Source: Nostoc cf. commune SO-36
GTDB lineage: Bacteria > Cyanobacteriota > Cyanobacteriia > Cyanobacteriales > Nostocaceae
NCBI RefSeq assembly: GCF_023734775.1
Contig: NZ_AP025732.1
Coordinates: forward strand, 4,896,501 to 4,960,500
Length of the DNA: 64,000 nt
Direction of reading: 5' to 3'
Made by a program: the position numbers and the translations under genes. The notes below the pieces were generated by a model. The model searched no databases. It was not told where the DNA came from and worked only from the letters and a program-made list of their open reading frames with translations. Below, piece by piece: positions 1 through 64,000 of this stretch (its first letter is position 1; each line of letters opens with the position of its first letter).

Positions 1-2
1 GA

Positions 3-1781
3 TCATTTTTTCTCCTTTGGTTTTACTTGAGATTCCAAAATCACACCGTAGAGTGGGCTGTTTTGCATCAATTCCTCGTGAGTGCCTTGTGCTACCAATC
101 GTCCTTTATCCATGAGAAAAATGCGATCGGCATTCTGGACGGTACTGATGCGTTGAGCGACTACAAAGGTTGTACAAGCTTTTTGGTGCATTAAGTCATC
201 TAATTCGGCTTGAATTTGGGCAGCAGTTTTGGCATCTACAGCCGAGGTACTATCATCCAAAATCAGAATGCTGTAATCGGTTAACAAAGTGCGAGCGATC
301 GCAATTCGTTGTTTTTGTCCACCAGATAAGCCCACGCCCCTTTCACCTACAATCGTTTCGTAGCCATCGGGTAGACCGCTAATAAAATCGTGCATTTGGG
401 CAGTTTTTGCAACTTCAATCACTTCTTCTAAGGTTGCATCGGGTTTGGCGTAGGTAATATTTTCGCGGATTGTGCCAGAGAAGAGAGTGGTTTCTTGAAA
501 TACAATCCCAATATGCGATCTGAGGCTTTTGAGTGTGAAACTTTTTACATCTCGTCCGTCAATGCGAACTGCTCCCTTTGTGACATCGTAAAAGCGGGGA
601 ATCAGATTCATAATTGTGCTTTTTCCCGAACCAGTCATCCCTAAAACGGCGATTAGCTCGTTGGGCTTTGTTTCAAAGGAAACTCCTTTGAGAGTTTCAG
701 TGCTGGCTCCTGGATAGCGAAAGCAAACATTTTCAAAGGTGATTCTACCACCACAGGTAGTAAAGGGGACAGCACCGGGGCGATCGCGAATTTCTACCTC
801 TGCATCCACAACTTCATAGACACGTTCAGCAGAAGCTGCTGCCTGAGCGATCGCGGGTGCTGCAAATCCAATCAACAAAATCGGTTGGAGAATCAACGCT
901 AGATAAGAGTTAAACGCCACCAGTTCGCCAATGGAGAATCTACCCCCAATTACCTGCGCTCCCCCGTAAGCGAAAACTGCTAGTGTTACCAAATTACTCA
1001 GCAAAAAGATCAAGGGGAAAGTACCACGGATGGCGCTAATGGTCTTCATGTTTGCCTTGACTAGGCCATCATTCAGAGTTGTGTAACGCGATCTTTCCGT
1101 TGACTCCCGCACAAAGGCTTTTACTACCCGGATTCCTAGTAAGTTCTCTTGCAATACAGCATTCAGATTGCTCAGTTGCTCTTGTACTTGCCGAAAAAGT
1201 TTGTTATTTTTGCCGATGAATCGTCCCATTAACCATGCGGTTATAGGCACTGCTGTTAGGCTAATCAGTGCTAATCGCCAGTTCATTATTAGCAAAACCA
1301 CCGAAATACTCACCAATGTGACAACTGAACCCACAACCTGAATTAAGCTAGTACCAACAAAGCTACGAATTTGCTCAATGTCGCTGGTGACACGGGTTAG
1401 TAGTTGGGAAGTCTGCGCTTGGTCATGAAAGCTGAAACTAAGATTTTGAATTTTGCTAAAAATTTTGTTTCGCAGGTCATAAGCAACACCCTGAGATGCT
1501 GCTTCTGCTAAATAGCTTTGTCCAAAGTTAAATACACCACGAGCGATCGCCGCAACTACCATCCAGGCGGCGCTATATAGTACAACTTGGAGGTTTTTTT
1601 GCGTGATACCCTCATCAATTCCCCACCGAAATAGTTGTGGAGTTAGTGCGTTGGCAAGCGTCAACAGCAACAGGCTAACCAATGCTCCCAGCGAAGTCCA
1701 TCGGTAAGTGCTTAAACTCCTAAGCACACGCTGGGTTGACCGGATCGACGAATTTTCTTGGAGTTCTGGTTGCTGAACCAC
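3..1781 (-). CDS. ABC exporter, fused membrane and ATPase domains (MsbA/MdlB type)
   Basis: This 592-residue half-transporter would pump a lipid, peptide or drug across the inner membrane; the substrate cannot be read from sequence. An ABC transmembrane domain spans about residues 30-325 and the nucleotide-binding domain follows. Visible motifs are Walker A GMTGSGKST (381-389), signature LSGGQ (485-489) and Walker B ILILDD (505-510). The residue after the Walker B aspartate is Asp where a catalytic Glu is usual (LDDSTS), as in the degenerate site of heterodimeric exporters, so a partner subunit encoded elsewhere is possible. The gene is complete: TGA lies at 3-5 and an AGGGGTG-like ribosome site precedes the ATG. 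Nothing can be said about downstream genes because the window ends. Confidence 0.93.
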   Translation of the reverse strand: MVQQPELQENSSIRSTQRVLRSLSTYRWTSLGALVSLLLLTLANALTPQLFRWGIDEGITQKNLQVVLYSAAWMVVAAIARGVFNFGQSYLAEAASQGVAYDLRNKIFSKIQNLSFSFHDQAQTSQLLTRVTSDIEQIRSFVGTSLIQVVGSVVTLVSISVVLLIMNWRLALISLTAVPITAWLMGRFIGKNNKLFRQVQEQLSNLNAVLQENLLGIRVVKAFVRESTERSRYTTLNDGLVKANMKTISAIRGTFPLIFLLSNLVTLAVFAYGGAQVIGGRFSIGELVAFNSYLALILQPILLIGFAAPAIAQAAASAERVYEVVDAEVEIRDRPGAVPFTTCGGRITFENVCFRYPGASTETLKGVSFETKPNELIAVLGMTGSGKSTIMNLIPRFYDVTKGAVRIDGRDVKSFTLKSLRSHIGIVFQETTLFSGTIRENITYAKPDATLEEVIEVAKTAQMHDFISGLPDGYETIVGERGVGLSGGQKQRIAIARTLLTDYSILILDDSTSAVDAKTAAQIQAELDDLMHQKACTTFVVAQRISTVQNADRIFLMDKGRLVAQGTHEELMQNSPLYGVILESQVKPKEKK

Positions 1782-1992
1782 TGCAATTCACCCCTGTATC
1801 TTTGGAAGATTATCGTACTTTGATTGTAAAAAAACAATTAGCCATTAGACAGTGGCGAATGTGAGACATTGAGTACTTTCCTATTTGTGGTGGAAATTCT
1901 GAGTTTTGGCACAGTGGCATGGGAGAATACCTCTTTGGCAAGCATTGCGGCTAATCGAATTCAATATCTAAGAAAACCAAAGAACAAGAATA

Positions 1993-3054
1993 ATGGCTCA
2001 AAATTTTCATAGTAATTCCCAACTTCCCTCAGATATCTCAACTATAATCAGTCACATAGCAAAGCCAAGTTCTGAATTCTACGCTCTTTTTTCAAAAGAA
2101 GAAGTTTTAGAGATAATTGAGGCATTAGAAGTTAGACGAGAAATACCTTTAAAGTATTCTTATAAAGGTAGAGGTGCAAAAAGTTGGAACGATTTTTATC
2201 TAAAATATGTTATTCCTAGATGGTATGGAAGAGTTAATGTAGAAATTGACCTTCTAAAAGATAATTTTCAATATTTGAATAGCAATATCCCCACTGGGAA
2301 AAAAGTCAACATTGTAGACGTCGGTGCAGGAAATTCATATCCTGTGAAAAAATTTATCCGCGAACTAAATAAATTAGGCAAGGTTAATAAATATATTGCC
2401 TTAGATATTAGTGAAGAATTACTTCATGTATCTAAAAATAATTTTACAAAATGGTTTCCTTTGGTTGACTTTATCAGTTCACCAATTGACATAGAAAATA
2501 GCTGCGTACCCAAAATTTTATTTCAAAATCAACTTATTCATGAGAATGACGACACAGCAAAAATATTTTTACACTTAGGAGTTACCATTGGCAATCATCA
2601 AAATAGAGATAAGGTACTCAAAAACTTTAGAGATAGCATGGGGAAAAATGATTTTCTAGTATTCACTAATGAAATTGGTTCTAACTCGCAGTGGAATGGC
2701 ATAGTTAGAGGTGGCTGCAAGTATCATGTAGACGAAATATATGGGTGGGTTAAAAATAAGATTGGGATTAAATCTGAAGATTGCGAACTTATAAGAAAAT
2801 ATGATTTAAGAATAGATAGTATAGTCGCTAATCTTAAATTCCTTCATGATTATACTATAAATTTTAGTCGGATGGGGATAGATAAAAATATTGAAATATC
2901 TGAAGGTGAAGAAATTACTATTTGGCGACATCACAAGTATGAAATGCCTAAATTATTACAAGAAATAGAACGTTCTGGACTACAACTTCTGCACTATAGT
3001 ACTGACAAAAACAAATCACATATCATGGTGATTTGTAAGGTTGCTAGTAATTAA
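1993..3054 (+). CDS. EgtD-like SAM-dependent methyltransferase (Methyltransf_33 family)
   Basis: This 353-residue protein resembles the histidine-specific methyltransferase family typified by EgtD of ergothioneine synthesis. A SAM-binding motif I reads VDVGAGNSYPVK near residue 110, and the family segment LHLGVTIGN is present near residue 195. The C-terminal substrate segment reads GEEITIWRHHKY, where EgtD has a T-E-x-S pattern whose Glu and Ser bind the histidine imidazole; here these align with Trp and His. The substrate is therefore probably not histidine (inference). No egtB-like gene is adjacent. The gene is clearly more A+T-rich than its neighbours and stands alone, which fits horizontal acquisition. 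ATG start at 1993. Confidence 0.75.
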   Translation: MAQNFHSNSQLPSDISTIISHIAKPSSEFYALFSKEEVLEIIEALEVRREIPLKYSYKGRGAKSWNDFYLKYVIPRWYGRVNVEIDLLKDNFQYLNSNIPTGKKVNIVDVGAGNSYPVKKFIRELNKLGKVNKYIALDISEELLHVSKNNFTKWFPLVDFISSPIDIENSCVPKILFQNQLIHENDDTAKIFLHLGVTIGNHQNRDKVLKNFRDSMGKNDFLVFTNEIGSNSQWNGIVRGGCKYHVDEIYGWVKNKIGIKSEDCELIRKYDLRIDSIVANLKFLHDYTINFSRMGIDKNIEISEGEEITIWRHHKYEMPKLLQEIERSGLQLLHYSTDKNKSHIMVICKVASN

Positions 3055-3427
3055 GGAACGTGGATTAAATAAAAAACCTGAAATAGCTGATTAACCAAGA
3101 TTTTACCCGACCTTAACCCTCCCATTGGAAAAGCCAGAAGGCAATTTGGTCAACTAAAAAATTAGAAGTACAAGCGGCTTTGATTCGTGAGGTTTTTCTG
3201 GAATCTCAGGGCATCAAAATTTAGAACAGCTACAGAGATATTTAGAAGTGACTGAGGATCAGGTATTGGGAGCGGCGGCTCATCAAGTCCAATCACGTAA
3301 CTTTCGGAGCTGCTCATTTCACCTTATATGTATTTCTTTAGAGCGATTAAGTTGCGCTCTGTGCTAGCTAGATTAGGCATTAGAAATAACTAACAGCTAT
3401 CTGGTTTTAACGAAGGAGATTATTGAT
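3055..3427 (+). pseudogene. Gene-free stretch with a possible recombinase C-terminal remnant
   Basis: No intact gene lies here. Around 3132-3297 two short plus-strand reading frames, offset by one base, read QAALIREVFLESQGIK and then LEQLQRYLEVTEDQVLGAA. The second resembles the extreme C-terminus of tyrosine recombinases (a ...LQRYLEV... pattern), so this may be a decayed integrase tail. The match is short and seen only by eye. The remaining DNA is the A+T-rich leader of the next gene, including its AAGGAG ribosome site at about 3412-3418. Confidence 0.25.
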
Positions 3428-4336
3428 ATGGTTGAGAGTAAGCAAGCTTTAGACAAACAGGTTGAAAATGCTAACCGCACGACAACGGGTCAATCCTATG
3501 CTGATTCAACTGGTACAAACATAGATGCTGGAGCATCTGGAATCGAGTATGCTAACCGTACAACAGCAGGTCAATCTTATACTGGTTCAACTGACACAAC
3601 TATAGATGCTGGAGTATCTAGACCTGCAAATGCTCCTACAATTAAGCCTCAATCCGATGTTCGTCCAACAAACGGAGGTAGCAATACTACATTAAATAGA
3701 GCGCTAATAGGAGGACTCATTGGTGTTACGTTAGGCTCATTAGCTGGCGCTTTCGCTGGTAAAAGAGTAGGTCAAGGCTTTAAGCACACTGTAAAAGGTA
3801 TAGGAGACGCATCAAAGACTATTAGTGATGGTCTTGGTCAAACTGCAAAAGGTCTAGGGGACGCGGCAAAGAGTGTCGCTGAGGGTACTATCCAAGCTGT
3901 TGTAGGTGGTACAATCGACACCGTAGAAGGGGTTGCTGACGTAGCCAAGCAAACTACTGTAGGAACACTGGACGCATTGCAGAGTACAGCAAAGGGTGTT
4001 AATCAAGCTGTACAAGTTGCTGGGGATACAGTAAAGGATGCAACAGAAAATGTCGTTGAGGGAATTAAGCAAACCACGGTAGTAACACTAGACGCAGTAC
4101 AAAGTACAGCAGAGGGTATTAATCAAGCTGTACAAGGTGCTGCGGACAAGGCAAAAGATACAGCAGAAAATGTTGCTGACGTAGCCAAGGAAACCACTGT
4201 AGGAACACTAGACGCAGTACAGAGTACAGCAGAAGGTGCTAATGAAGCTGTACAAAGTGCTGCGGACAAAGCAAAGGATACAGCAGAAAATGTTAAACCA
4301 TCTGAAAATTACAGCAATCAACATAAGCGGAAATAG
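3428..4336 (+). CDS. Repeat-rich protein with glycine-zipper segment and amphipathic LEA/YtxH-like repeats
   Basis: Function unknown. The 302-residue protein has three parts. The N-terminus (1-95) holds two imperfect copies of a Thr/Ser/Gly-rich unit (ANRTTTGQSYADSTGT, then ANRTTAGQSYTGSTDT). A Gly/Ala-rich hydrophobic segment, GGLIGVTLGSLAGAFAG, follows at about 97-115. From about 120 to the end come 11- and 22-residue amphipathic repeats such as TVGTLDAVQSTAEG, VQGAADKAKDTAENV and VADVAKETTVGTL. Such repeats resemble LEA group 3, YtxH and apolipoprotein-type helices, suggesting membrane or stress-protection roles (inference). A strong AAGGAG site precedes the ATG. A shorter paralogue lies downstream at 5038-5631. 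Confidence 0.75.
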   Translation: MVESKQALDKQVENANRTTTGQSYADSTGTNIDAGASGIEYANRTTAGQSYTGSTDTTIDAGVSRPANAPTIKPQSDVRPTNGGSNTTLNRALIGGLIGVTLGSLAGAFAGKRVGQGFKHTVKGIGDASKTISDGLGQTAKGLGDAAKSVAEGTIQAVVGGTIDTVEGVADVAKQTTVGTLDALQSTAKGVNQAVQVAGDTVKDATENVVEGIKQTTVVTLDAVQSTAEGINQAVQGAADKAKDTAENVADVAKETTVGTLDAVQSTAEGANEAVQSAADKAKDTAENVKPSENYSNQHKRK

Positions 4337-4401
4337 TTGCAACTAACCCGTAAATCAAGAATGATGAAATTGGTATAGGAGATATAGACCGTACCTCGAC
4401 C

Positions 4402-4543
4402 TTCTATATTCCAATACGGTTCAGTTAAGCAATTTTTTCCTTCTCTTTCTTGTCTCTGCGTCCTCTGCGCCTTGGCGGTTCGTTAAAAAATTGACTTTGA
4501 TAACAGAGTTTTAGCCTTAACTGAACCGTATTGTTCTATATTC
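4402..4543. mobile_element. MITE-like element, 18-bp perfect inverted ends, 10-bp target duplication
   Basis: The element is 4412-4533 (122 bp). It starts with CAATACGGTTCAGTTAAG and ends with the exact reverse complement (4516-4533). The 10 bases on each side are identical: TTCTATATTC at 4402-4411 and 4534-4543, the hallmark of a target-site duplication. There is no coding capacity. The interior includes the common cyanobacterial repeat TCTGCGTCCTCTGCGCCTTG followed by GCGGTTCGTTAAAA. A second, larger member with the same left end and its own 10-bp duplication is at 17051-17458. The transposase family that moves it is not identifiable here. Confidence 0.8.
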
Positions 4544-5037
4544 CAGATTCAGATCAGACAAAGGGGGTTTTTCAAAAGTCCCTTATGTCTATAAATGAAT
4601 GAATACCAATAGCTTCTGTTAAAGAAGACTCATTTTCAGAAAAAAGTGCTTGGCTTTAGTAACTCTTAGAAACAGACGCATAGGATTGCAAACCAATAAT
4701 TTTCTGAGTTTGTAGCTGAGAGAAGTCTAATAAAGCAGTTTTTAAAGATTAAGGATAAGCAATAGTTGCTTTTTTCAAAGGACATATAGCGTTTCCTAAG
4801 CAGATAAAGTACACCCAAATCTTTTTTATCAAGGTTAGTAGCTTTGAAAACGTACCTCACTAGATCGGGAACCGCTATATATTTATTCCTTCTACTTTAA
4901 GGACTACTTGCAAACATAGAAAATTCATGAATTATTGGTTACTAGACAACTTACGTTTTTCCAACTTAAACTCTGGGAGACTAAGAAAAAACGTCTAGGT
5001 ATTGTTTTTCTGTCTTATTACAAAAGAGAAGATTATT
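4544..5037. other. Intergenic DNA between the two repeat-protein paralogues
   Basis: No gene is supported. The DNA is A+T-rich and holds only short chance frames. The last 60 bases form the leader of the next gene, with AAAAGAGAAGA as a weak ribosome site before its ATG. Confidence 0.5.
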
Positions 5038-5631
5038 ATGAATGGAAATCAACAGTTTTCACAGCCTGAAGGAAATATTGATATGTCTACAGATCAAGCC
5101 AATAATTATACAGCAGGTAAAAGCACGAATAATGACTTAGCTAAAGTAGCGTTTGGAGCGCTCATTGGTGCTACATTGGGTGCGCTAGCTGCGGCTTTAA
5201 CTATTAAGGGTACAACCGAAAAAGTTGACAAAACTGTAAAAAATGTAGGAAATGCGGTAAAGGGTGCCACTGGGAGTTTTAATCAAACTGTAAAAACTGT
5301 AGGAAACGCAATAAAGACTGTAGCTGACAGTGTTAACGAAACTGTAAAAGATGTAGGGGATGCTGTTAAAGATACAGCTTTGGACGTTAACGGCATTGCA
5401 ATAGATACAGTGGATGCTGTTAAAGGTACAGCTGTAGGCGTTAACGATACTATAAAAAATACAGTGGATATTGTTAAGGGTGCAACTGAAGGTGTTAAAG
5501 ACACTGTAAAAGGTACAGTGGACGTAGACAAGAGTGGAGTTGAGGATGACACTCTATCTGCTAGTGAGAACGCTAATATACCTAATGACCAGACAACATA
5601 CATTTTGGTTCCACTAGACAAAAAGCAGTAA
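5038..5631 (+). CDS. Paralogue of the upstream glycine-zipper/amphipathic-repeat protein
   Basis: Function unknown. This 197-residue protein repeats the layout of the product of 3428-4336: a polar N-terminus, a hydrophobic Gly/Ala segment (VAFGALIGATLGALAAAL), and then amphipathic repeats of about 11 residues (TVKNVGNAVKGATGS, TVKDVGDAVKDTALD, TVDAVKGTAVGVND). The frame stays open back to 5002, but the ATG at 5038 is preferred: it follows AAAAGAGAAGA at suitable spacing, and the residues before it do not resemble the paralogue. The pair looks like an old tandem duplication now separated by a MITE. A role at the membrane or in stress tolerance is possible but unproven. Confidence 0.72.
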   Translation: MNGNQQFSQPEGNIDMSTDQANNYTAGKSTNNDLAKVAFGALIGATLGALAAALTIKGTTEKVDKTVKNVGNAVKGATGSFNQTVKTVGNAIKTVADSVNETVKDVGDAVKDTALDVNGIAIDTVDAVKGTAVGVNDTIKNTVDIVKGATEGVKDTVKGTVDVDKSGVEDDTLSASENANIPNDQTTYILVPLDKKQ

Positions 5632-5698
5632 CAGGCAAATTCTGCCTTCATCATCAGCACTAAACTATAAGAAGAATTGTAGGTTGGGTTGAGGAACA

Positions 5699-5730
5699 AA
5701 ACCCAACATTTTCAGTAGTTTGTTGGGTTT
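5699..5730. terminator. Inverted repeat AAACCCAACA / TGTTGGGTTT, possible terminator
   Basis: Perfect 10-base arms at 5699-5708 and 5721-5730 are separated by 12 bases, 68 bases after the stop of the preceding gene. The downstream sequence is CATTTTG, a poor T-tract. This palindrome is a familiar dispersed type in Nostoc-group genomes, so it may be a repeat rather than a dedicated terminator. Confidence 0.5.
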
Positions 5731-5808
5731 CATTTTGTTCAACATCTAGGGCAGATCAAATATTTATGATAAAACTAACAAATCACTTGGATTGAGCTTG
5801 TGTATACA

Positions 5809-6021
5809 TTAAATGTACATCAAACGCGGTCTAGGTTGAGGAACTGGACGCCCTAAATCTTTAGCCGTTTCTATCCATTCATGCACAACTAACTCTACAT
5901 TATGTAAGGCTTCTTGATAACTATCGCCGTCAGCAGCACAGCCTGCTAATTCTGGTACTTCAGCAATAAAGGCTTGATCTAATTCACTCCAGTAGAGAAT
6001 AATTTCATACCGAAACATCAT
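5809..6021 (-). CDS. hicB: HicB-type antitoxin
   Basis: A 70-residue protein of the HicB/UPF0150 family. It has the typical partially degraded RNase H-like start, with YEIILYWSELDQAFIAEVPELAGCAADGDSYQEAL. HicB neutralises the HicA mRNA interferase and may autoregulate the operon. It is the second gene of the pair and overlaps the end of hicA by 17 bases, implying translational coupling. It lacks a separate DNA-binding domain, like other short HicB proteins. A second ATG lies one codon in and cannot be excluded. Confidence 0.88.
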   Translation of the reverse strand: MMFRYEIILYWSELDQAFIAEVPELAGCAADGDSYQEALHNVELVVHEWIETAKDLGRPVPQPRPRLMYI

Positions 6022-6271
6022 TTTTAGTTCCTAGCTTATACTTGATAATCACTGCCCTAACTTGTTTAATTTGATAGCTTTTGGCTTTTCCTTTTTTGTG
6101 TTGTAGGTTCAATATTTCCTCAACATCGGCTTTGATAAAAATACGATGATCGCCACGAATCCGTTCCTCAAACCCTAATTTATATAAAAGTTGCCACAGT
6201 TGGGCAAAAGGGATTTCTGTATCAGAAGTCCCAGAGAGAATTTTTTCTAAGATTTTGTCTTGCTGACTCAC
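6005..6271 (-). CDS. hicA: HicA-type toxin (mRNA interferase)
   Basis: An 88-residue member of the HicA/YcfA family, a double-stranded-RNA-binding-fold ribonuclease that cuts mRNA when freed from HicB. The family core is visible as LWQLLYKLGFEERIRGDHRIF, with the catalytic histidine expected in GDHRIF at about residue 42. The C-terminus continues KGKAKSYQIKQVRAVIIKY, as in the family. It is the promoter-proximal gene, and hicB overlaps its 3' end. The protein is a little longer at the N-terminus than minimal HicA proteins. Confidence 0.85.
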   Translation of the reverse strand: MSQQDKILEKILSGTSDTEIPFAQLWQLLYKLGFEERIRGDHRIFIKADVEEILNLQHKKGKAKSYQIKQVRAVIIKYKLGTKNDVSV

Positions 6272-6532
6272 GTTTTTCTAACTGTCTTAATGTTTCTATA
6301 GTCTCATATTTATTTAAAATCAGGCTATACAAAAGCAAAACTATAGAACTAGTATAGCTTCGCTACTTTTCTACAATCCTTTATCGTAGCGTTCCGCAGG
6401 AAAGGTATCACCAATTTATCAGTCATATAGACAACTACAGAGGGCAAATTGTTGAGATTGCTCATATCATAATGCTGAGGTATAAATCCATCTCAGTTAA
6501 TCTTAGTATTGAGTAAGAAATATTACACGATT

Positions 6533-7303
6533 ATGAAAAAGCAAATTCTAGGTGCAGCTGTATTTTTAACCACGATTAGTTTGACAACAACCGTACAAGC
6601 AGCAAATTCTGAACACGTTAGACAGTTATTAGCAACTAAACAATGTCAAAACTGTGATTTGAGCAGTGCAGGTTTAGTGATGGCTGACTTATCTGGAGCT
6701 AATTTGAGCGGTGCTAATCTTACAGGTGCTAACCTCAGCCGTGCAAACTTGAGCGGCGCAGATTTGCGGGGTGCAAACTTGAGTGGCGCTAGTTTATTTG
6801 GTGTTAACCTGAGCGAAGCTAAATTTAATGGAGCAAATTTGACGGGTGCTGATTTGAGAAATAGTTATTTAGCAAATGCAGAACTGACTGGTGCTTACCT
6901 GAATGGTGCTAACTTTCAGGGTGCAGTTGGCATACCATCACAAATTGCTTCACCAGAAGAATTTTATGCTTTGGGTGTAGCAGAAGGGCAAAAAGGCAAC
7001 CAACAACAAGCAATCAGTTATTTTAATCAAGCGATCGCTATTAAACCAGAATATGCGGGTGCTTATTTAGCTCGCGGTGTCGCCCGTTACCAAATACTAG
7101 ATAGACAAGGTGCATTTCAAGATGCCCAAATTGCTGAAAAGTTGTTTACATCCCAAAGCAATACCCCTGGAACCCAAACAGCCCAAGCTTTTATTAAAGA
7201 ACTGCAAACACCCGTAAATGAAAAAGTGAGTGCTGGTAGCCCCAGTTTTGTTGACTTTTTAGGAAGTCTAGGCTCAGTCTTACTCCAGTTCTTTCCTTTT
7301 TAA
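6533..7303 (+). CDS. Secreted pentapeptide-repeat and TPR protein
   Basis: A 256-residue protein starting with a clear signal peptide (MKKQILGAAVFLTTISLTTTVQA). About residues 47-125 are pentapeptide repeats of the A(D/N)LxG type (ANLSGANLTGANLSRANLSG and so on), which fold as a right-handed beta-helix. About 135-200 hold a TPR-like pair (EFYALGVAEGQKGNQQQAISYFNQAI). A CxxC pair (QCQNCDLS) sits just before the repeats. The frame is open from a TTG at 6509, but the ATG at 6533 gives a canonical signal peptide and is preferred. The role is unknown; a periplasmic or thylakoid-lumen scaffold is plausible. Confidence 0.8.
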   Translation: MKKQILGAAVFLTTISLTTTVQAANSEHVRQLLATKQCQNCDLSSAGLVMADLSGANLSGANLTGANLSRANLSGADLRGANLSGASLFGVNLSEAKFNGANLTGADLRNSYLANAELTGAYLNGANFQGAVGIPSQIASPEEFYALGVAEGQKGNQQQAISYFNQAIAIKPEYAGAYLARGVARYQILDRQGAFQDAQIAEKLFTSQSNTPGTQTAQAFIKELQTPVNEKVSAGSPSFVDFLGSLGSVLLQFFPF

Positions 7304-7339
7304 AGGGGATAATAACAAATGACAAATGACAAATAACAA

Positions 7340-7963
7340 ATGACTTTATCTCAGGAATTATGGGCAGCAAATCAAGACTTAGCCCAAGCTTGCCTAAAGC
7401 ATCCTTTCGTTCAAGGCATTGGCGATGGTACTCTTGAGCAAGCTAAATTTGCTTACTACGTAGGGCAAGATGCTTTTTTTTTAGAAGCTTTTGCCCGTGC
7501 GTACAGTATCGCCGCAGCTAAAGCACCAGACTGGTTGGGTTTCACCACATTTCATAACCTAGCTAGTGGAGTTTTAGAAGAACTGCGGTTGCATAGTGGT
7601 TATGCTTCTCAGTGGGGAGTAAATTTGCATTCTGTCGAACCTGCATCAGCTACCCGCCACTATACTGACTTTTTGTTAGCAACTGCTTGGGGTGGAGATG
7701 TAGGCTTAACTGCTGCGGCGATGTCTCCCTGTATGCGTTTGTATGCCTTTTTGGGAGAAAAGTTAGCTGCTAACGGCATTCCTAATCATCAATATGCAGA
7801 CTGGATTCGTACTTACAGCAGTGCAGATTTTCAACCACTAACACAACAATTAGAAAATTTGGTTGACAATTATGCCGCTACTAATTCTGTTGTGCATTCA
7901 ACCTATCGTTATGCGATGTTTTGCGAACGCGACTTTTTTCAAGCTGCGTGGATTTTGGAGTAA
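7340..7963 (+). CDS. tenA: TenA/THI-4 family thiaminase II-like protein
   Basis: A 207-residue, all-helical TenA-family protein. Thiaminase II (TenA) hydrolyses aminopyrimidine breakdown products for thiamine salvage. Conserved positions are visible: Asp44 (GQDAFFL), the nucleophile Cys131 (MSPCMRLYAFLGE) and Glu196 (AMFCERDFFQAAW). It has the usual family length. It follows the pentapeptide gene by 36 bases of ACAAATG-type short repeats, and no thiamine gene is adjacent. Some TenA-like proteins act on other pyrimidines, so the exact substrate is uncertain. Confidence 0.85.
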   Translation: MTLSQELWAANQDLAQACLKHPFVQGIGDGTLEQAKFAYYVGQDAFFLEAFARAYSIAAAKAPDWLGFTTFHNLASGVLEELRLHSGYASQWGVNLHSVEPASATRHYTDFLLATAWGGDVGLTAAAMSPCMRLYAFLGEKLAANGIPNHQYADWIRTYSSADFQPLTQQLENLVDNYAATNSVVHSTYRYAMFCERDFFQAAWILE

Positions 7964-8032
7964 GGTAGCGCAACTAGCTGTGCTACCTTATGAACTTAAC
8001 GAATAATAGCTGCTCTATTAGGTAAAATAAAA

Positions 8033-8458
8033 TTAGACATTGCTCAAGCTGCCTTTGCCGTTAGTTGTAGTTTGGGTAGGTTGAGTTGTCAGAACCGCAA
8101 CAACTGAAGGAACTTGTGAAATAGATTTTTGACTAGTACTCCGCTTTCGGGTAGAGCCGCCTGCCTTTGAATACTCCATGCTGTTTCTACCGTAGACAGT
8201 CGCAACTCCAGTAAGCATCCTTTCAGAAAGTTCCGAGAGTGTTTCCTCCATTTCAGTTATCGTCTTACGAGATTCATCAAGATTAGACAAAAGCGTATTA
8301 TAAGCTTCTAGCGTGGCACGGGTGTTATCAATAAGGCGGGTGTAAGCCTCAATGCTTAGTCCATGCCCTAAATCTAGATTCCCATTGATAGATTTGAGTA
8401 GGGCGAGGCGGCGTTGAGCTTTGTCTACAGCAGCAGAACCGCGAGTTTTTAAAGACAT
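8033..8458 (-). CDS. Conserved hypothetical protein with helical core
   Basis: A 141-residue protein not assigned to a family. Residues 1-80 are predicted helical and charged (KAQRRLALLKSINGN, then YNTLLSNLDESRKTITEMEETLSELSERM), probably a coiled-coil or four-helix unit. The C-terminal 50 residues are Ser/Thr/Gln-rich and likely disordered. There is no signal peptide or membrane segment. The start follows GGAATATCTCCC. It lies just upstream (divergently) of the 21-bp minisatellite at 8619-8870. Confidence 0.6.
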   Translation of the reverse strand: MSLKTRGSAAVDKAQRRLALLKSINGNLDLGHGLSIEAYTRLIDNTRATLEAYNTLLSNLDESRKTITEMEETLSELSERMLTGVATVYGRNSMEYSKAGGSTRKRSTSQKSISQVPSVVAVLTTQPTQTTTNGKGSLSNV

Positions 8459-8618
8459 GGGAGATATTCCTGGAATACTTCTATTTCAACATACTCGCGT
8501 GCGCTTCTGCGTGAGAAGAGTAATTTTATGGATTTAATTTAGACTTGATATTTAAGATTTACCATGTGTTTATACTTACTAATTTATATTTGTTTCTTGT
8601 TTGGAGATGAACACAATT

Positions 8619-8870
8619 AGCAAATGTTGTCGCTCAACAAGCAAATGTTGTCGCTCAACAAGCAAATGCTGTCGCTCAACAAGCAAATGCGATCGCCCAA
8701 CAAGCAAATGCTGTCGCTCAACAAGCAAATGCTGTCGCTCAACAAGCAAATGTTGTCGCTCAACAAGCAAATGCGATCGCCCAACAAGCAAATGTTGTCG
8801 CTCAACAAGCAAATGTTGTCGCTCAACAAGCAAATACTGTCGCTCAACAAGCAAATGCGATCGCTTAGGC
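8619..8870 (+). repeat. Minisatellite of twelve 21-bp units, HIP1 site in every fourth unit
   Basis: Twelve contiguous 21-bp units of the form AGCAAATGNTGTCGCTCAACA fill 252 bp. Units 4, 8 and 12 carry AGCAAATGCGATCGC instead, so the HIP1 octamer recurs every 84 bp and the array has a second-order period. Because 21 is a multiple of three, several frames stay open on both strands. One plus-strand frame reads heptads such as QQANAVA and ends at a TAG in the last unit, but it has no start codon. I treat the array as repeat DNA, possibly the remnant of a coiled-coil coding region. Confidence 0.9.
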
Positions 8871-8911
8871 AATTATGATTGTTGTTGGATTGCTGAGTGG
8901 GGAAAAGTGTT

Positions 8912-9385
8912 TTATTCTAGCTCATACATCTGTTTATGTTTGGCTAAAAGCTCTTGATATTTCTCATTTGTCTTTGCTTCTACCCACTTGGCTTTAAATA
9001 TTGCTGCCGATTCCGCTTTCACTGGGTCTACTTCATAGGGAAGAATTTCTTTTTTGGAATTTGAATCTTCCGAATTTTTTTTATACTTTCTGCCGCTTTT
9101 ATGATTAGCATAACGGCGAGAGCGAGTATAACCCATTTGGATAAACTTTCGTGCCATATCTGCGCCGACAAAATCATCTTTCTCTAAATAATCAAGAAAA
9201 ATCTCGTAAATTTTTTCACTCGACTCTCTAGCAATCTCAGGAGTTTTGAATCGCCAGTAAGGAAGAATTTCTGATTTGTATGGTTCAACCAAAAGTACAC
9301 CCTGCTCACCCTTCCCAACGCGATAGAGTTCAGGATGTTGGCGAAAATCAATAATTTTAAAGTCTAAAGAATAATCAAAAGCCAT
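8912..9385 (-). CDS. DUF4385 family protein
   Basis: A 157-residue protein matching the DUF4385 family, whose hallmark is the N-terminal stretch FDYSLDFKIIDFRQHPELYR followed by VGKGEQGVLLVEPYKSE and LPYWRFKTPEIA. It is soluble, with no signal peptide or membrane segments. The centre is basic (TRSRRYANHKSGRKYKK, about 88-104), suggesting nucleic-acid contact. Function unknown. It ends next to the 21-bp repeat array and is divergent from the following VOC gene, sharing a 75-bp upstream region. Confidence 0.82.
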   Translation of the reverse strand: MAFDYSLDFKIIDFRQHPELYRVGKGEQGVLLVEPYKSEILPYWRFKTPEIARESSEKIYEIFLDYLEKDDFVGADMARKFIQMGYTRSRRYANHKSGRKYKKNSEDSNSKKEILPYEVDPVKAESAAIFKAKWVEAKTNEKYQELLAKHKQMYELE

Positions 9386-9460
9386 GATAGATTTTTATTA
9401 GAAATAGTAAACTTTAAAAAAAAGTTCAACTTCTATCTAAGTATTGAGATTTCTTTGATT

Positions 9461-9928
9461 ATGCTATCTAGCACCCAATCCGTGAACAGTGTCCTTGCGC
9501 CAGGAAACCTGCGTAAAGTGCATCACATTGCGCTCAACGTCCAGGATATGCAAGCTTCGCGCTACTTTTATGGCACAATCCTGGGTTTGCATGAACTCAC
9601 AGGCGACGAAGTACCCGCAACCCTGGTGGAACTTGTCGCATCTGGAAAAGTAGCCAACTTCATCACCCCCGATGGTACAATTCTAGATTTATTTGGGGAA
9701 CCCGAACTATCACCACCAAATCCAGATCCAGAAAAGACCTTCACTAGAGCCTACCATCTAGCCTTTGACATCGATCCGCAGTTATTCGATCGCGCGGTGA
9801 CAGTGATCAGAGAAAATAAAATAGCGATCGCACACGGCCCAGTCACTCGTCCTACTGGTAGAGGAGTATATTTTTACGATCCAGATGGCTTTATGATTGA
9901 AATTCGTTGCGATCCAGAAGTCCATTAA
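9461..9928 (+). CDS. VOC (glyoxalase/dioxygenase) superfamily protein
   Basis: A 155-residue single-domain vicinal-oxygen-chelate protein. Typical features are VHHIALNVQDMQASRYFYGTILGL at the first beta-alpha-beta unit, a later YHLAFDID, and the closing YFYDPDGFMIEIRC. His and Glu residues in HHIAL, YHLAF and FMIEIR are likely metal ligands. The family includes glyoxalases, ring-cleaving dioxygenases and antibiotic-binding proteins, and the reaction here cannot be assigned. ATG 9461 is preferred over the TTG at 9455. The Uma2 gene starts 35 bases downstream. Confidence 0.82.
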   Translation: MLSSTQSVNSVLAPGNLRKVHHIALNVQDMQASRYFYGTILGLHELTGDEVPATLVELVASGKVANFITPDGTILDLFGEPELSPPNPDPEKTFTRAYHLAFDIDPQLFDRAVTVIRENKIAIAHGPVTRPTGRGVYFYDPDGFMIEIRCDPEVH

Positions 9929-9963
9929 ATAATTATTTGTCAGTAAAAACGGGCAATACTTCT

Positions 9964-10542
9964 ATGACAGCACTGACATTAAACCTGAATTCAATTCTTA
10001 AACTGACAAGAGAGCAGTTTTATCAGTTGTGTCAAGAAAACCCCGATTTACAATTAGAACGCAATGCCCAAGGAGAACTAGTCATAATGCCACCGACTGG
10101 AGGAGAAACTGGAAGAAGTAATGTTAACTTAATTCTGCAATTAGCATCATGGAATGAACAAAAGCAACTAGGTGAAGTTTTTGATTCTTCCACTGGATTT
10201 ACATTACCAAATGGTGCTGACCGTTCTCCTGATGTTTCTTGGGTAGAAAAATATCGTTGGGATAGTTTGACAATAGAACAAAAAGAGAAATTTATTCCTT
10301 TATGTCCTGATTTTATAATTGAAATAATGTCACCATTTGACACTTTGAAAAAAGTTCAAGAAAAAATGTATGAGTATATGTCAAATGGGTGTCGTTTAGG
10401 TTGGCTAATAAATCGAAAAAAACAGGAGGTAGAAATTTATCGTCCTGGACAAGATGTGGAAGTTGTAAAATCACCTCAAACTATTTCTGGAGAAAGTGTT
10501 TTACCTGATTTTGTACTAAATCTGAAAAAAATTTGGGTATGA
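9964..10542 (+). CDS. Uma2 family (DUF820) nuclease-like protein
   Basis: A 192-residue Uma2 protein, a cyanobacteria-expanded family with a PD-(D/E)XK restriction-endonuclease fold. Features are LTREQFYQLCQENPDLQLE, the PPTGGETG turn, SPDVSWV (active-site Asp), PDFIIEIMSP (acidic residue) and the later LGWLINRKKQEVEIYRPG. The family's biological role is unknown. The start is the ATG at 9964; the longer frame from 9907 would run into the preceding gene. Two more Uma2 genes occur in this window (11131-11811, and the broken copy at 32453-33161). Confidence 0.88.
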   Translation: MTALTLNLNSILKLTREQFYQLCQENPDLQLERNAQGELVIMPPTGGETGRSNVNLILQLASWNEQKQLGEVFDSSTGFTLPNGADRSPDVSWVEKYRWDSLTIEQKEKFIPLCPDFIIEIMSPFDTLKKVQEKMYEYMSNGCRLGWLINRKKQEVEIYRPGQDVEVVKSPQTISGESVLPDFVLNLKKIWV

Positions 10543-10638
10543 TAATGTTTTAAAATACTCAAAGGGATAAAACAAAATTGAGAAATCATATTTGCCTAAA
10601 GTGGCAACAATTCTTTAAAAAACACTACTTGATTTACT

Positions 10639-10935
10639 ATGACCGCGAAACTCACGCAACTATTTAAAGTAATTGAAGACACGATCGCAAAACCGCCAAT
10701 TCCACACGAACCATACAAGCAATCATTGAAAGCCTGGGCGATGTATTGTTTGCGAGACAAAGGTTTTATAGTCGCTTATGCTCAAAATGCCGACTTTGCC
10801 ATTGAAAGAAAACGTGAAGAAAAGCTATATTTTAAAGTTTCAAACAGCCCTGATGATTTAGATAATTCTGTTAGCTGGATTGTTTGGGATAGTGTAACCA
10901 AAAGCGCCAGTCTCATTCCCCAAAAAATAGACTGA
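10639..10935 (+). CDS. Small conserved hypothetical protein
   Basis: A 98-residue soluble protein of unknown function. The N-terminus is helical (LTQLFKVIEDTIAKPP). A beta-rich middle follows (GFIVAYAQNADFAIERKREEKLYFKVS), with the look of a small nuclease-like or scaffold sheet but no clear catalytic motif. It lies on the same strand about 96 bases after the Uma2 gene and could be cotranscribed with it. ATG at 10639. Confidence 0.55.
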   Translation: MTAKLTQLFKVIEDTIAKPPIPHEPYKQSLKAWAMYCLRDKGFIVAYAQNADFAIERKREEKLYFKVSNSPDDLDNSVSWIVWDSVTKSASLIPQKID

Positions 10936-11130
10936 TGGCAAAATAGTCATCAAATATTTTCCTGATTCTTTAACTATTCTGACTCCTGTTAGCGATAGCG
11001 GGGCGTTTAGCCCATTCTGACTCCTGAATTCTAAGCTAAAAATCTTTTAATTTGCATCCTCAAAAAAATGAATCTCTTGTGGGGTGGGCATCTTGCCCGC
11101 CCTAGTTGTGCAAATTAAATGCGCGACAGC

Positions 11131-11811
11131 TTAACTAGACAACTGCTGCACAAATATTTGATGTTCTGGCGAATTTAATCCCAACTGCAACACAGCCAAT
11201 ACTTGCTGCATATTGCCAGCAAGTAAATCAAACATTGATAACCACAAGCCAGGAAATACTTGACTTTTGATAATCCCATCCGCGTCCACTTCTAAAGAGA
11301 TATATTCTCCTTGTTGCAGGCGAAACCAATCTAATTTGTTTTCAAATATTTGCCAAACAATGTATTCTTTTACCCCATTACGACCATAGACTTTTTTCTT
11401 GTCATGTAAATCAATAGCAACACTGCTAGCTGCTATCTCTATTACCAGTTCTGGCGCACCTTCAATGTAATCATTATCACTCAAACGAGATTGCCCGTTA
11501 GCTGCTGGTGTAATTAATAGCACTCCATCTGGTTGCGGTTCATTGTCTCGATCTAAGCGGACTGTTGGCTCAATTCCCAATCTCACACCAGGAGTTGATG
11601 CTTCATAAACTCCTAACCAAGTGATTGTATGACCATGTGGTTCAGCATGACTTTCAAAGCGTAATGGGGATGCCAAATATACAACTCCTTCAATTAATTC
11701 TGCCTTTTGATGATGGGGCATTGCTTGATATCGCCGTTCAAATTCGTAGCGAGTGAGGCGATCGCCATTTTCTAAAGGAGGAATTCGTTGCTTGAGTGAT
11801 AGGTTGACCAT
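11131..11811 (-). CDS. Uma2 family (DUF820) nuclease-like protein
   Basis: A 226-residue Uma2 family member. Family landmarks are MPHHQKAELIEGVVYLASPL, HGHTITWLGVYEA, VRLDRDNEPQPDGVLLI (active-site Asp in the PDG turn) and APELVIEIAASS with the following Glu, then KVYGRNGVKEYIVW. A PD-(D/E)XK nuclease fold is expected from the family. ATG 11811 is preferred over the TTG at 11829. The C-terminal 40 residues are helical. The 195-bp gap before it has short direct repeats but no gene. Confidence 0.88.
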   Translation of the reverse strand: MVNLSLKQRIPPLENGDRLTRYEFERRYQAMPHHQKAELIEGVVYLASPLRFESHAEPHGHTITWLGVYEASTPGVRLGIEPTVRLDRDNEPQPDGVLLITPAANGQSRLSDNDYIEGAPELVIEIAASSVAIDLHDKKKVYGRNGVKEYIVWQIFENKLDWFRLQQGEYISLEVDADGIIKSQVFPGLWLSMFDLLAGNMQQVLAVLQLGLNSPEHQIFVQQLSS

Positions 11812-11888
11812 GATTTTCTGCTCTGGCAAGAAGTCTTACTTTAATTATGGCTTGGTACATATTTTTCTACGGAAATACTACCCAAGCC

Positions 11889-12650
11889 TCATTTTGTTAA
11901 TAAATCGCTAGAATCAGGTTTTTCAAATACCATTAAATGCTGTTGAGGTAACAGGTTTTTAGTTTCCCGCCAAACCAAACCAACAGCTTGCATTTCTTTA
12001 CGGACTTGCTTTTGAGTCATCTTGTGCAGACCTTTAATCATAATAAAGGGATTTTCACCCCGGTACTCAACCAGCACCACCCGGCCACCTGGTTTAAGTG
12101 CTTTGACAATTCCTTGCATCACTTCTTGGGGATACTCAAGTTCATGATAAGCATCTACCATCAACGCCAAATCGATACTTTCAGAAGGTAAGTTGGGGTC
12201 GCTAAGAGTTGCCAAAACAGGCTCAACATTGGTGATATTTTTCTCTTTTTTGAATAACTCAATAATTTCCAACATTTCGGGCTGAACATCTACAGCCAAC
12301 ACTTTCCCTGCTGTTAATAAAGGCGCGATGCGAAAGCTTAAATAACCTGTACCAGCGCCAATATCTGCCACTACATCATTAGGTTTCAGATTGAGGACGT
12401 TAACTACCTTACTTGGCTGTTCTTCTCCCTCTCTACTTGGACGTTCTAGCCAGCCAGCGCCAGTGTATCCCATAACTTTGGCAATTTCGCGCCCCATGTA
12501 ATATTTGCCGATACCATCTGGACTATGGATTATCCGTTGTTCGTAAACAGTGCGGGATGAAGTCGCGGCTTGTACTGTCAGCGTTGGATTCAGCAGCAAG
12601 CAACTTAATATCACAACAAAAGTTACTATAAAGTAGAGAAATTTTGACAT
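11889..12650 (-). CDS. Exported class I SAM-dependent methyltransferase
   Basis: A 253-residue protein with an N-terminal hydrophobic signal sequence (FLYFIVTFVVILSCLLL...) ending near the AATSS at 28-32, then a methyltransferase domain. Motif I is VVADIGAGTGYLS (about 93-105) and motif II ends LAVDVQPEM; the acidic loop LMVDAYHELEYP and GGRVVLVEYRGE follow. A signal peptide on a SAM enzyme is unusual, since SAM is cytosolic; membrane anchoring with an N-in domain is an alternative. It is divergent from the methyltransferase gene at 12657, with only six bases between the start codons. Confidence 0.8.
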   Translation of the reverse strand: MSKFLYFIVTFVVILSCLLLNPTLTVQAATSSRTVYEQRIIHSPDGIGKYYMGREIAKVMGYTGAGWLERPSREGEEQPSKVVNVLNLKPNDVVADIGAGTGYLSFRIAPLLTAGKVLAVDVQPEMLEIIELFKKEKNITNVEPVLATLSDPNLPSESIDLALMVDAYHELEYPQEVMQGIVKALKPGGRVVLVEYRGENPFIMIKGLHKMTQKQVRKEMQAVGLVWRETKNLLPQQHLMVFEKPDSSDLLTK

Positions 12651-12656
12651 TTGTTT

Positions 12657-13475
12657 ATGACTGATCTGGATAATTATAAGCAGAAACTAAAAGAATTTTA
12701 TGGTAGTAGAACGACTTATGACCATGAGAAAGGTACTCGCCATCCTTTAGAAGCCAAGATTTTACTTGAATTTGTACCGCTAGGACTGGGGCAGAAAATC
12801 CTTGATGTAGCGACTGGAACAGGTTTATTGGCGATACCCGCAGCTGAAAAAGTTGGTTCTGAGGGTTATGTGATTGGGATTGACATGACTCCTGGAATGT
12901 TGCATCAAGCAAGACTGAAGATTGCCGCAGCAAAGTTAGAAAATATTGAGTTGATTGAGGCAGATGCAGAATATTTCCACTTTAGTGATAGTAGTTTTGA
13001 TGTTGTCTTTTGCTGTGAAGCAATTGTACTTTTTCCTGATATCCTTGCTATTTTGCAAAAGTGGTATCGCTTCTTGAAAACAGGAGGATTTGTGGCATTT
13101 ACCTGTCCTCCCGAAACTGCTTATATGGCATCTCTTCAGCAGAGTGTCTGCGCTAAAGTTTTAGATGTATCGCTACCACATATCCTTGAAACTCTTGGGA
13201 CTCCAGAGAAATGTCGTAATTTGCTCATTCAGGCAGGTTTTAGAGATATCGAAATTAAGATTGAGCCATCGGGACGTTATCGCCCTCTAAGGGATAAAGA
13301 ATTATCTGAGATCGCAATGAATATAAATTTTAAAGGTAATCCTTTGTTGTCAAAATTATCACAAAAACAATTAAATCAGTTGCAAGTTGAGTACAAAGCA
13401 GAAATTGAGAAACTAGCAACTGATCGAGGTATTTGGGAAGACACGACAAAGTTCTTTGTTCGCGCTCGAAAATAA
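12657..13475 (+). CDS. Class I SAM-dependent methyltransferase (UbiE/Methyltransf_11 type)
   Basis: A 272-residue cytosolic methyltransferase. Motif I is ILDVATGTGLLAIPA (about 46-60), with the SAM-ribose acidic residue in GIDMTPGM, DAEYFHFSDSSFDVVFC as motif post-II/IV, and LKTGGFVAFTCPP as a later core strand. The substrate is unknown; menaquinone-type, sterol-type and small-molecule methylases share this fold. ATG 12657 is chosen over the in-frame TTG 12651. The divergent neighbour starts at 12650, so each promoter must lie within or beside the other coding region. Confidence 0.8.
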   Translation: MTDLDNYKQKLKEFYGSRTTYDHEKGTRHPLEAKILLEFVPLGLGQKILDVATGTGLLAIPAAEKVGSEGYVIGIDMTPGMLHQARLKIAAAKLENIELIEADAEYFHFSDSSFDVVFCCEAIVLFPDILAILQKWYRFLKTGGFVAFTCPPETAYMASLQQSVCAKVLDVSLPHILETLGTPEKCRNLLIQAGFRDIEIKIEPSGRYRPLRDKELSEIAMNINFKGNPLLSKLSQKQLNQLQVEYKAEIEKLATDRGIWEDTTKFFVRARK

Positions 13476-13483
13476 GTTTTACC

Positions 13484-14917
13484 TTAGCGCGAACCCCTGA
13501 AAGTGACCGATCTTTGCAAATTAGCTAGAGCGCGATTGTAATCTAAAATAGCTGTGACTCGATTACCTTCTGCTGTTGTCAGGTCATTTTCAGCAGCGAT
13601 CACTTCTGTTTGAGTACCCACACCAGCTTGGAACCTCAGCCTTGCTAAATTCAGAGCTTCTCTGGCTTGATTTAAAGCCACAGTAGAAGTCTGCACATTA
13701 TCTAAATTAGATTGCAATTGAGAGTAGAACTGTTCTACATCAAAGCGAATTAGGTCGCGCTGGCTAGCAAATTGAGTCTCTGCGATCGCAATATTAGCTC
13801 TCGACTGATCCGCCCTTGCTCTTGCGGCTCCCCCATCAAACAAATTTAGATTTCCTTGAATTCCTACTGAATAGCTATCATTAATGCTAACACTATCATC
13901 AAACCGATCTCGCAGGTTGTAATTGCCTGCCAAACTAATTTGCGGCCCTAGCTGTGAAAGCGCCTGTCGTCGCTGTTGCTCGTTAATATTACGTTGTGCT
14001 AATTGCTGTTGCAGTTCTGGACGATTTTGAAAAGCTCTGACAATAGTTTCTTCCAGTGTTGGCTGCCAAAGTCCCACTAATTGCACAGGATCTGCTGCGC
14101 TGATATCAACTGATTGTGACAAACTTAACAGAGTTGCAAGCTGACGACGGGCAATTTGCTGCCGTGAAATAGCATTAACCAGTAGTTGTTGGGCATTTGC
14201 TAAATTCACCTGAGATTGTAGCACATCAAACCGCGTACCCACTCCAGCCTGTTCTCTGGCTTGAGTATCCCGCAAACTAGCCTGGGCATTCTCCACAGCA
14301 GACCGATTAATTCTTACTTCTTCATCGGCTTGTTGCAAATTGTAGTATTGGGTGGTGACATTCAAGCTAATTGTCAAAGACTGACTTTCAACATTTAATT
14401 CATCTACCCTTAGCTGTTCCTCGGCTGCTTGGATAGTAGCTTGTCGGTTCCCAGAATTATAAAGATTATAATTCAGTTGTGCTGAACCATTGAAAGAGGT
14501 GCTGGCTTGAGATGAGTTGCTAGTAAAGGCATTCCCACTATTAGTTAGACTACTGTCGATTCCCACAGTAGGAAACAAGGCAGCTTGGGACTCGCGTACC
14601 GCCGAGCGACTGCGTTCTACCTGTAATATGGCTATCTGTAAGTCTTGATTGTTGCGCTTTGCTAGTTCCAAAGCTTGTGCCAAACTGATTGGCACAGTTC
14701 CCTGAATCTTTACTTCCTCCGGTTTGGTAGGAAATTGCAGAGGATTGGGATTGGGGTTGAGGTAATCAGGAACCTGTACACGACTTGAGGGATTTGGCGG
14801 TTTTGGGGGAGTTGCTGCACTTGCTAAACTTGGAAGAATAGCGATACTTGACGGCAAGGCCATTGTTAAGGCTAGGCTAACCCAGGTAGAACGCACGAAG
14901 AATAAGCTGAAATTCAT
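13484..14917 (-). CDS. TolC family outer-membrane efflux protein
   Basis: A 477-residue TolC-type channel forming the outer-membrane and periplasmic tunnel of a tripartite exporter. It has a signal peptide ending near SAATPP, then a proline-rich linker, then two structurally repeated OEP halves with long helices (SLAQALELAKRNNQDLQIAI, ALNLARLRFQAGVGTQTEVI). It is the last gene of a four-gene minus-strand cluster: adaptor, permease, ATPase, TolC. The set resembles DevBCA-HgdD, which exports heterocyst glycolipid in Anabaena, but also general MacAB-TolC pumps. The cargo is unknown. Confidence 0.9.
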   Translation of the reverse strand: MNFSLFFVRSTWVSLALTMALPSSIAILPSLASAATPPKPPNPSSRVQVPDYLNPNPNPLQFPTKPEEVKIQGTVPISLAQALELAKRNNQDLQIAILQVERSRSAVRESQAALFPTVGIDSSLTNSGNAFTSNSSQASTSFNGSAQLNYNLYNSGNRQATIQAAEEQLRVDELNVESQSLTISLNVTTQYYNLQQADEEVRINRSAVENAQASLRDTQAREQAGVGTRFDVLQSQVNLANAQQLLVNAISRQQIARRQLATLLSLSQSVDISAADPVQLVGLWQPTLEETIVRAFQNRPELQQQLAQRNINEQQRRQALSQLGPQISLAGNYNLRDRFDDSVSINDSYSVGIQGNLNLFDGGAARARADQSRANIAIAETQFASQRDLIRFDVEQFYSQLQSNLDNVQTSTVALNQAREALNLARLRFQAGVGTQTEVIAAENDLTTAEGNRVTAILDYNRALANLQRSVTFRGSR

Positions 14918-15024
14918 AATCTAGTCATTAATTGGATTTATTTAAGGATAAAATCAAAAGTTTTCATCCTAATGGCTCTACGTCTAAATTTTAAATTCTC
15001 CGTTATAGGGTTGATATTAACAAA

Positions 15025-15696
15025 TTAGCCGACAATCAAACCATCCTGAACTCGAATAATTCTTCTGGTTTGAGCAGCAATATCTGGCTCATGGGTGACA
15101 ATCACAATTGTGATTCCTTGGTCATTAAGTTCAGTCAGCAAACTCATCACCTCATGGGAAGTTTCAGTATCTAAAGCTCCTGTTGGCTCATCTGCCAAAA
15201 CCAATGCAGGTCGGTTGACCAAAGCACGAGCGATCGCTACCCGTTGTTGTTGTCCCCCAGATAGTTGACTAGGACGGTTAGCTGTGCGTCCCCCTAATCC
15301 TACCTTGTCTAGGGCTTCTAATGCCCTTTCACGACGTTTTGGCTTAGGCAAGTTAGCATAAACCATTGGTAACATGACATTTTCCAGTGCTGTCGCCCGC
15401 GCCAATAGGTTAAATTGTTGGAAAACAAAACCTATTCTTTGGTTACGGATATAGGCTAATTCATCATCATCAAAAGTCGTTAGGTTTCTGCCTTCAAAAA
15501 TATAGTCTCCAGTCGTCGGACGATCCAGACATCCCAAAATATTCATAAGCGTGGATTTACCCGAACCTGACGCACCCATAATGGAAACATATTCCCCTTC
15601 CTCAATGGAGAGTTCAATTCCCTTGAGTATGGGAACACTAACTTCTCCCAAGTGGTAAGTTTTGGTAATAGATTCCATCCAAATCATTGTTGGCAT
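15025..15696 (-). CDS. ABC transporter ATPase, MacB/LolD/DevA type
   Basis: A 223-residue stand-alone nucleotide-binding subunit. Walker A is GASGSGKST (about 41-49), the signature is QLSGGQQQR, Walker B is ALVLADEPTGALD, and the H-loop is VIVTHEP. The LolD/MacB-type extra motif is present (LLARATALENVMLPMVYA). It drives the permease encoded immediately upstream, 65 bases away across a run of heptamer repeats. In this family ATP hydrolysis powers mechanotransmission to a periplasmic adaptor rather than substrate passage through the membrane. Several in-frame ATGs lie within the first six codons. Confidence 0.92.
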   Translation of the reverse strand: MPTMIWMESITKTYHLGEVSVPILKGIELSIEEGEYVSIMGASGSGKSTLMNILGCLDRPTTGDYIFEGRNLTTFDDDELAYIRNQRIGFVFQQFNLLARATALENVMLPMVYANLPKPKRRERALEALDKVGLGGRTANRPSQLSGGQQQRVAIARALVNRPALVLADEPTGALDTETSHEVMSLLTELNDQGITIVIVTHEPDIAAQTRRIIRVQDGLIVG

Positions 15697-15710
15697 AAGA
15701 ATTAGTAGTT

Positions 15711-15759
15711 ACGAATTACGAATTACGAATTACGAATTACGAATTACGAATTACGAATT
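15711..15759. repeat. Seven tandem ACGAATT heptamers
   Basis: Seven perfect copies of ACGAATT fill 15711-15759, almost the entire gap between the permease and ATPase genes. Short tandemly repeated heptamers are a known hallmark of heterocystous cyanobacteria. Placed inside an operon, the array would be transcribed and could alter mRNA stability or translation of the ATPase (inference). Confidence 0.92.
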
Positions 15760-15761
15760 AT

Positions 15762-17042
15762 TTAGTCACTTCTTAAAGCAGTTATCGGATCTAATTTAGA
15801 TGCGTTCCGTGCTGGAATAACCCCGGCGACTAAGCCAACGCTTAATGAGAGTACAAAACCAGCAATAATCGATAATAAAGAAATTACAAACGGAAATTTG
15901 AAAATGCTTGCAGCTATAAAAGCTAATAAAACGCCAGTTGTCATGCCAATAAGTCCGCCGACAATGGAAATAACGATCGCTTCAGCTAAAAATTGATTAA
16001 GTATTGCCGAATTGGTGGCTCCTACGGCTTTGCGAATCCCAATTTCTCGCGTCCGCTCAACCACGGAAACCAGCATAATGTTGGCAATACCAATTCCACC
16101 TACCACCAAAGAAATTCCGGCGATCGCAACTACCATCACTGTAAATAAACCCACAATATTAGTGAAGGTACTAACAATATCAGCTTGATTGGTCAGCCGA
16201 AAATCATCAGCTTGTGGCGGATAAATGTTGTGACGCAGGCGTAAGAGATTGGTGACTTGAAACTGAGCGGCTTCTAATTCTTCCTGATTAGCACCTTTGA
16301 CTAAAATTCCATTTACAGAAACGCCTACCAGGGCATTGTTTCCAACTAGTCTCTTCGACATACTAGTTAGAGGAATGAAAATCTGGTCATCTCGATCCAT
16401 CGGCCCCTGAGAACCTTTAGGTTCCATCACCCCAATCACTTCATAAGCTTCTCCCTGAATGCGAATTCTCTCACCGATGACATTGGTACTCTGTCCAAAA
16501 AGTGTTCTTTGAACTGTAGGGCCAAGAATGGCAACCTGTGCGGTAGTATCTAGTTCTTCTTGAGTAAAATATCTCCCTTGTTGGGGATGGGTATTTCTAA
16601 CTTCTGGATAATTCAAATCTGTGCCATAAATGGTTGTTGAGGTGTTCTGTCCTGCATATACCACTTGAGCGTTTCGTTGGAGATAGGCAGAAACCATCTG
16701 TGCTGATGGCGCTTGTGTAGCGATCGCTTTTGCATCTTCCCAAGTCAAGGTACTGCTAGAACCTACCCCTTGACGGACATTTCCGCTTCTTGCCGCACCC
16801 GCCAAAATTTGGATCACATCTGTACCCAATGCTTGTATCTGTTGTTCAACCCCCTTTTGCACTCCCTGACCAACAGAAGTAATCGCAATGACTGAAGAAA
16901 TCCCAATAATCACGCCCAACATCGTTAAACCTGTGCGTAATTTGTTACTCCACAGAGTCTCTGCCGCCATTGTCAAAATTTCTAACAATGGTACTGTGCG
17001 GGTATTCTTAGCTTTCTTAGAGCCGCTAAATATCTTAAACAT
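15762..17042 (-). CDS. MacB/DevC-type ABC permease
   Basis: A 426-residue membrane subunit of a type VII (MacB-like) ABC system. An N-terminal cytoplasmic stretch leads into TM1 (LRTGLTMLGVIIGISSVIAI, about 36-55). A large periplasmic MacB core domain covers about 60-285. Three C-terminal TM helices form the FtsX domain (VMVVAIAGISLVVGGIGIAN; FLAEAIVISIVGGLIGMTTG; IIAGFVLSLSVGLVAGVIPA), with the conserved ERTREIGIRKAVGAT cytoplasmic loop. It pairs with the ATPase at 15025-15696 and the adaptor at 17463-19030. The gap to the adaptor gene is filled by a MITE-like element with a 21-bp repeat array. Confidence 0.92.
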   Translation of the reverse strand: MFKIFSGSKKAKNTRTVPLLEILTMAAETLWSNKLRTGLTMLGVIIGISSVIAITSVGQGVQKGVEQQIQALGTDVIQILAGAARSGNVRQGVGSSSTLTWEDAKAIATQAPSAQMVSAYLQRNAQVVYAGQNTSTTIYGTDLNYPEVRNTHPQQGRYFTQEELDTTAQVAILGPTVQRTLFGQSTNVIGERIRIQGEAYEVIGVMEPKGSQGPMDRDDQIFIPLTSMSKRLVGNNALVGVSVNGILVKGANQEELEAAQFQVTNLLRLRHNIYPPQADDFRLTNQADIVSTFTNIVGLFTVMVVAIAGISLVVGGIGIANIMLVSVVERTREIGIRKAVGATNSAILNQFLAEAIVISIVGGLIGMTTGVLLAFIAASIFKFPFVISLLSIIAGFVLSLSVGLVAGVIPARNASKLDPITALRSD

Positions 17043-17050
17043 AAAGTTTT

Positions 17051-17458
17051 ATTTGAAACTCAATACAATTCAGTTAAGCATTTCTTCCTTCTCTTCTTTG
17101 GCGTCCTTCAGGTGGTGTCTCGTAGAAATTGCGGTTCGTTAAAAGAGTTAAGCCTAGTACCGCAAGGCGAAAGTCAGCCCCTTCCCTACGGGACGCTACG
17201 CGAACGGAAAAGTCAAAAGTCAAGCTGAGTTTTGTATTCATTACCACCTCTGAATTTGGCAGTTGAACCTTTTTACTCGGTATTTGAACCTTTTTACTCG
17301 GCAGTTGAACCTTTTTACTCGGCAGTTGAGCCTTTTTACTCGGCAGTTGAGCCTTTTTACTCGGCAGTTGAGCCTTTTTACTCGGCAGTTGAGCCTTTTT
17401 ACTCGGCAGTTGAGCCTTTTTACTCGGCAGTTGAGCCAAACCGTATTGATTTAAAACT
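17051..17458. mobile_element. Second CAATAC...GTATTG element with 10-bp target duplication, inside the efflux operon
   Basis: The element is 17061-17448 (388 bp). Its left end CAATACAATTCAGTTAAGCA, followed by TTTCTTCCTTCTCTT, matches the left end of the 4412-4533 element, and both contain GCGGTTCGTTAAAA further in. The right end is CCGTATTG. Flanking decamers are ATTTGAAACT (17051-17060) and ATTTAAAACT (17449-17458), a 9/10 target-site duplication. The right half is occupied by eight 21-bp tandem repeats. It sits between the adaptor and permease genes and would be transcribed with them. Confidence 0.75.
17258..17437. repeat. 21-bp tandem repeat array, eight full units plus 12 bp
   Basis: Units of GGCAGTTGAGCCTTTTTACTC, or a GGCAGTTGAACC variant, repeat eight times, and a ninth is cut at 12 bases where the element end begins. 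Units 4-8 are identical, so they amplified recently, while units 1-3 differ. On the minus strand the array reads AQLPSKK heptads in an open frame, but no gene is proposed. The array lies wholly within the element 17061-17448. Confidence 0.92.
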
Positions 17459-17462
17459 AACT

Positions 17463-19030
17463 TTAAGGGGAACCACCGCCTTGACGACCACCACCAGTTC
17501 CTCTTCCTCCTCCGCCTCCGCCTAGACCAGGCAAAACTCCTCCTCGTGGTGTTGATTGCGGACGTGATCCTGGAGGGAAACTGAGTAATACCCTCTCGTC
17601 TCCTGTCAATCCAGACTTAACTTCGGTAAAGTTATTTGCAGTGACGCCAGTTTCAATGCGAGTAAATACAGGTTTGTTATCTGCTCCAGGCACATATACA
17701 CCTGTGGCATTTTGTTGGCGCACGACTGAGGCGGTTGGCACTACTAAAGCATTTTCAACTTGACCGACTTGAAAATCTACTTCCGCATTCATCCCAGACC
17801 GCAGTAGCCTTTCTGGGTCTGAAAGCGATACTCTGACTTCAAAACTGGTGACGTTTTGCGCGACTATTGCTTGGGCAGCGATTTGGCTGACTTTACCTTC
17901 AAAGGTTTTTCCTGGGTAGGCATCTGCTTGAATCGAGACTTTTTGACCAAGGCTGATTTTGGAAATGTTTGTTTCCGCTAAACTGGCGACAATCTCATTT
18001 GTTGAAGCTAGAGACAAGATTGAAGAAGAAGAAGAAGAAGCTACTTCACTACTAGCGGTTGTGGGTGTCACGAAAGCACCGGGATCAGCAAACTTCTTTG
18101 TCACCACACCATCAAAAGGGGCGCGAATAATCGTGTCATTAATTTGAGCTTGGATGTTTTGCAGCGAACCACGAGCAGATGTTACCTGGGCACGGGCTGC
18201 GTCAATATCTTCTTGGCGTGTACCCGCTTTCACAAGTGCCAAAGCTTGCTGTCTCTGCTTCACCACAGCTCGGGCTTGCTCGATGTCTTCTGGACGTGAC
18301 CCGGCTTTTTGCAACCCCAGTGCTTGCTGTACTTCATTTACGTTAGCTTGGGCGCTGTCACGATTAGAACGGCTTTGGTTAAGAGTCTGAAGGGAAATAC
18401 CGCCTGCATTGTAAAGTTGTTGATTACGAACCAAATCATCTTCTGCTTGGCGAAGGGCAGCTTGAGCGCTTTGCAAGCGTGCCTGTGCTTGGGCAATATC
18501 TTGAGAGCGATTACCTGCTTGTACCTTTTGTAAATTTGCCTGGGCTTCGTCTAATACTCCTTGGGCTTGAGCAATATCTTGAGGACGATTCCCTGCGATC
18601 GCTTTTTGCAAATTCGCCTCGGCTTGTGCCAATTGTCCTTGAGCCGAGGTAAGTTGTCCCCGCAGGTTAGAATCATCCATGTAAGCGACAATCTGTCCTT
18701 GTTTGACGAGATCCCCTTCCTTGGCCAGCAGTGTTTTCAAGATGCCGGAATTTTTCGGGCTGAGGTTAATTGACCGTTCAGGCTTCACCGTTCCGTTTGC
18801 TGAAACTGTCATTGTTAAACTCTGCCTTTGTACAGGTCTTGTCAGTACCCGACGGCTGGCTTCTTGCCTGGAAACAACAGCTACTTGGTAATAAACTGCA
18901 TAGCCAATTCCCCCCAAAAGGCAAAAAGCAATTAGCCAAGAGAGCCAATTACGTCTGCCCTTTTTTTCTTTACCTCTGGAACTAAAATTGGTGAATCTAC
19001 GGCTTTTGATGTATCAATTTTCATATCCAT
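17463..19030 (-). CDS. HlyD/MacA/DevB-type efflux adaptor, frameshifted near its N-terminus
   Basis: The periplasmic adaptor of the tripartite exporter. The unbroken frame 17463-18917 gives 484 residues: an inner-membrane anchor, a barrel-sandwich hybrid (NLSPKNSGILKTLLAKEGDLVKQG), a long coiled-coil hairpin built of repeated QARLQSAQAALRQAE-type units, a beta-barrel, and a Gly-rich tail. No good start exists in that frame. Upstream, ATG at 19024 (or 19030) starts MKIDTSKAVDSPILVPEVKKK in another frame. Adding one base to the run of seven A (18961-18967) would join it to GRRNWLSWLIAFCLLGGIGY and recreate a normal cytoplasmic tail and TM anchor. The gene is therefore interrupted by a one-base loss or a sequence error. 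First gene of the operon. Confidence 0.85.
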
Positions 19031-19046
19031 TTTTTCTATAAGGAAC

Positions 19047-19092
19047 GGCTACCGAGCTAGTTATTCACGGCTAAAACTATAGCCTGGTAGCC
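19047..19092. terminator. Hairpin between efflux operon and upstream secreted-protein gene
   Basis: GGCTACC (19047-19053) pairs with GGTAGCC (19086-19092), with an inner GGCTA/TAGCC pairing, between the stop of the minus-strand gene at 19126 and the start of the adaptor. There is no strong T-tract, so a terminator role is only probable. Confidence 0.4.
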
Positions 19093-19125
19093 CTATACTG
19101 ACAATGATTTTGAGTTTTTAGTGTT

Positions 19126-19737
19126 TTAAAGGTTTATTTGCAGTACCAATCCACTAGGAAGTCTGAAGTAATCATCACGCACTCTCACTAATCTTCCAGA
19201 TGGAACAACTTCCTGATTAGGAAGAAGAATATCTCCGTTAGGAAGTCTGTAATAACCTTGATTACGCAGTCTGACTATGGATCTAGCAGGAATAATTTGC
19301 CCATTGGGATATCTGATATCACCATTGCCAAGTCTGACTACTCTGCTATAGGGTTGGTTGTTACGGTTCCAATTGTCCCTGTCTCTAGAGTTTCTGACTT
19401 CTCCAGGATAGGGTCTGCCGTTACGGTTCCAATTGTCCCTGTCTCTAGAGTTTCTGACTTCTCCAGGATAGGGTCTGCCGTTACGGTTCCAATTATCCCT
19501 GTCTCTAGAGTTTCTGACTTCTCTAGGATAGGGTCTGCCGTTACGGTTCCAATTGCCCCTGTCTCCAGGGTTTATGACTTCTACAGGATAGGGTCTGTTG
19601 TCGCGATCCCAATTTTGATCGCGATCGCCAACAACGTAGACTTTTGTCTGGGCACTTGCAGGCGCAGTCAAGAGAGTGGGAACAATGATTAGAGCAGCAG
19701 CAGCTAAAACTATCGATACACGCTTTGGTTTCAACAT
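19126..19737 (-). CDS. Secreted Asn/Arg/Pro repeat protein
   Basis: A 203-residue protein with a signal peptide (MLKPKRVSIVLAAAALIIVPTLLTAPASAQ). Residues 35-125 are 20-residue repeats of the type RDRDNWNRNGRPYPGEVRNS, encoded by nearly identical 60-bp DNA units (three consecutive units differ at only a few positions). The C-terminal 70 residues are different: YPNGQIIPARSIVRL, YYRLPNGDILLPNQEVVP and YFRLPSGLVL form a threefold repeat of a short Tyr-x-Leu-Pro-Asn/Ser-Gly beta motif. It probably acts in the periplasm or outside the cell; function unknown. The repeat number is likely to vary among strains. Confidence 0.72.
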   Translation of the reverse strand: MLKPKRVSIVLAAAALIIVPTLLTAPASAQTKVYVVGDRDQNWDRDNRPYPVEVINPGDRGNWNRNGRPYPREVRNSRDRDNWNRNGRPYPGEVRNSRDRDNWNRNGRPYPGEVRNSRDRDNWNRNNQPYSRVVRLGNGDIRYPNGQIIPARSIVRLRNQGYYRLPNGDILLPNQEVVPSGRLVRVRDDYFRLPSGLVLQINL

Positions 19738-20059
19738 GAAATTGACTCCTTATTTACATTAAAGTTCTACCCTGCTGAGGTTTGGATTCAGCAATTTTAG
19801 ACAGTTACTTTGGTTTTGACATCAATCAAAGTGTTTAATATTTACCTCGTCGTATAAATTCATACATAATAATTATTGATCAAAAAGTTGAAACCGATGT
19901 ATGACCAAAGTCATTAGTAATTCCAGACTGATGTATGACCAAAGTCACCAGTTTTTCAATGCTCATTCCCCAAGATTGGCGAGATTTTGCTACCGTCAAC
20001 AGCAGAGATCGTTTAAGCTAGCTGAAAGATTCTTTGATTAGTGGCTTAAAGGCGGTAGT
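19738..20059. promoter_or_regulatory. Shared upstream region with two copies of an 18-bp operator-like repeat
   Basis: This divergent intergenic region carries GATGTATGACCAAAGTCA twice, at 19896-19913 and 19930-19947, 34 bp apart (about three helical turns). Each copy contains the dyad TGAC-N4-GTCA. Two phased copies of a dyad between divergent genes suggest binding of a dimeric regulator. Which regulator is unknown. Confidence 0.5.
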
Positions 20060-20944
20060 GTGCCTAAACATGTTCGTTTGATTTCTTTTCTAATGATCTG
20101 TAGTTTGTGGAGTATGCCAAAAGCCGCTAACGCGCAGGCATTAATACCCCATACACTGCAACTAGATGCGACAAAGTTAGAGAAGCAGGGGTTGAGCTTG
20201 GCACAAGAGGCGGCTCAACTAGCTCAGTTCCAACAGGTTGAATTAGCTTTGCCACGAGCGCGGCTGGCTAGTCAATTGGCTCCTGGGAATGATAAAGTGT
20301 GGTTGCTCTTAGGTGGATTGCAAATACAAACTAAAGAGTTTGACGGGGCGATCGCTAGTCTGAAAAAAGCGCAATCTATCAACCCCAAAAATGGTGATAT
20401 TTTGTTTGCTTTGGGATCAGCTAATTTTCAGCAGAAAAATTACCAGGCTGCTGTTGTCAATTATCAAGATGGTTTAAAGTTAAAACCCAATGATCCAGAG
20501 GGGTTATTCGATTTGGGTAATGCTTACTTTATGCTGGGTCGATTGCCAGATGCGATCGCACAGTACGATAAGGCAGTCTCTCAAGATAAAAAATTCTGGC
20601 CGGCGCTTAACAATATTGGCTTAATCAACTACGAACAGGGTAATATCCCCGACGCGATTAAGCGATGGCAATCGGCTGTAACCCTTGATAAGAAAGCCGC
20701 AGAACCTTTATTGGCCTTGGCTGTGGCACTGTATACTAAAGGCGATACCCAACAAGGACTAACTTTGGGAGAAGCTGCACTCCGTATCGATTCACGCTAT
20801 GCTAATTTGAATTTCCTCAAAGAAAATCTCTGGGGCGATCGCCTCCTGTCTGATACGAAAAAATTCCTAGAATTACCCCGTATTCAATCAGCCCTACAGC
20901 AACCAGCATCATCATCAACCCCAGGGCAACAGCCTACTCAATAG
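20060..20944 (+). CDS. Exported tetratricopeptide-repeat protein
   Basis: A 294-residue protein with a signal peptide ending near AANAQA, followed by about five TPR units from residue 70 to 250 (NDKVWLLLGGLQIQTKEFDG; GDILFALGSANFQQKNYQAA; PEGLFDLGNAYFMLGRLPDA; WPALNNIGLINYEQGNIPDA). The tail is Pro/Ser/Gln-rich. TPR proteins of this sort act as scaffolds in photosystem, pilus or secretion assembly; which applies here is unknown. The start is GTG at 20060, after AAGGCGG. The paired dyad repeats upstream may control it. Confidence 0.8.
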   Translation: MPKHVRLISFLMICSLWSMPKAANAQALIPHTLQLDATKLEKQGLSLAQEAAQLAQFQQVELALPRARLASQLAPGNDKVWLLLGGLQIQTKEFDGAIASLKKAQSINPKNGDILFALGSANFQQKNYQAAVVNYQDGLKLKPNDPEGLFDLGNAYFMLGRLPDAIAQYDKAVSQDKKFWPALNNIGLINYEQGNIPDAIKRWQSAVTLDKKAAEPLLALAVALYTKGDTQQGLTLGEAALRIDSRYANLNFLKENLWGDRLLSDTKKFLELPRIQSALQQPASSSTPGQQPTQ

Positions 20945-21130
20945 GAGTGGGGAGCAGGGGAGCAGGGGGCAAAGAGGTAGTTTTTTATTCTCCCCATTCC
21001 CCATTCCCCATTCCCCACTTGCCTAAAAGTATCTTTTCGTAGTACATATATACTAACTAAGTACGGGAAATAGTTGCCGAAAAATATTGGCGGGCAAGTA
21101 TTCCTGAAATTAAGTCGTTAATTCCCAGTG
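20945..21130. repeat. Low-complexity GGGGAGCA / CCCCATT spacer
   Basis: A purine-rich run (GGAGTGGGGAGCAGGGGAGC) faces TCCCCATT heptamers repeated four times, so the transcript could fold into a long imperfect hairpin. This kind of repeat is common between genes in the Nostoc group. It may terminate the TPR gene and the convergent response-regulator gene. Confidence 0.5.
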
Positions 21131-21529
21131 TTAGTCTGTGGGTAGAAGTGCAATGATTTGGTCAACAAACTGTTGATGGTCAACAACTGGCTTAGAAATG
21201 TAGCCATCAGCACCGCTTTGCTTGAGAAAGTTCTCGCGATCGCCTTCCATAGCATGGGCCGTTACTAAAATAACAGGTAAGTTTGCTGTTTTTGGATCAG
21301 ATTTTAACATTTGTGTAATCTTGATCCCATCAACAGACTTACCTTGATAAACACTTCTAGACAGAGAAACATCCATCAAAATCAGGTCGACTTCTCCTGC
21401 TTGGGCAATTTTTATGACTTCTTCGACATTTTCAGTGTGTTTAACACCCAAGCCGCCACGCTTGGACAAAATTTTGGAAAAAACACGAGCATTAATTAGA
21501 TCGTCTTCGACAATTAAAACAGTTTTCAT
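21131..21529 (-). CDS. Receiver-only response regulator (CheY-like)
   Basis: A 132-residue single REC domain. It begins MKTVLIVEDDLINARVF, with the acidic pair, has the phospho-acceptor Asp in LILMDVSLSR (about residue 54), the switch Thr/Ser in VILVTAHAM, and Lys in GYISKPV. There is no output domain, so it must act through protein contacts or phosphotransfer. The frame opens at 21571, but the ATG at 21529 gives the canonical start. No histidine kinase gene is adjacent, so its partner is elsewhere. Confidence 0.9.
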   Translation of the reverse strand: MKTVLIVEDDLINARVFSKILSKRGGLGVKHTENVEEVIKIAQAGEVDLILMDVSLSRSVYQGKSVDGIKITQMLKSDPKTANLPVILVTAHAMEGDRENFLKQSGADGYISKPVVDHQQFVDQIIALLPTD

Positions 21530-21817
21530 GAGAATTTTAGTTATAGAGGTGAGGAAATTCCAGAATTCCAAAATTCAAAATTAAGAAATGCAATCATGGT
21601 AAATAAGTATCATGGCTACTAAGTTTATGTAGATTATACTCGTGTGCATCCTTTTTAATAGTCAATGTAGATCCTCGTCATCAAGGATGATACTACTGCT
21701 TTTTCTTCTGTGACTGTCAAAATTTTGTGATGAATCCTATTTGATCCGTTATGCTGTGGTTGCCGCAGTGTTGAGTTCCATCAGCTTTTATATAGTTAAA
21801 TTTCAGGGAAAAAACTC

Positions 21818-24304
21818 ATGGCAAAACAGTTAAACCTTCTCTCAACGGGACAGGTAATTCCAACAGCCCTGCACACTGAGATGCAACGGTCTTATCTAGA
21901 ATATGCCATGAGCGTGATTGTCGGGCGAGCGCTACCAGACGTGCGTGATGGCTTAAAACCAGTGCATCGCCGCATTCTATATGCAATGCACGAACTCGGT
22001 TTAGTACCAGATAGACCCTATCGAAAATGTGCCCGTGTAGTGGGTGATGTGTTGGGTAAATACCATCCCCACGGCGACCAATCAGTTTACGATGCTTTAG
22101 TTAGGCTGGTGCAGGATTTTTCTAGCCGCTATCCTTTACTAGCAGGACACGGTAACTTTGGCAGTGTCGATAATGACCCGCCAGCAGCAATGCGTTACAC
22201 AGAAACGCGCCTCGCACCCATCAGCCATGAGGGAATGCTGACAGAAATTGGTGAAGAAACTGTGGAATTTGTCGGCAACTTCGATAATTCTCAGCAAGAA
22301 CCAACGGTGTTACCTGCTCAGTTGCCATTTCTGTTGCTCAATGGCTGTTCTGGTATCGCCGTAGGAATGGCGACGAATGTTCCACCACACAACTTGGGGG
22401 AAGTTGTCGATGGGTTAATTGCCTTAATCGACAATCCAGATTTGCCAGATGAAAAATTATTCGAGTTAATTCCAGGGCCAGACTTTCCCACTGGTGGAGA
22501 AATAGTTGGTGAGACGGGAATTCGGGAAGCTTACACCACAGGTAAAGGTGGGATTCTGCTGCGGGGAGTTGCGACTCTAGAGGAAATTCCAGCCAGTAGA
22601 GGAAGTAAGCGACGGACGGCAATTATCATTACAGAATTGCCTTATCAAGTGAATAAGGCTGCCTGGATTGAAAAGGTAGCAGACTTAGTAAATCAAGGAC
22701 GCTTGCAAGGAATTTCCGATCTTCGGGATGAGAGCGATCGCGAAGGGATGCGGGTAGTAATTGAACTCAAACGCGATACCAATCCCCAAGAAGTTCTCCA
22801 GCATTTATATCACCAAACTGCTTTACAAATGACTTTTGGGGCAATTCTTCTAGCGATCGTAGATGGACAACCCCGCCAATTAAGTTTGCGTCAACTCTTG
22901 CAGGAGTTTTTGAGATTCCGAGAAGAGACGCTGAACCGTCGCTACAATTACGAGTTGGGGAAAGCCCAAAGTCGTGTGCATTTGGTGGAAGGTTTGCTCA
23001 AAGCGCTGTCGAATTTGGATGAGGTAATTCAAATTTTGCGGCAAGCTCCCGATGGGAGTACGGCAAAAATTAATCTTTGTAGCCAGCTAGATTTGAGTGA
23101 GGTACAAGGAGATGCAATTCTCGCTATGCCGTTGCGCCGTCTCACTAGTTTAGAACAGCAAAACTTGCAGCAGGAATTTGAGCAGATAAGTGGACAAATT
23201 AACTTATTGGAGCAATTACTCAACGATCGCCGGGAATTATTGAAGGCGCTGAAAAAAGATTTGCGATCGCTCAAGCGCAAGTACAGCGATCCCCGGCGAA
23301 CGAAAATCGGAGAGGAGCAAAAGTCTAGGGCAGAGGAGCAGAAGTCTAGAGCAGATGAGGAAGAGGAACTTAAATCTTCTGAACCAGTAGAGGAAGCGGT
23401 TTTAGAATTTACCCAACGGGGTTATGTCCGCCGCACCCAGCCATCCGGAAGAAAATCAAAAGCTGAAAATGGTCTGCACGATAATGACTTCATTATCCAA
23501 ACTGTGTTGACTGACACAGGGAAAGACTTGCTAATACTAACTGGTGGCGGCAAAGTCTACCCGGTGAATGTGGGAGAAATTCCCCCTACTACTGGACGTT
23601 CTCCACGGGGAAAACCTTTGATTACGATGCTTAGTAGTACTGCTCAAAGCGCTCAAGAAGCTGTAGTCAGCCGCTTTTTGCTGCCGGAAAATCTTGAAAC
23701 TAGGCAGATGATTCTCTTAACAAAACAGGGAAGAATTAAACGTCTGTCTCTGGGAGAATTTACTAACTTAACTCGGCGCGGAATCACGATTTTGAAGCTC
23801 AAAGACGATGATGAATTGTCATTTACCCAGTTCACCGCTCCAGGGGCGCATCTAATTTTAGCTAGTTCAGGTGGGCGAATGTTGCGCTTTGCAGCCAATG
23901 ATGAACAATTACCGATCATGGGTCGCACAGCGATGGGTTTACAAGCATTTCGGTTATTGAAAAATCAGCAAATGGTTGGCTGTGTCACTGTCGGTAAAGA
24001 TGACCAACTGCTGCTAGTTACTCAAGAAGGATATGCCAAGCGGATGGCTGCGAGTCAGTTGAGAGCGGCTAATCGTGGCGATTTAGGCACGCAAGCGCTG
24101 AAATTTGCTAGCAAAACTGACAACTTAGCTGGTATGGTCATAGCGATTGCATCTGGCGAGGTAGCCTTAGTGACGAATAAGGAACGGGTAGTGCGGATAC
24201 CTGTGGATACAGTGCCGCTCTTAGGTAGAGATGTCAAAGGTGAAAGCATCCTCCAACTCAACCGTGATGAAAAAATTATCACTGTGGCTGAAGTGCGATC
24301 GTAA
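21818..24304 (+). CDS. Type IIA topoisomerase subunit A (GyrA/ParC family)
   Basis: An 828-residue DNA-cleaving subunit. The winged-helix and tower region includes the catalytic Tyr127 (AAMRYTETR) and the [13 protein letters not shown] quinolone-determining region, where the position of E. coli GyrA Ser83 is Gln88. The C-terminal beta-pinwheel starts near residue 535. The canonical GyrA box (QRRGGKG) is not seen; the equivalent area reads [11 protein letters not shown], so a ParC-like or second GyrA paralogue is likely. The linker has a 21-bp tandem duplication encoding EEQKSRA twice. It partners a GyrB/ParE subunit; a gyrB lies at 29337-31273. Confidence 0.93.
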
Positions 24305-24313
24305 ATTAGGGTG

Positions 24314-24917
24314 ATGTTCAACTTGCGACAAGCCAACTTGCAGGATTTAGAGGCGCTGATCCAACTGCGTCTCTAACTCCTGCAAGTTGGCGATATTAAA
24401 GGTGACTCTGACACCACAAACCTAGCAGAAGCAACTCGAAAATATCTTAGAGTGTTCCAAAAAATAAATGATCCAAAACCCGTCATTGCGAGCAAAGCGA
24501 AGCAATCGCAAGGGCTAAGATTGCTTCTCTACGAGACGCTCCGCGAACGCTCGCAATGACAATTGAGCATTTTTTGCTTGGAGTACTCTTAGCGAAAAAA
24601 TGCCGTTGGGTGAGTTTTTCGCTTGGGTAGCTGAAGTGGATAATCAAATTGTTGCCACTAGCGGCTTGGTATTTTTTCAAAGACCCCCTTACAACGGCAA
24701 TTTCTCAGGCTTAGAAGCTTATATTATGAACGTTTATACAATTTCCATGTGGCGAGGACAGGGAATTGCAACAGCATTATTAAAGGAAATTATCAGCTTT
24801 GTCAGAGCAACTGCGGCAAAACGCCTCTGGCTTCATACCACTAAGGATGGTAAACGTATCTACGAGAAGGTTGGTTTTGTCTCGACTTCAAAAGAAATGG
24901 AAATTGTCTACTACTGA
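24314..24917 (+). pseudogene. GNAT acetyltransferase gene split by a MITE and a stop codon
   Basis: Ten bases after the topoisomerase stop, ATG 24314 opens MFNLRQANLQDLEALIQLRL, a typical GNAT start. An in-frame TAA follows at 24374-24376, and the frame then continues LLQVGDIKGDSD...EATRKYL. A 139-bp element interrupts it at 24450-24588. Removing the element with one TTA copy rejoins AAATATCTTAGCGAA as KYLSEKMPLGEFFAWVAEVD, and the rest is an intact GNAT core with the acetyl-CoA loop MWRGQGIATALL and a final IYEKVGFVSTSKEMEI. The downstream part (from 24600) is open but lacks the N-terminal strand. Non-functional unless the stop and the insertion are bypassed. Confidence 0.85.
24447..24591. 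mobile_element. 139-bp MITE related to the ISAzo13-like element, TTA target duplication
   Basis: The element is 24450-24588, flanked by TTA (24447-24449 and 24589-24591). Its ends, GAGTGTTCC and GGAGTACTC, form imperfect terminal repeats. An internal perfect 12-bp inverted repeat, GTCATTGCGAGC / GCTCGCAATGAC, is at 24482-24493 and 24549-24560. From the A at 24449, the left 28 bases match the terminal repeat of the IS at 61460-62770 at 23 of 28 positions, including the block TGATCCAA. That makes it a likely non-autonomous derivative. Removing it with one TTA restores the acetyltransferase frame exactly. Confidence 0.85.
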
Positions 24918-25214
24918 CTTAGATTATCAATATCTTTTTATTTTAAAATACAAAGGTCAAGCAATATCAATCAATTACTTGATAATTAATTTCAATAAGA
25001 TTATATTGTTTATAAAGTAAAAAATCTAGATAACATTTCTTCTGTCTCAGTAAATCTCACCGAAGGCTGATGTTTTAATCTGTATAAATAGCTATCTCTA
25101 TTTATGTCAAGGTGTTAAAACAAAAGTATAAATAATGTTGCTTTTTTTTAAATATTTGTTATATTAGTTTACATAAGGCAATAAACCTTAAAAATTAAAT
25201 TTGGAGTTTCAATC

Positions 25215-25400
25215 ATGACAAATGCAAGCACAACAAAAGTCACCACTCCTGTAATTGAAGATCGCAACGCTTGGCGCTGGGGCTTTACCCCACAAGCAGA
25301 AATATGGAACGGTCGCTTGGCAATGATTGGTTTTTCAGCAGCCGTTTTGGTTGAGCTTTTTTCTGGTCAAGGCTTTCTACATTTTTGGGGCATCCTATAA
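25215..25400 (+). CDS. hli: High-light-inducible protein (HLIP/SCP, one-helix CAB-like)
   Basis: A 61-residue single-helix member of the chlorophyll a/b-binding superfamily. The signature is [20 protein letters not shown] (about 33-52), containing the ExxNxRxAMIGF chlorophyll-binding motif, preceded by [11 protein letters not shown]. Such thylakoid proteins bind chlorophyll and carotenoid and protect photosystem assembly under high light. The start is preceded by GGAG, and a good terminator follows at 25441. It is monocistronic. The 297-bp upstream gap is very A+T-rich and probably holds a stress promoter, but no motif can be named with confidence. Confidence 0.95.
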
Positions 25401-25440
25401 GTTTTAATATCTAAGATGACCTATAGATGACGTATAAATA

Positions 25441-25481
25441 AAAAAACCTGGAGTGCTAATTCACTACCAGGTTTTTTATTT
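25441..25481 (+). terminator. Rho-independent terminator of the HLIP gene
   Basis: AAAAAACCTGG (25441-25451) pairs with CCAGGTTTTTT (25467-25477), followed by ATTTTTTTG. Strong stem plus T-tract, about 40 bases after the HLIP stop. The A-tract on the other side could also serve minus-strand transcripts. Confidence 0.85.
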
Positions 25482-25552
25482 TTTTGTAATTAGTCAGTTG
25501 TCCTTTGATTTATTTACTAATGACCAATGACTAATGACTGTTAACTAATTGA

Positions 25553-26722
25553 CTACCGAATATATTCCTTAAGAACGCTGTTGCGATTTGGATGGCGCAA
25601 CTTGCGAAGTGCTTTCGCCTCAATTTGACGAATCCGTTCGCGGGTAACGTTGAAAATCTGTCCGATTTCCTCAAGGGTTTTCATTCGACCATCATCCAAG
25701 CCGTAACGCAGTCTGAGAACATCGCGTTCGCGTGGGCTGAGACTGTCGAGGACTTTTTCAAGGTCTTCGCGCAGAAGATTTTTGGAAACTTGGTCTTCTG
25801 GCGTCTCACCATCGGATTCAATAAAATCGCCCAATCGAGAATCTTCTTCTTTACCAATAGGCGTTTCTAGTGAGATAGGTAACTGGGCAGATTTAGCAAT
25901 GAACCGCAACTTCTCAATGGTCATTTCCATACGAGTGGCGATTTCTTCTTCAGTGGGTTTGCGACCCATTTCTTGAGATAGCAACTTGGTAGTTTTCTTA
26001 ATCCGAGAAATGGTTTCGTAAAGGTGAACTGGAAGACGAATTGTGCGGGATTGATCTGCGATCGCGCGGGTAATTGCTTGACGAATCCACCATGTAGCAT
26101 AAGTGGAGAACTTATAACCTTTTTCGTGGTCAAACTTTTCAGCGGCACGAATCAAACCGAGACTGCCTTCCTGAATTAAGTCCTGGAACGACAAACCACG
26201 ATTCATGTATTTCTTAGCAATTGAAACTACAAGACGGAGGTTAGATTGCACCATCTTGTCTTTCGCCCGACGACCAACATGGAGGCGATAACGAAAGGCT
26301 GGTAGTGGCAGTTGTACTGCTTCTGCCCATTCACTATCTCGAGGATCGCGATCTAATTGCTCCGAGAGTCTTTCGCGGACTCTCTCTAATTCCAGCAAAT
26401 CGGCTATTTTCCGCGCCAATTCAATTTCTTCGTCTGCCCGCAACAGCCGAATTCTACCAATTTCTTGCAAGTAAAGCCGAATTGAATCTTCGGTATAGTG
26501 CTTTTTCTTGCTTTGTGTCCGACGACGCGATTTAGCGGCTTTTCCAGACTTTGCGTCGTCCTCATCAGACTGAGGCTCTAAAAATTCCTCGTCACCTTCA
26601 TCGATGATCAGCAAGTCCTCTTCATCGTCTATTAAGAGTTCTTCTAACTCGAGCTCAGGCTGATTTATTATTTCTAGGTCAGGCTGATATATGCTTTCGA
26701 GTACGTTGTTAGCCTGGTTCAT
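25553..26722 (-). CDS. sigA: Principal RNA polymerase sigma factor SigA (RpoD)
   Basis: A 389-residue group 1 sigma-70 factor directing housekeeping transcription. An acidic N-terminus (about 1-60) and a Lys/Arg stretch ([10 protein letters not shown]) precede region 1.2 ([16 protein letters not shown]). Region 2 includes [20 protein letters not shown] and the -10-binding [20 protein letters not shown]. Region 3 and region 4 follow, with [20 protein letters not shown] and the helix-turn-helix [20 protein letters not shown]. Length and motifs are typical of cyanobacterial SigA. An AGGAACG ribosome site precedes the ATG. The 1.5-kb upstream stretch has no gene and may hold several promoters. 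Confidence 0.96.
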
Positions 26723-28262
26723 GCCGCGTTCCTCATGCTCCTTGCAGAATCAATTACTCAAGATGTGTTTACTGCTCTTTTAAACGAGCCAGTTTTCAAC
26801 CGAAAATAAGTTTTGTGGCAGATTTGCCAGAGATATTTTCGGACGTTTTACACCTCCGGTCGGAGGTTTTAAAATTAGTTTAAGCGATTACTAAAAGTGA
26901 CTTGCTCATCTTAGTAAATGCTATGTGTGTTGCTATCACACACTGCTTTCAACTAACTGTTCAAAAAAAAGACTTGCCTTTATCAAAAAATTTGCCACTC
27001 TACACTAATCAGTTCAGACTATTGGCAGATTTTCCTATAAAGACTCTTCCGATTGTAGCCTGTTTCACAGAAATTGCACTCTTTTTGTGTATTAATCATG
27101 AACTCATTAAGTAACTTTTAGCTACTTTCACCAAAAAGACATTGAAAACGGGATTTATACCCGGAAAATTTTTCTCCACTTTTCGGGATTGCAGTGACGT
27201 TGTTATTACATTACAAAGTAAGTACGTTTGCTTTTGCCGAGTTTCATGTATTTTACACAACATTAATTACTGAGAAAGAGGTGCATTTTATGTTAACTCA
27301 GACAAGAAGTCTTAACCTACCCATTTTTACATTTCCTTCATAAACTAAGCATTCTGTAGACTAAAGCGGTTCTTGACTTTGGGTAAATACAACAACCGTG
27401 GTGGTGTTTGCCTTAAAGCAGTTAACCTTCTGCGTACTAACTACCTTAACTGAGGAGTTGAGGCGGTGGCAGAATCGACCTGATAGCAGATCAATTTAGG
27501 TTTAACTAATTTGGTCTTATTCACACGTTAGCGCACTGTGGCGATTTCAGCCCTATGAAACTTGACAAACTTTTCTTATTGTATACAAGGATATTTTAAT
27601 CAATCCAAAAATAATTTGTCTTGTGAACTCGCCAATATAGTCTTATCTTAGGCAAAAGTACATTAGATACATACGATACAATAGCGATCGCCACAGCACC
27701 ACATGAAGATATTAACAAGTTTTCAGCTTTATGGTGTGTGCTTCCACTAGCCATCAACTCGAACACAGAGAACCCAGAAGATTGCCTGATAATTTAGTTA
27801 CAATGTCGTTTTGCGTAACTTAATTGTAAATTTAAATACTTTTATTTCAGTGAGTTTCTGTCATCTTATGGTGATAAATCCTCAAAATACTTATTAATTG
27901 CAGTTCGACAGATGATATTCAGTTATTTTCTTAAAGGATAACAAATGTGTTTCTAGCTGGTGGGCGAAATTAATCGGGGAGTTAGAGCAAAGAGTATTAT
28001 CTTGGCTAAGTTTCCAATAAAATTGGTAGTTTTGCTCACACTCGAACAGTGATTATTTGGAAAATATTGACAAGAAGCAAATTATATGGTTTTAGAATAA
28101 TTGAGAAATTTAGAATTTTTGTTATTATTTAGTGCTGACTTACCACTTGTGTGACAAGTCAACCTAAATTTTTAATTGATTATTGGCCTCTAGTTGAAAA
28201 TCAGGATGGCTTTCAAACCTACTCCTAACGAAAACTGGAAACTATGAGCAATGTTTGAATTA
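26723..28262. other. 1.5-kb gene-free region upstream of sigA
   Basis: No convincing gene is present. A hairpin, ACCTCCG (26852-26858) and CGGAGGT (26861-26867), lies about 130 bases before the sigA ATG and could act in its leader. A 17-codon frame at 27290-27343 starts MLTQTRSLNLPIF after GAAAGAGGTG, a good ribosome site; a leader peptide or small protein is possible but unproven. CAGTTAA and TTAACTG form a short dyad near 27419-27455. No tRNA or known RNA family was recognised. The fasciclin gene at 28263-28897, also on the minus strand, lies beyond it. Confidence 0.5.
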
Positions 28263-28897
28263 CTATGGTGTGGCGGTAGTGTTTAGACTTGCAGCAAAAT
28301 TAGGTGGCAAAAGTACCTGGTCAACTACATGAACAATGCCGTTACTAGCTGGGATATCTGGCTGAGTCACTTTAGCGTTATTGACTGTAATTGAGTTGCT
28401 GGCACGATCAACCGTTACTTTCACGGTATTACCCTCAACTGTTTTAACTTCTCCAGATGTCAATTGCTGAGAGGTAGTTCCCCCAGGGACGACATGGTAG
28501 GCCAGAAGCCTGACTAATTGTTGTTTGTTTGCTGGCTGTAAGAGTTGGTCTAGAGTAGCTTTCGGTAAAGCAGAGAAAGCGGCGTCAGTCGGTGCAAATA
28601 TTGTGTAAGGGCCTGGTGTAGACAATTGTTCAGTTAAGCCGGCAGCTTGCACTGCTTGGATGAGAGTTTTAAACTGTCCTTGACTAGCTGCGGATGTTGC
28701 CAGTTCTGCTAAATTTGGTTGGCAGTAGGAGTTGTTGTAACGGGAGGAACATTTGTTATGGGGGTTTGGGCAACGGGAGGGACAGTTGCAGTGGGAGTTT
28801 CTGTGACAGGTTGAGCGCAGGCAGACAGAGCAACCAAGCTGCCTATGCCAATAATATTGAACAATGCTTTTTCTACTATGCCTTTGCTCGCTTTCAT
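28263..28897 (-). pseudogene. Fasciclin-domain lipoprotein with one-base frameshift
   Basis: The reading starts at 28897 with MKASKGIVEKALFNIIGIGS and a lipobox LSAC, then a Thr/Pro-rich linker (TETPTATVPPVAQTP), ending prematurely at a TAG near 28713. In another frame the fasciclin (FAS1) domain starts right there: NLAELATSAASQGQFKTLIQ, LSTPGPYTIFAPTDAAFSAL, LVRLLAYHVVPG, NGIVHVVDQVLLPP. Inserting one C in the AACCAAATTT context would give TANPNLAEL and one continuous reading of about 211 codons. FAS1 lipoproteins mediate adhesion or surface attachment. Either a recent mutation or a sequence error. Confidence 0.8.
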
Positions 28898-29120
28898 AGC
28901 TTTGTGTAGAATCCTGTTAAATAGGGGATCATTAACAATAGTTAATGAATTTTTAAATATAGTCACTCCTCTAACGACATAGTTTGTAGTATGAAAAATT
29001 ATTAATATAAAAGATTTATATATTTCATGGTTTGTCATCAGCCAAAAGAGGTAGTTTTTATAGTATTTTGTATATAAAATCTTTAGTAAAACGCCGTGTG
29101 CAACTTTCTCTCAAACCTAA
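28898..29120. other. A+T-rich leader of the fasciclin gene
   Basis: Nothing coding is supported. The frame upstream of the lipoprotein start extends to 29038, but its product does not look like part of the protein. Confidence 0.4.
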
Positions 29121-29190
29121 CCCCCAACCCCTTCCCTACAAGGGAAGGGGAGCAATAATCAAAGCCTCTCTCCGTTTCGGGGAGAGGTTT
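29121..29190. repeat. Composite hairpin repeat (CCCCTTCCCT / CCTCTCTCCG type)
   Basis: Two hairpins stand side by side. CCCCTTCCCT-ACA-AGGGAAGGGG is perfect at 29128-29150, and CCTCTCTCCG-TTT-CGGGGAGAGG at 29165-29187 has one wobble pair. This arrangement is a dispersed, probably REP-like repeat of Nostoc-group genomes. Confidence 0.7.
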
Positions 29191-29270
29191 GGAGAGGGGT
29201 TTTAAGAATAAGTCGCACATCGCGTTAGTAAAGGTTTGTTCTGGGAATGTCAATCAAGATTTAAAAGCCA

Positions 29271-29312
29271 AAGATCCCCGATTTCTTTGAGAAATCGGGG
29301 ATCTTGTTTTTT
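29271..29312. terminator. Strong bidirectional terminator after gyrB
   Basis: AAGATCCCCGATTTCT (29271-29286) and AGAAATCGGGGATCTT (29290-29305) form a perfect 16-bp stem with a three-base loop TTG. GTTTTTT follows on the plus strand and TTGGCTTTT on the minus. It lies 31 bases past the gyrB stop. Confidence 0.85.
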
Positions 29313-29336
29313 ACAAATGATTTAAAACTGCTGGTA

Positions 29337-31273
29337 TTAGATATCTAGATCAGTGAAGTTGAGCTTAGAACCATAGGTTTCGATGAATTCTCGTCTGGGT
29401 GCGACGCGATCGCCCATTAAAATTGTGAAGATGCGATCGGCTTCGGCAGCGTCCTCAATTTCAACTTGCTTCATTTTGCGGGTTTCTGGGTTCATGGTGG
29501 TGTCCCAGAGTTGTTGTGGCATCATTTCACCCAAACCTTTGAAGCGTTGGATGGTGTAGTTGGCATTCGCAGGAAACTTGGCGATCGCTTGATTTTTTTC
29601 GCGATCGCTATAGCAGTACTCATGATTACGTCCCCGTTCTACTTTAAATAACGGGGGACAAGCAATATAAATAAAGCCCTGTTCGATGAGCGCTCGCTGA
29701 TATCGATAGAAAAATGTTAACAGCAAAGTCCGAATGTGCGCTCCATCGACGTCAGCGTCAGTCATGATGACTATGCGGTGATAGCGCAGTTGGGTAGAAT
29801 CGAATTCATCACCTTTAACACCTAAACCAAGTGCTGTAATTAACGATTGAACTCGTTATTTTTATAGATTTTAGCGTCGTCGGTTTTTTCAATGTTGAGG
29901 ATTTTACCACGTAAAGGCAAGATCGCTTGAGTGCGGCGATCGCGTCCTTGTTTGGCACTTCCACCGGCTGAGTCCCCTTCCACGATGAAGATTTCCGATT
30001 CGCTGGGATCACGAGAACTACAATCTGCCAATTTACCAGGTAATGGCGAAGATTCCAGCACCGATTTGCGCCGAACTAATTCCCGCGCATGACGGGCTGC
30101 TTCTGCGGCTTTGAAGGCTTGAATAGCTTTATCTAAAATTGAGTCTGCGATCGCCGGATGAAATTCTAGATACTCAGTGAGGACTTCTCCCACCAAAGAA
30201 TCAACAATTCCTCGAACTTCGGTATTACCGAGTTTGGTTTTGGTTTGTCCTTCAAATTCTGGATCTGGGACTTTAACAGAAATTACCGCAGTCAAACCTT
30301 CGCGGACGTGTTCGCCACTGAGATTAGTTTCATTCTCTTTAATTTTATTGCGCTTGCGTGCGATCGCATTTAATGTCCGAGTTAGAACCGCCTTTAACCC
30401 TTCTAAGTGCGTACCACCATCAACGGTGCGAATATTGTTGGCAAAACCTAACACATTATCCGTATAGGCATCAGTACACCATTGTAAAGAAACTTCTACT
30501 TGTACGTTGTTGCGTTCCCCCTGCACATAGATAATTTCTTCATGCAACGGTTGCTTCTCACGGTTCATGTACGCAATGTACTCTTTGATGCCACCCTTGT
30601 AATTGTAGGATTCTACTTTCGGTGTATCGCTTTTTAATAGTTCTAGACGGTTGTCAGTAAAGGTAATTTTGACACCTGCATTCAGATACGCCAATTCCCG
30701 TAGGCGACCTGATAAAGTGATGTAATCAAACTCAATGCTAGTTGTAAAGATTTGGGTATCTGGCTTGAAAGTGACAGAAGTTCCAGTTCTCTCTTCTTTG
30801 TAAGGCTTGGTTTGTAGTTCAGTAACTGGGATGCCGCGTTCATAGCGTTGAAGATGAACTTTTTTATCTCGCCAAACTGTAACTTCTACAACTTCAGATA
30901 GGGCATTAACAACAGAGATACCAACCCCGTGCAATCCTCCAGAAACCTTGTAGCCACCGCCGCCAAACTTACCACCAGCGTGTAGTACCGTCATCACGGT
31001 TTCTAAAGCTGATTTCCCAGTGCGCGAATGAGTATCGACAGGAATACCGCGACCATCATCTGTTACAGTCACAGAACCATCAGCGTTGATATCCACTTCT
31101 ATATGAGTGCAATGACCCGCCAAAGCCTCATCGATTGAATTGTCCACCACCTCGTAAACTAAATGGTGGAGCCCTCGCGGCCCAGTGGTACCGATGTACA
31201 TTCCTGGTCTTTTGCGGACGGCTTCCAGACCTTCCAGAACTTGAATCTGATCGGCACTGTAACTGCTCGTCAT
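29337..31273 (-). CDS. gyrB: DNA gyrase subunit B, interrupted by a one-base deletion
   Basis: The ATPase subunit of gyrase. The N-terminal part (31273 to 29840, 477 residues) has the GHKL motifs [23 protein letters not shown] and [14 protein letters not shown], the transducer domain, and the TOPRIM start [20 protein letters not shown]. It stops at [10 protein letters not shown]. In the next frame the protein continues [20 protein letters not shown] and [20 protein letters not shown], through to 29337. Gyrases read NNEIQSLI at the join; restoring one A (GAG-ATT-CAA for GAGTTCAA, near 29850) gives about 645 residues. An AGGAGA site precedes the ATG. The gene should be essential, so a sequence error is the simplest explanation. 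Confidence 0.92.
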
Positions 31274-31490
31274 GTAAACTCTCCTGATGCGTGGGGTTAA
31301 ACTCGCCTAAAAATAAATAAAAGCAAAAACACTCCAAAATTGTAACACAAAAGCCCTGCTAGCGTCTGTAGGGCATTTTCAAGAGAAGTTTATACTAGGG
31401 TTGCACTACCGTGGAAGAGGGGCAAAGGGCAGCAGGGGAGCAGTGGGAGCAAGGGAGGCAGGGGGAGAATAGCTTAATAACTAATGACAA
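31274..31490. other. Divergent gyrB-miaA spacer
   Basis: It contains a purine-rich run (GGGGCAAAGGGCAGCAGGGG and similar) and an AACTAATGACAAATGACAAA-like heptamer stretch directly before miaA. Promoters for both genes must lie here, but no motif is clear. Confidence 0.4.
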
Positions 31491-32396
31491 ATGACTAAAT
31501 TAATTGTGATTTGTGGGGCAACGGCGACGGGTAAATCGAGTTTGGCTTTGGCTTTGGCGATGCGGTTGGGTTCTGTAATTCTCAGTGCTGATTCTCGTCA
31601 AGTTTACCGTGAGTTTGATATTGGGACAGCAAAACCAACTGTGGCGGAACAAAAATTGGTGTCGCACTATTTAATAGATATCTGCGATCCAACAGACATG
31701 ATGACAGTAGCAGACTATCAGGAACAAACACAAGCTTTAATTGCTTCTCTTGGTGTTATACCACCGTTGTTAGTTGGTGGTACTGGTTTATACATTCGAT
31801 CTATTGTCCAAGGTATGAAAATTCCGAGAGTTGCACCGCAAACAGAATTGCGATCGCAGCTTGAATCTTTGGGACAACAACAACTCTACGCAATGTTACA
31901 ACAAGTTGACCCCGTTGCAGCACAAAAAATTCATAGCAATGATTTAGTGCGAACTTTAAGAGCATTAGAAGTATATTATGTTACCGGATTTCCCATTTCC
32001 GAACAGCAAGGGGAGAATCCGCCGAATTATCCGATTTTGCAAATTGGTTTAGATTGCGATGTCGAAAAGTTAGGGAATCGGATTAAACAGCGTACTGAGC
32101 AAATGATAGCAAATGGTTTGGTTGCGGAGGTGGAAAAACTTTGTCAAAAATATGGCGCTGATTTGTCTTTGTTGAATACGTTGGGCTATCAAGAAATTAA
32201 GCAATATTTGGCTGGGGATATTTCCTTAAGTGAAGCAAAAGAATTAACAGTTTTGCATACACGACAATTTGCTAAACGACAACGCACTTGGTTCCGAGCA
32301 TATCCCAAAATTGAATGGTTTGATGCCGATGATCCTGATTTATTAGAGAAGGTTTGGCAGAGGATAAATGAGTTTATAAGTTGCACAAGCTCGTGA
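31491..32396 (+). CDS. miaA: tRNA dimethylallyltransferase
   Basis: A 301-residue IPP transferase that adds a dimethylallyl group to N6 of A37 in tRNAs reading UNN codons. The P-loop is GATATGKSSLA (about 8-18). Further signatures are LSADSRQVYREFDIGTAKP, HYLIDICDP, LVGGTGLYIRSIV, LVRTLRALEVY and TLGYQEIKQYL, with the C-terminal RQFAKRQRTWFR zinc-free tail. Full length for the family. It is divergent from gyrB. ATG 31491 sits in the heptamer run ATGACAAATGACTAA without a clear ribosome site. Confidence 0.95.
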   Translation: MTKLIVICGATATGKSSLALALAMRLGSVILSADSRQVYREFDIGTAKPTVAEQKLVSHYLIDICDPTDMMTVADYQEQTQALIASLGVIPPLLVGGTGLYIRSIVQGMKIPRVAPQTELRSQLESLGQQQLYAMLQQVDPVAAQKIHSNDLVRTLRALEVYYVTGFPISEQQGENPPNYPILQIGLDCDVEKLGNRIKQRTEQMIANGLVAEVEKLCQKYGADLSLLNTLGYQEIKQYLAGDISLSEAKELTVLHTRQFAKRQRTWFRAYPKIEWFDADDPDLLEKVWQRINEFISCTSS

Positions 32397-32452
32397 GAAT
32401 TATAAACTCATGCAAAGACGCAAAAAACTGTTGCGCCTTTACAGTGAGTGTT

Positions 32453-33161
32453 CTACAGATTGTCGGGATCTACGCCCATAGCCCGTAGTCTATCTGCTAG
32501 CAATTGGGTGCGTTGTTCTGCTTGTTCGGCACGTTGTCGTTCCTGTTCGGCACGTTCATCTCCAGTCGATAAAACAGTACCATCTTGGTAGCACCAGCGT
32601 AACCAAGTATCTTGTCTATCTTCAAATTTACCTTCCCACAAAATTACACCTAAACCAACTTGTTCTAACCAATTTTCTGAAGTTTCAAAGTAGCGTGTTC
32701 CCCTTAGTTCATAAACGCGCAACACTTTTTCTCCTAATTGCTGATTTTGGTCCATATACGATGTAGTAACTAGCTCGCATTTGTTCATAAGTTTTAAGCT
32801 TTTTGCCAAGTTCATCACCTTCTTTATTAGAAACAATTTCGAGGACAACTTCTGGAGGTTTGCCAAAACGCCAAACCATATAGCAACGATTTTGTTTCTC
32901 CCACCAATTTTGAGGTACTTCCACATCCAAGCTGAGAAAAATATCAGGCACAATGGGGGGCTGAAGGTCTGTGTAGTAAATACCTACATTAGCTTCAGCT
33001 AAAAAAGTTTGGTTTTGTAGAGAACTGTAAAGAGATCCGACTAAAAACCGTTGTTGTTTGGCAGATGCGAAATTGTCCACAGGTGTATCATCTTCAGTGA
33101 CTAGCTGGTTGGCATCTGGCACATAGTAATCATCATTATTGATTAGAACTTCTTGAACCAT
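32453..33161 (-). pseudogene. Uma2 family gene with one-base frameshift
   Basis: The N-terminal part (33161 to 32709) starts MVQEVLINNDDYYVPDANQL and holds the nuclease-fold landmarks IVPDIFLSLDVEVP and KPPEVVLEIVSNKEGDELGK. It then leaves frame after YYIVYGP. The continuing frame reads DQNQQLGEKVLRVYELRGTR and ends with a Gln/Arg/Glu coiled coil (AEQERQRAEQAEQRTQLLAD) typical of long Uma2 proteins. Shortening the AAAA run near 32745 by one A would give YGPNQQLGEKVL and one 235-codon reading. Third Uma2 gene of this window. Confidence 0.82.
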
Positions 33162-33521
33162 GACTTTATCCAGTATTTGAGAGCGTTATTTCTAGGTTAA
33201 TTGATTGGGGATGCGAGGGTGCGTAGTCTTTGACCCGCAATAACTGGGTAGGTTGTGTCAAAATCTAAAGATAAAAGTTTGTAGAATCAGCGCAATGATT
33301 GGAAGAACACTACGGCAACACTACAAAATCTGGGTAGAGATTGCTGGACAGGATTACTGTATTGATAAGACTGGAAATTTTATTGATTAATCATTACTAC
33401 AAAGTCTAATAACAGTAATTATGCGATCGCTTTTACTCACCTTTGACTGCTATTCTTGCAACAATAGTAATTACAGCTATACTAACCAGCCTGCAACATC
33501 TACCTTGAACTTTAAAAAACT
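33162..33521. other. Gap upstream of glcD
   Basis: The only frame of note is 33295-33390, 31 codons (MIGRTLRQHYKIWVEIAGQD...), without a clear ribosome site; it may be a remnant. HIP1 at 33423. No regulatory motif recognised. Confidence 0.35.
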
Positions 33522-34994
33522 ATGCTTACCCTAGATAAAAAACAACGCAACTGGAAACCCATTCTCAAAGCATTCGAGGCTGTCCTTGGGAAAAATGGTG
33601 TGGTGCAACGCCGCGAAGAACTCATTACCTATGAATGCGATGGTTTAACTGGTTATCGTCAACGTCCGGCTGTGGTGGTGTTACCCAGAACTACAGAACA
33701 AGTTGCCCAAGTGGTGAAAATATGCAACCAATATTCTATACCCTTCATAGCACGCGGCTCTGGCACTGGTTTATCTGGCGGTGCTTTACCAATAGAAGAT
33801 TCCGTTTTAATTGTTACCTCATTAATGCGGCAAATCCTCAGCATTGATTTGGAAAATCAACGAACAGTTGTACAACCAGGAGTGATTAACAGTTGGGTAA
33901 CACAAGCTGTTAGTGGTGCTGGTTTTTACTACGCTCCTGACCCCTCCAGTCAAATTATCTGCTCTATTGGAGGCAATATTGCCGAAAATTCTGGTGGCGT
34001 ACATTGTCTTAAATACGGTGTTACTACCAACCACGTTTTGGGATTAAAAATTGTCACGCCGGAAGGGGATATTATCGATTTAGGCGGACAAATACCAGAA
34101 ATGCCTGGTTATGATTTAACAGGTGTTTTTGTTGGTTCTGAAGGTACTTTAGGAATTGCTACAGAGATTACTTTGCGAATTCTCAAAAGTGCAGAATCAA
34201 TTTGTGTGCTGTTGGCAGATTTTACTAGCATTGAAGCTGCCGGAGCAACTGTTTCTGACATTATCAGCGCCGGAATTATTCCTGGTGGTATGGAAATGAT
34301 GGATAACTTCAGCATCAATGCAGTTGAAGATGTTGTCGCAACTAATTGTTATCCCCGCGATGCTACTGCTATTTTGCTAATTGAAATTGACGGTTTAGAA
34401 GTGGAAGTTGCAGGCAATAAGCAGCGAGTTATCGAAATTTGTAAAAAGAATGGGGCGCGGAATGTCACTTCTGCTACTGATCCAGAAACCAGATTGAAAT
34501 TATGGAAAGGACGTAAAGCTGCTTTTGCTGCTGCTGGACATTTAAGCCCAGATTATTATGTACAAGATGGTGTAATTCCCCGGACTCAGTTGCCTTATGT
34601 TTTACATGAAATTGAGGCATTAAGTAAACAATACGGTTATCGTGTTGCTAATGTATTTCATGCTGGCGATGGCAATCTTCATCCGCTAATTCTTTATGAT
34701 AATTCTGTGTCTGGTGCGTTAGAGCAAGTAGAAGAGATGGGTGGAAAAATTCTTAAACTTTGTGTCCAAGTCGGTGGTAGTATTTCTGGCGAACATGGCA
34801 TCGGTGCAGAGAAAAGGTGCTATATGCCACAGATGTTTAGCCAAGTTGATTTAGAAACTATGCAATGGGTACGGCAAGTTTTTAATCCTAAAGGGTTAGC
34901 AAATCCTGAAAAGATATTTCCCACACCTCGGACTTGTGGAGAAGCAGCAAATGCATCGGCTATTAAACAATTTGAGGGTGTGGAAAGATTTTAG
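33522..34994 (+). CDS. glcD: FAD-linked glycolate/D-lactate dehydrogenase subunit GlcD
   Basis: A 490-residue flavoprotein of the FAD_binding_4 / VAO family, which oxidises 2-hydroxy acids such as glycolate (photorespiration) or D-lactate. The FAD-binding PP-loop is PFIARGSGTGLSGGALP (about 74-90). Further landmarks are DPSSQIICSIGGNIAENSGG, GVTTNHVLGLKIVTPEG and GVFVGSEGTLGIATEITLRI. The C-terminal half holds NVFHAGDGNLHPLILYD and GGSISGEHGIGAEKR, conserved in GlcD. No glcE or glcF gene lies next to it. ATG 33522. Confidence 0.93.
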   Translation: MLTLDKKQRNWKPILKAFEAVLGKNGVVQRREELITYECDGLTGYRQRPAVVVLPRTTEQVAQVVKICNQYSIPFIARGSGTGLSGGALPIEDSVLIVTSLMRQILSIDLENQRTVVQPGVINSWVTQAVSGAGFYYAPDPSSQIICSIGGNIAENSGGVHCLKYGVTTNHVLGLKIVTPEGDIIDLGGQIPEMPGYDLTGVFVGSEGTLGIATEITLRILKSAESICVLLADFTSIEAAGATVSDIISAGIIPGGMEMMDNFSINAVEDVVATNCYPRDATAILLIEIDGLEVEVAGNKQRVIEICKKNGARNVTSATDPETRLKLWKGRKAAFAAAGHLSPDYYVQDGVIPRTQLPYVLHEIEALSKQYGYRVANVFHAGDGNLHPLILYDNSVSGALEQVEEMGGKILKLCVQVGGSISGEHGIGAEKRCYMPQMFSQVDLETMQWVRQVFNPKGLANPEKIFPTPRTCGEAANASAIKQFEGVERF

Positions 34995-35181
34995 TTTTCT
35001 GCAAAGCACATTTGTAGTTCTTGCGGTTTTAGTTTATGTGTACACCCTAGTTTTCACAAAAGGAGAAGATTCGGCTTCGCAGCGCTATTGCTGCAACCCA
35101 TTGAAATAATCTTGCTGAAAAACGGGAAGACTATGGTTATTCCCTAATAGGGAAATTTCCATAAAAATCCTGAACAGCAAA

Positions 35182-35793
35182 ATGCCCAAAAAATCTCTGC
35201 TTAACTTTTTAATTTTGCCTGTTTCTCTAGTATCCTGGCTGTGCGTGGGAACGCTTTTTGATTCTCAAGCTAATGCTTTACCAGGTCAAAGTACAGAGGA
35301 AGTAGGCACTTGGATTAAAGCACATCCCACACTCCGTCCCAGGAGAGGGGAGCAATTATTTGTGCAAAAAACTGATACTGCTGCCCAAAGATTTACTTTT
35401 CAAGCGTCGGTATTGCCTCCGGGTAGGGTGCAGTTTTCCAAAGACCGGGGCACAATTCGGACTGAGCGCATTGCTATGTATGATGCTATTAACGGCATGA
35501 CATTTGACCGTCTCCAGGAATCCTTGCGGGTAATTTATGGCTTGGAGATTTATCAAGACTACGATCGCGCCCAAGTCGTGTACCAGTATCCTAATCAGAA
35601 AGCAGTTAATTCGGCGCGTCTGGCCAAAACTCCGATTCGGGAAGCCTTAAAGGGAGAATTACGAGTGGGCGATCGCTATGTATATTGGGTGGAAATTGCT
35701 CAACCTAGGACTGGCAAAGCTTTTACTGGTCAAATGACGATTTTGCTCAAAACTGACCTAGATAAATTAGAAAGTGAACTGCAAATTCGGTAA
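35182..35793 (+). CDS. Conserved cyanobacterial secreted protein
   Basis: A 203-residue protein with a signal peptide (LLNFLILPVSLVSWLCVGTL, cleavage near ANALPG). The mature part is beta-rich: WIKAHPTLRPRRGEQLFVQK, FTFQASVLPPGRV, FDRLQESLRVIYGLEIYQDY, LRVGDRYVYWVEIAQPRTGK. No enzyme motif is visible. It is probably a periplasmic or lumenal protein of unknown function. It is monocistronic, followed by a G/C-run repeat (GGGCATGGGGCATTGGGC). Confidence 0.65.
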   Translation: MPKKSLLNFLILPVSLVSWLCVGTLFDSQANALPGQSTEEVGTWIKAHPTLRPRRGEQLFVQKTDTAAQRFTFQASVLPPGRVQFSKDRGTIRTERIAMYDAINGMTFDRLQESLRVIYGLEIYQDYDRAQVVYQYPNQKAVNSARLAKTPIREALKGELRVGDRYVYWVEIAQPRTGKAFTGQMTILLKTDLDKLESELQIR

Positions 35794-35881
35794 TGGGCAT
35801 GGGGCATTGGGCATTAATTATTCCCCTTGTCCCCGTTATCTTCCTGATCTCTTCTCGTTCAAAGATTGCTGAATCAGTGTT

Positions 35882-36250
35882 CTAAAACTTACCTAACTCC
35901 ATAGGAGCAAGGGTTTGCCATGTACCTGAAAAGATACTTTCAGATGCTAAGGAAATTCGTAGTAAATCTTCTTTCAACAGTGGTGGCCAATCAACCCCGG
36001 CTTTACGCCCTGCGCCAAATAGTTGTTGCGCTTTGATGCTTAACTGATAAAGGGACAAAACTAGTTCTCGGTCTAGGCTTTTTGCATCTTTAAGGGCTTC
36101 AAACACCACTTTCAATGCTAACAAAATGGAAGTGATCTGACCGGGCACCGGCGGTTTCCCCTGTTTCATACGCGTTAACAGCGCATCTGGGTTTTCCTCG
36201 GTTGTGATTGTCTGATCTATGAGGAGTTTCCGGGCTGTTTCGTAATTCAT
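35882..36250 (-). CDS. Conserved cyanobacterial hypothetical protein
   Basis: A 122-residue all-helical protein: NYETARKLLIDQ, ENPDALLTRMKQGKPPVPGQ, ITSILLALKVVFEALKDAKS, ELVLSLYQLSIKAQQLFGAG, VDWPPLLKEDLLRISLASES. Similar small proteins are widespread in cyanobacteria, sometimes with doubtful enzyme names. No catalytic motif is visible, so I assign no function. It is convergent with the preceding gene. Confidence 0.65.
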   Translation of the reverse strand: MNYETARKLLIDQTITTEENPDALLTRMKQGKPPVPGQITSILLALKVVFEALKDAKSLDRELVLSLYQLSIKAQQLFGAGRKAGVDWPPLLKEDLLRISLASESIFSGTWQTLAPMELGKF

Positions 36251-36579
36251 GTAGCCAGTTTAGCGTACATTTTGCTTCAGCAGGAATACCTAATTAAAAC
36301 AATTCGCAATTCGCTTTTTCGCCCATTCGCAATTACGTTTTGTGACGGGGATTTAGACCCCGACACAAAACGGGCTGCCTGTCTTGCTGGGGACTTAAAC
36401 CCCCAAAGTTTGTTAAAAAATCATAAAACTGGCTTTTGGTTATTTACAGCAATCTCTGATGATTTGTGAAAAGATAAACTTGGGGAAAATGATGGGGAAT
36501 TTGCGATGCTCTAGCTTAAGCAGATAGACTGAATATAATATCTTTGAAAAATTACGCCCCACTTGGAATCAGAAGCAAA
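36251..36579. repeat. Gap with near-perfect hairpin TTTTGTGACGGGG / CCCCGACACAAAA
   Basis: 36338-36350 pairs with 36358-36370, with one mismatch and a seven-base loop. It is followed by a partial copy (GGGGACTTAAACCCCC, about 36391-36406) with the same GGGGA-TTTA-ACCCC core. This is a dispersed palindromic repeat type. The rest is A+T-rich and non-coding. Confidence 0.65.
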
Positions 36580-36816
36580 ATGATATCACCGAATTTACTA
36601 GAAATTGAGCGCTCCGTCCGTGCCTTGTCTGTAGAAGAACAACTTTGGCTACTAGAAAGTATTGTTCGACAAATCCGAGAAAATGAGTATATAAAAGATA
36701 ACCTCGCTGATGCCAAGAATCCAAAAGAACAACTAGAACTAATGCCTAGTGAGCCAAAGATTCAACTAGAAATTGATCCTATAAACGATGAGTTTGCAAT
36801 TTCTGAAATACTCTGA
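36580..36816 (+). CDS. Small hypothetical protein, antitoxin-like N-terminus
   Basis: A 78-residue acidic protein starting MISPNLLEIERSVRALSVEE, followed by QLWLLESIVRQIRE, a helix-rich start seen in many small cyanobacterial antitoxin-like proteins. The tail is acidic and disordered. The frame is open from 36544, but ATG 36580 matches the usual start of such proteins. The next 90 bases hold a short frame without a complete partner gene, so a toxin partner, if any, is lost. Assignment as antitoxin is tentative. Confidence 0.5.
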   Translation: MISPNLLEIERSVRALSVEEQLWLLESIVRQIRENEYIKDNLADAKNPKEQLELMPSEPKIQLEIDPINDEFAISEIL

Positions 36817-37634
<818 letters not shown>

Positions 37635-37689
37635 AAGGCTCGTGCCGAGTCATTGAAGATTTGATTGGCGGCTGCCGCTACTCAAACTT

Positions 37690-37842
37690 CTTGCCGAGTA
37701 CTGAGTGCTGAGATAGAAAGAAGTAAATCAAAAAAACAATTTCTTGATTCTTCACTCAGAACTCGGAACTCGGCACTCAAGACTTTTAAGTGTCTTAATA
37801 GCAAGCACCTTTAGCATCCTAAAAGTGGGCAATGCCCGCTTT
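37690..37842. repeat. Palindromic repeats downstream of psaC
   Basis: An imperfect inverted repeat lies at about 37690-37790 (CTTGCCGAGTACTGAGTGCTGAG against CTCAGAACTCGGAACTCGGC...CAAG). A compact hairpin follows, AAAGTGGGC-AAT-GCCCGCTTT at 37822-37842. Either could end the psaC transcript. Confidence 0.55.
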
Positions 37843-37978
37843 ACGAAATCGTAATTTTAGATTGGGGATATAAACTCTGGGTATCTAAATCCTAGAAGCT
37901 GTATTTGTACCGTCAGCTTTTGACCTGACGGGGAATCTCCTGTAAAACCTTAAAATCTATAACAATACTAGTGGTAGA

Positions 37979-38001
37979 GGGAGTAAATTACTCCCTTTTT
38001 T
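37979..38001 (+). terminator. Terminator hairpin upstream of glmS
   Basis: GGGAGTAA (37979-37986) pairs with TTACTCCC (37988-37995), followed by TTTTTTC. It is 73 bases before the glmS start, so it either closes an upstream transcript or acts as an attenuator in the glmS leader. Confidence 0.65.
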
Positions 38002-38073
38002 CTTTGCAAAACGTCGAGTTTGTGCTAAACACTATACTGGATTTAATCATCCTGAAAAAAAGTGGTGTGAACA

Positions 38074-39954
38074 ATGTGCGGAATTGTCGGATATATAGGC
38101 ACTCAAGCAGCGACAGACATTTTACTGGCTGGGCTGGAAAAACTAGAGTACAGGGGCTATGATTCTGCTGGAATCGCCACTATTTGGGAAGGTGAAGTAA
38201 ATTGTGTGCGGGCAAAGGGAAAACTCCATAACCTGCGTTCTAAACTAGAACAGATAGAATCTCCTGCCCAAATTGGTATTGGTCATACACGCTGGGCAAC
38301 TCATGGTAAACCAGAAGAGTACAACGCCCATCCCCATTTGGATACGGCAAAGCGAGTGGCGGTGGTGCAAAATGGCATTATCGAAAACTACCGCGAGTTA
38401 CGCGAGGAACTCAAAGGAAAAGGACACGAGTTTCTTTCTGAAACCGATACTGAAGTCATTCCCCATTTAATAGCCGAATTTTTAAAGATTCCTCCCTCAT
38501 CTTCCTCATCTCCCTTTTTAGAAGCGATTCGCCAAGCTGTTAACCACCTAAGAGGAGCATTTGCGATCGCAGTTATTTCTGCTGACTACCCCGATGAATT
38601 GATTGTTGTTCGTCAACAAGCACCTTTGGTAATTGGTTTTGGACAAGGGGAGTTCTTTTGTGCATCTGACACGCCTGCGATCGTTGCTTACACCCGTGCA
38701 GTGCTACCTTTAGAAAATGGCGAAATTGCCCGCCTTACACCTTTGGGCGTTGAGATTTACAATTTTGCTGGCGACAGGTTGAAAAAACAACCCCGGCTGC
38801 TCAACTTCAATCCTGCAATGGTAGAAAAGCAGGGATTCAAACACTTCATGCTCAAAGAAATCCATGAGCAACCAGGGGTAGTAAGAGCTAGTTTAGACGC
38901 TTACTTTAATAATTTTGGAGAATCTAGCGAATCGCCGATCAATCTTGGTTTACCTGCGGATTTATACAACAATTTAGAACAAATTCAGATCGTCGCCTGT
39001 GGTACGAGTTGGCACGCAGCATTAATCGGAAAATATTTAATCGAACAACTAGCAGGAATTTCAACTCAGGTACATTATGCTTCTGAATATCGCTATGCAC
39101 CATCACCTGTGACAGCTAACACATTGATCATTGGCGTTACCCAATCAGGTGAAACGGCTGATACTCTAGCAGCTTTGGCAATGGAAAAAGAACGTCGCCA
39201 GGGGAAAGAACCCCAATATCAAGGGCGACTACTGGGCATTACCAATCGCCCCGAAAGTAGCCTTGGTGATATGGTACCGCATGTCATCAGTACCCTAGCA
39301 GGAATTGAAATTGGGGTGGCGGCGACAAAAACTTTTACCGCCCAACTGATGGCGTTTTATGCTTTGGCATTGGATTTAGCGGCTCGTCGTCAGACAGTTT
39401 CAAAAGACACATTGGAGAAAATTATTAATGGGTTGCGGCAGATTCCCAAAGAAATTGAGGCAACTTTAGAAACTCAGGAACGTTTAACCGAACAGCTAGC
39501 CCATGAATTTGCTGAAACCAAAGATTTCATTTTTGTGGGAAGGGGAATTAACTTTCCTATTGCTTTGGAAGGGGCTTTGAAATTAAAAGAAATCAGCTAC
39601 ATTCACGCCGAAGGGTATCCGGCTGGAGAGATGAAACATGGCCCGATCGCACTTTTAGATGCGAAAGTACCAGTAGTTGCGATCGCAATACCTGGTAGTG
39701 TGTACGAAAAAGTTATTTCTAATGCTCAAGAAGCCAAAGCTAGAGATTCTCGGTTAATTGGTGTTACTCCCGTCAAGGATGGCGAAGCTGCGGAAATCTT
39801 TAACGATCTTCTTCCCGTCTCTCATGTAGAAGAATTACTTTCTCCGATTTTGACAGTAGTTCCTTTGCAATTATTGGCTTATCATATTGCCGCCCGTCGC
39901 GGTTTGGATGTCGATCAGCCTCGCAATCTGGCTAAAAGTGTCACTGTAGAATAG
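38074..39954 (+). CDS. glmS: Glutamine-fructose-6-phosphate aminotransferase (isomerising)
   Basis: A 626-residue enzyme making glucosamine-6-phosphate from fructose-6-phosphate and glutamine, the first step to peptidoglycan amino sugars. The class II glutaminase starts MCGIVGYIG, with Cys2 as nucleophile after Met removal, and contains LEYRGYDSAGIA, GHTRWATHG and LSETDTEVIPHL. Two SIS domains follow (VACGTSWHAALIGKYL, VTQSGETADTLAAL, VAATKTFTAQLMAFY; GRGINFPIALEGALKLKEIS). It ends with the canonical LAKSVTVE. A Ser-rich linker (PPSSSSSPF) interrupts the glutaminase domain. Confidence 0.96.
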   Translation: MCGIVGYIGTQAATDILLAGLEKLEYRGYDSAGIATIWEGEVNCVRAKGKLHNLRSKLEQIESPAQIGIGHTRWATHGKPEEYNAHPHLDTAKRVAVVQNGIIENYRELREELKGKGHEFLSETDTEVIPHLIAEFLKIPPSSSSSPFLEAIRQAVNHLRGAFAIAVISADYPDELIVVRQQAPLVIGFGQGEFFCASDTPAIVAYTRAVLPLENGEIARLTPLGVEIYNFAGDRLKKQPRLLNFNPAMVEKQGFKHFMLKEIHEQPGVVRASLDAYFNNFGESSESPINLGLPADLYNNLEQIQIVACGTSWHAALIGKYLIEQLAGISTQVHYASEYRYAPSPVTANTLIIGVTQSGETADTLAALAMEKERRQGKEPQYQGRLLGITNRPESSLGDMVPHVISTLAGIEIGVAATKTFTAQLMAFYALALDLAARRQTVSKDTLEKIINGLRQIPKEIEATLETQERLTEQLAHEFAETKDFIFVGRGINFPIALEGALKLKEISYIHAEGYPAGEMKHGPIALLDAKVPVVAIAIPGSVYEKVISNAQEAKARDSRLIGVTPVKDGEAAEIFNDLLPVSHVEELLSPILTVVPLQLLAYHIAARRGLDVDQPRNLAKSVTVE

Positions 39955-40218
39955 TATAATTTTATACTCAAACTTAAAGTATAATGGCTTCTGAAGAAGT
40001 TCTATCGCTTGCAGAAGCCATTTTTATGGCAATGATTACAAGTATAATATATTTATTAATACTTAAGTAAGTATTCGCTGGATTTGCAGTAAAGGGTGAA
40101 ATTATCCAAATGCGATCGCAAAAAGTCGAATGTATATTTTTACAACGTCTTTATACTACAGACAAACCTGTAAGAATGTGAGCCGATAAGATTCAAGTTA
40201 ATTACATCTACCAACATT
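39955..40218. other. glmS-AIPR spacer
   Basis: It contains the dyad ATGGCTTCTGAAG...CTTGCAGAAGCCAT (about 39983-40023) with TTTTTATGG after it, a plausible glmS terminator. The rest is A+T-rich. Confidence 0.4.
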
Positions 40219-42088
40219 ATGAGTGAAATCCACTTACGTCAAATAAAGTCATACCTTCAAAAAACATTTAATAATTTGATTGACTTGTCAGATTATCAAA
40301 ATAAATCTGAAACAGACAGAGAGTTAATTTTCTTAACAAGAAGTCTAGCTGCATTTACTTTGATGGTTTTAGCTGATATCTCACCTCAAGAAGCATCAAA
40401 ATCGATAGTTGATGGTGGACAGGATAATGGAATAGATTCGCTTTATTTTGACAGGCGAGAAAAAATAATGTATGTATTACAGTCGAAATGGAAACAAGAC
40501 AGTAAAGGTAGTGTTAAAACAGATGAGGTAATGAAATTTACTAGAGGTTTTAAAGACTTGGTAAATGCTAGATATGACAGATTTAACTCAAAATTTAATA
40601 ATAAAACTCAAGATATTGAAGAAGCGCTGAATGACGCAGGAACAAGATTTGAAATAATTCTTGTCTATTCAGGTCAAACTCCCTTAGCAGATGAACCAAA
40701 AAGAGAATTGGATGATCTATTAGGTGAGATGAACGATTCATCAGATATTGTTAGTATGAGAGTTTTTAACCAGGCAAATATATATAATATTATATCTCAA
40801 GGAGCATCTGGCAATCCTATAAATTTAGATGTTTGCCTGTTTGAGTGGGGACAAACAAAAGAACCCTATCAATCATATTATGGGCAAGTGTCTGCTAGGG
40901 AAGTAGCTGATTGGTGGACTAAACATTCTCCTAAATTGTTCTCTTCAAATATTAGGCTTTTTGTAAAAGATAGTGAAGTTAATGAAGGTATTATCAATAC
41001 ACTAAAAAAAGAACCGGAAAAATTTTGGTATTATAACAATGGCATAACAGCTTTGTGTTCTAGTATTGGAAAAAAACCGCTTGGCGGTAGTGGAAGAGAC
41101 ACGGGCATATTTGAATGTAAAGATGTCAAAGTAGTTAATGGCGCTCAGACTGTTGGATCGATAGCAAGAGCATATCAAAATTCTCCTGAGCAAGTTGAAA
41201 AGGCAAGAGTTCTTATTCGTTTTATCTCCTTAGAAAATTGTCCTGAATAATTTGCTACAGAAATTACTCGATTCAACAATACTCAGAACCGAATTGATCG
41301 TCGAGAATTTGTAGCTCTCGATCCAGAGCAACAAAGAATAAAAAATGAACTTCACTTAGAAGGAATTATTTATACTTATAAGTCAGGTGAATCAATCCCA
41401 GATGGAGAAAAAGGTTTTGATTTAAATGAAGCTACGATTAGTCGAGCGTGCAAACAGAATGAGGTTTCTTTCGCCACGCGAGTTAAAGATAAAATTGGTG
41501 TTTTATGGGAAGATATAGAAAAACCTCCATACAAAACTCTCTTTAATAGATCAGTAAATGGTTCTAACCTTTGGAAATTAGTTTAAATCTTAAGAGTGTA
41601 GGACTTACGCTTTGACACAAAATACAAAATATGCATTTTTGAAAAACCAGAGCTGTCGTAGGGGCACAGCACTGCTGTGCCCTGCATAGCGGGGGTTTAT
41701 GTACCATCAAAGAATAATTAATCAAAGCCGGAAACGACCTATTTTCGTGAATTCATACCATGATTAATTTGTACAGTGCGTAAGTCCTAGAGTGGTAGAG
41801 AATAAATTATCAGAAGTACAAAAATAACGAGATGGAAGAGAAAAGTTATTTGCTACTCACAGTAATCGTCTCATACTACACTTGGTTTACAAAGCCTTAC
41901 CAGATAATTTTTTTAGCATATCATCTAATTTAACGCCAGTACAGACTGATGATATTCAATCTATGACCTCAAAGTTTTTGGGAAGTATTATGAGTGAAAG
42001 TAGCAACCTATTTCCAACTTGCTATCCGGCAAATATCTTCAGAAATGTCACAAAATGCCAGGAAATTGTGGAAAAAATTTTAAACTGA
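40219..42088 (+). pseudogene. AIPR family abortive-infection protein gene, decayed
   Basis: The reading begins MSEIHLRQIKSYLQKTFNNL and shows the AIPR landmarks VDGGQDNGIDSLYFD, FEIILVYSGQTPL, FWYYNNGITALCSSIG and VVNGAQTVGSIARAY. TAA at 41248-41250 stops it after ISLENCPE, yet the same frame goes on FATEITRFNNTQNRIDRREF...GVLWEDIEKPPYKTLFNRS. A second TAA is at 41584. A 190-bp element then splits the gene. After it the frame resumes VVENKLSEVQK, a third TAA (41825), RDGREKLFATHSNRLILHLV and VYKALPDNFF...FPTCYPANIFRNVTKCQEIV, the family C-terminus. The intact ancestor would have about 557 codons. It converges on the DUF499 gene. AIPR proteins are phage-resistance factors with little-known mechanism. 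Confidence 0.88.
41593..41794. mobile_element. 190-bp MITE with AGGACTTACGC ends and 6-bp flanking repeat
   Basis: The element 41599-41788 starts TAGGACTTACGC and ends GCGTAAGTCCT. AGAGTG flanks it on both sides (41593-41598 and 41789-41794). Deleting the element with one flank (196 bp) joins ATC-TTA-AGA-GTG-GTA-GAG in frame, supporting a 6-bp duplication. A TA duplication is the alternative, but it would not restore the frame. Inside is the perfect palindrome GGGCACAGCA-C-TGCTGTGCCC (41662-41682). AGGACTTACGC ends are frequent in cyanobacterial MITEs. Confidence 0.75.
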
Positions 42089-42183
42089 GGACAATACTGT
42101 AGGAATCCCAGTAATTCGAGTTGGTACTTTAACAAAAGGCGATCGCAATCTTTGGACAGAGGACGAGTTTATGTACCTCAACT

Positions 42184-45100
42184 TTATTCTTGTTCAAATC
42201 CCTGATTACTAAATTTGAGAACCCGACAATTCTCGCTGACTGTGCGAATCACGTTCTCTGGGACTCCTTCTGGGACAGTGACCTGAAGTTCCAAGGTAAT
42301 TTCTACTTCAGCATCTACCAAACTACTAAGGTGTTGAATAACCTCGTCTGCTATCTGTCCTATGTCACGTCTTAGCCGCAATGCGTCCAATTTGACTGAA
42401 CCATAGAAACGTTTTGGTGGAACTATGACAATTACTTGGCTATCAGAGGAGCCATTTTCTGTTACTACAGTGTCAATAGTTTTTTCCTTGTCAGTGTTAT
42501 AGCTTCCTGTTTTTTCTTTAACTGCTGTTGGAGTTACAGGTTTAGCAGCAGCATCTGCCTCAAACTGGCGTTGCGCTACTTCTGGCTTAACTATCAGATT
42601 TTGACTGCTAAGGGTTACAGTAATGTGTTCAGCTGCTTTCAAACCAAGATAACGTCCTTTGGATTCATCCCAGCCTGTGGCATAAGCAAAGTTTTCATTC
42701 CACAGTAATGCTGCAACTCCTTCTGCGATCGCTTCTAATAGCACTTGTTGATTTTTGATGCGTGGCAGGTAAAGGTAGTATGCTAAGTACTCCCACAACT
42801 TCTTAAGGTCGAGGTGGTTTACATCGCGCCAAAGGTATGGGTCGAGGGCTTCTAGACGCAGACGACTAGCGGCATAGTTAGAAATCAAATGTTCTTCATG
42901 AACTGCTTTGCGACTTGCTTGCACAATAGGAGAGTCTTGCTTTTGCAATCGAATTTCTTGCCATTCAATCTCTCCTTGGGGGTCGGGTTGCATCGGCACT
43001 AACAGCCAGATGTAAGCTTCCTGAATTAAACTTTTTACATCTTTGTCGGTTTGCTGTTGTTTGGTCGTCGCCTGATTGCTTTGAAAAACATCTAAGTTTA
43101 AAGCTTCTTTATCCCGAATAATCGAATTCCAGGCGAGGTACTGGCAAACAGATTGTTCTAATAGCTCCAGTTTTGCCTTATCTGGTGCCAGGAACAGCAA
43201 CATATTTTTGCAATACCGAGGACTGGCTCCTTTTTGGTTCAGTATTTCTTCGGCTCTGGTGCGGGCTTGGGTTTCGCTTTCCTTATTTTTATGGGGGTGC
43301 TGTGGCCCCATGACAACCAGCCTTACAGCCATTTCATCAGGAACATCTGCCGAGGAGCCGGGAGCAATATGTACTCCAGCAAACTCGCCGCGCTGCTTGT
43401 CAGCCTTTAAGCGGAGAATGATTTCATCCCAAACTTTATCCTGATCCTGTTGGATTTGCTCGGCTCGGTCTTGCGCAAGTCTGGTGACACTAGGCTGAGT
43501 TGAGAACCAGTAACGAGTGTTATCGACATAAAGATGTGTGGACTGGTCGGTAAGTCGGCGCAAAGCATCGCCAAAAGTTGCTGCACTTTCCCCTGGTTGA
43601 ACACACCCCAACTTGATCCGATGATCTTCTACACCGCGATTGGCTGCTCTCAGAGTGGGAGCAGAACCAAGGTAAATCGTCCGAGCGACGCGGCGACAGG
43701 CAGAGTAACGTCCTAAGTTCGGATTTTGGCGATCGCACGCCAATGGGAGAGAATTATATCCATCTACATCTTTTTCAATAACTGGCACCCAGTTATCTTC
43801 CAGGTAGCGAGTCAATTCTGTTTGTACCTGTCCGTCATCCATTGGGACGCTCGCAGGCATGATTAACAAACTCTTGTCCTGTCCTTCCCAAAGTGAATGA
43901 ATCACCTTTGCCATCAGTCGCAGCACACCCCGCGTGCGTTGGAATTTGTCGAGAGTTGACCAGTCATTATAAAGCCGGTCAAACAGTTCTGGATGGATAG
44001 GATAGGCATTTTCTAGCCGCCGTTTATAACTAGCTTCTCGGCATTCACTAGGAAATTCCTGAGATTGATTTTGGTACATTTCTGCAAAGGCACGGATGAT
44101 GGCATCACGGGCAATAAAGCCATTTTCTTCCGTGATGGGTTGAAACAGCCGCCGCCGCACAATTTCAAAGCTTTCATCGGCACTTGCTGGTCGCCAAGGA
44201 GATTCAACTCTGCCAATAGCATTTTTGAGTCTACTTAAGGCTGCTTTACCGCGATCGCCTCCAATTTCATTATCAGATGCAGGAATACTCACGACCAACA
44301 GAGTTTGGTTAGCGTTTTTTGCCGACTCACTCAAAGTCTGGGCAAAGGTAAAGTGAGTGTCAAAGCTGCCCCCCGGAAGGTCGTTTACTTCGTGAAGCTG
44401 TCGCGCATAAGCTACCCATTCATCAATTAAAATCAGGCAGGGTGCATAGCGGTTAAACAGCAGCCGGAGGGTATCGCCAGGGTTCGTTGAAGTTTCATCT
44501 GCTTCTCGAATCATATCGTAGGCTTCCCTACCGCCCAGTTGCCAAGCTAATTCGCCCCAGAGTGTGCGGACAACTGTGCCATCTTTTTTAGGTTGAGGCT
44601 GACCGGGAGAAATTTTATTTCCTACCAGCACTGCTGTGTTAACTTTTGGCGGAGGTAAAACATTTGCCGCTTCCAGCACTGGTTCCAATCCGGGTAACTT
44701 GGATGCTGGAACTCCCATGAACAGGTGGTATAGTGCCAGCATCGCGTGGGTTTTGCCGCCACCAAAGTTAGTTTGGAGTTCGATAACGGGGTCGCCTTGA
44801 TTGCTAGAAAGACGTAACAAGGCATTTGTGAGCAGTTGCTTTAGCCCTTCGGTGAGAAAAGTACGACTAAAAAACTCTGTAGGTATGCGGTATTCGTCGG
44901 AACCTTCATCTAAATAAACTTGCCAAAGGTCAGCAGCAAATTCTGCTTGTTGGTAGCTACCAGAGGCAACATCTGGGTGAGGCGTGACAATTTCCCGCCA
45001 AGGTTTTAAACCGCCTACAGGATTGCCTTCTAGAGGTTGGAGAGTAGCACGACGAGTTTCACGACGGGCTTGTTCTGTAAAGCGCAACCGCAAAAGTTCT

Positions 45101-45510
45101 TGTTTTTGTTTATCAACTTCATCTGCTTCTGGTGCGGAAAAGGCAGAAAGTAACCGCGATACGCTATCAAGAGCGCGATAGGCATCATCTGTAGAGAGTG
45201 GCTTGTTGTGCGCCCAAGAGTTGCGCGTGTCAATTAATTCGACAACCAAGCTTCTTTCAGCATTGCCCAGAGTCTTTTTGAACACCTCACGCCACTGATT
45301 AGACATGAGTTTCAGCAGTGCTGATTCGTCCTGCTTGAGAATTTGCTGAACATTACGTCTTAAGCTGTGGTCTTCTGGAACAAAAGGTGTAGCGGCAACT
45401 ACCCACTTATCGCCATAAACGGAACGCATTTCCCTTTCCACAAAAGGATATAAGCCGTCTCTCAAAAGGTCTAGCACCCTGCCAACTCGTTCGCGGTTAC
45501 TTACGGACAT
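42184..45510 (-). CDS. DUF499 (COG1483) AAA+ ATPase with N-terminal HEPN (Swt1-like) domain
   Basis: A 1108-residue defence-island protein. Residues about 1-125 form a Swt1-like HEPN domain with R96-N-S-W-A-H101, the Rx4-6H motif typical of HEPN ribonucleases. The DUF499 ATPase follows: P-loop NFGGGKTH (248-255) and Walker B LILIDEW (359-365), with an R-rich helicase-like centre. The C-terminus (about 960-1108) has a long Thr/Lys linker and RFYGSVKLDALRLRRDIGQI, a small extra domain. DUF499 ATPases travel with DUF1156 methylases and SNF2-DUF3883 helicases in predicted anti-phage systems, as here. It is the last gene of the minus-strand cluster, 127 bases after the methylase stop, and is intact. 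Confidence 0.88.
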   Translation of the reverse strand: MSVSNRERVGRVLDLLRDGLYPFVEREMRSVYGDKWVVAATPFVPEDHSLRRNVQQILKQDESALLKLMSNQWREVFKKTLGNAERSLVVELIDTRNSWAHNKPLSTDDAYRALDSVSRLLSAFSAPEADEVDKQKQELLRLRFTEQARRETRRATLQPLEGNPVGGLKPWREIVTPHPDVASGSYQQAEFAADLWQVYLDEGSDEYRIPTEFFSRTFLTEGLKQLLTNALLRLSSNQGDPVIELQTNFGGGKTHAMLALYHLFMGVPASKLPGLEPVLEAANVLPPPKVNTAVLVGNKISPGQPQPKKDGTVVRTLWGELAWQLGGREAYDMIREADETSTNPGDTLRLLFNRYAPCLILIDEWVAYARQLHEVNDLPGGSFDTHFTFAQTLSESAKNANQTLLVVSIPASDNEIGGDRGKAALSRLKNAIGRVESPWRPASADESFEIVRRRLFQPITEENGFIARDAIIRAFAEMYQNQSQEFPSECREASYKRRLENAYPIHPELFDRLYNDWSTLDKFQRTRGVLRLMAKVIHSLWEGQDKSLLIMPASVPMDDGQVQTELTRYLEDNWVPVIEKDVDGYNSLPLACDRQNPNLGRYSACRRVARTIYLGSAPTLRAANRGVEDHRIKLGCVQPGESAATFGDALRRLTDQSTHLYVDNTRYWFSTQPSVTRLAQDRAEQIQQDQDKVWDEIILRLKADKQRGEFAGVHIAPGSSADVPDEMAVRLVVMGPQHPHKNKESETQARTRAEEILNQKGASPRYCKNMLLFLAPDKAKLELLEQSVCQYLAWNSIIRDKEALNLDVFQSNQATTKQQQTDKDVKSLIQEAYIWLLVPMQPDPQGEIEWQEIRLQKQDSPIVQASRKAVHEEHLISNYAASRLRLEALDPYLWRDVNHLDLKKLWEYLAYYLYLPRIKNQQVLLEAIAEGVAALLWNENFAYATGWDESKGRYLGLKAAEHITVTLSSQNLIVKPEVAQRQFEADAAAKPVTPTAVKEKTGSYNTDKEKTIDTVVTENGSSDSQVIVIVPPKRFYGSVKLDALRLRRDIGQIADEVIQHLSSLVDAEVEITLELQVTVPEGVPENVIRTVSENCRVLKFSNQGFEQE

Positions 45511-45637
45511 AGATTTTTTATACTAGTTTTTCTTTTAACTCAGGGCTGCTGCCTCACAATAGCTACATCTACTCTGGGCGTTAGAGCCACCCAGAATGTA
45601 TTAATGGGCTGAAGCTAATAACGAAAGTCGAAAGTAA

Positions 45638-48155
45638 TTAAAGTAAAGCCATTTGCAAGGGAGTCGATTCTTCGGTTTCAGCAGCGAGGCGAGATATTTC
45701 TGGCCAGGAAATCACTAAGCTGTTGTAAGCGACACCTTCAGCAGCCCAGCCTTTTCTGTCGCAAATGTTATACAGCCGATAAGCTAATTCCCTTGCTGCT
45801 TCTCCTATGGTTCCCAGTTGAGATAGCAAATTTGCAGCACCTTGATTTCCAGCACCGTCTTGCAATTCCCGAATCATGTGTTGTGTTGCTTCCCAGACGG
45901 TGAGGCGATTATCGGTTTGGGGATTCCAATTTTTGGCTAATTCGTCGCGGCGCAATAGTCGCACTTTACCTGCTTTGGCAGTGAGGATGCCAGCGTCTAC
46001 TAAGCCTTGTACTGCTGTATTCTTAGCTTTGGATAGGGTTTCGGCATCGCCAAATAACCCTTCAGTAAAGGTGTGCTGTTCATACCAAATCAACGCAAAA
46101 CGGGTTTCTGCATCAAATTCTCCTTCTTGTTCGACCAGGAATTCGTCTAGGGTTTGGTTAATCAATTGTAGGGCAGTGCGAACAGGCATTGGTGTGCCAT
46201 CTGATTCCAAGACTTTGTTGTAGCGGGAGTAAATTGCCATCCCAGGGCCAATGCTAGCTTGTGCCAAGTCTACCGGAGCGATGTTTCCTTGTTGGAGTTT
46301 TTGTAGTGCGTCAGGGAGTTCGCGTTTGAGGGTATTGACGAATTGGCGGCGGGTACTAAATGGAGCGGTTTGTGGGCGAGGGCGGCAGACAAGTACGATG
46401 GATGAGGCGAGAGCATTAGTGCCGCTAGCTACTGTACGATTGCTTAATTCTGTACGCATAGGCATAGTAGCAGTGATGCTAAAACCTGCTTGTATTAAAC
46501 CTTCTAGCATGGTTTCCCATCCAGTTGAAGCGACAGCAGAATTTACTCCTCCTTCATCAGTATCTTCTGACTCTGTTTGTTTAAATGCGTAAAAAACTGA
46601 AAATGGATAATCAGGATGTACTGCCTCACGCATTAGTGTAAAAGCTTTATTTAATCCCTCTTCAAAAAACTTTTTAGCTTTTTCTTTATTGCCACCAAAG
46701 CGATAGGGAGTAGCAACTAGTTCTTTTTCTTTTGGAACAGCAATAGTATGAAAAAGATCAGGATAAATAGAGCTTAAAGAACGACGTAGCCAGACATAGA
46801 AAAAATCCGATAGGTCAGCATAGCTAATATTGTCATAGTAAGGTGGGTCTGTACAGACAACAATTGATTTTGCATAGCTTAAAATATCTGTTGTAGTCGC
46901 ATCTATTTGTTTAACGTTGCCAACCCCTTCAGCAACTAAATTTTTAAGCGCACGAACTATTGTGTTAATTGTAGTATTGTAATCGCCTGCTGCACTATTA
47001 AATATATTGGATTCTGCATAATCCCATACCATTGGAAGTGCTTGTTTAGTGAATGCATGGATTGCTTGATCCATACTTGGCTTCCAGGTAACTAGACTAC
47101 ATAAGGGCTACAGATATATGCTGTTCATTAGGAGGTAAATAAATACGTCCTTTATTTCCTTCTGCAACAATTACCATTAGTTGAGCATCATTGCGTTTAG
47201 CACGAAACTCTGCCCGAATCTTTTCTTCACTGGCTATTTGATTACATACTAAACAACAAAACTTTGCACCGCGTCCAATCTTTGGAGGTTCTGGTACTTT
47301 CCCTTTGCCAGTCTTGACTTGAAAAGACACAACAGGCGGTTGCTGTTCCCTATCAACAATTGGTTCTACCCAAGCTTCTTTTCCCTTCTTTGTCGAAAGC
47401 ACAAAAGAACGCACCAACGGTATTTTTGCGCCACAAGCAGGGTTAGGACATTTCACTGTTCTTGCCCACAACCAAGCAATAACCGTTGCCTCACCACCAC
47501 CATACTCCTGCGGTACATTCACTTTTGGGTAAAGATGCCCAATTTGCTTAAAAGCTTCATCTCGCATCCATTGCCCGTAATAGCGAACATCTTCAGCTAA
47601 TCCCTGCGCCCCAAACCATTTTTTAGTAGCTAAAGAGTTTTTGTGAGAATCAGGGTTAACCGGAGGCTGATTTGCAAACTTTGGCGGAATTTCAATCAAA
47701 GCTTTGGTAATCAAAACCGCCACCGGATTAATATCACTACCATGTGCCTCCAAACCCAATCTTTGCGCTTCCAAAGGTATCGAACCCCCACCGCAAAATG
47801 GGTCTAGGACAGGCGGCGGATTGTTATTTGTTGATTTGAGAATTTCTGCTTTAGCTGCGTCTAAAACTTCCTGATTATTGATATTTTCCCACTTCACTAA
47901 TTGCTCAATAATTTCAAACAGGCGTTTTCTCTCTGTATCCTGCGCCTCTTTTGTAGGAAATTTATCAGGATGACTTGAGGGGTCATCTACCAAAGACGAA
48001 AACAAAACTGCCCGACAAGTTGCTAGCGGCCGCCGCGCCCACCATAAATGTAGCGTCGAAGGGTGTCCATGCCTAATTGATTTTTCTCTGGCAGATTCTT
48101 TGTTAATTGCTTCTAGTGGTAACGCGACTTCGATTAGCTTCTTGCGGTAGGTCAT
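45638..48155 (-). pseudogene. DUF1156 (COG1743) adenine-specific DNA methylase with internal deletion
   Basis: The N-terminal frame (48155 to 47097, 352 residues) has the DUF1156 start KKLIEVALPLEAINKESARE, then HPSTLHLWWARRPLATCRAV, SAM motif I LDPFCGGGSIPLEAQRLG (about 117-134), and a zinc ribbon (CPNPACG...CCLVC). It ends RIYLPPNEQHISVALM. The C-terminal frame (47074 to 45638, 478 residues; the homologous reading begins a few codons earlier at CSLVTWKPS) has PMVWDYAESNIF and the catalytic TDPPYYDNISYADLSDFFYV. In intact relatives these parts are separated by roughly 100-150 residues, but only about 20 bases remain here. That block is lost and the frame is broken, so methylation activity is doubtful. 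Confidence 0.88.
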
Positions 48156-48470
48156 TCATTTGGCCAGACTGGTATAATCGAAGTCTGTATTTCTACCAGC
48201 AAGCAGCGCAAAACATTCCGAATGAGTGGGCTAACGGAATCATTGCATCAAATAATTTAGTGGGCAATTAGCCTTTGTTGATTACTGCTTACTTAACTTA
48301 GTTACAGAGCTTCGTCTGGCAATTATAGTCATTGTGATACAGTCTAAGTCGAGTAAAATTACTTAAAAATGCCTAAAAATATATAGTTTTAATAATTGAA
48401 CAATTGCACATTATCTTTACGAGAAAGCTTCTTCTCCAGAAGGTAATAAATCCAAGAAGGGTAAAAAACG
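48156..48470. promoter_or_regulatory. Divergent spacer between methylase and XRE genes
   Basis: 315 A+T-rich bases with no supported gene. The 45 bases before the XRE start read in frame as SSPEGNKSKKGKKR and a stop, which could be the tail of a lost upstream gene. AGAAGGG serves as the XRE ribosome site. Promoters for both directions should be here. Confidence 0.4.
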
Positions 48471-48797
48471 ATGAATTCTAACACAATTTCTTGGGATTCT
48501 ATCCGTGATGAGGTTTTAGCAGATTCAGAGGTAAAGGCTGAATACGATGCCTTGGAGTCAGAATTCCAGTATGCAAAACAAGTTATTGCTTTAAGGAAGG
48601 CTAGCAGCTTAAATCAACGGGATTTTGCTAAGTTGGTTGGCATTAAACAGCCACAACTGGCTCGGATTGAATCTGGGAAACAGGTTCCTAAAATTGAAAC
48701 CCTAGCAAAACTCGCTAGGGGTGCAGGTTACGATGTCAAGATTCGCTTTGTAGCACCCAAAGGAAAGCGATCGCACCAAAAAACGATCAGCAAATGA
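48471..48797 (+). CDS. XRE-family helix-turn-helix protein (HigA/antitoxin-like)
   Basis: A 108-residue protein with a Cro/C1-type HTH at about 40-95 (QVIALRKASSLNQRDFAKLV, GIKQPQLARIESGKQVPKIE, TLAKLARGAGYDVKIRFV). The N-terminal SEVKAEYDALESEFQYAKQV is the usual extension of HigA-type antitoxins fused after a RelE/HigB partner. No toxin gene is adjacent, so it may be an orphan antitoxin or a regulator of the defence cluster. It is the only plus-strand gene inside that cluster. Confidence 0.8.
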   Translation: MNSNTISWDSIRDEVLADSEVKAEYDALESEFQYAKQVIALRKASSLNQRDFAKLVGIKQPQLARIESGKQVPKIETLAKLARGAGYDVKIRFVAPKGKRSHQKTISK

Positions 48798-48858
48798 ATT
48801 AACCCTGTAGCATTTATTCTAGAGAAAGCTAGAGTTCTGAAATTTTGGCATATTTGAG

Positions 48859-49245
48859 CTACCCAAAATCATCAGAGAATAATGGCACATCATAAAATTT
48901 AAACTTTTGGTCTACTGTAATTATTGTTAAACCTTCTACCAAAGCTTGAGCAATTAACATCCTATCAAAAGGATCTTTATGGTGTAGAGGCAAATCAGCA
49001 ACCTTTATTCCATGTGCCAATGTCATAGACAAAATCTCAAACCGACTGAAGCGCAAAGCCTCTTCCAAATTCCCAGGAGCAATTAACTTTCCTAAAGACT
49101 GTTTAATTGAAATTTCCCAAGCACTAATCACACTGACGAAAATTAAATTTTCAGGATTAATAATTACCTCTGGTACCCGATCTGACAATTTAGAATCATT
49201 TTCTAAAAACCACAACAAAATATGAGTATCTAATAAAAAGCTCAC
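48859..49245 (-). CDS. PIN-domain toxin (VapC-like)
   Basis: A 128-residue PIN ribonuclease. Acidic catalytic residues are visible: Asp6 in FLLDTHILLWFLEND, Glu in ISAWEISIKQSLGKL, Asp in HKDPFDRMLIAQAL and the later TVDQKF. Such toxins cleave tRNA or mRNA. The start is GTG at 49245, whose G is also the last base of the antitoxin stop (TAGTG), giving translational coupling. It sits inside the defence cluster between helicase and methylase. Confidence 0.9.
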   Translation of the reverse strand: MSFLLDTHILLWFLENDSKLSDRVPEVIINPENLIFVSVISAWEISIKQSLGKLIAPGNLEEALRFSRFEILSMTLAHGIKVADLPLHHKDPFDRMLIAQALVEGLTIITVDQKFKFYDVPLFSDDFG

Positions 49246-49523
49246 TACTCATCCCCATAAAATGCTGCAATTACTTCTTCTGAAGTCTCATCAAAATCAT
49301 CAGCAATTTTAACTTGTCCCTGCCAAAAACCCGCAATTCTTGGCTTTAAGGCATCATTTAAATCAGCTTTAGTAACTGTAGGCTCAGGTTGAGTCAAAGG
49401 CAAAACTTTTGCCAAAGGGACACCCTGATGAGTTAGGGTAACTTCAACATGATTTTGGATATCTAACAATAAATCAGCTAAATTATCAGATAAGTCAGCA
49501 ATATCAAAAGTTTTTGGTGACAT
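49245..49523 (-). CDS. Phd/YefM-type antitoxin
   Basis: A 92-residue antitoxin. The N-terminus SPKTFDIADLSDNLADLLLD and HVEVTLTHQGVPLAKVLPL form the Phd/YefM DNA-binding fold. The C-terminus (WQGQVKIADDFDETSEEVIA) resembles the toxin-neutralising tails of antitoxins paired with PIN toxins. It is translationally coupled to the PIN gene and starts 40 bases after the helicase stop, so it is likely part of the same transcript. Confidence 0.88.
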   Translation of the reverse strand: MSPKTFDIADLSDNLADLLLDIQNHVEVTLTHQGVPLAKVLPLTQPEPTVTKADLNDALKPRIAGFWQGQVKIADDFDETSEEVIAAFYGDE

Positions 49524-49562
49524 TTTGCTTATGCTCTATTGATTACCAGCAATATAATTATT

Positions 49563-52500
49563 TTAATTTGGCTCAGTTCCCTGTTGCCACAACTCCAGCC
49601 AATCATAATTAACACTTGTCACGGCAAAATCTGGCTCTTTATGGAACGGACGGTGTAAGTAGTGAATAGAACAATTACCTTCCATATCTTCTGCTAAAGG
49701 CACTTGCACTAATGCCAAAATAAAATTGTCTGGCTTGTTTAGAGCGGTAATAATTTCATTCTTTGTCACTGTCACAGTTTTAGCACCTGTAATTCTCCCT
49801 TTCACTTCAATAAATCGCAACTGTCCCGTTTCTGGAATACGCGACTCAATATCATAGCCGCACTTCTGATAACTCACATCCGTGGGTTCATACCCTAAAT
49901 TGCGTTCTACTTCGATCACAGCCGTCATTGCTGCCTTTTCTACTCGTTCCGTCTCCTTGGCAAACATCGCCGTTGTTACCTGTTGTTTGCCTTGCATTCG
50001 TTGCAGCAAGCCTACTGAAACTACCAACGCACCCCCAACCACCACAGGCGGTAATGGCGATAATCTACGTTCTTGCTCTAATTCCTCCAAACGTTGCATT
50101 AACCGTGCTTGCAAATCATCAGCTCGTTGACGTGCTTTACCTGAGTTAATTTTGGCATTAGGCTTGCCAGCTTCCTCTTGGATTTTCAGTTCTTCTGCCC
50201 GATGATCCCAGTAATTAATCTCCTTGCTTAATCTATCTTTTACTGCCGTCATCGTCTTAGCAATTAGTTCCTCTTTCCGTTGCTTGAGTTCTTGAAGATG
50301 TTGGGGAACAAGGTGAGCGATCGCATAACTCTTAGCTTTTGCTTCTAAATCTTCTCGCAACCAAGATTCTTCTAAAACTTTTTCCACAACACCCTTTTCC
50401 TCGTCTGTTAGCGGACGGTAATTCAGGTAAGGCGCGTAACCTGCATTGCAGGTATTGCCTTCTGCATTGATTTCTACATATTGCATCCGCCGCGATACTA
50501 AACGCCTAGAGCCATTTAGATTTGTCCGCGCATCTTGTATGGAGTGTTCTAGATAAACTAAGGCGCGGGTTCCTTCGCTGGAATCATTTTCATCAACTAA
50601 AATAGTGCCTTGTTTCAACAAATCCCGGTGTCGTTCCAAAGTCAGATCAATTGTGGCATCCAGTAGAGAATGTCCAGAACAGATGAAAGCAGCTAAGGGT
50701 TTACCAGAAATGCTGATTAAATCTTTTTCAAAGCAGACACGTTCGTAACGTAGCAGCAACGGTTCTCCTACACCAATTTGCCGCCCTCGATTGCGAATAA
50801 CTGCTGGAACATGACTGATTTCGTAACGCTGGGGTTCTCGTTGACGCAATGTTCCACCTAATTGGGTAAATGCTTCGAGGAAGAAAGAAGCAATAAAATG
50901 AGGTTGCAACCGTCGCGCCTCTGCCCTTTCCATTTCTTCTCGAATTTGCTGCACTTTGGCGATATCCATCGAATCTCGTGCCAAAGCTCGTTCTTCTAAA
51001 AGTTCGCGTAGTCGCTGTTGGTCGAGTTTATCATGTACGACTTGGTTGAGTCTGTCTCGCACCTCTGGTTGATCGCCATAGCGAATTGCTTCAATTAATA
51101 ATTCTCGTAATTCCGTCCCTGCGATCGCTTTTTCCCAATACATCAAATACTTGACCCCCCAGTGCCTTTTGCTCTGCCTCTATCTTTTTCAATAACGCCA
51201 AATAGACATCGCCTTCACGAGTGCCTTTTGCCACTAATTCCATAAGTGACATACCTCCGTCTGCCCAATCCGGTGAATTCGCCCAAAACGCTGTTCTAGG
51301 CGGTTAGGATTCCAAGGCAAATCGTAATTAACCATAAGGTGCGCCCTTTGCAAGTTAATCCCTTCACCCGCAGCATCCGTAGCTATTAAGACTTGTACTT
51401 CAATATCTTGGGTAAACGCCTCCTGCGCTTTGCGGCGTTCTTCGCGTCCCATTGCGCCATGTATATTTACTACAGCTTCATTACGTCCAAGTAGCGTCCG
51501 AATCCGATCTGTCAAATAATTTAATGTGTCCCGGTACTCGGTAAAAATCACGAGCTTGCGCCGATGTCCTTGGGCGTTGAACATTTCGGCATCATTTTGC
51601 AACAGATTCGAGAGTTCTTCCCATTTTTTATCTTTACCACTACGTCGCACTCGTAGTGCCAGTTGCTCTAATTCTTCTAAAAGCTTAATTTCTGTTTGTA
51701 ATTCTGCGATCGTCCGTGATGCTGTAGCTAGGTCAACTACTTCCTGTTCTGTTGCTTCTCGTTCTTCACCAGGAATATCCTCTAAATCATCTTCTAAGTC
51801 TTCCAGATCCAGAACTTGCTTAAATTCAATGATGGTTGCATTACTTCCCCGCCTCAAAACTTCTTCTTGCCTCAGCCGTTTTTGCAACCTTTCTCGACGG
51901 CGTAGCAGCGATTGATAGATAGCTTCTGGGGAAGAAGCAAGCCGACGTTGCAAAATAGTCAAAGCAAAGCCAACATTACCTTTGCGTCCTTCATTTTCTA
52001 AAGCATCGGCACGATTAAATTCCTCGCGGACGTACTCAGTGACTCGCTTATAAAGTACCGCTTCTAAATCCGATAGTTCATATTCTATAGTGCTAGCTTG
52101 GCGTTCTGGAAATAGCGGTTTTCCATCAAATTTCAGCAAATCTTCTTTAACCAATCGCCGCATTAAGTCAGAAGTATCTGCTACATGAACACCATCGCGG
52201 AAGCGTCCTTCAAATCTGTCTCCATCCAATAACGCCATAAACAACTGGAAGTCTTCCTCTTTGCCGTTATGTGGCGTTGCTGACATTAATAAAAAATGCC
52301 TAGTTAAAGTTGAGAGTAACTTACCAAGTTTGTAGCGTTTCGTCTCTTTAATTTCACCACCAAAAAATGAAGCTGACATTTTATGAGCTTCGTCACAAAC
52401 AACCAAATCCCAGTCTGTCTGCGCTAGCTTTGCTTGTAAATCTTGATTACGGCTGAGTTTGTCTAGTCGCACAATCACCAACGGCATTTCAGCAAAAGCA

Positions 52501-53081
52501 TTTCCAGTCACTGCTGATTCAATGCGATCGTTGGTGAGAATTTCAAAGCGTAAATGAAACTTTTGCGACAATTCATCTTGCCACTGTGGGGCTAAACTGC
52601 CGGGACAAATCACAAGGCAACGATGCAAATCACCTCGGATGAGCAATTCCCGCATCAGCAACCCCGCCATAATAGTTTTACCTGCACCTGGATCATCTGC
52701 TAAGAGAAAACGCAGAGGTTGACGAGTCAACATTTCCCCGTAAACGGCGGTAATTTGGTGGGGTAAGGGTTCGACTAGAGAGGTGTGAACAGCTAGCAAG
52801 GGGTCGAACAGATAAGCTAGACGGATGCGGTGCGCTTCTGATGCCAGACGAAAATTAGCCCCATCAGCAGTAAAACTCCAAGCACCACCAGAGGTGATTA
52901 TTTCCAGAGTCGGTTCTCTATCTCGAAAGACTAACTCATTCCCTAGCGTGCCGCTAGCATCTTTGTATGTTAATTCCACAACATCAGAGCCATGCCACTG
53001 AGCATCAACGATGGCGACAATACTGTTTGGCAGGATACCTTGTACTTGCGTGCCTTTTGTCAAATCCTCAAGTCTAACCAT
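49563..53081 (-). pseudogene. SNF2-type helicase with C-terminal DUF3883 (DrmD-like), two one-base frameshifts
   Basis: The first frame (53081 to 51234, 615 residues) holds the SF2 core: Walker A DDPGAGKT (129-136), DEAH (230-233), LMSATPHNG, and motif VI QRFGRIHRIGQ. It stops after TEVCHLWN. A middle frame reads LVAKGTREGDVYLALLKKIE and QKALGGQVFDVLGK. A third frame (51146 to 49563) continues AIAGTELRELLIEAIRYGDQ and ends with DUF3883 (GYDIESRIPETGQLRFIEVK, a PD-(D/E)XK-like core). Restoring one T (AATTTAGTG, near 51235) and removing one A (GGAAAAGCG, near 51135) gives one protein of about 1170 residues. Such helicases occur in DISARM and related systems. Decay or sequence error cannot be told apart here. 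Confidence 0.87.
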
Positions 53082-54248
53082 ATTGCGGTGTTTTCCCTTT
53101 TGGCAGATGTCAGTAGCAATGTAGTGTTTTTTGACCGGACATTGCTTCTTATGACCATAAGAGACACTAGGCTGGTTAGTAGCTAGTATATTTACTGTTT
53201 TTGGCTGTGGTAGCTTGATGTTGCTTAGAAAATGGCGTTGCTTAGTTGAGAGATGATTTAAGCGATCGCTCCATGCTAATGGCTACAAGTAAAGTGAAAT
53301 AGAGTGCGATCGCATCCCTCGAAACTCAAGCTGTTGATTTAGCTTTGTACTTGGAATTCGTAGGCGCAGCCCGCCGTAGGCATCGCCATTAAATCTTGGA
53401 GCAAATATTTCCAAATCCTTACAAGGAAAACGTTTGCAAAATTATACAACTTTTTTATTTGTTTTTAGATAATAGCATGATGAAATTGTACAACTTTATT
53501 TTTTCAAAAAGCCTAAGTGCCTAACGATACAATAATACTTGTAGACGCTGAAATTGTACAACTTTTTTATATGTCTACAGATTTATTTGCCGTGCGATCG
53601 CTTCCTTTGGTATGTAGCCATTTGAGTAAAAGCAATATACCAGAGTAAACCGACGAGTGCGAACACCGCTTGTAAGGGACTTCCACAAAAAATTATCCCA
53701 AATTATTTGTAAATTTGTAGGGGCGCACAACTTTGCGTCCCTATTAGTAGCAATTTGAAGAAGAATTCAGAAGTCAGAATTCAGGAATCAGAATAAATCA
53801 GTCGGGGATTCAGACCCGCGACTGAATTGTTGCACCACCAAATTTTCAATTTGGTGGGGGTGCAAAAACTCCGATTATTCAGACGCGACTCGAAAATACT
53901 CGCTAACGCTACGCTATCGAGTACTCGCTCTAAGCGAAGCATCCCGAAGGGTATACGCTGCGCTATCCGCCAGTCATACAGAATTCATTCTGAATTCTGA
54001 CTCCTGACTCCTGAATTCTGTTCGATAAATTTATTTTGCGTAGCGATCGCCAAAGCAATTGTTTAGGAATATCGCCACAGTCTATTCCCTGACAATAACT
54101 ATATCGTTGGACTTGATAACGGCATAAGCTTCTTTTCCCTCAGATAAATCCAACTCCTCTACCGATATAGTTGGTTATATGTTGGTATCTTTGGTACTAT
54201 TTTACCTAGCATCAATTTTATGGAAGAAACCTTTCAAACGCCTTTTCT
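53082..54248. other. 1.2-kb gene-free region upstream of the helicase
   Basis: No gene is supported. It contains a threefold TTGTACAA-like repeat (53439-53579), a hairpin TGCACCACCAAATT...AATTTGGTGG (53831-53857, possibly extended to 53864), short direct repeats around GAATTCAGAAGTCAGAATTC, and GCTACGCTATCGAGTACTCG-type palindromic debris. It separates the defence cluster from modA. Confidence 0.5.
53439..53579. repeat. Three copies of AAATTGTACAACTTT, the last framed by TGTAGAC/GTCTACA
   Basis: Copies start at 53439 (AAATTATACAACTTTTTTAT), 53483 (AAATTGTACAACTTTATTTT) and 53551 (AAATTGTACAACTTTTTTAT). The core TTGTACAA is a perfect 8-bp palindrome in two copies. TGTAGAC (53540-53546) and GTCTACA (53573-53579) flank the third copy as an inverted repeat. 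Operator-like or attachment-like; function unknown. Confidence 0.6.
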
Positions 54249-55043
54249 ATGAAAAGAAGACAAATTTTAGGCTTCCTGGGTATAGCGGTTGTTGGCTTGC
54301 TGCTAACAATTGGTTTACCGTTAGTGACTCCTTCTCGTGTAATAGCACAGTCAAACACCAGCATACTCGTGTCCGCAGCTGCCAGCTTAAAAGAAGCGCT
54401 GGAAGAAATTAAGCCTTTGTACCAACAAAGTAAATCAGATATCAATATTAATTATAACTTTGGGGCTTCCGGTGCCTTGCAGCAACAGATTGAACAAGGT
54501 GCGCCAGCGGATATCTTTATTTCTGCTGGCAAAAAACAAGTGGATGCTTTGCAAGAAAAAGGACTGTTGCTACCAGGTAGCCGTACTAACCTAGCAAATA
54601 ACCGTCTAGTCTTGATTGTGGCTCAGGATGTTGTTGGCATCACTAGCTTCTACAATTTAACAGATAGTAAGATTAAAAAAATTGCGATCGGTGAACCCAG
54701 AAGTGTACCTGCTGGTCAATATGGGGAGCAAGTTTTAAAGAAATTGAAGCTTTATGATCGAGTCAAATCAAAATTGGTCTTTGCTAACAATGTGCGTCAA
54801 GTTTTGGCAGCTGTAGAAAGTGGTAACGCCGAAGCGGGTTTAGTTTATGCCACTGATGCCAAAATTTCTAACAAGGTAAAAATTGTAGTCGCTGCTGATG
54901 ATAAGTTTCACTCACCGATTGTTTATCCAGTGGCTGTACTCAAGAGTAGTAAAAATGCTTCTGCTGCTAAAGAATTTGTCCAGTTTTTATCTGGCAGTCA
55001 AGCCAAAACTATACTCAAAAAATATGGGTTTCTCGTAAATTAA
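54249..55043 (+). CDS. modA: Molybdate ABC transporter substrate-binding protein
   Basis: A 264-residue periplasmic binding protein of the ModA family, which captures molybdate or tungstate for the ModBC importer. The signal peptide MKRRQILGFLGIAVVGLLLT ends near VIAQ. The family motifs are ILVSAAASLKEALEEI, FGASGALQQQIEQGAPADIF, GEPRSVPAGQYG, VRQVLAAVESGNAEAGLVYA and FVQFLSGSQAKTILKKYGF. No modB or modC gene follows; the next gene is unrelated and on the opposite strand. Molybdate feeds nitrate reductase and nitrogenase. Confidence 0.93.
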   Translation: MKRRQILGFLGIAVVGLLLTIGLPLVTPSRVIAQSNTSILVSAAASLKEALEEIKPLYQQSKSDININYNFGASGALQQQIEQGAPADIFISAGKKQVDALQEKGLLLPGSRTNLANNRLVLIVAQDVVGITSFYNLTDSKIKKIAIGEPRSVPAGQYGEQVLKKLKLYDRVKSKLVFANNVRQVLAAVESGNAEAGLVYATDAKISNKVKIVVAADDKFHSPIVYPVAVLKSSKNASAAKEFVQFLSGSQAKTILKKYGFLVN

Positions 55044-55241
55044 TCAATCTCAGAGAACAGTTAAAAGAAGGAGCTATCTGATCGGCGGGACTTGATTTGG
55101 AGTTGGTGAAGTTTTGAGGCGATGTCTAGCGACAAGACGCTTTGCGTCCACGCACTTTCCCCAATTTAATATCTGCCCCGTATGCCAGCCACCGACGCAT
55201 CGAACGGTGGCATACGTTTATTGTGATTCTTCTCTTCTGGC

Positions 55242-55679
55242 TCAAGCCTTAGTGTAATTATTGATTACTTTGGCTAAATCTGGCACTGCCTCTTCTACGT
55301 GCTTTTTGGCTGAACCGCGAAGTTTTTCATAGGTTCCTCGCACGATTTAGCGCTTTGCGTTCTTGACTCTCGCATCGGTAACGCCCAGTAGCGCGTCTGC
55401 CGTATGAGAGCGATTTGCACTTAGGTATCCAATTGGGTCGCCTTTCTCCATGCCTTCACTCCACATGGGATCAAGTGCTGTGAAGCACTGCGGCAAAATC
55501 TGCTCAACTACATACGGGATATACCCTGGCTTCACCCCTTTCAGGGCGGCGAAGGCAGTTTTCAAAGCAATACCACTCATGCCTGACTTCGATGCAAGCT
55601 GTACTTCAATCATGTTGCAACAGTCCTCTATGACCATAGCCTTTTTGGTCGGATTCAAAAGTCCGTCGCTCAGTCCCAT
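55242..55679 (-). pseudogene. DUF6918-type protein with in-frame stop
   Basis: The first 110 residues (55679 to 55347) read MGLSDGLLNPTKKAMVIEDC, SKSGMSGIALKTAFAALKGV, KPGYIPYVVEQILPQCFTAL and HTADALLGVTDARVKNAKR, matching the DUF6918 family of small helical proteins found in cyanobacteria and actinobacteria. A TAA at 55347-55349 interrupts it, but the same frame continues IVRGTYEKLRGSAKKHVEEA and VPDLAKVINNYTKA to a TGA at 55242-55244, the usual family C-terminus. The protein is thus cut by a single codon (for example TCA to TAA). AAGGAAGA ribosome site. Function unknown. Confidence 0.8.
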
Positions 55680-55995
55680 TTCACTCTTCCTTTTCTAAAC
55701 TTTATCTAAGTACTTAATTTCTATTCAACTAATTTTTTTAGCAAGCAGGAAATTACACAAAATGGTATCAGAGTTTAGAGGATGTTGTGGATATCAGCCT
55801 TTTATACACATAAGTCTATTTGTGTCAATAGTTTGTTGGGTAATCATAAGAGTCGCTATGATGAGCATTTCCAGCCTACGGCTGGAAACGAGATTTGAAA
55901 GGAGTTTTACCTTAAGTTGTCACCAACGAAGGCCTTGCGATTTATTTTTTGCAAGTCCCTAATCAACTGAAAAAAGCGGTAATGAATCCAAATTT
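55680..55995. other. Gap with hairpin TTTCCAGCC-TAC-GGCTGGAAA
   Basis: A perfect 9-bp stem at 55868-55888 is the only clear structure and may terminate the minus-strand MscS gene. A 66-codon frame at 55762-55962 has no ribosome site or protein-like composition and is not called. Confidence 0.5.
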
Positions 55996-57681
55996 CTAAT
56001 TAGCTTTGCCATTACTGCCATTACTCTGGAAATTTAACAATTGCTCATCATTGACCCAAATTGCTTGTTGAGGCACAGAGATGGAAATTCCGGCTTGGTC
56101 TAGGGCAACTTTCAGACGACGGCGAAACTCTCGTGCTACATCCCATTGTTTCAGGGGCTGTGTTTTAATCCATACACGAATAATCAAACCGCGATCGCCA
56201 AATTGATCTATTCCCAAAACTTGCGGTACTTCCAAAATTTGACGCTCCCATTGCGGATCTTTATCCATCTCAAAGCCAATACTTTCAATCAACGTCAAAG
56301 CCTTTTCAATATCAGCTTGGTAGGCAATGGGAATCGTTAAATCGGCTCGTGACCAACGGCTAGAAAGATTGGCAACAACTTTAATTTCACTATTAGGAAT
56401 CGTGATCAAGCGTCCTTCCGAATCCCGCAGTTGGGTCATCCGCAGATTCAGATTTTCTACTAAGCCTCCCACGTCTCCCACAGTAATCACATCGCCTAAA
56501 GCATACTGGTCTTCTAGAATGATCAAGAAACCATTAATCGCATCTTTAATTAAGTTTTGCGAGGCCAGAGACACTGCAACGCCAACTAAACTCGCACCCG
56601 CTAGCAAGGGAACGATATCTATCCCCAATGACACTAGCGCTAGCAAAAAGCCTACTCCTATGCAGATACCAGTAGCGATGCTTTTAGTCACACCAGAAAA
56701 TGTAGAAACTCGCAGTCTTAGACGTTCAGAACTTTCTGGAGTCAATAAAGCACCACTGCTAATCAAAGTGGTGGTAAAGCGGTCAATGAGGGCGTAGATG
56801 AGACGGATGGCTACGTAAGTTACTAGGAACACAACACCTAATCGCAAAGGAAATTGGGCAGCTGTGAGAATAATTACCTGAAATGGTCGTGTGTAAGGAA
56901 ATAGACCCAAGATAAAGAAACTTCCACCTCCCCAAATTCCGGCTTGAGTTAGCTGAAACAATCGTCTTTTGACTTCTTGGATATTTCGATGTTGCTGTTG
57001 ATTCAGTTGGCTTGTAATTGGTTGAGCTGCTGTTGGTGAAATTGGTGAGTTTAATGGCCCTGTGGGGGATTGGGAGGCAAGGGAGTATAATGCATGGTTT
57101 TTGGAACGCCTTTGCCAGCCATATACCCCCCAACTCATCACAATCATTGCTAGTCCGATGCCAGCAGCAATTTTACCTTGGTCGATTAAAAACTGAGTTT
57201 GTCTTTCTTGCTTTGCTTCTTGCAAGTCTTCTTGCAACGATTCGGCGATTTGATTTGCTGATGTGAACATATCTACTTCTCGCAATCCAGCATCATCAGA
57301 AGTAATGGTCATCAGGTATTGACCGTTGATATAAATTACTGGTAAGTCGTTTACTTTGCGAACTTCTACCTTGACTGCTGTTTTTGCTGGTAATTGAAAG
57401 TAATTTTGGGCAATTTTCTCCAACTTCTTTTGGATATCTTCTGAACGCTCAGGGAAGTTGCTTCTTGATGCCGCTATCTGAAATAACTGACGACCATCTA
57501 AATAAATCCAGCCTGTAACAAGTCGATTATTTGCATCATTATTCACACTGCTGGGAGATGGTAGCAGCTGCGGTAACAAAGGAATTTGGGCTGTGGCTTT
57601 TGGCACAGATACAACAGTTATGGCCATTGAACTAGCGATGCCTACGGCGGGCAAAGCCAACGCCAAAAATTTAAAGCGCAC
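55996..57681 (-). CDS. MscS-family mechanosensitive channel with periplasmic N-terminal domain
   Basis: A 561-residue small-conductance mechanosensitive channel relative that would release solutes on hypo-osmotic shock. It has a signal peptide (FKFLALALPAVGIASSMAIT), a periplasmic domain of about 150 residues (WIYLDGRQLFQIAASRSNFP), several TM helices from about 165, and the MscS core GISLVGVAVSLASQNLIKDA-type pore helix (here GASLVGVAVSLASQNLIKDA), followed by GFLIILEDQYALGDVITVGD. The beta domain ends FRRRLKVALDQAGISISVPQ. GTG at 57681 is preferred: AAGGAGGTG lies just before it, whereas the ATG at 57717 has none. Confidence 0.9.
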   Translation of the reverse strand: MRFKFLALALPAVGIASSMAITVVSVPKATAQIPLLPQLLPSPSSVNNDANNRLVTGWIYLDGRQLFQIAASRSNFPERSEDIQKKLEKIAQNYFQLPAKTAVKVEVRKVNDLPVIYINGQYLMTITSDDAGLREVDMFTSANQIAESLQEDLQEAKQERQTQFLIDQGKIAAGIGLAMIVMSWGVYGWQRRSKNHALYSLASQSPTGPLNSPISPTAAQPITSQLNQQQHRNIQEVKRRLFQLTQAGIWGGGSFFILGLFPYTRPFQVIILTAAQFPLRLGVVFLVTYVAIRLIYALIDRFTTTLISSGALLTPESSERLRLRVSTFSGVTKSIATGICIGVGFLLALVSLGIDIVPLLAGASLVGVAVSLASQNLIKDAINGFLIILEDQYALGDVITVGDVGGLVENLNLRMTQLRDSEGRLITIPNSEIKVVANLSSRWSRADLTIPIAYQADIEKALTLIESIGFEMDKDPQWERQILEVPQVLGIDQFGDRGLIIRVWIKTQPLKQWDVAREFRRRLKVALDQAGISISVPQQAIWVNDEQLLNFQSNGSNGKAN

Positions 57682-59348
<1,667 letters not shown>

Positions 59349-59372
59349 TACATTGATTAGTTGATTTTTTGA

Positions 59373-59403
59373 GGGATAGGCTTTTGGGCTTATCCCTTTT
59401 TTA
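59373..59403 (+). terminator. Terminator of ahcY
   Basis: GGGATAGGC (59373-59381) pairs with GCTTATCCC (59388-59396) with one G-T pair, followed by TTTTTTA. It lies 25 bases after the stop. Confidence 0.85.
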
Positions 59404-59510
59404 TGTTCCCACATTCCCTGAAAGTATTCCCGTAAAGTAGACACAAAGTGCAATAGCTTACTTAAGGATTAGGTAATATTAGAACTTAGATTATTATTTT
59501 TCATAAGACT

Positions 59511-59900
59511 GTGAAAGTAGCCTTAGAAAAAGATGGCTGGAAAATTACACACGATCCCTTGTTCTTTCAACTCACTGAACAAATTAGAATTAAAATAGAC
59601 ATGGGAGCGCAAAAGTTAATTTCAGCTGAGAAAGATGAGCAAAAAATAGCAGTGGAGGTAAAAAGTTTTATTGGGATATCAGCAATCTCAGAATTTCATA
59701 CAGCTGTCGGTCAATTTTTGAACTACAGAGTAGCCTTGGAGCAAAAAGACTCTGAGCGAGTATTATACTTGGCAATAGCTAAAGATATCTACCAAGAATT
59801 TTTTCTGGATGCTTTTATTCAAAGTGTATTAGAACGATATGAAATCAAGTTATTAGTTTTTCATGTCCAAAAACAGGAGGTAGTATTATGGAAAACTTAA
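59511..59900 (+). CDS. xisH: XisH family protein
   Basis: A 129-residue XisH-type protein, named for a factor needed for excision of the fdxN element in heterocysts. The fold is restriction-endonuclease-like (KISAEKDEQKIAVEVKSFIG-like core: LISAEKDEQKIAVEVKSFIG). The start is GTG 59511, but the in-frame codons before it read IFHKTV, the usual XisH N-terminus (DIFHxxVKxALxKDGW), and then hit a TAG at 59487-59489. The normal start is therefore eroded, and the N-terminus is about 10 residues short. It is translationally coupled to xisI by a 13-base overlap. Confidence 0.85.
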   Translation: MKVALEKDGWKITHDPLFFQLTEQIRIKIDMGAQKLISAEKDEQKIAVEVKSFIGISAISEFHTAVGQFLNYRVALEQKDSERVLYLAIAKDIYQEFFLDAFIQSVLERYEIKLLVFHVQKQEVVLWKT

Positions 59901-60220
59901 ATTATCAGGAATTAGTGAAAAAAATCATCTATAAATATGTAAATGAACAACCAAAAGAAGATTTAGAAAATACTGAAATTGTTTTTGATACAGAACGCGA
60001 TCGCTATTTATTATTATATGTGGGATGGAATGATGAAGAACGAGTGTATGGATGCCCAATTCATCTTAGTATTAAAGATGAAAAAATTTGGATTCAGCGC
60101 GATTTTACTGAAGAAGGAATAGCTAATCAATTAGTAGAATTAGGTGTGCCGACAACAGATATTGTTTTAGGTTTTAGATCACCTTATGTCCGGCAGTTTA
60201 CTGGTTTTGCATCTGTTTAG
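59888..60220 (+). CDS. xisI: XisI family protein
   Basis: A 110-residue XisI-type protein, the usual partner of XisH. Landmarks are YQELVKKIIYKYV, VFDTERDRYLLLYVGWNDEE, RVYGCPIHLSIKDEKIWIQR and TEEGIANQLVELGVPTTDIV, then LGFRSPYVRQFTGFA. XisH-XisI pairs are very common in Nostoc genomes far from fdxN elements and may act as a toxin-antitoxin-like or DNA-processing pair (inference). An AGGAGG-like ribosome site lies in the xisH coding end (CAGGAGGTAGTATT). Confidence 0.9.
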   Translation: MENLNYQELVKKIIYKYVNEQPKEDLENTEIVFDTERDRYLLLYVGWNDEERVYGCPIHLSIKDEKIWIQRDFTEEGIANQLVELGVPTTDIVLGFRSPYVRQFTGFASV

Positions 60221-60245
60221 ATTAATTAATTTAACAAAAAACTTC

Positions 60246-60608
60246 ATGTCTGATTTTAACGATTACATACGTATAACTTTAGAAAGAACAAACTTACCTG
60301 ATGGGTTAATTGGTGATTTTGGACAGTTGATAGCTTGTGGAGAATCTTATGAGTATATTTTACAATCATTTAACAGAACATACTATCCTGTTTCAGAGGA
60401 AGACTTTGCTGTGGTGAAACGATTAGCCTGGCATTTTAACTATCCTCTATTTGAGCTTTTTGAGGCAGTAGGAATTGATTGTGATACTGCTTATAAGATT
60501 TGTGAGCTAAAATGTCAGGGCGGCAGTTTAAAGCTACTATGGCAATACTTTGATAAAACAGTTTTTACAGAAGATGCTATAAAAATATTAAATTATATGT
60601 TTAAGTAA
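60246..60608 (+). CDS. Hypothetical protein next to xisHI
   Basis: A 120-residue helical protein of unknown function: DFNDYIRITLERTNLPDGLI, YEYILQSFNRTYYPVSEEDF, KRLAWHFNYPLFELFEAVGI, LKLLWQYFDKTVFTEDAIKI. ATG 60246 is chosen, because the longer frame from 60186 would overlap xisI. It starts 25 bases after xisI on the same strand and may share its transcript. A+T-rich, like the following two genes. Confidence 0.55.
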   Translation: MSDFNDYIRITLERTNLPDGLIGDFGQLIACGESYEYILQSFNRTYYPVSEEDFAVVKRLAWHFNYPLFELFEAVGIDCDTAYKICELKCQGGSLKLLWQYFDKTVFTEDAIKILNYMFK

Positions 60609-60660
60609 TTGGTAACAAAAATAGTATAATTTATACAATCAGAAATGAGTTAGTCTATCT

Positions 60661-60990
60661 ATGTTTCAGTGTCAAATAGAACTTTTAATTAATGTTCTGC
60701 CTGAAAACTCAGAGGCAGATTATATAACCGTAGCCAAATATGATTTTGAACCTCCAGATTTACAAGTAGGTAAAGAAGTATGGGTTCATTGGGAAGTTTG
60801 GGATAAACTTTATTCCCTTAAATGCAAGGTTACAGGACGTAAGAATGTAATATGCTCGAAAGGAACTCATCCAGATTATAAAGACAAATATGTTTTTTTA
60901 CTTAGAATATTTATTGAAACAGAAGATAGGGAAGATAAATTACAAGAAATTAAAGAAAACTTAAAAAAACACAACCCACATTTAAAATAA
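60661..60990 (+). CDS. Hypothetical protein
   Basis: A 109-residue soluble protein with a beta-rich core (KEVWVHWEVWDKLYSLKCKV, then YKDKYVFLLRIFIETEDRED) and a helical Lys/Glu tail. It recalls small barrel proteins but matches no family I can name. It starts 52 bases after the previous gene; ATG 60661. Confidence 0.5.
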   Translation: MFQCQIELLINVLPENSEADYITVAKYDFEPPDLQVGKEVWVHWEVWDKLYSLKCKVTGRKNVICSKGTHPDYKDKYVFLLRIFIETEDREDKLQEIKENLKKHNPHLK

Positions 60991-61025
60991 TGCAATCGTA
61001 ATATTATCTCCATATCCAAAATAAA

Positions 61026-61307
61026 TTATAAGCTGTCTAATTTATCTAGAAATTTTTTACTAGATATTATTTGGTTGTGTTTACTGGATATGAGCTTTTC
61101 AATATTTTCTGACTGATTGATATAATTTATTTGATTTTCTAGTTGCATCATTGCGTGTTTATATTGATAAGAATTAATAACTGATGTTTTTAGTAAATTT
61201 TCAATAAAATTTTCTATGTGTTTTCTTAATTCGAGGTTATCTTGTTTAATGAATTCTCTAAGACAAATTTGGTAGAGTTCTAAAATATCATTTTGGTGAC
61301 TTGTCAT
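61026..61307 (-). CDS. Small helical hypothetical protein
   Basis: A 93-residue protein, almost wholly helical and rich in Asn, Gln, Lys and Ile (YQICLREFIKQDNLELRKHI, YQYKHAMMQLENQINYINQS). No family recognised. It lies convergent to the previous gene and just before the IS. It is very A+T-rich, and its coding status is moderately supported by its length in such DNA and an ordinary ATG. Confidence 0.45.
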   Translation of the reverse strand: MTSHQNDILELYQICLREFIKQDNLELRKHIENFIENLLKTSVINSYQYKHAMMQLENQINYINQSENIEKLISSKHNQIISSKKFLDKLDSL

Positions 61308-61443
61308 TTTATTAATCCTAATGCATTGAAGTTACTTTCAAGTATCTAATTGATATGATATCGTACTAAGATTCTACTTTAGATGTCAAGAGTATCGCCA
61401 AGCGATTATAAATCATCAGGCTTTTTTGCGTCTTTGCGCGAGT

Positions 61444-62705
61444 TCAAAAATATTGATAAGAGAACTCCACAAAAAAAATGATCCAATAGCTATGTGGGTT
61501 AGCAAAAATTTCTACAAACCATTTTCTGAGATTGGGGAGGCGGTGAATCTGTGTTTCAATTTCTGCCATAGCGGAGGTAGTAAGTTTAACTCCTGTAGAA
61601 TAAACTGTTTCTACCAATGTGACCACCGGATTTTTACCCTTAAATGTGAGAGTTTGGGCGAAATTCAGTACAGTCTCAACAGTGTCAAGTAAACTACCAT
61701 TCCAATGCTGTTCTAACCAGCCAAAACAACGTTCTATCGGGTTATATTTGCTATGATAAGGCGGATAATAAGTAAGTTGTAACGTCAGTTGAGATGATGT
61801 ACCAAAATCTACAATCCGCTTCATAAATTGAGTGCGGCGAGAATTATTTTCAGGTCCATTATCCTGATTAATCACCAGTTTTTGAATATGAGCAAATCTG
61901 TGTTTGACAGTTTGCCACCAGCTTTCAAGCAAATCAACAATACAATCAGCGGTTAATTTGGAAGAAACAAAGAATAAAAATAACTCGTTGTATTCAGGTA
62001 TAAAAATGCCGTAGGGAATCAGAGTTATCTCCGTCGGGAAGTCGTGGTCTACTGAGATGGTTGGCATTCGATTTTTACCCCCACGGTCAAATTCTCCAAT
62101 CTTAACTGCTACCTTAGCATCAATGGAAATTCGCAGAGTATGAGGGTCATTGTCAGCTTCACTATTAATTTGTTCAACTTGTTCAAAAATCGCTTCTGTT
62201 TCGGGAATTTTCTTGATAGGCTTGGTTTTCAGAACTCTTTTTAAGGTATAGCCTAAATCATTCAATTTTCGTCGAATTGTTTCTGATGAAGGTAGTTCTT
62301 CCTCTGTGTAACCAAATTGTTCAATTAGTTGACGACGGACTTCGCTTGCCGTCATGCGTGTATACAAACGTATACTTTTAAAACTGGGGTCAGTTTGACT
62401 TTGTGGGTCTACTAACGATTTTATATCCCTCAACAAGTTTGATAATTTTGCTTCAGCCCGCTTGCGTCCACTACGCCTGAAACCATCAATAAAGGCTGAC
62501 CACTCTCTAACTCCTGCATCCCTTTACGGATAGTGCGCCTATTCCATCCCAACTCCCTTTCCGCCACAGTTTGTCCACCTATTCCCAAACCTTTGACTAC
62601 TTCTGCCATGAATTGTCTTCGGTCACTTCCCTTGAGTTTTTTCGCTGTTTTGATGTACAGAGATTTTAGGTGCGCGGTGAGTTGAATGATAGATTTTGGA
62701 TACAT
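61444..62705 (-). pseudogene. ISAzo13-like transposase, one-base frameshift
   Basis: The N-terminal frame (62705 to 62430) reads MYPKSIIQLTAHLKSLYIKT and has an HTH (LGIGGQTVAERELGWNRRTI). It leaves frame near 62494 after QELESGQ. The next frame continues AFIDGFRRSGRKRAEAKLSN and LLRDIKSLVDPQSQTDP. The DDE catalytic core is present: Asp in LRISIDAKVAVKIGEF, Asp in VINQDNGPEN, Glu in YHSKYNPIERCFGWLEQHW. One extra base restores an approximately 420-residue enzyme. The frame runs through the left terminal repeat (FFVEFS) and stops only in flanking DNA at 61444-61446. Confidence 0.85.
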
Positions 62706-62773
62706 GAGCTAGACTGCACACTGAATTTATCTTTCTCTTATCATAGGATCAATTATTCTGTGGAGTTCTCTAA
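61457..62773. mobile_element. ISAzo13-like insertion sequence, 26-bp ends, TAA target duplication
   Basis: The element is 61460-62770 (1311 bp), flanked by TAA at 61457-61459 and 62771-62773. From the adjoining A, both ends read AGAGAACTCCACA-N7-TGATCC in inverted orientation. It carries one transposase gene on the minus strand, broken by one frameshift. A 139-bp derivative with related ends and a TTA duplication lies in the acetyltransferase gene at 24450-24588. Confidence 0.88.
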
Positions 62774-63013
62774 CTTCATAATAATGCTCAATATAACCGG
62801 GCGAATAGATTTAGGGTATAGATGACACTGCTATTACTTTACTAATTGCTCAAAATCTGGAATAGAATAGCCTTTCCATTTTAAAAGTGCATAAGAATAT
62901 GCTTTTTTTAGCATTAAATAATCAGCACTTACTCGGAGCGATGCCTGCGGCGGGCTACGCCTACGCAAACTACACCCTGTAGGGACAATTCATGAATTGC
63001 CCCTACCTAAAAA
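62774..63013. other. Gap between IS and dehydrogenase gene
   Basis: No gene. It holds the palindromic debris GGAGCGATGCCTGCGGCGGG typical of the genus, and CCCTGTAGGGACAATTCATGAATTGCCCCTAC with a GTAGGG/CCCTAC-type pairing. Confidence 0.4.
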
Positions 63014-64000
63014 TTAGGGTTTCGGGTATTGTTTGCGTAAGTCCTGTTCGCTTTTCGCTTTCCGGCTGAAGACTCGATAGTATAGCGACGTACTAATTTC
63101 CTTTAAGGGAAACAGCAGATAGATGAGAGGATTTATTGCCACAATAATATTTCGGAAGTCGCGCCGCGCCAAAAATAAGATAGCACGAGCAACTTGCTGT
63201 GCAGACATCACACCATAGGGATTCAGTTGACTCTTAAACGGGCCAAGAATTAACTTGCGAATTACACAATCCCCGTCCAAACGCTTCAGGGTAACAATAT
63301 CTCCTAACGCTCTTTTGCTGAGTTCATAAAGCGGACTCAACGCTGGAGAAACCTCAGCCTCAGAAGTATTTACCCAAATTTCCTTGGTTGCTTTTGCTTG
63401 TGGCCCTGTTACAGTTGTCAAAAATATATCCATCAACCGCAATGCTGAAAAGGTATTCACTTCATAAGAGGAGTTGATAGCCTCCGATGTGCGGCTGGCG
63501 TAGACATTGATTCCGTGGTTGATAATTAAAATATCTACTTTCTCTAAACTATTTCTCAGTTCGGCTTCATTACCCAACTGCCAAGGAACCACCTTCACCC
63601 CAACTTGCTCTACTAATTTTTCTGGATTAGTGGTTAATGCCACGACTTTAGCATTATTCTTTACAAGTTCAGCCGCTAATGCTTGTCCCAAAGTTCCTGA
63701 TGCTCCTGTTAAAGCGATGGTTTTACCTTTAAGAGACAGTCCTGTACCAAGAATTTTATCCACTAGGGGAAAGACACCACTGTAGTAAGCGTTGACATCA
63801 TCAAAATGATGTCGCCAATGGTAAGACCGATTCACCCACCAAAGGGATGGTATTGTCTCTAAAGGGCCGGGTCGGTGGTTGTAGTCTGTATCAATTTTTC
63901 CCTGGAAATATCGCACAGACGCACCATACAAGAAAGTGCAACCATAAGCTGCTCCCAGCCATAACCCCATTTGCTGGACAATTAAAGCAATGACTACCAA
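63014..64000 (-). CDS. Bifunctional sterol desaturase-like / short-chain dehydrogenase, 5' end cut
   Basis: 328 residues of a longer protein whose start lies beyond 64000. The first 90 visible residues are the end of a fatty-acid-hydroxylase/sterol-desaturase-like membrane domain with a His motif (SYHWRHHFDD, plus the earlier YNHRPGP). A classical SDR Rossmann domain follows: KTIALTGASGTLGQALAAEL (TGxxxxxG), ILIINHGINVYASR (the NAG-like motif) and SPLYELSKRALGDI (catalytic YxxxK). The C-terminus PFKSQLNPYGVMSAQQVARA and a final hydrophobic stretch (LIYLLFPLKEIST) suggest membrane association. This fusion is known in cyanobacteria; its substrate is unknown. Confidence 0.85.
   Translation of the reverse strand: MVVIALIVQQMGLWLGAAYGCTFLYGASVRYFQGKIDTDYNHRPGPLETIPSLWWVNRSYHWRHHFDDVNAYYSGVFPLVDKILGTGLSLKGKTIALTGASGTLGQALAAELVKNNAKVVALTTNPEKLVEQVGVKVVPWQLGNEAELRNSLEKVDILIINHGINVYASRTSEAINSSYEVNTFSALRLMDIFLTTVTGPQAKATKEIWVNTSEAEVSPALSPLYELSKRALGDIVTLKRLDGDCVIRKLILGPFKSQLNPYGVMSAQQVARAILFLARRDFRNIIVAINPLIYLLFPLKEISTSLYYRVFSRKAKSEQDLRKQYPKP

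Follow-up and report, generated by a model that had tools for sequence, protein, structure and literature searches.

The Hma (helicase-methylase-ATPase) system is a three-gene anti-phage operon that was found in 26 phyla (Payne et al., 2021; PMC8565338). The occurrence of a HEPN-DUF499 protein with an SNF2-DUF3883 protein in a restriction-modification (R-M) operon was tabulated for Ava_2192 of Anabaena (Anantharaman et al., 2013; PMC3710099). The HEPN-fused DUF499 ATPase was reported from 1370 taxa in the account of the Type-1 DUF499-centred BR, which is described there as containing a DUF1156 methylase and an Snf2 helicase with a C-terminal REase, and no DUF3780 (Rakesh and Krishnan, 2026; PMC12839542). 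HmaB is an m5C methylase according to Payne et al. (PMC8565338) and an N6 methylase according to Rakesh and Krishnan (PMC12839542). Other defence genes found between the Hma genes have been described as Hma-embedded candidate defences (HEC; PMC12111858, PMC12988326), and it is already known that Hma operons can have other defences embedded in them.

In our study, a stretch of 64,000 nucleotides from Nostoc cf. commune SO-36 (contig NZ_AP025732.1, positions 4,896,501 to 4,960,500), called the window here, was analysed. Judged by its profile matches, the part from nucleotide 42184 to 53081 is a decayed copy of Hma, the Type-1 DUF499-centred BR. The full explanation, which we consider highly probable, is a recently decayed Hma operon with an embedded Phd/PIN pair, together with the working proposed below.

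Composition and recurrence of the locus

The hmaA, hmaB and hmaC genes were found adjacent and on the same strand, as in an Hma operon, with PADLOC E-values from 4e-136 to 0. The hmaA gene was present in two pieces. The N-terminal piece (51234..53081, minus strand) encoded 615 aa with the SNF2 helicase core and matched the HmaA profile at positions 1-620 of 1176 (PADLOC, E=0); the helicase also contained Helicase_C (Pfam, 4e-24). The C-terminal piece (49563..51146, minus strand, 527 aa) matched positions 659-1171 of the same profile (3.7e-183) and contained at residues 402-482 a NOV_C nuclease domain (1.3e-21), which we take to be the DUF3883 of older naming, with the YDI...EVK motif, corresponding to the C-terminal REase of Type-1 BR. 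The N-terminal piece of hmaB (47097..48155, minus strand, 352 aa) contained the SAM-binding motif DPFCGGG and DUF1156 (9.3e-33) and matched the HmaB profile at positions 8-391 of 967 (PADLOC, 4.4e-136), and the C-terminal piece (45638..47074, minus strand, 478 aa) contained a DPPY motif and matched positions 503-958 (1.3e-185). The hmaC gene (42184..45510, minus strand) was a single open frame of 1108 aa matching PADLOC HmaC (E=0), in which a Swt1-like HEPN domain (HEPN_Swt1, 4.5e-40, residues 11-123) was fused to a DUF499 AAA+ ATPase (1.2e-31, residues 301-935) in one protein. The HmaC profile match excluded residues 1-167, where the HEPN domain lies. The Rx4H motif (residue 96) and Walker B were conserved in 14 of the 14 HmaC proteins compared.

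Two open frames, encoding a Phd/YefM-type antitoxin (49245..49523, minus strand, 92 aa) and a PIN-domain toxin (48859..49245, minus strand, 128 aa; Pfam PIN, 2.3e-17), followed each other with an overlap of one base, which is the gene layout of Type II toxin-antitoxin systems. The antitoxin had no Pfam match and matched the VapB model far below the model cut-off; it takes its name from its relatives, as some among the 120 listed were named Phd/YefM or antitoxin. A sequence search of the PDB gave no match for HmaC, the PIN protein or the antitoxin. An XRE-type HTH gene (48471..48797, plus strand; HTH_3, 2.5e-12) was present between the PIN gene and hmaB, and had the same position in four congeneric genomes (G153, G125, G110, G150).

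A sequence-only reading had described four minus-strand blocks that together form a defence cassette linked to modification and containing a HEPN-ATPase. The existence, coordinates and strand of the blocks were confirmed from open reading frames and profiles, and the PADLOC and Pfam matches bear out the description of the cassette. The AIPR gene, which it placed beside the blocks, was indeed present (40219-41250, outside 42184-53081; Pfam AIPR, 3.5e-27). Its reading frame contains a stop codon, beyond which it continues for about 110 codons. The gene was rejected as a member of the recurrent set, however, as its protein matched in 0 of the 26 fetched regions searched. An insertion of the Tn7 type behind glmS was also rejected, because the distance of glmS was inconsistent among genomes: it adjoined hmaC in G085 and G190, was 2.2 kb off in G000, lay within about 8-12 kb in G153, G146 and G125 and was far away in G150, G211 and G075 (13 further fetched regions were left out of this comparison).

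The sample contained 55 regions, namely 54 fetched regions and the window, with G150 represented twice. Apart from the plasmid locus of this genome, the sample took in no match at about 30% identity or restricted to HEPN. In one set of 45 genomes, six were already in the sample and five, with hmaC or its remnant near a contig end (G464, G373, G451, G424, G295), were left out. Fourteen of the 55 regions were without one of the three genes in the fetched stretch and L057 was set aside, which left 40 loci. Pieces of hmaA, hmaB and hmaC together were thus found in 40 of 55 regions, and the order hmaA-hmaB-hmaC in 38 of these 40 loci, where those of common descent do not count as independent. The recurrent co-occurrence of the three families, whose absence would have spoken against the sequence-only reading, was therefore present.

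Lesions and age of the decay

Comparison with six relatives showed that two single-base indels, separated by about 105 bp, interrupt hmaA. Relative to G153, roughly 100 codons are missing from the recognition region of hmaB, where the frame also changes, and the gap in the PADLOC profile match (391-503) agrees with this. The hmaC, Phd and PIN frames were all open, so that the earlier description of an intact ATPase beside a broken methylase and helicase held good, with hmaC in one frame and hmaA and hmaB in two frames each. The dN/dS of hmaC was 0.07-0.14 (10 pairs). In pairs with this genome it was 0.07-0.13 for hmaC, 0.02-0.10 for hmaA (first piece 0.04-0.05; tested part of the second 0.02-0.10) and 0.04-0.18 for hmaB. 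For the broken genes, these values cover the first hmaA piece, 225 codons from the second one, and 200 and 149 codons from hmaB. The low values in the tested parts of the broken genes indicate that the damage is recent. Most likely, modification and DNA cutting are both dead in this genome.

In nine loci (G146, G211, G190, G110, G113, G193, G150, G387, G285), hmaA was uninterrupted and hmaB was either broken or not found; the reverse, an uninterrupted hmaB with hmaA broken or not found, occurred in three. The excess came from the window's own family alone (7 vs 1); outside it the counts were 2 vs 2, and loss of hmaB as a general rule was dropped. In these counts G484, where hmaA is cut by the contig end, was taken as neither broken nor intact, and some breaks may be assembly errors because several genomes are drafts.

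The hmaA indels of the window could themselves be assembly errors, so that hmaA would truly be intact and only hmaB lost, as in G211, G190, G113 and G193. Each indel is one base in a short run and together they restore the frame, and the low dN/dS of the first hmaA piece and of the tested part of the second is consistent with such errors. However, the assembly is 99.98% complete in 5 contigs, hmaC is clean and the large deletion in hmaB is unexplained by base-calling error; we regard this alternative as rather unlikely. It is more doubtful still that the remnant was kept on purpose, the intact HEPN-ATPase serving as a stand-alone abortive effector by itself or together with the PIN pair. The open and conserved hmaC would agree with this, as would its full length in six of the nine loci with hmaB broken or not found (G146, G211, G190, G113, G193, G285), but it was truncated in the other three (G150, G110, G387). 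The similarly low dN/dS in the tested parts of the broken hmaA and hmaB also means that the conservation of hmaC can predate the break. Recent decay of the operon is the reading that we prefer.

Recognition region of HmaB and the intergenic slots

In all 22 pairs with HmaC at least 85% identical, the identity of the HmaB recognition region was 58-85%. The gap-free identity in such pairs was 50-75% for HmaB residues 361-780, 80-98% for HmaA and 76-98% for HmaC. The last 230 residues of HmaA hardly followed the HmaB recognition region (partial rank correlation 0.12 given HmaC); a variable C-terminal HmaA block following HmaB had been suggested by a gapped profile and found no support once gaps were left out. 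No pair of loci showed a recognition region of clearly higher similarity than the flanks (the largest excess was less than 2 points), so that exchange with a donor was not directly seen, and fast divergence of the region would also fit. The HmaA-HmaB fusion frame of G034 was rejected as a recurrent architecture, since among the best 120 of 8000 scored proteins none besides itself covered more than 86% of it.

PIN domains were found in 19 of 114 ORFs of the intergenic slots and in 2 of 70 PIN-sized flanking ORFs. The text filters had removed 28 of 142 slot ORFs (low-complexity, spurious-looking or from L057) before the scan, and 70 of 270 flank ORFs were scanned. One PIN profile was seeded from slot PINs; these Pfam scans were independent of it. 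The flanks were not free of toxin genes, because the 70 ORFs also held two HepT-like RNases. The HEC-01A, HEC-02A and AriA models were matched by 3-4 of the 114 slot ORFs each. The HEC set reportedly comes from a 2024 preprint by Payne et al. In G143, the Phd and PIN frames were open beside mere scraps of hmaC. As PIN pairs are overrepresented within the operon, the question arises of whether they are its guards or free riders.

Hma is widespread, yet its mechanism is largely inferred. In the intact system, HmaB would be an adenine methylase whose variable target-recognition region determines the site, HmaC would assemble the complex through its AAA+ ATPase, and HmaA, with its SNF2 motor and DUF3883 nuclease, would translocate on DNA without the mark and cut it. 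The HEPN domain of HmaC would be a last-resort RNase. Our data show the identity and order of the genes, their lesions, the selection on them, the divergence of the recognition region and the enrichment in the slots; we infer all of this biochemistry, as well as the role of HmaB in restriction: the choice of site for cutting may also come from HmaB, because HmaA and HmaC do not have its variability, and loss of HmaB would then silence the system without killing the cell. The slot of the PIN pair repeatedly receives toxin-antitoxin or other defence modules, and the pair may be an addiction module or an independent abortive module, able to outlive the operon.

We tentatively propose, as a possible scheme for these Hma systems, that HmaB is the sole target reader for both marking and cutting and that its recognition region undergoes turnover as the specificity modules of Type I or BREX systems do; loss of the methylase would then disarm the cutter harmlessly. 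In this scheme, PIN toxin-antitoxin pairs would land preferentially in the two intergenic slots, oriented with the operon, and would guard or outlive it. That hmaB has been lost naturally in loci with an uninterrupted hmaA, and that its recognition region is divergent, gives the testable prediction that Hma restriction needs HmaB. The habit of carrying toxin pairs and the variable target-reading part of the methylase make Hma worth following up.

Comparison with described systems

The cassette had been proposed as a poorly characterised system, which was not borne out: its three core genes match the named Hma or Type-1 BR, whose arrangement was listed in 2013, received the name Hma in 2021 and was reassigned to Type-1 BR in 2026. 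A new, uncharacterised modification-linked defence system, with which the absence of PglZ, DrmB and DrmC among the families listed for the nine cassette ORFs would agree, is extremely improbable and was rejected, as the matches of the core genes to the Hma profiles span nearly the full length and the domain arrangement has been in print since 2013.

The exclusion of DISARM and BREX in the sequence-only reading was upheld. Neither DrmB and DrmC of DISARM nor PglZ and BrxC of BREX were among the PADLOC families listed for the nine cassette ORFs, and the sole sign of DrmA was a weaker hit to the helicase (5.9e-73; 25 of 58 families listed for this protein). The first half of HmaA is homologous to the SNF2 helicases DrmD of DISARM (3.1e-110) and BrxH of BREX (4.5e-97), but the HmaA profile matched far better (E=0), and the partner genes of DrmD and BrxH were not among the families listed for the cassette ORFs.

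The three proteins of the window match the profiles of Hma as named in PMC8565338, and the window differs in the broken hmaA and hmaB, in the Phd/PIN pair between them and in the HEPN domain at the start of HmaC. The window shares with the Ava_2192-type neighbourhood (PMC3710099) the HEPN-DUF499 and SNF2-DUF3883 proteins in an R-M operon; a toxin-antitoxin insertion does not appear to be mentioned for that neighbourhood, whereas the window contains one. The resemblance to HEC, as outlined in PMC12111858 and PMC12988326, lies in foreign defence genes lodged between Hma genes, and some slot ORFs match HEC models, but neither the Phd nor the PIN protein of the window matched any PADLOC model. With Type-1 BR, as defined in PMC12839542, the window shares the HEPN-fused DUF499 found in a subset of members, the DUF1156 methylase and the Snf2 helicase with a C-terminal REase, and a Pfam scan of the nine cassette ORFs gave no DUF3780, the marker of Type-2 BR; the copy in the window is, however, broken. 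The helicase N-terminus, where Type-1 BR has a Tudor domain, had no Pfam match by sequence profiles. PIN nucleases are reported in the Type-1 BR paper (PMC12839542) as less common backup effectors, whereas in the slots of our study PIN was common.

Identity and integrity of the window cassette

The window contained a minus-strand cassette of the Hma (helicase-methylase-ATPase) phage defence family, in which HmaA is a SNF2 helicase, HmaB a DUF1156 methylase and HmaC a HEPN-DUF499 ATPase. The positions and strand of the sequence-only reading were confirmed: hmaA was found in two pieces (51234–53081 and 49563–51146), followed by an antitoxin (49245–49523), a PIN gene (48859–49245), two pieces of hmaB (47097–48155 and 45638–47074) and hmaC (42184–45510). 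In the PADLOC profile scan, the ATPase matched HmaC (E=0, profile 3–940 of 941), the two helicase frames matched HmaA (E=0, 1–620 of 1176; 3.7e-183, 659–1171 of 1176) and both methylase pieces matched HmaB (4.4e-136, 8–391 of 967; 1.3e-185, 503–958 of 967). Pfam showed HEPN_Swt1 and DUF499 joined in a single protein, and matched DUF1156, PIN and NOV_C (the former DUF3883). The HEPN Rx4H and Walker B motifs were conserved in all 14 HmaC compared. The Walker A text pattern matched none of the 14, yet the window HmaC contained GGGKT at the expected site. The cassette had been proposed as a candidate for a poorly characterised defence system; it belongs instead to an already described defence family, of which it is an ordinary member that decayed recently.

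The methylase and helicase had also been described as broken and the ATPase as intact, which was borne out. Compared with six relatives, hmaA contained two indels of one base each, separated by about 105 bp; as these leave the net length unaltered, they may be an assembly error. In hmaB, about 100 codons were absent within the recognition region and the frame changed (reference, genome G153). Across all pairs compared, dN/dS was 0.07–0.14 for hmaC, 0.02–0.16 for the hmaA parts (second piece covered over 225 codons only) and 0.04–0.23 for the hmaB parts (200 and 149 codons only), and these low values point to recent breaks. The dN/dS of PIN was 0.07–0.26 among the window genome (G000), G153, G125 and G110, and PIN was frameshifted in G150; that of the antitoxin was 0.07–0.62, resting on few differences.

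An in-frame stop interrupted an AIPR-family gene (AbiU/MzaE-like, 40219–41580), whose frame continues for about 110 codons beyond its first part (40219–41250). The 3' end of glmS (38074–39954) faces hmaC. This gene adjoined Hma or lay within about 12 kb of it in six genomes (G000, G085, G190, G153, G146 and G125) and not in G150, G211 and G075; it may mark an insertion hotspot.

Operon order and gene loss

Of 217 family genomes searched with the window HmaC, 98 gave a match at E<=1e-3 (many of these to other DUF499 types or HEPN-only), as did 45 of 388 genomes drawn from the order at E<=1e-110. Many family genomes contained a separate gene, mostly of about 385–425 aa, whose start resembles the HmaC HEPN domain (mostly 40–53% identity); these matches were limited to about the first 150 residues of the query (e.g., G124:C1:4266830-4267312).

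Altogether, 54 regions (20 + 17 + 17, each up to 20 kb) were fetched and examined with the window. Pieces of all three genes were present in 40 loci, with the order A-B-C in 38; the exceptions were L111, with an additional hmaB ahead of the operon, and L123. By reading of the locus table, all three genes were full-length open frames in 26 of the 40. Short hmaC scraps, 60–97% identical, occurred in several genomes (L060, L061, L062, L063 and L064), and from these remnants Hma loci seem to be often lost.

An uninterrupted hmaA with hmaB broken or not found was seen at nine loci: seven within the 40 (G146, G211, G190, G110, G113, G193 and G387; hmaA of G146 is about 60 codons short) and two beyond them (G150 and G285), with no hmaB found in the fetched region. 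The hmaA gene was broken beside a full-length hmaB at three loci (G153, G261 and G252), and both were broken in G000, G299, G177 and G034. Single-gene losses numbered seven of hmaB versus one of hmaA in the window's family, and two versus two outside it. Target specificity would reside in HmaB, which would also be needed for cutting; such a dependence would account for the tolerated loss of hmaB beside a cutter.

At the expected hmaB place, G150 (L053:6605-10199) contained an MzaB-like GHKL ATPase, a GIY-YIG gene and a sigma-like HTH gene; this locus is present twice in the assembly, one copy near a contig end.

Divergence of the HmaB recognition region

Over the 561 pairs of 34 full-length HmaB, the recognition region averaged 58.0% identity, the N-terminal flank 74.5% and the C-terminal flank 67.9%; the HmaC average was 65.3%. 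HmaC identity correlated by rank with that of HmaA at 0.80 (276 pairs), with that of the two flanks at 0.57 and 0.73, and with that of the recognition region at 0.37. In all 22 pairs with HmaC identity >=85%, the recognition region was 58–85% identical; G075 and G085 were about 97% identical over the stretches of HmaA and HmaC that were compared, and 68% identical in this region. Gap-free identity in close pairs was 50–75% for HmaB residues 361–780, 80–98% for HmaA and 76–98% for HmaC. The last 230 residues of HmaA barely tracked the HmaB recognition region: with HmaC identity controlled for, the partial rank correlation was 0.12. In no pair did the recognition region clearly exceed its flanks in similarity, so no donor was seen; this counts against a plain swap of recognition regions, and fast divergence is possible.

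Embedded modules and relation to known systems

The hmaA-hmaB slot held a Phd/PIN pair and an opposite-strand HTH gene in G000, G153, G125, G110 and G150. In the window, the latter is an antitoxin-like XRE gene (48471–48797) inside the operon, which five genomes of the genus retain; no toxin partner was noticed beside the gene. The pair was open in G143, with hmaC beside it only as scraps. In one or other slot, further loci contained Fic/Doc (G146), other PIN genes, MazF-type toxins, Uma2, DUF559, YhcG, XisH/XisI or AAA ATPases. With Pfam, PIN was found in 19 of 114 slot ORFs. The flanks of these regions (296 kb) gave 270 ORFs, of which 70 of PIN size were scanned; two matched PIN and two HepT-like RNases. 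A local profile, itself seeded from slot PINs, had 20 matches among the 142 slot ORFs, spread over 17 of the 40 loci, and 19 of the 20 lay in operon orientation; in stop-to-stop frames it gave 22 matches in 93 kb of slots versus 2 in the 296 kb of flanks. All these slot counts are inflated by common descent of the loci. Genome-wide, 12 genomes chosen from carriers gave 273 PIN matches (summed) in about 80.4 Mb. The PIN-rich slots, the recognition-region divergence and the tolerated hmaB loss are worth following.

Between hmaB and hmaC, G014 contained XisI and XisH family genes, assigned by eye (L048:8754-9487), and G034 a tightly placed type III CRISPR-like module with Cas10, RAMP proteins and CARF (L057:7751-19196). 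In G034 the leftover hmaA start and hmaB end formed a single open frame; among the best 120 matches listed, none apart from the frame itself covered >86% of it.

The window genome also contained a second, open DUF499 system on contig C3 (228 kb, about 12.5–28.7 kb; L144:4500-12774 and L059:5494-8748), with a DUF499 ATPase, a DUF1156 methylase and a PbeA/PLD-type helicase; an IrrE-UPF0175 gene and a PDC-S70 gene were lodged inside. It looks like a Type-2 BR system, the DUF499-centred class marked by DUF3780, which was not found among the seven ORFs scanned.

Previous studies named Hma, counted 1,638 instances and reported it from 26 phyla, with HmaB as an m5C methylase (Payne et al. 2021; PMC8565338), and regrouped it as Type-1 BR, with a HEPN-fused DUF499 form described in 1370 taxa and HmaB as an N6 methylase carrying a recognition-region insert (Rakesh and Krishnan 2026; PMC12839542). 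For the helicase, the latter text cites experimental evidence of phage defence (Liu et al. 2024). The embedding of genes within Hma operons is known, such genes being termed HECs (PMC12111858 and PMC12988326), and Septu inside Hma is mentioned in PMC12255303. A restriction-modification operon with HEPN-DUF499 (Ava_2192) and SNF2-DUF3883 was already tabulated by Anantharaman et al. 2013 (PMC3710099).
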